From: a virus
Reading direction: 5' to 3' (one strand)
Length of the DNA stretch: 22,142 nt
IMG/VR virus record: IMGVR_UViG_3300030380_004425
Span: 4,715-26,856 of that record
Shown here: one piece after another, positions 1 to 22,142 of the stretch
Numbering within the stretch: position 1 is the first letter of the stretch
Layout of the letters: every line of letters starts with the position of its first letter
Translations under genes and position numbers: made by a program
Notes under the pieces: model-generated
Database searches by the model: none
What the model was told of the DNA's origin: nothing
What the model saw: only the letters and a program-made list of their open reading frames with translations

Positions 1-1
1 T

Positions 2-181
2 TTAGGTGTGAACGCTACGACTGCCGCTGCGCGACTAGTGCAGCTCGCTCAGGGAGCCAAGAGTGAGTACGTACAGCTGGAAGCAAGCAAGGATATACTG
101 GACCGTGCTGGGTTCAAGGCTCCCGAGCGACACATGCACATGCATGCTGGCGACATTACGGTGTCAATCGATCTGAGCTAG
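2..181 (+). CDS. Terminase small subunit, C-terminal fragment (partial)
   Basis: This is an open frame from the left edge to TAG at 179-181, giving 59 residues and no start in the window. The visible part reads as an alpha-helical segment (LVQLAQGAKSEYVQLEASKD followed by ILDRAGF) and then a short tail ending GDITVSIDLS. This pattern of an LAxGAxSxxVQLxASxDxLDRAG helix with a beta-like ISIDL tail is one I associate with the C-termini of phage small terminases, whose N-terminal helix-turn-helix (off the edge here) binds the packaging site. Finding the large terminase 2.6 kb downstream fits. The hand-counted G+C of this fragment is about 56%, clearly above the genes that follow. It could instead be another HTH protein with the same C-terminal helix. 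The identification is by family memory only. Confidence 0.62.
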   Translation, partial: LGVNATTAAARLVQLAQGAKSEYVQLEASKDILDRAGFKAPERHMHMHAGDITVSIDLS

Positions 182-258
182 TGGGGTGGCCCCAAAAACT
201 AGACTGTGTCCCCCTCGACCCCGTCCTTCACTCTCATAATTCTTATCAAAGCTCTATT

Positions 259-270
259 GCATTAATGCAG
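259..270. promoter_or_regulatory. Perfect 12-bp palindrome (possible operator)
   Basis: TGCATTAATGCA equals its own reverse complement. It sits 54 bases before the start of the 298-aa gene, in the only sizeable spacer of the left region and just upstream of promoter-like hexamers. This is suggestive of a dimeric regulator's site, but an AT-rich 12-mer can arise by chance. Confidence 0.3.
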
Positions 271-291
271 TAAATTATTATTGTACGTTGA

Positions 292-319
292 CAACTCCAA
301 TAAAATTTTTGTAGTTGTA
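292..319 (+). repeat. Imperfect inverted repeat / RNA hairpin in leader
   Basis: ACAACT (292-297) pairs with AGTTGT (314-319), and CAA (299-301) pairs with TTG (310-312) after one mismatch. The loop of 302-309 is AT-rich. The hairpin would end 5 bases before the ATG at 325, so it could affect either transcription (overlap with TTGACA at 289-294) or ribosome access. Confidence 0.35.
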
Positions 320-324
320 GAGTT

Positions 325-1221
325 ATGTATACCTATTCGCAAATCTTAAATGCATTAGATTCTGTTATTGTCTCTGGCACAAAGCGTGGTGCTATTCCTG
401 AACATGCTTCTTTTTACTTTCGTGGCATTCTTAATTCTGTGAATCCAGCAATGATTGACGGTAACACTCGTCTTATTACAGAGAATGATGTATCTGGTGA
501 GTTTCTGGAAATGATGCGCCTTGTTGCTAATAAATATGCTAGTGACTTGGAGGAGGGACAGGTTCGAGAAATTGGCTATGCACATGTTCGTAAGGCTGTT
601 GGGGATCGTGGTGATTACTGGCAGAACTTCGAAGTTGATAGCATGGCTGATATTGTTAACAATTCTCTTGGCAAATTTAGAATTAAGATGGTCGATGGGC
701 AGCGCATCGTAGATTATGATAGATATGACTTTACTGATGAACTTGCACAAAAAATTTTACAGCAAGAGGGGCGTGAACCCACAGCTATGGACTATATTAC
801 TGAAGCTGTAGATATTGCGACTAATAATTCAAAGTATAAATTATTTAATCAAAAGATGTTTGAAATGGGTAACTTGATTGGCGAAATAATGATGCCTGAA
901 GATGATCCTAATGTTATGAAAGTTCGTATTGCTATACCTGATGAACCGCAAGTTGTTGACATAGATTTCGATGATGAACCAGAGCCAGAGGCTACAGACT
1001 TTGTTATGGAAGGGCCAATGACTAATAAGCGCAAAAAGATATGGGATAAATTTACAGATATATTTGTTGGTGAGGCACAAGCAGCTGAACCATCAATGGG
1101 AATGCCAACTTCTAAGCCAAAGACACAGCCACAAATGGTAATGCCCAAATCTCGTGAGCAAACGCAAATTGACATGCAAAACAGACAGCTTGCAATGAGC
1201 ATAGATGCAGAGAGTGCCTAA
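325..1221 (+). CDS. Conserved-looking phage protein of unknown function, 298 aa
   Basis: I cannot assign a function. Residues 1-110 look globular and helical. Residues 115-136 (LGKFRI ... YDRYDF) resemble a beta-hairpin 'xYDF' motif that I have seen in other phage proteins annotated only as structural or hypothetical. Residues 152-192 are helical (AVDIATNNSKYKLFNQKMFE, then GEIMMPEDD). Residues 209-224 are very acidic (DIDFDDEPEPEA). A basic patch (KRKKIWDKF) then precedes EAQAAEPS and a Met/Pro/Gln-rich low-complexity tail (about 256-275). The AQAAE stretch looks like a cleavage site but lacks a hydrophobic core, so I do not call a signal peptide. The start has only a weak Shine-Dalgarno (TAGAG). 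The stop overlaps the next start (TAATG at 1219-1223). It could be a minor virion or head-maturation protein; that is inference from position. Confidence 0.8.
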   Translation: MYTYSQILNALDSVIVSGTKRGAIPEHASFYFRGILNSVNPAMIDGNTRLITENDVSGEFLEMMRLVANKYASDLEEGQVREIGYAHVRKAVGDRGDYWQNFEVDSMADIVNNSLGKFRIKMVDGQRIVDYDRYDFTDELAQKILQQEGREPTAMDYITEAVDIATNNSKYKLFNQKMFEMGNLIGEIMMPEDDPNVMKVRIAIPDEPQVVDIDFDDEPEPEATDFVMEGPMTNKRKKIWDKFTDIFVGEAQAAEPSMGMPTSKPKTQPQMVMPKSREQTQIDMQNRQLAMSIDAESA

Positions 1222-1565
1222 TGGCAAAGTCGCCAGCATGGACAAGGAAAGCAGGACAGAACCCCAAAGGTGGTCTGAACGCCAAAGGTCGCGCCTCCTA
1301 CAGAACCAAGTCCGGCAAAAAAGGCAACTTGAAAGCGCCAGTAAAAGGCGCACCCAAAACACCAGAACAAGTTAGACGTAAAGGCAGTTTCCTTGTAAGG
1401 ATGGGATCTGCTAGAGGGCCACTCAAAGATGAGAAGGGCAGACCTACTCGTTTAAAGCTATCTCTTATTGCATGGGGTCATCGTGGCGATAAGGCTTCTG
1501 CGGTAGCCAAGGGTCGGCGGCTGCTGGCTCGTTATAAGAAAATGAAAGAGAAGAGGAAAGCCTGA
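1221..1565 (+). CDS. DUF6321-like small basic protein, 114 aa
   Basis: The N-terminus (SPAWTRKAGQNPKGGLNAKG followed by RASY) and the centre (GSFLVRMGSARGPLKDEKGR, then PTRLKLSLIAWG) match the pattern I know as DUF6321, a widespread phage and bacterial family of unknown function. The protein is rich in Lys, Arg and Gly with few acidic residues, so nucleic-acid binding is likely but not shown. No catalytic motif is visible. The gene starts inside the stop of the upstream gene (TAATG) and its own TGA overlaps the next ATG (TGATG at 1563-1567). This indicates translational coupling within one operon. The Trp-Gly and 'GRPTRL' segments suggest a folded core rather than pure disorder. Confidence 0.85.
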   Translation: MAKSPAWTRKAGQNPKGGLNAKGRASYRTKSGKKGNLKAPVKGAPKTPEQVRRKGSFLVRMGSARGPLKDEKGRPTRLKLSLIAWGHRGDKASAVAKGRRLLARYKKMKEKRKA

Positions 1566-1750
1566 TGTTTGGCAAAGTTATTCAAGCTGGTGTTTCTATG
1601 GGTGCTATTCAAAGAGTAAGAGATAAAATGGCGCAGACAAATACACAATCACAATTACAAAAGAAAAAGAAAAAATCTGCTACACGACGTAGTAGTGTTA
1701 GTGCCAGACGAGGTAATGCTGGTAAACGAAGCCTGTTGAACAGAATGTAA
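1565..1750 (+). CDS. Tiny basic protein, 61 aa, with a five-lysine run
   Basis: I do not recognise a family. A short hydrophobic N-terminus (MFGKVIQAGVSMGAI) leads to a highly basic C-terminal half with KKKKK (residues 33-37) and several RR pairs. By my count there are 8 Lys, 8 Arg and 1 Asp, giving a net charge of about +15 in 61 residues. The start is supported by GAGG about 10 bases upstream and by stop/start overlap with the DUF6321-like gene. It reads like a nucleic-acid-binding tail protein. The A-rich lysine run contains no canonical X XXY YYZ slippery heptamer in frame. Confidence 0.7.
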   Translation: MFGKVIQAGVSMGAIQRVRDKMAQTNTQSQLQKKKKKSATRRSSVSARRGNAGKRSLLNRM

Positions 1751-1760
1751 GGAGATTGCT

Positions 1761-1895
1761 ATGCCTATGGGGAAAGGAAGTTATGGATCAAAAGTTGGTC
1801 GTCCTAAAAAGAAATCAATGCTAACTGCAAAACAAAAGACTTTGCCCGAAGCATTGAAGAAAAAGATTATGAAGTCAAAGATGGGTAGAGCCTAA
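1761..1895 (+). CDS. Tiny basic 'MGKGSYGSKVGRP' protein, 44 aa
   Basis: This short gene starts at an ATG preceded by a strong AAGGAG with 6-7 bases of spacing. The product begins MPMGKGSYGSKVGRPKKK and ends KSKMGRA. There are 12 Lys, 2 Arg and 1 Glu, a net charge of about +13. The MPMGKGxYGxKVGRP opening is one I recall from many small marine-phage proteins, all without a known function. It lies 10 bases after the previous stop and 2 bases before the next start, in the same operon. A DNA- or RNA-binding role during packaging is inference from charge and place only. Confidence 0.75.
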   Translation: MPMGKGSYGSKVGRPKKKSMLTAKQKTLPEALKKKIMKSKMGRA

Positions 1896-1897
1896 CT

Positions 1898-2065
1898 ATG
1901 GCAGTCAATGCAGCTGGCAATTATACAAAGCCCGGCATGCGAAAGCGTTTATTCAATAGAATAAAAGCTGGCGGTAAAGGCGGCAAGCCGGGCCAGTGGT
2001 CTGCGCGTAAAGCGCAGATGCTTGCTAAAGCTTATAAAGACAGAGGCGGAGGTTATACATCGTGA
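1898..2065 (+). CDS. Tiny basic 'NAAGNYTKP ... GQWSARKAQMLAKAYK' protein, 55 aa
   Basis: The start is ATG at 1898, two bases after the preceding stop, with only a weak Shine-Dalgarno, so coupling to the upstream gene is likely. The product is MAVNAAGNYTKPGMRKRLFN followed by a Gly/Lys hinge (KAGGKGGKPG), then QWSARKAQMLAKAYK and the tail RGGGYTS. I recognise the motif as a recurrent short phage protein of unknown function found near packaging and head genes. It has 8 Lys and 5 Arg against 1 Asp. The two helix-prone segments around a glycine hinge suggest a compact nucleic-acid-binding fold. Its last codons also carry GGAGG (2048-2052), which serves as the ribosome site of the next gene. Confidence 0.82.
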   Translation: MAVNAAGNYTKPGMRKRLFNRIKAGGKGGKPGQWSARKAQMLAKAYKDRGGGYTS

Positions 2066-2208
2066 TAACTAAACGGCAAAAATCTACTCTTCTAAAGCAC
2101 TCTAAACATCATTCTAAAAAGCATATGGCCTTGATGCGTAGACTTATGAGACAGGGGCGGTCATTTACTCAGGCTCATAAAACAGCACAGAAGGAAGTTG
2201 GAGAATAA
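2062..2208 (+). CDS. Tiny basic 'TKRQKSTLLKHSKHHSKKHM' protein, 48 aa
   Basis: The GTG start at 2062 overlaps the previous stop (GTGA) and has GGAGG at 2048-2052, 9 bases upstream, so this non-ATG start is well supported. The product is VITKRQKSTLLKHSKHHSKK, then HMALMRRLMRQGRSFTQAHK and TAQKEVGE. It is rich in His, Lys and Arg (5 His besides about 13 Lys/Arg) and probably two helices. I recall this LTKRQxxxLxxHSxHHxxKHM pattern from many phages, annotated as hypothetical. A His-rich basic helical protein beside the terminase could bind nucleic acid or metal; neither is shown. The stop overlaps the ATG at 2208 (TAATG). Confidence 0.82.
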   Translation: MITKRQKSTLLKHSKHHSKKHMALMRRLMRQGRSFTQAHKTAQKEVGE

Positions 2209-2237
2209 TGAAACGTGGTGGCGGCTATACAAGTTGA
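2208..2237 (+). other. Nonapeptide micro-ORF MKRGGGYTS (possible gene remnant)
   Basis: This ATG overlaps the preceding stop (TAATG) and has GGAG at 2200-2203 and AAGGAAG at 2191-2197, so it is a well-formed start. It encodes only MKRGGGYTS before TGA at 2235-2237. The last seven residues plus stop are identical to the C-terminus of the 55-aa protein ending at 2065, but five of the seven codons differ. It is either a remnant of an old duplicate, a leader peptide, or convergence of a Gly-Tyr tail. Real expression is uncertain. Confidence 0.3.
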
Positions 2238-2400
2238 AGCAATAGTTATGTTTTGCATTATTACAGCAAACTCGGTTCAAGTTGATACAGTTGTGCATGA
2301 CACATTTAACTGGCTCTCTACATGTCATATTGCAGTTACTGAGCATGGCTTTAATAATATGAACTCTGAATGTTTTTGTACAAAGGTTAAAGATAGATAG
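2215..2400 (+). CDS. Doubtful 61-aa cysteine-containing ORF
   Basis: This is an open frame from GTG at 2215 to TAG at 2398-2400. The product has Cys at four places, several Val/Ile runs (VAAIQVEAIVMFCIITANSV) and an acidic-neutral balance, quite unlike its Lys/Arg-rich neighbours. In favour: GGAG lies 11 bases upstream of the GTG, and its stop directly abuts the next ATG (TAG-ATG), as in the coupled gene train, where the next gene has a poor Shine-Dalgarno of its own. Against: the amino-acid make-up is odd, the start is non-ATG, and the opposite strand is also open across the same bases. The stretch may instead be degraded coding DNA or a structured RNA (see the stem at 2294-2334). No function can be offered. 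Confidence 0.3.
   Translation: MVAAIQVEAIVMFCIITANSVQVDTVVHDTFNWLSTCHIAVTEHGFNNMNSECFCTKVKDR
2294..2334 (+). repeat. Inverted repeat / possible stem-loop in the odd 2238-2400 stretch
   Basis: TGC-ATGACA (2294-2302) can pair with TGTCAT (2323-2328) and GCA (2332-2334) across a 3-base bulge, leaving a 20-base loop. It lies in the only part of this gene train without a convincing gene. It is weak evidence of a structured RNA and could be chance. Confidence 0.22.
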
Positions 2401-2652
2401 ATGGCTTTATCTGCTTCACAAAAATCACTAAGAGCATGGACACGTCAAAAGTGGCGCACTAAATCTGGCAAGCCATCCACTCAAGGCCCCGGAGCTACAG
2501 GTGAAAGATATCTTCCAGCCGCTGCCATCAGAGCAATGAGCAGCGCACAATATGCTGCTAGTAGTAAAAAGAAGCGTGAAGATACTGCCAAAGGTAAACA
2601 GTTTTCAAAGCAGCCCAAAGCAGCAAGACGTATAGCCAAGAGGTTTAGATGA
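2401..2652 (+). CDS. Small basic protein, probable DUF5872 family, 83 aa
   Basis: The motif order SQKSLRAWTRQKWRTKSGKP, TGERYLPAAAI, AQYAASSKKKR, KGKQFSKQPK and RFR is one I know from small phage and large-virus proteins, and I believe it is the family catalogued as DUF5872 (function unknown). It is rich in Lys, Arg, Ser and Ala, with aromatic anchors (Trp, Tyr) suggesting a small fold. No frame extends upstream because a stop codon directly precedes the ATG. The Shine-Dalgarno AAAGG is 14 bases away, so initiation may depend on coupling or be weak. Its TGA overlaps the next ATG (ATGA at 2649-2652). A role linked to DNA packaging or condensation is inference from charge and neighbours. Confidence 0.8.
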   Translation: MALSASQKSLRAWTRQKWRTKSGKPSTQGPGATGERYLPAAAIRAMSSAQYAASSKKKREDTAKGKQFSKQPKAARRIAKRFR

Positions 2653-2843
2653 ACTTTCTTCATGCATTGAAAATAGAAGAACGTGAAGTTCTGCGTAGAG
2701 TGGTGAAGAAAGTCCACCTTGTTCATCACCCTAAAGAGTTTTGTACCGACTATGAAGCAGATAAAGTTATAGCTTCTATAGGGCCAGAAACTATTGAACG
2801 CATGATAAAGTTTGGCAGGGATCAAAAGGTTGACCAAGTTTAA
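2649..2843 (+). CDS. Small protein preceding large terminase, 64 aa
   Basis: The start overlaps the previous stop (ATGA) and has AGAGG 6 bases upstream. The product begins MNFLHALKIEEREVLRRVVK, then KVHLVHHPKEF, then TDYEADKVIASIGPETIERM and a short tail. This is a pattern I recall as a small conserved protein immediately before the large terminase in related phages. It looks all-helical and, unlike the preceding train, mixes acidic and basic residues. The 3' end overlaps the likely 5' end of the terminase gene, so translation is probably coupled. It might be a terminase accessory factor, but nothing in the sequence proves that. Confidence 0.75.
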   Translation: MNFLHALKIEEREVLRRVVKKVHLVHHPKEFCTDYEADKVIASIGPETIERMIKFGRDQKVDQV

Positions 2844-4350
2844 GTACAAACCAGATGGTGATGTTCTTAAATCATTTATGAAAGATGATAGTTTCTTTCG
2901 TGGCCTTCGTGGGCCAGTAGGTTCTGGCAAATCTGTAAGTTGTTGTGTTGAAATATTCCGCAGAGCCTTGCAGCAAGAAAAGGGACAGGATGGCAAGCGT
3001 CGCAGCCGTTGGGCTATCATCCGTAATACTAATCCACAACTAAGAACAACTACTATCAAGACATGGCTTGATTGGTTCCCTGAAGCTGAATGGGGCAAGT
3101 TCTTATGGTCAGTTCCATATACGCACTGGATTAAACAGGGCGATCTGGAACTTGAAGTGATCTTCCTAGCTCTCGACCGTCCAGAAGATGTGAAGAAGCT
3201 TCTCTCCCTAGAGTTAACTGGCATCTGGATCAACGAGGCTAGGGAGATACCCAAATCTATTATTGATGCATGTACCATGCGTGTTGGTCGTTTTCCTTCT
3301 ATGAAAGATGGTGGTTGCACATGGACAGGTGTAATTGCAGATACTAACGCGCCAGAAGAAGACCACTGGTGGCCTATCATGTCAGGTGAGGTTCCGATAC
3401 CAGATCACATTCCTAAAGAAGAAGCTAAGATGTTAGTAAAGCCAGACAATTGGCTTTTCTTTACGCAACCAGCTGGGATGATGGAAACAAAAGACCAAGA
3501 CGGTAATGTCCTTGAGTATTTGCCTAATGACATTGCTGAGAATAAAAAAAATATGCGAACTGATTACTATCCAAACATTGTGCAAGGCAAAACAAAAAGC
3601 TGGATTGATGTCTATGTAATGAATCGTTTGGGGACAATACAAGATGGTAAGTCTGTATATCCAATGTTTTCATCTGATGTTCATATTGCAAAAGAGGAAA
3701 TACCTGTTGCCTCTGGTGTCCCAGTTTATGTTGGGGTTGATTTTGGCCTTACGCCAGCTGCTGTTTTTGGGCAGAAAGTTCGTGGACGCTGGCTAATACT
3801 TCAAGAAATTGTCGCTTTTGACATGGGTATTGTGAAGTTCAGTGAAGTTTTAAGAATAGAAATAGCTTCTCGATATGGTGATTGTGAAATAAATATAATT
3901 GGAGATCCTGCTGGTGACTTCCGCGCACAGACAGATGAATCAACGCCATTTCAAATTATGCGAGGTGCTGGCTTAAAAGCAAGGCCAGCACAATCAAATG
4001 ATGTGTCATTGCGTCTTGAGGCTGTAAATGCAACCCTTACAAGAATGGTTGAAGGTCAATCTGGATTTTTATTAGACCCTCGTTGCCGTACATTAATTAA
4101 AGGTTTTGAGGGCGGTTATCAATATAAACGGCTGCAAGTATCTGGTGAAAGATTTGATGATAAGCCAGAAAAAAATCATTTCTCTCATATACATGATGCT
4201 TTGCAATATCTTATGATGGGTGCTGGTGAAGGTAGAAATATCTTGTCAAACATCCCAAATATTTCTAAACCTTTTCAAGCAAAGATGGAATTTGACGTAT
4301 TTACTAGGAAGCCGAAACAAAAACGTCAAAGTCTTTGGGCAAGAATGTAA
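2812..4350 (+). CDS. terL: Terminase large subunit (packaging ATPase and nuclease)
   Basis: This is the motor that docks on the portal, pumps DNA into the procapsid and cuts the concatemer. Numbered from TTG 2812, the Walker A is GPVGSGKS at 34-41. A Walker B-like strand with the probable catalytic Glu is LTGIWINEA (Glu142). The ATPase region also has the segment VIADTNAPEEDHWWP. The C-terminal RNase H-like nuclease shows three acidic sites: VGVDFGLTP (Asp310), IIGDPAGDF (Asp365) and HIHDALQYLM (Asp462). At 512 aa it is a usual length. The start is uncertain. TTG 2812 lacks a Shine-Dalgarno, while TTG 2830 follows GGCAGGG by 9 bases and gives an N-terminus of MTKFKYKPDG, which I slightly prefer. 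An in-frame ATG first occurs at 2878, very near the conserved core. It is followed by GGAG and the next gene. Confidence 0.96.
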   Translation: MAGIKRLTKFKYKPDGDVLKSFMKDDSFFRGLRGPVGSGKSVSCCVEIFRRALQQEKGQDGKRRSRWAIIRNTNPQLRTTTIKTWLDWFPEAEWGKFLWSVPYTHWIKQGDLELEVIFLALDRPEDVKKLLSLELTGIWINEAREIPKSIIDACTMRVGRFPSMKDGGCTWTGVIADTNAPEEDHWWPIMSGEVPIPDHIPKEEAKMLVKPDNWLFFTQPAGMMETKDQDGNVLEYLPNDIAENKKNMRTDYYPNIVQGKTKSWIDVYVMNRLGTIQDGKSVYPMFSSDVHIAKEEIPVASGVPVYVGVDFGLTPAAVFGQKVRGRWLILQEIVAFDMGIVKFSEVLRIEIASRYGDCEINIIGDPAGDFRAQTDESTPFQIMRGAGLKARPAQSNDVSLRLEAVNATLTRMVEGQSGFLLDPRCRTLIKGFEGGYQYKRLQVSGERFDDKPEKNHFSHIHDALQYLMMGAGEGRNILSNIPNISKPFQAKMEFDVFTRKPKQKRQSLWARM

Positions 4351-4360
4351 GGAGTGAAGC

Positions 4361-4633
4361 ATGTGTACATCAGCAATATTAAAGCCTATTTCTTCTATTA
4401 CTAGAAGTATTCTTGGTATTCAAAAGCCACAAGCTCCTACAGAATCACAAGAAGCTGTTGAGGCGAGGCGTCTAAGAAAAGAAATGATGGCAGAGCAAGA
4501 AGAAAAGCAAAAAGAAGAACGCCAAAAAAGATTAAACGAACAAATACGAAGGCAACGTAGAGGTGGTTCTGGTAGACGCTCTCTTATTACAGGGGGAGGT
4601 GGCGGCGCTGGCTACCTTGATGAAACGTTATGA
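4361..4633 (+). CDS. Small coiled-coil protein between terminase and portal, 90 aa
   Basis: A strong GGAG directly after the terminase stop drives the ATG at 4361. Residues about 30-66 form a highly charged helix (EARRLRKEMMAEQEEKQKEE, then RQKRLNEQIRRQRR) likely to be a coiled coil. It is followed by GRRSLITGGGGG and a short end, YLDETL. I recall similar small proteins with a charged helix and a 'RRSLLTGGxGG' tail at this place in podovirus packaging clusters, with no assigned function. The stop overlaps the portal start (ATGA at 4630-4633). It may be a head or connector accessory protein; that is inference from position. Confidence 0.8.
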   Translation: MCTSAILKPISSITRSILGIQKPQAPTESQEAVEARRLRKEMMAEQEEKQKEERQKRLNEQIRRQRRGGSGRRSLITGGGGGAGYLDETL

Positions 4634-6177
4634 TGGAAAAAACAACATTACGAATGATTGAAAAGTTTCAAAAAGCAAAAACAGATAGAGTGCTTTTTGA
4701 ATCATTGTTTGAAGAATGTTATGAATATGCAATGCCAATGCGCCAGAGTTTCTATTATGAATCTCCGGGGCAAAGGCGTGATGATAAAATATTTGATGAA
4801 ACTGCTGTTGTTGGTGTTCAGGAGTTTGCTTCACGATTGCAATCAGGGCTTGTACCAAACTTTGCAAGGTGGGCTGATCTTCTTGCTGGCAGTGAAATAC
4901 CAGAACAGAATCAAGATGATATTAACAATAGTTTAGATCAGGTAACAGATTATGTTTTTGAGATTATTCAAAATTCAAACTTCGGACAAGAAGTGCATGA
5001 ATCGTTTATGGACCTTGCTGTTGGAACAGGCATCTTACTTGTCGAAGAGGGTGATGCAGTTAATCCGATACGTTTTAACGCTATTCCATTACCGAGTGTA
5101 TATCTTGATACAGGTCCAGATGATAAAATTGATCATGTATATCGGCAACGTTCGCTCAAATATCAGGAGATACCTATTGCTTATCCTAAAGCAGAAATAG
5201 GAGAAAAAACATTACGATCAATACAAACAAACCCTGATGCGAAGGTTGATATTGTTGAGATTGTTTGTCGTAATTACTCAAAGCCAAATCAAGATTTATT
5301 CGACTTTTTTGTAATTAATATACCTGATAAAGAAGAAATATTTAGTGATCAGTTTAGCGGCACTGGATCAAACCCATTTGTTTGTTTCCGCTGGTCTAAG
5401 GCTAGTGGAGAAATTTATGGGAGAGGCCCTCTTATCAATGCCCTTAGTGCGATTAAAACTACAAACCTAACAATTGAACTTGTTCTTGAAAATGCACAAA
5501 TGGCTATCTCTGGCATCTATCAAATGGATGATGATGGCATAATCAATACAGACACGATTAACCTTGTTCCCGGCACAATTATTCCTAAAGCTATGGGTTC
5601 TCAAGGTTTGCAGCCAATACGCAATGCAGGAAACTTTGATGTAGCAAATCTAGTTCTCGGCGATATGCGTAACAATATCAAACGCGCTTTGTATAATGAT
5701 ATGCTTGGTGATCCTAATAAAACGCCAGCATCTGCTACAGAAGTTGCAGAACGCATGGCTGATCTTTCAAGGCGAATTGGGTCTGCGTTTGGTAGGTTGC
5801 AGGCAGAAATGGTGCAGCCAATATTGCAACGTGTCGTGTATATCCTGAAAAAACAGGGACGCATTGAGTTGCCGACTATAAATGGCAGAGAGATAAAAGT
5901 GCGGTCTACATCACCATTAGCGCAAGCGCAGGCAAATCAAGACATAACATCTATCTCAAGATATTTACAATTAGTTGGTGGCACTTTTGGCCCTGAAATC
6001 CTTAATCTCCTAGTAAGCTCTGAAGATGTGGCTGTCCATTTAGCTAAAAAATTTGGTGTTCCTGATACTCTTGTTAGAGACAAGGTTGATCGTGAACAAC
6101 TTATTGCTGCTGCACAACAAATGGCGTCACAGCAACAACAGCAACAAATGATGGCTAGTGAGAATGTCCAACAATAG
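4630..6177 (+). CDS. Portal protein (T7 gp8-type head-tail connector)
   Basis: This forms the dodecameric ring at one capsid vertex, through which DNA enters and leaves and to which the terminase and tail attach. The 515-residue length suits the T7-like portal family (head-to-tail connecting protein). Recognisable segments are the N-terminal FDETAVVGVQEFASRLQSGL, then GRGPLINALSAIKTTN (from about residue 263) and the crown-proximal LYNDMLGDPNKTPASATEVA (from about 353), the last being typical of the family. The C-terminus is a low-complexity Gln run (QQMASQQQQQQMMASENVQQ). The start is one of two adjacent ATGs (4630 or 4633), coupled to the upstream stop. The 3' end overlaps the next gene. 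Confidence 0.95.
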   Translation: MMEKTTLRMIEKFQKAKTDRVLFESLFEECYEYAMPMRQSFYYESPGQRRDDKIFDETAVVGVQEFASRLQSGLVPNFARWADLLAGSEIPEQNQDDINNSLDQVTDYVFEIIQNSNFGQEVHESFMDLAVGTGILLVEEGDAVNPIRFNAIPLPSVYLDTGPDDKIDHVYRQRSLKYQEIPIAYPKAEIGEKTLRSIQTNPDAKVDIVEIVCRNYSKPNQDLFDFFVINIPDKEEIFSDQFSGTGSNPFVCFRWSKASGEIYGRGPLINALSAIKTTNLTIELVLENAQMAISGIYQMDDDGIINTDTINLVPGTIIPKAMGSQGLQPIRNAGNFDVANLVLGDMRNNIKRALYNDMLGDPNKTPASATEVAERMADLSRRIGSAFGRLQAEMVQPILQRVVYILKKQGRIELPTINGREIKVRSTSPLAQAQANQDITSISRYLQLVGGTFGPEILNLLVSSEDVAVHLAKKFGVPDTLVRDKVDREQLIAAAQQMASQQQQQQMMASENVQQ

Positions 6178-6433
6178 ACTTGGAATAGATAACTTTCCTC
6201 GCAAAATATCTGATGATAATGAAATCTCTCTTGATATTCGGGCTTTATTTAGAAGCCCGAATGGAGAGAAAGTTTTGAAATACTTGCGTTCTATTACAAT
6301 AGAAGCAGTAACCGGGCCAGCTGCTAGTGATGCAGAACTTCGGCATCTTGAAGGGCAGCGGTACATAGTGGGTCTTATTGAAAGACGAATGAAACATGCA
6401 GAAAAGGTAGAAAAAAATGGAACAAGCAGATAA
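6158..6433 (+). CDS. Bbp19-like small phage protein, 91 aa
   Basis: The gene begins within the end of the portal gene. GTG 6158 is the first possible start and ATG 6164 is equally plausible (MSNNRLGIDNFPRK). The core LFRSPNGEKVLKYLRS, then DAELRHLEGQRYIVGLIERR fits the small phage family I know as Bbp19, with an 'F.SP.G..VL..L ... EGQR..V..I' pattern. That family sits between portal and scaffold or capsid genes in several podoviruses, and its function is unknown. It is helical and charged. Its 3' end overlaps the scaffold start at 6417. It may take part in connector or procapsid assembly, by inference from position. Confidence 0.75.
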   Translation: MRMSNNRLGIDNFPRKISDDNEISLDIRALFRSPNGEKVLKYLRSITIEAVTGPAASDAELRHLEGQRYIVGLIERRMKHAEKVEKNGTSR

Positions 6434-7118
6434 TGTGGAAGTAGCAGAGGCTACAGAAGCACCTGTATCCACACGACCTGAATGGTTGCCTGAAAAGTTT
6501 GAATCACCAGAAGCTATGGCAAAGTCCTATGGTGAACTTGAATCTTGGAAAGGCAAGCGTGAAGATGATCTTCGTAGTGAAATAATTAGCCAAATGGAGC
6601 AGGAGGCATATTCAAATCGCCCTGCTACAGCTGGTGATTACTCTATGCCTGAAACTGTGAATGAAGAATTGGCTGTTGATAATGCATTATTTCAATGGTG
6701 GACAAATCATGCATTTGAAAATGGTTATAGCCAAGATGAGTTCGAGGATGGCATTAAGCAATTTAATGAAGCATTAGAAATGATGCAGCCTAACCTTGAT
6801 GAAGAAATTAAATCTCTTGGTGATAATGCTGATGCCAGAATTGAAGCTGTAAGTCTTTGGAGCCAAAAGTTCTTTCCAGAAGAATATGAAGATGTAATTC
6901 TTGGCATTGGACAATCTGCCAAAGGCATAGAGATGATGGAGTTTTTGATGCAACACGTTAAAGATGCATCTGTATCAAATGATGCTGGTGTAGCGCCTAG
7001 AACTACAGAAGATGATCTACGCACAAAAATGCAAGACCCACGTTATTGGAATCCTGTTAAGAGAGATCAAGCATTTGTTAGAGAAGTCGACGAAGGTTTC
7101 GCACAACTTTATCGCTGA
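6417..7118 (+). CDS. Scaffolding protein (T7 gp9-type capsid assembly protein)
   Basis: Scaffold directs coat assembly into a procapsid around the portal and is later lost. This 233-aa product is strongly acidic (Glu/Asp-rich throughout). It has the N-terminal RPEWLPEKFESPEAMAKSYG typical of T7-like scaffolds and a C-terminal coat-binding-like end, LRTKMQDPRYWNPVKRDQAF then VREVDEGF, also typical of the family. The middle is helical with low sequence complexity. It is somewhat shorter than T7 gp9 (about 300 aa). AAGG lies about 8 bases before the ATG. Its place immediately after the portal and before the coat region agrees, although one gene intervenes before the coat. Confidence 0.92.
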   Translation: MEQADNVEVAEATEAPVSTRPEWLPEKFESPEAMAKSYGELESWKGKREDDLRSEIISQMEQEAYSNRPATAGDYSMPETVNEELAVDNALFQWWTNHAFENGYSQDEFEDGIKQFNEALEMMQPNLDEEIKSLGDNADARIEAVSLWSQKFFPEEYEDVILGIGQSAKGIEMMEFLMQHVKDASVSNDAGVAPRTTEDDLRTKMQDPRYWNPVKRDQAFVREVDEGFAQLYR

Positions 7119-7134
7119 TTGCCCAATAGAAAGT

Positions 7135-7614
7135 GTGCAGATAGTCAAATCAACTGTTGAACATGCTGGCTATCTGCAACACCGACTAAGGCCATCTGAC
7201 GTAAGAGAGTGTCTAATTGCTGGTGTATCATCATGGAAAGCATTGCACGAGCCTTTGCGTGATAAGTATGGCAATACATGGACAATATTAATTGATGATG
7301 AGCCATGCGCTATGTTTGGCACATCAGACATGACAGATCGTGAAGATCTGCTATGTGGCTGCATATGGTTATTGGGCAGTCATTTATGTGAAGAAAAGCC
7401 TATAGTTTTTTGTAAGACGACAAAATACATTATAGAATCCCTACTTTTAGATTATGATATTTTAGAAAATTTAGTTCCTGTAGACCATGAAAGAACAATA
7501 AAGTGGCTAACTTGGCTAGGGTTTTCTTTTGCGAAAAAGCCAACATTTGTAAATGGATTCCAATGTATACGTTTTGTGCGTTGCAATAGTCGTTTAGATG
7601 TGGCATGGAGTTAA
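7135..7614 (+). CDS. T7 gp13-like (DUF2833, GNAT-like fold) protein
   Basis: The chosen start is GTG 7135 (159 aa). The frame stays open to ATG 7012, but that extension lies inside the scaffold gene and looks unlike the family. The product follows the DUF2833 pattern, which includes T7 gp13: HRLRPSDVRECLIAG near the N-terminus, then WTILIDDEPCAMFGTSDM, then a GCIWLLGS strand, and ERTIKWLTWLGFSF near the end. These match the beta strands and final 'IRWLRWLGF' element of an acetyltransferase-like fold. In T7, gp13 is needed for virion morphogenesis; enzymatic activity is not established. No clear Shine-Dalgarno is seen. Its place between scaffold and coat is unusual, because T7 keeps it after the tail tube genes. 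Confidence 0.8.
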   Translation: MQIVKSTVEHAGYLQHRLRPSDVRECLIAGVSSWKALHEPLRDKYGNTWTILIDDEPCAMFGTSDMTDREDLLCGCIWLLGSHLCEEKPIVFCKTTKYIIESLLLDYDILENLVPVDHERTIKWLTWLGFSFAKKPTFVNGFQCIRFVRCNSRLDVAWS

Positions 7615-7717
7615 TATTACGGCCTGTTTTATCTGACAGCCTCTATATTGAGATAACTGGATGAGGAAGAAAACGGACAACCGTTGGTGTAGTGAAACTT
7701 AAATAAGGAACTCAGTA
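7615..7717 (+). promoter_or_regulatory. Coat gene leader with two small hairpins
   Basis: This 103-base spacer precedes the coat gene. It has a bulged hairpin (GGC-TGT at 7621-7627 with ACAGCC at 7636-7641) and a tetraloop hairpin (AACGG 7672-7676, ACAA, CCGTT 7681-7685). It ends in a strong AAGGAA about 8 bases before the ATG. TATATT at 7644-7649 has no matching -35 at normal spacing. A phage-polymerase promoter or RNA-processing site here would fit the need for high coat expression, but I see no known consensus. Confidence 0.35.
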
Positions 7718-8530
7718 ATGGCTAATACAATTGATCAAGCCTTTATCAAGCAGTTCGAGATTGATGTTCACCTTGCATATCAGCGTATGGGTTCAAAACT
7801 CCGCAACACTGTTCGCACCGCTGGTAATGTTCGTGGCAATGTTGTTCGCTTCCAGAAGATTGGTGCTGGATCAGCTAACACAAAATCTCGTAACGGTAAC
7901 GTAACTCCAATGGAACTCACACATACCAATGTTGAGGCGACTATGGAAGATTTCTATGCGCCAGAATTCATTGATAAGTTAGATGAGTTAAAAACCAATA
8001 TTGATGAGCGTCAAGCTGTGGCTCAATCAGCTGCTGCTGCTCTGGGTCGCAAGACTGATGAGATCCTGTATACAGCAATGGATTCAGGTGCAAACTCAAC
8101 TCAGATCCATGACACAGGCTCTGCTCTTGCTAAAGCTGATCTTCTTACAGTGTTTGAAACCTTTGGTTCTGCAAACATCCCAGAAGATGGTCAGCGTTAT
8201 CTTGCTATGCATCCAAAAGGATATGCGGATCTTTTCCTCATTGAAGAATTTGCTTCTTCAGATTATGTGGGCGAACAAAATCTGCCATTCGCTGGCGGCA
8301 TGACAATGAAAGAGTTCTTAGGCTTTAAAGTGTTCTCAACATCAGCAATTACAGCTGGTAAGAATATGGCTTACCACTCAACTGCTGTTGGTCTTGGCAT
8401 CAATTCTGATGTTCAGACAGAGATCAACTATGTTCCTGAGAAAGCTGCTCACCTTGCAACCTCAATGATGTCCATGGGTGCTGTTGTTATTGATGACAAT
8501 GGTGTCTATGAAGTCCTTGATAATAACTAA
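7718..8530 (+). CDS. Major capsid (coat) protein
   Basis: The 270-aa product matches the 'phage capsid protein' family with an HK97-type fold common in marine podo- and siphoviruses. The N-terminus is NTIDQAFIKQFEIDVHLAYQ then RMGSKLRNTVR. The centre includes VEATMEDFYAPEFIDKLDEL and NIDERQAVAQSAAAALGRKT, and the C-terminal strand is MMSMGAVVIDDNGVYEVLDN. The start has a strong AAGGAA. Codon use is visibly richer in C-ending and CGT/CGC codons than in the flanking genes, as expected for a highly expressed coat. It follows the scaffold (with one insert) and precedes the tail tube genes. No slippery site that could produce a fused longer form was found near its end. Confidence 0.93.
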   Translation: MANTIDQAFIKQFEIDVHLAYQRMGSKLRNTVRTAGNVRGNVVRFQKIGAGSANTKSRNGNVTPMELTHTNVEATMEDFYAPEFIDKLDELKTNIDERQAVAQSAAAALGRKTDEILYTAMDSGANSTQIHDTGSALAKADLLTVFETFGSANIPEDGQRYLAMHPKGYADLFLIEEFASSDYVGEQNLPFAGGMTMKEFLGFKVFSTSAITAGKNMAYHSTAVGLGINSDVQTEINYVPEKAAHLATSMMSMGAVVIDDNGVYEVLDNN

Positions 8531-8544
8531 GAAAGGGTAAGAAA

Positions 8545-8808
8545 ATGGCTTATAGCGCAGCAGGACTTACTCGTATCGGTGGTGCATCAAATGGTGATCT
8601 GTGGTTTTATTCAACAACCGATGCAATTGCGGCTGTCAACTCAGCAGGGTATTTTAATGATGCTGCTAATATGTTGTCTGTCCGTGATTTAATCATTGTT
8701 ACTGACACAAACACACCTACAACACATTTTGTAAATGTATTATCAAATACAGGTACAGTTGTGGATGTTTCAGATGGTACAGCTGTCGTCGAAACTGACG
8801 GTGACTAA
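8545..8808 (+). CDS. Small coat-distal protein, possible head decoration, 87 aa
   Basis: The ATG is preceded by GAAAGGG 7-8 bases upstream and lies 14 bases after the coat stop. The product, MAYSAAGLTRIGGASNGDLW followed by FYSTTDAIAAVNSAGYFNDA, then RDLIIVTDTN and a beta-rich Thr/Val end, has the AYSxxGLxxIG ... WxYxSxDAxxxVxxxGYF pattern I recall in small proteins next to coat genes of marine phages. No function is proven for them. It looks all-beta with no Cys, which would suit a capsid-surface or fibre-like decoration protein, but that is inference. Its stop codon overlaps the AAAGGAG motif discussed under the next regulatory entry. Confidence 0.8.
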   Translation: MAYSAAGLTRIGGASNGDLWFYSTTDAIAAVNSAGYFNDAANMLSVRDLIIVTDTNTPTTHFVNVLSNTGTVVDVSDGTAVVETDGD

Positions 8809-8855
8809 AGGAGTTTGGGAGGGGTCAATCCGAAACACCCCTCCCATATCATCAT
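8807..8855 (+). promoter_or_regulatory. Shine-Dalgarno + 10-bp hairpin before tail tubular A gene
   Basis: AAAGGAG (8807-8813) is followed by TGGGAGGGGT (8816-8825), an 11-base loop, and the perfect complement ACCCCTCCCA (8837-8846). Nine bases later comes ATG 8856. No other Shine-Dalgarno lies within 15 bases of this ATG and no alternative in-frame start exists upstream. Unfolded, AAAGGAG is 42 bases from the ATG. With the hairpin folded, only 2+9 = 11 unpaired bases separate them. The same position (after the coat gene) carries the terminator T-phi in T7, so partial transcription termination is the alternative, but there is no U-run after this stem (ATATCATCAT follows). The hairpin itself is certain in sequence; its role is inferred. 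Confidence 0.65.
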
Positions 8856-9440
8856 ATGCCAACTGTAGCTAATTCAGATATTGATATTGCATCAAGAGGA
8901 TTGCTCTTAATTGGGGCAGACCCAATATCTTCTTTTACATCTTCTTCTACAGAAGCAATTGTAGCAAACGCTATATATGAAGATGTAATTAGAACCATAA
9001 TGTGTTCTAGTCGTTGGCGATTTGCAACGAAACAAGCAGAGTTAAATTTATTAGCTGATGAACCAACAGGTCGTTATGATCGCGCACATCAACTTCCTTC
9101 TGACTTACTAATGCTTCATGCAGTTACTGTAAGTGATTTAATCATAGAGTATAATGTTTATACTGATAAAGTATTCAGCAATGCATCCTCTAACGATACT
9201 TTGATTGCTGATTATACATTCAGAGCAAAAGAAATAGATTTTCCTTCATACTTTACTCTTGCTGCTGAATTTTCATTAGGCGCTTCATTTGCACTATCCA
9301 TTGCAAGAGATGAGCAAATGTCAGCAATACTTGAAAGGAAGGCTGCTGACTTATTGCAGCAGGCTAAAACATTAGATAGTCAGCAACAAACAACACGAAA
9401 ACTTGTTACATCGAGGTTCATTACTGAAAGGCGAAGTTAA
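8856..9440 (+). CDS. Tail tubular protein A (T7 gp11-type gatekeeper)
   Basis: This forms the ring joining the portal to the tail nozzle. The 194-aa length equals that of the T7 family. Typical segments are the N-terminal helix IDIASRGLLLIGADPISSF, the CSSRWRFATKQAEL segment (about 50-63), RYDRAHQLPSDLLMLHAV (73-90), and a C-terminal helical bundle ending in FITERRS. The only usable start is ATG 8856, which lacks a nearby Shine-Dalgarno and is preceded by a strong hairpin. The stop overlaps the next start (TAATG at 9438-9442), so both tail tube genes are coupled and any control on this start would affect both. Confidence 0.92.
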   Translation: MPTVANSDIDIASRGLLLIGADPISSFTSSSTEAIVANAIYEDVIRTIMCSSRWRFATKQAELNLLADEPTGRYDRAHQLPSDLLMLHAVTVSDLIIEYNVYTDKVFSNASSNDTLIADYTFRAKEIDFPSYFTLAAEFSLGASFALSIARDEQMSAILERKAADLLQQAKTLDSQQQTTRKLVTSRFITERRS

Positions 9441-11674
9441 TGGCGCGAGTAAGAATACCGCTGAACAACTTTGTTTTTGGTGAGATAAGCCCGTCTTTGA
9501 ATAGTCGTGTGGATTCAGCTGTTTATAATCAATCTGGGCAATCTGTAAAAAATGTATTTATTAGAGCCGAAGGTGGCGTTATTAGCCGACCCGGTTCTAA
9601 AATGGTTCATAGTTTTACAGGTCATACATATAATAGCGCTTTAGCGCAGCAGATACGTATTGAGCCATTCTTGTTTTCAAGTGATGAGAAATATGTAGTT
9701 GCGTTTAGCGCTGGGCAGATTGATGTATTTAGGATAAATGCTGATGGTAGCTTCAATGCTAAAGTAGCTACTCTTACACAAGATACGGCAAGTACAGCGC
9801 TGCCATTTACAAATACAAATCTAACTGAGTTTACATATGCACAAAATAGTGACTTTATGTTTATTGCTCATAATGATTTCAATCCACTTACATTAGTCCG
9901 TACAGGTCTTACAAGTTTTGAAGTAAGACAGTTTGCTTTTGATACATCAGCTGATGGCAACAAAAAGCTGCAACCTTACTATAACTTTCAAGCATCCGGT
10001 GTAACCATTACCCCATCTGCAACAAGTGGCAATGGTATTACTATTACAACAAGTGCCAACTATTTTGATTCTGGTATGATTGGGTCAAGTTTGCTTATTG
10101 GCGAAACGCAAGTAGATATTACTGCTGTAACAGATGCTAAAAATGCAACAGCCAATGTGCAAGGCACAATACAAAGGCAGCTTGATTTTGATTCTCTAAA
10201 TACAACAGAGGGATCAGATAAAGTTCTTGTTATTATGTTGAATCATGGTCTTGCCGCTGGTGCGTCCATTACAATATCTGAAGCTGGTGCATTGGGTGGT
10301 ATAAACAATGGCAACATGAATGGCACAAGAACAATATCAAGTGTTGTTGATGAAAATAAATTTCTTTATACGGCGGGTGGGTCTGCAAGTTCTACAGCCA
10401 CTGGTGGTGGAACGCCTATTATTGCTAGTACAGCCGCACAAACTGAGTGGTTTGAGCAAGCGTATAGTACACACAGAGGCTTCCCAGCTGCTGTAACTTT
10501 TCATGAAAATAGACTTTGGTTTGGCGGCACACCATCTCAACCAAGCCACATATGGGCATCTGTATCAGATCAATTCTTTAATTTTGATGTAGGCGAGGGA
10601 TCATCTACTGACGCTATTGATTTAGAGGTAGCTGTTGGTGTTACAAACTTTATACGCCATTTAGTTTCTAACAGAGATTTACAAGTATTTTGTAATCAAG
10701 GCGAATTCTTTTTGCCAGCCTTTCAAGATCAGCCTATTACGCCGAGTATTGCAAAAGTCTCAGAACAAACGCCATTTGGTACAGGTTTTGTCAGACCTTT
10801 GTCATTAGATGGCGGGACTTTATTTATTCAGGAAACAGGCACAGCTGTAAGAGAATATATATTTAATGATGGTGAAGGTGCATATACAACAAATATGATT
10901 TCCATCCTTTCATCGCATTTGATATCAAATCCTGTGCAACTTACGTCTGTAAGAGGGTCTTTGGATAGGCCGGGTGCATATGCATTTTTCTTAATGGATA
11001 ATGGAGAAGTTGCAGTATTCTATAGCATTAGATCAGAAAAACGTGCTGGTTGGATGCGTTGGACAACCACAGGTAGATTCCATTCTGTTTGTGCTATAGA
11101 TGAAAATCTGTATGCAATTACAGTTAGAGATGATGGATCAGGTAGTAATAAATTATTTTTAGAAAGTTTTGATAAAACACTTAATATGGATTTTAGTAAT
11201 ACATTCAGCGGCTCTGCTGGTGTGTTTTCTGTATCATCTCATTTTTCAAATGGTGCGGTTGTAGATGTTATTGATGGCTCTCAATATTTGGGACAGTTTA
11301 CTGTTGCTGGTGGTAATTTAGACGTTAGTTCTGTAAAAGAATCCACTTCTATTCAAGTTGGCTATAAGTTTACACCAGAGTTAAAAACGATGCCTGTAGA
11401 TGGACAGGTTCCGGGTGGCCCATTAACAGGTAGGCCTAGAAAAATAAGTAATATTGTTTTAGATATTCAAGATACATTTAGTATTTCAGTTAATGGCAAA
11501 AGTATTATTTTGAGGGATGTAACGTTCGATCCGTCTGTATCGCCAACAGCATTTACTGGCAAAAAAGAGTTTAGAGTTCTTGGGTATAGCAAAGATCCAG
11601 CAGTTACTATTTCCCAAACAGATCCTTTGGGGCTGCAATTGAACGGCATGATAGTAGAGGTGGCTTTCTCATGA
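9440..11674 (+). CDS. Tail tubular protein B (T7 gp12-type nozzle)
   Basis: This large protein (744 aa, close to the T7 family's roughly 800) forms the distal nozzle of the short tail. Recognisable parts are the N-terminal RIPLNNFVFGEISPSLNSRV, then SVKNVFIRAEGGVISRPGSK, and the central FHENRLWFGGTPSQPSHIWA (from about residue 353), followed by a long beta-propeller-like body. AAAGGCG precedes the ATG, which overlaps the stop of the gp11-type gene. Residues about 190-340 (Thr/Ser/Gly/Ala-rich) look like an inserted beta domain typical of variable regions in this family. The stop overlaps the next start (ATGA at 11671-11674). Confidence 0.93.
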   Translation: MARVRIPLNNFVFGEISPSLNSRVDSAVYNQSGQSVKNVFIRAEGGVISRPGSKMVHSFTGHTYNSALAQQIRIEPFLFSSDEKYVVAFSAGQIDVFRINADGSFNAKVATLTQDTASTALPFTNTNLTEFTYAQNSDFMFIAHNDFNPLTLVRTGLTSFEVRQFAFDTSADGNKKLQPYYNFQASGVTITPSATSGNGITITTSANYFDSGMIGSSLLIGETQVDITAVTDAKNATANVQGTIQRQLDFDSLNTTEGSDKVLVIMLNHGLAAGASITISEAGALGGINNGNMNGTRTISSVVDENKFLYTAGGSASSTATGGGTPIIASTAAQTEWFEQAYSTHRGFPAAVTFHENRLWFGGTPSQPSHIWASVSDQFFNFDVGEGSSTDAIDLEVAVGVTNFIRHLVSNRDLQVFCNQGEFFLPAFQDQPITPSIAKVSEQTPFGTGFVRPLSLDGGTLFIQETGTAVREYIFNDGEGAYTTNMISILSSHLISNPVQLTSVRGSLDRPGAYAFFLMDNGEVAVFYSIRSEKRAGWMRWTTTGRFHSVCAIDENLYAITVRDDGSGSNKLFLESFDKTLNMDFSNTFSGSAGVFSVSSHFSNGAVVDVIDGSQYLGQFTVAGGNLDVSSVKESTSIQVGYKFTPELKTMPVDGQVPGGPLTGRPRKISNIVLDIQDTFSISVNGKSIILRDVTFDPSVSPTAFTGKKEFRVLGYSKDPAVTISQTDPLGLQLNGMIVEVAFS

Positions 11675-12204
11675 GTTGGGCTTATGCATTATTAGCGATT
11701 GGAACTGCTTTAGACATTACTGGCAGGCAACAAGCTGCTGATTTTGAAAGTATTAGACAGCAAAATATTGCAAGACAAGCAAAAGAAAATGCAGAAATGG
11801 CAAAGCTAAATGCTGAACGTCAATCAACTGCACGATCTGAAGCGTATACAAAGTTTCTTCGCAATTCATCTGCAATAGCTGGATTTAATAGACGAGGTGA
11901 TGATCGTTCTTTAAGGGCCATACAAAAAGCTGGAAGAGAACAAACACAAGAAGAGTTGACAGCTATTAGATTGCAAAGTTTGTTTGCAAGAGGAAGGTAT
12001 CAGTCTCAAGCATCATTTGCTTTGGCAGAAAGTCAAGCAGCACAAGACGCTGTATTAATGGGCCAGATTTCTACATTAGTTGAAAATGGTTATAGAATGG
12101 CTCAAGTTTCAAGTGATAATTCAAGCGCAACATCAGGTTATACAGCGCCTAGTTATGGCATGTCTCCAGCTCAACAATTAGCAAGATATGGGCGGGTAAC
12201 GTAA
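11671..12204 (+). CDS. Internal virion protein B-like (T7 gp14-type ejection protein)
   Basis: The 177-aa product begins with a short hydrophobic stretch (MSWAYALLAIGTALDITGRQ) and continues as a long Ala/Gln/Glu/Arg helix (QQNIARQAKENAEMAKLNAE and onward). Glycine-containing turns (AIAGFNRRGDDRSLRAIQKA) are typical of gp14-like proteins that form the outer-membrane pore during DNA ejection. The length is near T7 gp14 (196 aa). Position directly after the gp12-type gene and before two very large internal proteins matches the T7 order 14-15-16. GAGGTGG lies upstream and the start overlaps the previous stop. Its own stop directly abuts the next ATG at 12205. Confidence 0.85.
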   Translation: MSWAYALLAIGTALDITGRQQAADFESIRQQNIARQAKENAEMAKLNAERQSTARSEAYTKFLRNSSAIAGFNRRGDDRSLRAIQKAGREQTQEELTAIRLQSLFARGRYQSQASFALAESQAAQDAVLMGQISTLVENGYRMAQVSSDNSSATSGYTAPSYGMSPAQQLARYGRVT

Positions 12205-14343
12205 ATGGCTGAAATAAAAGTATTAAAAGGACAGCAAACGCAAGTTGGGCCGATTGGCATTGTTCAAATGGGGTCTGCTGGTATTCGTGCTGGGCAACAG
12301 CTTCAGGAAACTGGTGAACGAATTTTTAATATGGCATTCAAAGTTGCCTATGAAAACGAAAAACAAAAAGGTCAACAAGAAGCTAGTCTTGCTGCAATAA
12401 GCGCAAGAGATCCTAAAACTGGCAAACTTGTTTTTCCTGAAATTCCAAAATCTATGTCTCCTGTTGCTCAAAAGTATTATGAGCCAATAGCAAACAAGCG
12501 TTATCAAGATGCCCTTCTTCTTGATATTGACGAAAATGCTAAACGTATTGCTGCTCAAACAGAACGCAATCCTCAAGAGTTTGCAAAACAATTCCAAAAC
12601 TATTTGGATACTACCAGCAGAAATGCTGGCAAGTTTGGTGGATTTGTTGAGTCAACAGGCGCTGTTACATCAAAGCAATATCAAACAAAGTTATTTATCG
12701 ATGATGTTGAGTTTCAAGATAAATTAGCATCACAAAATGCTGTAGTTACATTATATAAATCTGTTGATGATATTGAAGCAATGTCAAGAAGTGGCGCTAC
12801 TGGCTCTGCTAGAGCAATGCTTGATTCAAAGATGGAAGAGCTTCAAGGCTTTATGGCAGAACATGGTGATCGTGTAGGGCAAGCATTTCAGATTGAAATG
12901 ATGAACAAGCTGCGCGGTGCATTTGTGGGCGGCGATCTTGTTAATATTAGAAATAAGTTAGCAGATATATTCCCTTCAGTTGACCCATATTCATCTAGTC
13001 CACAATTATCTGTTGCTTTGAATCAAATGGCTATAGCCATTGAAGATAGATCTTTGAAAAATGTTCCGCAGATTTATAGGGAAGCGTTAGAAAAAGCTGG
13101 TCTAAAAGAATCATATCTTAATGATAGTGTATTTGCTGGTTTGCATCGTGAAATGGCAAGGCAAGTTCGTACTGCACAAGGCACTGTGCAAGAAGCTGCG
13201 AATCAAAGAAAAGATCAAATGTTACGAGCAGTTGCAGCTGATACGCTTGCAAATGGTGGGGATCTTACATCTGATCAAGGTGATTTAATATTAGAAGGCG
13301 CAAGGCTAAGAACATCTGTAGATCTTAAAAACAATCTTGCTGCTGTTTTGATGCGTCCAGAAGATCCTATTGCAGCCCAGCAATGGGACAATTTTTTTGG
13401 ATCAACACATCAACTGTTATTTAATACCGAAAGTGCCTTGCCAAAAGTAATTAATAATTATCTTGATGGCGTAATGACTATGAACGCAGAGCAATTACCA
13501 GTTGCTATTGCTTTGTATCAACAAGCTACTCGTTTTAATCGCGGTAATAGAATGGATATAAATCATCGTGGATTAAGTGATACAACTGTTATGGCCTTTG
13601 AAACATTAATTAATGTACGTGATGTTTTAGGCGATGAGCGTCTTCCTGAATTTATGAATAGCTTTAGATTAAAAGATAAAGCCACAGGCGACGAAATTAG
13701 AGGAAATATAAATTCTAAATTAGGTAAAGAAGATGGTTCTAATTATAGACGGAATGTTCGTGAATTTGTAAAAAATAACATTAATGAAAATGCATCAGAA
13801 GATGAAATACAATTTTATACACGATTTGCTGATGATCTTCTTTTTACAATGGATGCAAATTCTGTTCAAAGAATATTAAAATCAGCTGGTGATGCTGTGT
13901 TTAGTACAAGCAAATATCTTCACAAAACACTTGGACGTTCAAGGTTTACACCTGAACGTGCTTATCCAAACTCTGGTGATATGAAAATATTTGAAAAAGC
14001 TGTTAGTCTAAAATTGTCTGCAATTAATCCAGATCTTAAACTAGGTAAAGATGTATTTTTAGTTCCAGATACAAGAGAGGGTTCAGCTTTACCTGTGTAT
14101 ACCCTTGTTGATAGAGATAAAAACATTCTTCGTATTAATGGAAAGCCAGCAACTGTTGGAAACCAATATGTTGTTGAAGAGCTTGCGAAGCGGCGCAATA
14201 TAAGTATTGCTAAACTTAGGTTGCAAGCCGTTGCATCACGTGAGTTGTTTATTAGAAATCAAAAATTATTTGAATCTCTTGATGATCCGCAAGGTGGGCC
14301 AAACATTTCTGAAATACGAGAAACAGTTCGTAATAGGAAGTAA
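12205..14343 (+). CDS. Internal virion protein C-like (T7 gp15-type ejection protein)
   Basis: The 712-aa, mostly helical protein starts immediately after the preceding stop, with GGCGGG about 9 bases upstream. The N-terminal QVGPIGIVQMGSAGIRAGQQ and the next helical stretch (ERIFNMAFKVAYENEKQKGQ) resemble gp15-like proteins of T7-type podoviruses, which form a periplasmic tunnel during ejection. T7 gp15 is about 747 aa. I see no transglycosylase or peptidase motif and no signal peptide. The assignment rests mainly on length, helical make-up and synteny; sequence identity to T7 itself would be low. It is followed by AGGAAG and the gp16-type gene 3 bases later. Confidence 0.82.
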   Translation: MAEIKVLKGQQTQVGPIGIVQMGSAGIRAGQQLQETGERIFNMAFKVAYENEKQKGQQEASLAAISARDPKTGKLVFPEIPKSMSPVAQKYYEPIANKRYQDALLLDIDENAKRIAAQTERNPQEFAKQFQNYLDTTSRNAGKFGGFVESTGAVTSKQYQTKLFIDDVEFQDKLASQNAVVTLYKSVDDIEAMSRSGATGSARAMLDSKMEELQGFMAEHGDRVGQAFQIEMMNKLRGAFVGGDLVNIRNKLADIFPSVDPYSSSPQLSVALNQMAIAIEDRSLKNVPQIYREALEKAGLKESYLNDSVFAGLHREMARQVRTAQGTVQEAANQRKDQMLRAVAADTLANGGDLTSDQGDLILEGARLRTSVDLKNNLAAVLMRPEDPIAAQQWDNFFGSTHQLLFNTESALPKVINNYLDGVMTMNAEQLPVAIALYQQATRFNRGNRMDINHRGLSDTTVMAFETLINVRDVLGDERLPEFMNSFRLKDKATGDEIRGNINSKLGKEDGSNYRRNVREFVKNNINENASEDEIQFYTRFADDLLFTMDANSVQRILKSAGDAVFSTSKYLHKTLGRSRFTPERAYPNSGDMKIFEKAVSLKLSAINPDLKLGKDVFLVPDTREGSALPVYTLVDRDKNILRINGKPATVGNQYVVEELAKRRNISIAKLRLQAVASRELFIRNQKLFESLDDPQGGPNISEIRETVRNRK

Positions 14344-14346
14344 TTT

Positions 14347-17300
14347 ATGAGTATGATGGATATAAATAGAAGAGACTTCTTTGTTCCTATACCTGCTTCA
14401 ATAAGTGATGATACTCCCGCTACTTGGTTTGAGGGATTCAAAGCAAATGTAGCTTATAACAACATGCCTTTGATTGAGCGTGTGCAGGAAGAAAAGTTGT
14501 TTGGTAATGCAACTATTGATCCTGATTTTGATGTTGCTGCAAATATATCTGAAGATCTTCTACCGTTTTATGATGATCTTGTGCGAGCAAAAAATGCAGA
14601 ACATCTTCAATATCTTGAGGGTCGTGCATATGAAGCTATCAGACGCAGAGAGATGGCTGCTAATGCTGGGATTACTGCACAGCTTGCAGGGGGGTTAGCA
14701 GACCCACTGGCGCTTGCTGCGTTTATTCCCGGCCTCAACTTTATAAAAGCTGGCAAAACCTTTGGACAGGCTGTTTTGAGGGCTGGTGGGGCTGGTCTTG
14801 GTTATGGCCTAGCATCAGAGGCAAGACGCGCACCTTTTGCTGTGGCTGATGAAAGGTTTGAGGCCGCATCAAACATCGTTGCATCTACTGCTATATCAGC
14901 TGGTTTTGGCGGGTTACTCAAAGGTGCTGGATATGCAATGCCATTTATTAAAAGCAGTGCTGGTAAAATGGGCAGGGTTTATCGCGGTGAAAAGTTTTCT
15001 CATGTATGGGGAGACAACAAGGTAAATCTTGATGAAGATTATGTTGAGGCTGTCGGTGGTGACTTTGATATTACTCAGATGAACTGGATTGGCAGCGACA
15101 TCCATAAAATACTAGCTGATAAAACAATACCTCAAGAAGCTAAAGAGTTACTTGTTAAGTTGAGTTACAATGGCTCTGTACCATTGCAAGGTGCAAGACG
15201 CGGTCATGCAACACAATCTGTTGCACAAGAATCTATTACATATATTGGCGCATTTGAGCGTATGAGCATGCGTATGCGTGATTTGCACTCTCAACAAGTT
15301 CGTGGCATTGCAAAAGCAGCAAGGGTTGGAACTATATATGATCCTACAAGTGGCTTTGATGCTTGGGCATCTGACACAATCAAGCGTTATATTCTTTCCA
15401 ACTCTAAAGACCCTCAACTTAGACGGATTGGTACAGAAGGTATAACAGACCAGCAAAAAGAGGCTGGTGTTTTGTTATCCGACATGCTTCGCACTATGGC
15501 TGAGGACATGGAGTTCAATGGCCTTACAAGAAATGATGCACGTTTGAAGAAGGAAATATCATTCTTTGAAAAAGATATTGTTAGCATTGAAGATTCTGTA
15601 ACAAAGAAAACAAAGCTTTTGGCTGATATTGAGGATACTGTAAAGCGTCAACAAGGTGGTGGCGCAACATCAAAGCAAACTAAAAAGATGCGTGATCTTG
15701 AAAACGAGATAGGCGCTTTGAGAGCAAGGGTAGTAGATAATCAAGGCAAGATAAATGAACGCCAAGGTTTATTAGGTAAGGGTATATCTAAAGAAGATTT
15801 TATCTTTCCATTGTTTTACAACAAAGGGAAGTTAATGGATGATGCTGAAAGAGAGTTGCTTACACAGGTATTTGCAGAAGATTTTTTATTACAACGGGCA
15901 GCTAAAGGTGAAAGGGCTGATATATATGGCACCAGAGCAGATGCTGAAACAACACTTGCTAGAATAATGGAAGAAGATGGTGAAGATTTTGGTGTAGATT
16001 TTGAGAATGTAAGAGGCAGCCCTACAAAAGAAGCAAAAGCAAAGCACCTGAAGCGCCGTAAAACAAATATAGACCCAGCAAAAGTTGTAGATTTTATTCA
16101 TGCAGATTTAGAAGCTGTGTTTACATACATGGATCGTATGGGTAGGCGCATATCATTTGCTAATAAATATGGTGGCAGAAATGTCGACGAGGTTATGAAA
16201 GACCTTGATACCATTCTTCTCAAAGCTGGCAAAAGCGACAAAGAAAGAGCAAGGGTAAAGACAGCTTTCTATGGTGACTATGAACGCGTTATGGGTACAT
16301 TTCTTAGAAGCGCAGATAGATTTGATACGCAGCTTGCAAGGGCTGTAAAAGCGTGGACAGGCTGGGCGTTCTTGCCACTAGCTGGTGTGTCTGCAATTAC
16401 AGATGCTGGATCTATTATTCTTGCTCATGGTATGAGGGATGTTATTGCAGCTGGGTTTGCTGCTACTGATACAGCTTTTCTTGGTAAGGTTATAAGAGAA
16501 GGGCAGCTATCAGGCGAGTTGCTTGATATTGCTAAGAATGTTTATGCAAGAGAAATGCTTAACGATACTGTTCGTAAAGTAAAACCAAACATGTTGGAAA
16601 AGGTAATCCAACGTGGCAATCAGTTTATGTATACTGCTAATGGCCTTGCTCCTATTACCTTCATTGGCAAAACATTAGATCAACTTATTATTAATGATAA
16701 ATTTATTAAGCTTTCTCGAAAGTGGGCAAGCGGCTCTATATCAAAGTTTGATAGAGAGTATCTTGCTAGATATGGCATCGATGAGGATATGGCTAAATTT
16801 ATAGCTAAAGCACCTACAGAAAAGCATGATAGGTTTGATTTTGAGTTTGCTAATACAGACGCTTGGGATCAGTCAACACCAGCTGCACGTAATGTCATGC
16901 GTAAATATCAAGCTGCATTAGCTTCCCATGCTAATAATACTATTGTTATGGGGCAGACTTTTGATAAGCCATTAATTGTAGATGGCGTTGTTTACATGCG
17001 TGATAATCCATTTTTTCAATCAATACGCAAAAGATTCCCAACTCAATTTAAGATTGAGGAGCGTTTACGCACAGGGCAAGTAAATATGGTGCGCGTTGAG
17101 AGCGGTCTTATGTCGCTGCCATTTACATTTATGAACTTTACGTTTGGTGCAAATAATAAGATTCTTGGGGCTATAAGAGATCCCAATAGACAATATCGAT
17201 TGCAAGGCGTGGCTGCTTTAATTGGTTTGTCATATCTTTCATTGTCTATGAAAAAACCTGACTATTGGTTTGAGAAGCGTAAATCACCAGAGGTGATTGC

Positions 17301-17628
17301 ACGAATTATAGATCACTCTGGCGTCTTGGGTATTTACTCTGATCTTGCATATATGGGATTAAATATTGCTGGTAATATGGGATTGCCAACTCCTATACCA
17401 CCAAAATTTGTTAGCCCAAATAAAGATGAACGTATGATGGATGCATTTATTGAGCCATTTGGTGCGCCAGCTAGCCTTGTCACAGAATATGGTAGAGCAT
17501 TAAATGATTTTATGAATGGAGAAACATCAGATGCATCTGAAAGATTAAAGTATTCTTTGCCATTTATAGGTCTTCATCCAATTAGAGATGATATGCGTGA
17601 TTTTATTGGAAGTGTTGGAAGGAATTGA
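14347..17628 (+). CDS. Internal virion protein D-like (T7 gp16-type ejection protein)
   Basis: At 1093 aa this is the largest complete gene in the window. It follows the gp15-type gene and precedes the tail fibre, as gp16 does in T7. AGGAAG sits a few bases before the ATG. Residues about 105-205 hold Gly/Ala-rich hydrophobic stretches (ITAQLAGGLADPLALAAFIP, then AGGAGLGYGLASEA). Residues about 398-473 are coiled coil (ISFFEKDIVSIEDSV through ENEIGALRARV). Further hydrophobic segments lie near 668-700 (WTGWAFLPLAGVSAITDAGS) and 953-968 (VAALIGLSYLSLS). These could insert in the host inner membrane during DNA ejection. I do not find the lytic transglycosylase N-terminal domain present in T7 gp16 (no ES...GLMQ-type motif), so cell-wall opening may lie elsewhere. 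Confidence 0.85.
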   Translation: MSMMDINRRDFFVPIPASISDDTPATWFEGFKANVAYNNMPLIERVQEEKLFGNATIDPDFDVAANISEDLLPFYDDLVRAKNAEHLQYLEGRAYEAIRRREMAANAGITAQLAGGLADPLALAAFIPGLNFIKAGKTFGQAVLRAGGAGLGYGLASEARRAPFAVADERFEAASNIVASTAISAGFGGLLKGAGYAMPFIKSSAGKMGRVYRGEKFSHVWGDNKVNLDEDYVEAVGGDFDITQMNWIGSDIHKILADKTIPQEAKELLVKLSYNGSVPLQGARRGHATQSVAQESITYIGAFERMSMRMRDLHSQQVRGIAKAARVGTIYDPTSGFDAWASDTIKRYILSNSKDPQLRRIGTEGITDQQKEAGVLLSDMLRTMAEDMEFNGLTRNDARLKKEISFFEKDIVSIEDSVTKKTKLLADIEDTVKRQQGGGATSKQTKKMRDLENEIGALRARVVDNQGKINERQGLLGKGISKEDFIFPLFYNKGKLMDDAERELLTQVFAEDFLLQRAAKGERADIYGTRADAETTLARIMEEDGEDFGVDFENVRGSPTKEAKAKHLKRRKTNIDPAKVVDFIHADLEAVFTYMDRMGRRISFANKYGGRNVDEVMKDLDTILLKAGKSDKERARVKTAFYGDYERVMGTFLRSADRFDTQLARAVKAWTGWAFLPLAGVSAITDAGSIILAHGMRDVIAAGFAATDTAFLGKVIREGQLSGELLDIAKNVYAREMLNDTVRKVKPNMLEKVIQRGNQFMYTANGLAPITFIGKTLDQLIINDKFIKLSRKWASGSISKFDREYLARYGIDEDMAKFIAKAPTEKHDRFDFEFANTDAWDQSTPAARNVMRKYQAALASHANNTIVMGQTFDKPLIVDGVVYMRDNPFFQSIRKRFPTQFKIEERLRTGQVNMVRVESGLMSLPFTFMNFTFGANNKILGAIRDPNRQYRLQGVAALIGLSYLSLSMKKPDYWFEKRKSPEVIARIIDHSGVLGIYSDLAYMGLNIAGNMGLPTPIPPKFVSPNKDERMMDAFIEPFGAPASLVTEYGRALNDFMNGETSDASERLKYSLPFIGLHPIRDDMRDFIGSVGRN

Positions 17629-17670
17629 TTGTGCGTTGTAAATAAAGACAAAGCATGTTAGGGGATAATT
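17629..17670 (+). promoter_or_regulatory. Short spacer before tail fibre gene
   Basis: These 42 bases separate the ejection-protein block from the fibre block. They end in AGGGGAT about 5 bases before the ATG, a good ribosome site. No hairpin, palindrome or promoter consensus is visible. Confidence 0.4.
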
Positions 17671-19470
17671 ATGACTATAAACTTATCAGATAATAATCCA
17701 CGTATATCGTACACTGTAGCGCAAGGCGCAACGCAGTCTGCTTTTACTGTTCCATTTGAGTTCTTTTCAGATAGTGATTTGAATGTTTACGTTGATTCAA
17801 CTCTTAAAACATTAACAACTCACTATACAACTGCGGATGATTCTGGCAATAGCCAAACGCATACCTCTGGCACTACAGGCTTTGTTCATTTTACTACAGG
17901 CAATGAAGTTACAGGTATTACAGGTGGCAGCACCGTTATTATCACACGTGATATACCTATAGAGAGAACTACAGATTTTCCTGCATCTGGGCCATTCGAC
18001 ATAACAGCATTAAACACTGGTCTTGATAAGATTATAGCAATATCTGCTGATTTAAAAGATGCACAAGATCGAACCCTAACACTTGAAGACTTTGACACAA
18101 CTACATCAATTACATTGCCAACAACAGAAAATCGTAAGGGTAAATATCTTAGGTTCAATAGCACTACTGGTGCGCCAGAATCTGGTAATGCTTTTGTAGA
18201 CAACTATACAGTATCGGCAACAGCACCTTCTTCACCCGCACTTGGTGATCTTTGGTTTGATACAAGTACAAATACAGTATTTGTTTACAGCTCTGCTGGG
18301 TTTGTAAGAGTAGCATCTAATATTAATGGCACACAAAATCGCTTTAACTATACAGCAACTGCTGGCCAAACAACATTTGCTGCAACATATGATGTCGGGT
18401 TTGTTGATGTTTATCTTAATGGCATCAAATTAATTACTGGCACAGATTTTACCGCAAGCAATGGCACCAGTATTGTTTTGACTGTTGCTGCTGCGCTGAA
18501 TGATACTGTTAATATTATTGGTTATGGTACGTTTACATTACTCAATACTGTTTTGAATGACATAGGTAATGTAAATGTAAGCAGCCCTGCTGATGGTACG
18601 GTTATTGAATACAACAGCACCTCTGGAAACTATGAAAAATCTGGCGTTCTAAGTGTACGTGGCACTTCTGGGATTATTGTATCTGGTGGCGACAGTGGGG
18701 TTACAGAAACTGGTCAGTTGTTTCTTGAAGATAATGCCTCTTGTTCAATGCTTTTAGCATCGCCCAATACTGCTAGTGGCATCATCAATTTTGCAGATCC
18801 AGAAGATACTGATGTTGGTCAAATTAAATATGACCACTCTAATAATACAATGTCATTTCGCACAAATGGAAATGATTGCCTTAGTATTACTAGTGCTGGA
18901 AGGCCCACTTTTGATTTTGGCTCAAGCACTGGCACTAACGCTACATTCACCACAACTGGTTCTGGTAGTAATGTTGATTTTGTAACTTCTGCTGGAACAA
19001 CTAGACTTCGCACCGAAAGTTCAAGGCTTGAGATTTTTGGTGATGTAAATTCTGATGGCTCTGGAACAACAGATAGTGAAATTCGTCTTGTTCCTAGAGG
19101 CTCAACTTCAGCTAAATTCAGAGTTATAGGCGATGGTGACATCAAAGCTGATGCTGGTTTTGGTTCAACAACTAGCGTTTATTTGCCAAGAGCATGGATA
19201 CATTACAACCATTCAACTCCTAATTTAGTTGCATCAGGCAATGTTTCTTCTGTTGCAGATGATGGAACTGGCGATCTTACTGTTAATTTTTCAACAAACT
19301 TTCCTGATGCTGCCTATGTTGTAATGGGTACAGGCGGCAATCAATCTGGATTTAATGCTGGTGTTCTTATACCTTCAAACCTAACTACAAGCAGCGTTCA
19401 AATTAAAATACAAAATTTATCTGGAAGTGATGTTGATTTAACAAATATAACTATTGCATTTTTGAGGTAA
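17671..19470 (+). CDS. Tail fibre with T7 gp17-type N-terminal domain
   Basis: The first 150 residues match the T7 tail-fibre anchoring domain: RISYTVAQGATQSAFTVPFE, FFSDSDLNVYVD, VIITRDIPIERTTDFPASGP and LDKIIAISADLKDAQDRTL. This part attaches the fibre to the tail tube. Next come modules common in marine phage fibres: SPALGDLWFDTSTNTVFVYS (about 189-208), FNYTATAGQTTFAATYDVGF (from about 224), and IINFADPEDTDVGQIKYDHS (from about 371). The C-terminal end RAWIHYNHSTPNLVASGNVS (from about 506) is also common. The C-terminal part should contact the host surface. AGGGGAT precedes the ATG. It is 599 aa, similar to T7 gp17. It is followed 4 bases later by the assembly-like gene. Confidence 0.92.
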   Translation: MTINLSDNNPRISYTVAQGATQSAFTVPFEFFSDSDLNVYVDSTLKTLTTHYTTADDSGNSQTHTSGTTGFVHFTTGNEVTGITGGSTVIITRDIPIERTTDFPASGPFDITALNTGLDKIIAISADLKDAQDRTLTLEDFDTTTSITLPTTENRKGKYLRFNSTTGAPESGNAFVDNYTVSATAPSSPALGDLWFDTSTNTVFVYSSAGFVRVASNINGTQNRFNYTATAGQTTFAATYDVGFVDVYLNGIKLITGTDFTASNGTSIVLTVAAALNDTVNIIGYGTFTLLNTVLNDIGNVNVSSPADGTVIEYNSTSGNYEKSGVLSVRGTSGIIVSGGDSGVTETGQLFLEDNASCSMLLASPNTASGIINFADPEDTDVGQIKYDHSNNTMSFRTNGNDCLSITSAGRPTFDFGSSTGTNATFTTTGSGSNVDFVTSAGTTRLRTESSRLEIFGDVNSDGSGTTDSEIRLVPRGSTSAKFRVIGDGDIKADAGFGSTTSVYLPRAWIHYNHSTPNLVASGNVSSVADDGTGDLTVNFSTNFPDAAYVVMGTGGNQSGFNAGVLIPSNLTTSSVQIKIQNLSGSDVDLTNITIAFLR

Positions 19471-19474
19471 ATAA

Positions 19475-19927
19475 ATGGCTAAAAAAATTATTTACACAAA
19501 TGATAGCGGGAATACTGTTGTTATAACTCCCGCTTCTACAGATCTAACAGTAGAAGAGATAGCCGCAAAAGATGTCCCAACTGGTAAATCATACACTATT
19601 GTAGAAGATACAGATATTCCTTCTGATCGTTCATTTAGAAATGCTTGGGCAATATCAAGTGGCGCTATTCAAGTTGATATGACTAAAGCAAAAGATATTA
19701 TGCGCGATAAAATTAGAGAAGTGCGTAAAGATTTGCTTGCAGCAGAAGATGTTGTTTTCATGAGAGCTGTAGAAGACGCTGATAGCGATGCACAGGCTGC
19801 ATCAGCTACACGTAAACAGGCATTGCGAGATGCCCCAGCAGCATCTGGAATATCAAATGCATCAAATGTTACTGCTCTAAAATCTGCTTGGGATACTTCA
19901 TTGCTTGGTAGTAATCCTTATAGTTAA
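19475..19927 (+). CDS. Tail fibre assembly-like protein, 150 aa
   Basis: GAGG lies 7 bases before the ATG. Residues 1-45 look like a beta-rich domain (KKIIYTNDSGNTVVITPAS). After SDRSFRNAWAIS, residues about 65-135 are helical: DMTKAKDIMRDKIREVRKDL, then EDVVFMRAVEDAD, ATRKQALRDAPA and ALKSAWDTSLLG. The 'FRNAW ... DMTKArxIxrdkiR ... KQxLRDaPA' series is one I know from small proteins located next to tail fibre genes in phages and prophages, usually called tail assembly chaperones or fibre-assembly proteins. Its place between two fibre genes supports that role. Whether it is a chaperone or a structural adaptor cannot be told here. Confidence 0.8.
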   Translation: MAKKIIYTNDSGNTVVITPASTDLTVEEIAAKDVPTGKSYTIVEDTDIPSDRSFRNAWAISSGAIQVDMTKAKDIMRDKIREVRKDLLAAEDVVFMRAVEDADSDAQAASATRKQALRDAPAASGISNASNVTALKSAWDTSLLGSNPYS

Positions 19928-19938
19928 GGGTATAAAAT

Positions 19939-22142
19939 ATGACTAGAGCTAGAGACATTGCAAGTTTACTTGATTCTGGCGGTGATGTTGTCAGAACTGC
20001 TTTAGATAATGCAGAGCTTGCAGACGATACATCCCCCGAACTTGCAGCCGATCTTGATGTTCTTACTAGCAGTATTGTATCAAGCTCCAATAGAGATATT
20101 ACCATAACACCAAATGGCACTGGCTCTGTTGTAATGAGCAAGGTCGATATTAATGCTGGTGCAATTGATGGAACTACAATTGGTGCTGCTGTTGCTGGTG
20201 GCGGTACATTTTCTAGCGTATCTACTGGCACTCTTTCAGCAACTCTTGGCGCTGATTTTAATAACATTCATGTTCAAAACAATGCCATTACCAGCACCAA
20301 CACTAATGGTAATATTGCATTAACACCAAATGGTACTGGCGAAGTAGATATCTCAAAGGTTGATATTGATGCTGGCGCTGTAGATGGCATTACACTTGGC
20401 ACTAATTCTGCCGTAACAGAAGCGCAAGTTGATAATATAAACATCAATGGCAATGCTATCATCAGCACTGATACAAATGGAAACATAGCTATAACTCCTA
20501 ATGGTACAGGTGAAGTAGATATATCCAAAGCAGATATTGATGCTGGCACAATTGACGGTGTTACTATTGGTGGTTCAAGTGCTGGTGTTGGAACGTTTAC
20601 CACTTTATCTGCAACAACTCTTGGCAGCGCTGTAGATTTAAATAGTCAGGCATTGACTAATGCAAATATTGATTCTGGCGCTGTTGATGGTATCACATTA
20701 GGCACAAACTCAGCGGTTACTGAGGCTCAAATTGATAACATCAATATCAATGCAAACTCAATTATAAGCACAAATACTAACGGCAATATTATATTAACGC
20801 CTAATGGTACTGGAAATGTAACTCTTGGCACATTGACATTTGATGCAGATCAAACTGTTGGCGCTGGGCAAGATGATTATGTTTTAACATATAATAATAC
20901 TACTGGAACTATTGGCCTTGAAGCATCATCTGGTGGCGGTGGTGGCGGTATATCAAACGTGGTTGAGGATTCGTCTCCCCAGCTTGGAGGTTCGCTTGAT
21001 GTTAATGGGCAGGCGATTGTGTCTGTATCTAACGGCAACATTGCGCTGACGCCGCATGGAACAGGTGAGGTAGATATCAGCAAGGTTGACATTGATAGCG
21101 GAGCTATCGACGGCACCACTATAGGTGCAAATAGTGCGGCGGCTGGTACATTCACAACGCTTACTGGTAGCGGTGATGTATCCATTGATAGTGGTGTATT
21201 AAAGGTAGATACATCAAATAACCGCATCGGTATCAATAATGCTTCTCCCCAAGCAGATATCGATATCGGCGGCTCATCAAGCAACAATCTCAGGTTCACG
21301 GGAAGTGATGCTAACTCAACGGGCGGCATTGAGTTTTATAATGGCGATACAACACCCGTTGAAGTTGCAAACATAGGTGTTGCGGCATCTAGTGGTGTTA
21401 TAACATTAAGCAGTGATCCAAATGGAACAGAATCTAACAGCCGTATTGACTTTGATGTTGATGGCGCAGAGCGTATGCACATTGACAGTGCTGGGTTAGA
21501 CTTATCTGTTCCAATCACGAATTTGGTTCGCACTCAAGTTTTTACATCTAGTGGTACTTACACACCAGCCACAGGCGCAAATAAAGCATTGGTCTATTGC
21601 ACCGGCGGCGGTGGCGGCGGCGGTGGTATTGATGGTAATAGTACGTCAAGTCAAAATGCAATCAGTAACGCTGGTTCTGCTGGCGGCACAGCTATCAAAT
21701 TAATTACAAGCCTAGCTTCAAGCTATACCGTAACCATTGGTGCTGGCGGCAATGGTGGTGCCGCAGGTAATAACAATGGTAATGATGGTGGCGACAGCAG
21801 TTTTACAGATGGCGCTTCTTTGACCCTAACTGGTTCTGGTGGCAATGGTGGCGCAGGACGTGCGGCTGCAAGCACTTCTAGTTTTGGGCTTGGTGCTGCT
21901 GGTGGAGCAGCCAGTGGCGGTGATATCAACATGCGTGGCGGTGATGCTGGCGCTATACGTAGGCAGGCTGGTGATGTGACAATGATCGGTAGCAGCGGCG
22001 GTAGTTTTTACGGTGGGTCAAGGTCTGCTCAAACAAGTGCAAATGGTCGTGATGCTGATGCCCCCGGTGCTGGCGGCGGCGCTACCAGAACAGGCTCTGC
22101 AACTAATTATTCGGGCGGTGATGGTGCGGATGGCATTGTTGT
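19939..22142 (+). CDS. Repeat-rich, glycine-rich second tail fibre/adhesin (partial, 3' end outside window)
   Basis: An open frame of at least 734 codons runs from ATG 19939 (AAGGG about 9 bases upstream) to the right edge without a stop. The N-terminus is MTRARDIASLL followed by LADDTSPELAADLDV. Residues about 50-400 contain five copies, one of them short, of a 32-residue module built on NGNIALTPNGTGEVDISKVD. They also contain a 36-residue direct repeat, typical of beta-helical fibre shafts. A Gly run (about 333-338) marks a break to a second DSSPQLGGSLDVNG module. Near 427 is IGINNASPQADIDIG, and from about 532 a glycine-rich tip domain opens with VFTSSGTYTPATGANKALVY followed by eight glycines. 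Such Gly-rich tips bind receptors in several phages (for example the gp38 type). The N-terminus lacks the T7 anchor, so its attachment to the virion is unknown. Confidence 0.9.
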   Translation, partial: MTRARDIASLLDSGGDVVRTALDNAELADDTSPELAADLDVLTSSIVSSSNRDITITPNGTGSVVMSKVDINAGAIDGTTIGAAVAGGGTFSSVSTGTLSATLGADFNNIHVQNNAITSTNTNGNIALTPNGTGEVDISKVDIDAGAVDGITLGTNSAVTEAQVDNININGNAIISTDTNGNIAITPNGTGEVDISKADIDAGTIDGVTIGGSSAGVGTFTTLSATTLGSAVDLNSQALTNANIDSGAVDGITLGTNSAVTEAQIDNININANSIISTNTNGNIILTPNGTGNVTLGTLTFDADQTVGAGQDDYVLTYNNTTGTIGLEASSGGGGGGISNVVEDSSPQLGGSLDVNGQAIVSVSNGNIALTPHGTGEVDISKVDIDSGAIDGTTIGANSAAAGTFTTLTGSGDVSIDSGVLKVDTSNNRIGINNASPQADIDIGGSSSNNLRFTGSDANSTGGIEFYNGDTTPVEVANIGVAASSGVITLSSDPNGTESNSRIDFDVDGAERMHIDSAGLDLSVPITNLVRTQVFTSSGTYTPATGANKALVYCTGGGGGGGGIDGNSTSSQNAISNAGSAGGTAIKLITSLASSYTVTIGAGGNGGAAGNNNGNDGGDSSFTDGASLTLTGSGGNGGAGRAAASTSSFGLGAAGGAASGGDINMRGGDAGAIRRQAGDVTMIGSSGGSFYGGSRSAQTSANGRDADAPGAGGGATRTGSATNYSGGDGADGIV
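20089..20184 (+). repeat. Fibre module repeat, copy 1 (96 bp)
   Basis: This encodes NRDITITPNGTGSVVMSKVD plus 12 more residues ending GTTIG. It is the most diverged full-length copy of the 32-residue module found again at 20305, 20476 and 21031, with a short form at 20779. Confidence 0.75.
20305..20400 (+). repeat. Fibre module repeat, copy 2 (96 bp)
   Basis: This encodes NGNIALTPNGTGEVDISKVD followed by a 12-residue end DGITLG. Its last nine residues begin the longer 36-residue direct repeat at 20374-20481. Confidence 0.8.
20374..20481 (+). repeat. 36-residue direct repeat, first copy
   Basis: GAVDGITLGTNSAVTEAQ followed by VDNININGNAIISTDTNG recurs at 20677-20784, 303 bases (101 codons) further on, with few amino-acid changes (V/I, G/A, A/S, D/N). 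Many third-position differences show it is not a fresh duplication. Confidence 0.85.
20476..20571 (+). repeat. Fibre module repeat, copy 3 (96 bp)
   Basis: This encodes NGNIAITPNGTGEVDISKAD followed by a 12-residue end GVTIG. It leads into GTFTTLSATTLG, which also follows copy 5 in a related form. Confidence 0.8.
20677..20784 (+). repeat. 36-residue direct repeat, second copy
   Basis: GAVDGITLGTNSAVTEAQ followed by IDNININANSIISTNTNG is the partner of 20374-20481. Confidence 0.85.
20779..20820 (+). repeat. Fibre module repeat, short copy 4
   Basis: NGNIILTPNGTGNV, after which the module stops and is replaced by TLGTLTFDADQ. It is the last copy before the glycine linker and composition break near 20930. 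Confidence 0.7.
21031..21126 (+). repeat. Fibre module repeat, copy 5 (96 bp, higher G+C)
   Basis: This encodes NGNIALTPHGTGEVDISKVD followed by a 12-residue end GTTIG. The protein is nearly identical to copy 2, but the bases use more G and C (for example GCG CTG ACG CCG). This agrees with the local rise to about 50-53% G+C by hand count. Confidence 0.8.

What the first reader, a model, noticed from the sequence alone, without database searches (positions are those of the whole stretch)
8806..8858. A hairpin that may bring a distant Shine-Dalgarno to the tail tube start
Seen: AAAGGAG at 8807-8813 overlaps the previous stop. A perfect 10-bp stem (8816-8825 with 8837-8846, 11-base loop) follows, and ATG 8856 has no other Shine-Dalgarno or upstream in-frame start. 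Folding shortens the gap from 42 to 11 bases. Known: T4 gene 38 uses a hairpin in this way, and T7 has a terminator (T-phi) right after its coat gene. Inference: folding controls translation of the coupled gp11/gp12-type genes, possibly together with partial termination. The stem also hides a second purine-rich run (GGGAGGGG).
Basis: partly seen in the sequence, partly recalled or inferred. Interest (0 to 1): 0.66.

Follow-up and report, generated by a model that had tools for sequence, protein, structure and literature searches.

The report
Hairpin-bridged ribosome site in marine phages
In a group of uncultured, mostly marine viruses of bacteria, the ribosome landing signal for a tail gene sits too far from the gene's start, and an RNA hairpin kept in nearly all members folds up to close the gap; the trick was known from two genes of phage T4, and here a whole virus group appears to depend on it.

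Summary
The junction between the 87-aa gene and the tail tube A gene consists only of a Shine-Dalgarno (SD) overlapping the stop codon, a perfect 10-bp hairpin, 9 nt, and ATG. Of 81 distinct junctions in the window's clade, 77 carry such a hairpin, with 30 different 5' stem strands, loops of 3-15 nt (often UUCG or GNRA types) and covariation above all shuffles. In 76 of 77 an SD lies directly before the stem; in 0 of 77 after it; none has a terminator U-tract. With the hairpin excised, SD-ATG spacing is 6-10 nt (median 7), like ordinary starts of the same phages (5-10, median 7); unfolded it is 24-44. More distant relatives keep a hairpin at the same place, but mostly with the SD after it, some as clear U-tract terminators. 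The best reading is a split ('accommodated') ribosome-binding site as in T4 genes 25 and 38, evolved on the site of an older capsid-tail boundary hairpin and apparently arisen more than once. Partial termination is not supported here. Translation itself was not tested. Three relatives lost SD and hairpin together.

The parts
7718..8530 (+). major capsid gene
   Evidence: phrog_3437 major head protein, E 9.8e-58
8545..8808 (+). 87-aa gene before the junction, probably a small head protein
   Evidence: phrog_18004 unknown function, E 4.5e-19; absent in 17 of 77 clade junctions, where the element follows the capsid gene directly
8806..8808 (+). stop codon TAA, overlapping the SD
   Evidence: sequence; the stop-to-stem interval of relatives is little more than stop plus SD
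8807..8813 (+). Shine-Dalgarno sequence AAAGGAG of the split ribosome-binding site
   Evidence: duplex -8.2 kcal/mol with the 16S tail; SD at this place in 76 of 77 distinct clade junctions
8816..8825 (+). 5' strand of the stem, TGGGAGGGGT
   Evidence: pairs with 8837-8846
8826..8836 (+). 11-nt loop (UUCG, GNRA or other loops of 3-15 nt in relatives)
8837..8846 (+). 3' strand of the stem, ACCCCTCCCA
   Evidence: mean pairing probability 0.97 in context
8847..8855 (+). linker TATCATCAT, no SD, no U-tract (7-12 nt in relatives)
8856..9440 (+). tail tube A (gp11-type adaptor) gene, start ATG 8856
   Evidence: phrog_394 tail protein, E 3.7e-31; start conserved in relatives
9440..11674 (+). tail tube B (gp12-type) gene, ATG overlapping the previous stop, with its own nearby SD
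   Evidence: phrog_376 tail protein, E 1.9e-112; AAGG at spacing 5

Best explanation
8806-8858 is a split (accommodated) ribosome-binding site. The SD overlaps the stop codon of the previous gene, and the stem-loop behind it folds during transcription and stays folded as the 30S subunit binds. The SD is thereby presented 11 nt from ATG 8856 instead of 42, so that the tail tube A gene is translated efficiently. Shown: the anatomy, its conservation in a whole clade, the covariation, the conserved virtual spacing, the absence of an alternative SD and of a U-tract. Inferred: that ribosomes use this SD with the hairpin folded, that the hairpin descends from an older hairpin or terminator at the capsid-tail boundary, and that ribosomes ending the previous gene may be handed to this SD.
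For: 77 of 81 distinct junctions of the clade keep the hairpin, 76 of these 77 with an SD directly before the stem and 0 of 77 with one after it. Virtual spacing is 6-10 nt (10th-90th percentile, median 7) against 24-44 real, while 164 ordinary starts of the same phages have 5-10, median 7. There are 30 different 5' stem strands; parsimony gives several changes of pair type at most stem positions and 22 changes of hairpin length. On 21 sequences 95% of cells pair, with 15 double changes against 3.8 expected, 0 of 500 shuffles as high, and the slid controls lower. A blind scan for SD, stem of at least 7 bp, 5-12 nt, ATG over 5.3 Mb (both strands) gave 191 hits, all but two apparently at tail tube A starts. 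When the 87-aa gene is missing, the element stays with the tail gene (17 of 77). Many loops are UUCG or GNRA, which stabilise RNA. The mechanism has been shown by experiment in T4 genes 38 (22 to 5 nt) and 25 (27 to 11 nt) (PMC3014915).
Against: No translation, probing or toeprint data exist. Three relatives (L404, L405, L407) do without hairpin and SD. Pelagiphages of the Hodr clade have a hairpin here and no SD on either side (0 of 33), so the hairpin has or had another role as well. L377, L380 and L408 have virtual spacings of 14-16. In many relatives the SD is partly paired in the predicted ensemble (median unpaired 0.39).
Confidence: 0.8

Rival explanations
1. The hairpin is mainly an mRNA 3'-end stabiliser or decay barrier that protects the abundant capsid message (as hairpins inside operons can do), and its place in the ribosome-binding site is incidental.
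For: A stable hairpin sits at this boundary in the related clades too, also where it does not separate SD and ATG; G+C-rich stems with UUCG or GNRA loops suit this role.
Against: It does not explain why in this clade the SD is always upstream and never downstream, why the SD touches the stem, or why the virtual spacing equals that of ordinary starts. Three relatives dispense with it. It could coexist with the split site.
Confidence: 0.1
2. It is an intrinsic terminator or attenuator like T7 T-phi that lowers tail gene transcription relative to capsid.
For: Same position as T-phi, the only terminator for the phage RNA polymerase in T7, with genes 11 and 12 made only by read-through (PMC5592923); Vibrio 1.138 and YeP5 have U-tract terminators at this junction.
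Against: 0 of 77 clade members have 6 or more T in the 8 nt after the stem, and only 3 of 77 have a T-run of 4 or more in the first 10 linker nt; the window hairpin is followed by TATCATCAT.
Confidence: 0.04
3. Tail tube A is translated by termination-reinitiation from the previous gene; the SD holds the terminating ribosome, and the hairpin merely occupies or limits the gap without bridging.
For: Stop codon and SD adjoin or overlap in most members; L404, L405 and L407 start 5-6 nt after the stop without SD; coupling of genes 10 and 11 was predicted for T7 (PMC5592923).
Against: Plain coupling would not conserve a stable stem with compensatory changes, nor a fixed virtual spacing while hairpin length varies from 18 to 35 nt. 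Coupling in addition to bridging is quite possible.
Confidence: 0.06

Closest known systems
Phage T4 gene 25 split/accommodated ribosome-binding site (gene 26-25 junction)
   Same: Distant SD near the end of the previous gene, hairpin between SD and AUG, spacing cut from 27 to 11 nt (here 42 to 11), conserved in one group of phages and absent in more distant ones (PMC3014915)
   Different: Unrelated phage and gene (T7-like order, tail tube A); here the stem is very stable and its sequence, length and loop vary widely; it lies where relatives have a capsid-tail hairpin or terminator; not tested by experiment
Phage T4 gene 38
   Same: Hairpin between SD and AUG reduces spacing, 22 to 5 nt (PMC3014915)
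   Different: Different gene and phage; the hairpin here is larger and the final spacing 11 nt in the window
T7 T-phi terminator after gene 10
   Same: Hairpin or terminator at the capsid-to-tail-tube boundary (PMC5592923)
   Different: No U-tract in this clade, and the SD lies before the hairpin, not after it

Membership tests
Split (accommodated) ribosome-binding site, T4 gene 25/38 type | SD too far from the start codon to work directly | tested here: met
   42 nt in the window; 24-44 nt aligned spacing in 76 clade junctions against 5-10 for ordinary starts
Split (accommodated) ribosome-binding site, T4 gene 25/38 type | Stable hairpin between SD and AUG that restores a functional spacing | tested here: met
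   Hairpin in 77 of 81 distinct junctions; virtual spacing median 7 nt
Split (accommodated) ribosome-binding site, T4 gene 25/38 type | No other SD near the start | tested here: met
   0 of 77 with an SD in the linker
Split (accommodated) ribosome-binding site, T4 gene 25/38 type | Structure conserved with compensatory change in relatives | tested here: met
Split (accommodated) ribosome-binding site, T4 gene 25/38 type | Destabilising the stem lowers translation; structure seen by chemical probing | not testable with these tools
   Needs reporters and probing
Intrinsic (T-phi-like) terminator | Hairpin directly after the capsid block | tested here: met
Intrinsic (T-phi-like) terminator | U-tract after the stem | tested here: not met
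   0 of 77 with at least 6 T in 8 nt
mRNA-stabilising operon hairpin | Longer life of the upstream transcript segment | not testable with these tools
   Needs RNA decay data
Any RNA family described in Rfam 15 | Match to a covariance model | tested here: not met
   No match in the window, nor at E up to 1 in 8400-9300

The most novel reading that the evidence does not exclude
The hairpin at the capsid-tail boundary of T7-like phages, in origin a transcription terminator or mRNA 3'-end element with the SD behind it, has been turned repeatedly (window clade, and separately L418/L434, L512 and L525) into the spacer of a split ribosome-binding site, keeping a boundary function while setting the tail-to-capsid translation ratio.
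Probability: 0.35. Interest if true: 0.65.

Novelty: new member of a known kind. Interest (0 to 1): 0.5.

Why it matters
Hairpin-bridged ribosome sites were known to me from two T4 genes. Here one is the nearly fixed state of a gene in a whole phage clade, with dozens of natural variants of stem, loop and length. That points to selection on the folded spacing and not on the sequence, and gives a ready set for testing how large a folded insert the 30S subunit tolerates between SD and AUG. It also warns that start-site and expression predictors that require an SD within about 15 nt will call such genes SD-less.

Tried and rejected
Intrinsic termination in this clade: rejected for lack of a U-tract; only considers loops of 3-8 nt, so its silence alone proves nothing. 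An alternative upstream start or a fused reading frame: no in-frame start in 74 of 77, and the stop-to-ATG gap falls in all three frames, which also speaks against ribosome bypassing. Known RNA families: none. A second copy elsewhere in the genome: none found; the weak covariance-model hit at 5413-5440 lies inside the portal gene and is probably chance (one search also missed the window's own junction at its stricter threshold, so it adds little). A host or prophage relative in genome contigs: none. A phage RNA polymerase: none found in 10 records, but the positive control did not ring either, so nothing follows. The MAFFT alignment A2 is out of register between stem families, so pairs were counted on the subset A3 and by position from the stem base instead. 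The first stem census missed stems because of a faulty stop-codon search and was redone.

Full report
Observation. The gene before the junction is an 87-aa protein (phrog_18004), preceded by the major capsid gene; the gene after it is the tail tube A protein (phrog_394), followed by tail tube B (phrog_376). The window is part of a 26,856-base virus record. Only 1 of 2000 dinucleotide shuffles of the 62 nt before ATG contains a perfect stem as stable, and the window has no other perfect non-palindromic short-loop inverted repeat of this length.

Relatives. Scans of IMG/VR with tail tube A and known phages gave several hundred junctions. The window's clade is a supported group of 80 rows in the protein tree (SH-aLRT 96), and in it I find 81 distinct junctions. 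77 have a perfect stem better than -6 kcal/mol (median -17.8). L392 has a hairpin with a larger loop that my search excluded (seen by eye). L404, L405 and L407 have none. 76 of the 77 have an SD of -4.5 kcal/mol or better directly before the stem, the 77th (L402) has -4.2, and none has one in the 7-12 nt linker. The interval from stop codon to stem is little more than stop plus SD (TAATAGGAG, TAGGAG, TAAAGGAGTT, TAAGTAAGGAG and so on). In 17 of 77 the 87-aa gene is missing and the element follows the capsid gene directly, so it stays with the tail gene start.

Selection on structure. Stems differ widely: 30 different 5' strands, loops of 3-15 nt, with UUCG and GNRA types the most frequent. On the tree, most stem positions need several changes of Watson-Crick pair type, and hairpin length changes 22 times; these counts start from stems chosen for being perfect, so they describe variation and do not by themselves prove pairing. 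The separate count on a fixed alignment is better evidence: 95.2% of cells paired, 15 double changes against 3.8 in shuffles (0 of 500 as high), and every slid control is lower. A covariance model built without the window finds the window junction as its best hit (E 0.0013) and finds the junction in most clade members tested.

Spacing. Aligned SD-ATG spacing with the hairpin removed is 6-10 nt (10th-90th percentile), median 7, full range 4-16; with the hairpin counted it is 24-44. In the same phages 164 SD-bearing starts of other genes have 5-10 nt (5th-95th percentile), median 7. The match is the strongest argument that the hairpin is looped out in the initiation complex. In the local ensemble the stem forms with median probability 0.99, while SD and AUG are partly accessible (0.39 and 0.46; window 0.68 and 0.44). 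A blind scan for the arrangement over all loci, 5.3 Mb counting both strands, returned 191 hits, all but two of them apparently at tail tube A starts.

Other clades. A hairpin at the same boundary is found well beyond the clade with the split site, so it is probably older. Relatives of the OM43 phage MEP301 have the SD after the hairpin (24 of 24 with a scored stem), as do most far relatives (37 of 43). Vibrio phage 1.138 and Yersinia phage YeP5 have U-tract terminators there, and MT838907 looks the same. Pelagiphages of the Hodr clade have a hairpin and no SD on either side (0 of 33), and the Baldr clade a hairpin with an SD after it in 11 of 41. Outside the window clade the SD-hairpin-ATG order recurs in L418/L422 (22% identical tail protein), in L512, with a weaker SD in L513, and by eye in L525. 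L434 (same contig as L418), L512 and L513 do not group with the window clade, which suggests more than one origin. L512 and L513 lie together with L508, which has its SD after the hairpin, and long branches make this part of the tree uncertain. Exchange of the element by recombination is also possible.

Mechanism. The best-supported reading is the accommodated ribosome-binding site shown by experiment for T4 genes 38 and 25 (PMC3014915). Gene 25 is a close parallel: spacing 27 to 11 nt, and restricted to one part of a phage group. The T7 T-phi terminator, after which genes 11 and 12 are made only by read-through (PMC5592923), is the right comparison for position, not for mechanism in this clade. 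A further role in message stability or in handing on ribosomes from the previous gene is possible and untested. The three relatives that lost SD and hairpin together start 5-6 nt after the stop codon, as expected if the two parts work as one unit and reinitiation can replace them.

Limits. No isolate of the clade was found in the phage collection (best 43% identity), so the host is unknown; the ordinary SDs of other genes in the window indicate a host with a normal anti-SD. Function is inferred from sequence only. Class labels rest on energy thresholds and deduplication by upstream sequence, and many sequences are close relatives. My statement that hairpin-bridged sites were known only from T4 rests on memory and on a literature search limited to open-access papers.

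Noticed in passing
L078 and L079 (IMGVR_UViG_3300046167_000222, 58,582 bases): One contig carries two copies of the tail tube A region, at 11088-17669 and 46555-53136, with different hairpins (GGGGGGAAG and GGGGGAGAG stems): two related phages joined, or a chimeric assembly.
   Followed up: no
L082 (OQ414635) and L085 (OQ414636): Locus tags appear swapped in GenBank: the Hodr record bears EXVC032PBaldr tags and the Baldr record bears EXVC031PHodr tags.
   Followed up: no
L090 2501-3067 (MW202742): A tail tube A homologue is annotated 'major capsid protein'.
   Followed up: no
window 8910-8926: A second short hairpin with a T-rich tail (ATTGGGGCAGACCCAAT) lies inside the tail tube A gene, about 55 nt after its start; flagged as terminator-like. 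L404 has a similar one in the same region.
   Followed up: no
L082 and L091-L170 (Hodr-type pelagiphages): The same boundary hairpin is present in all 33 distinct junctions, with no SD on either side; how these tail genes are started is open.
   Followed up: partly
L171-L250 (OM43-phage type): The boundary hairpin is often flanked by TGCA on both sides, which may form an outer stem; the SD follows it.
   Followed up: no
window 7012-7614: An ORF matching phrog_308 (internal virion protein) overlaps the preceding ORF 6417-7118 by about 100 nt in another frame and lies just before the capsid gene; its true start is uncertain.
   Followed up: no
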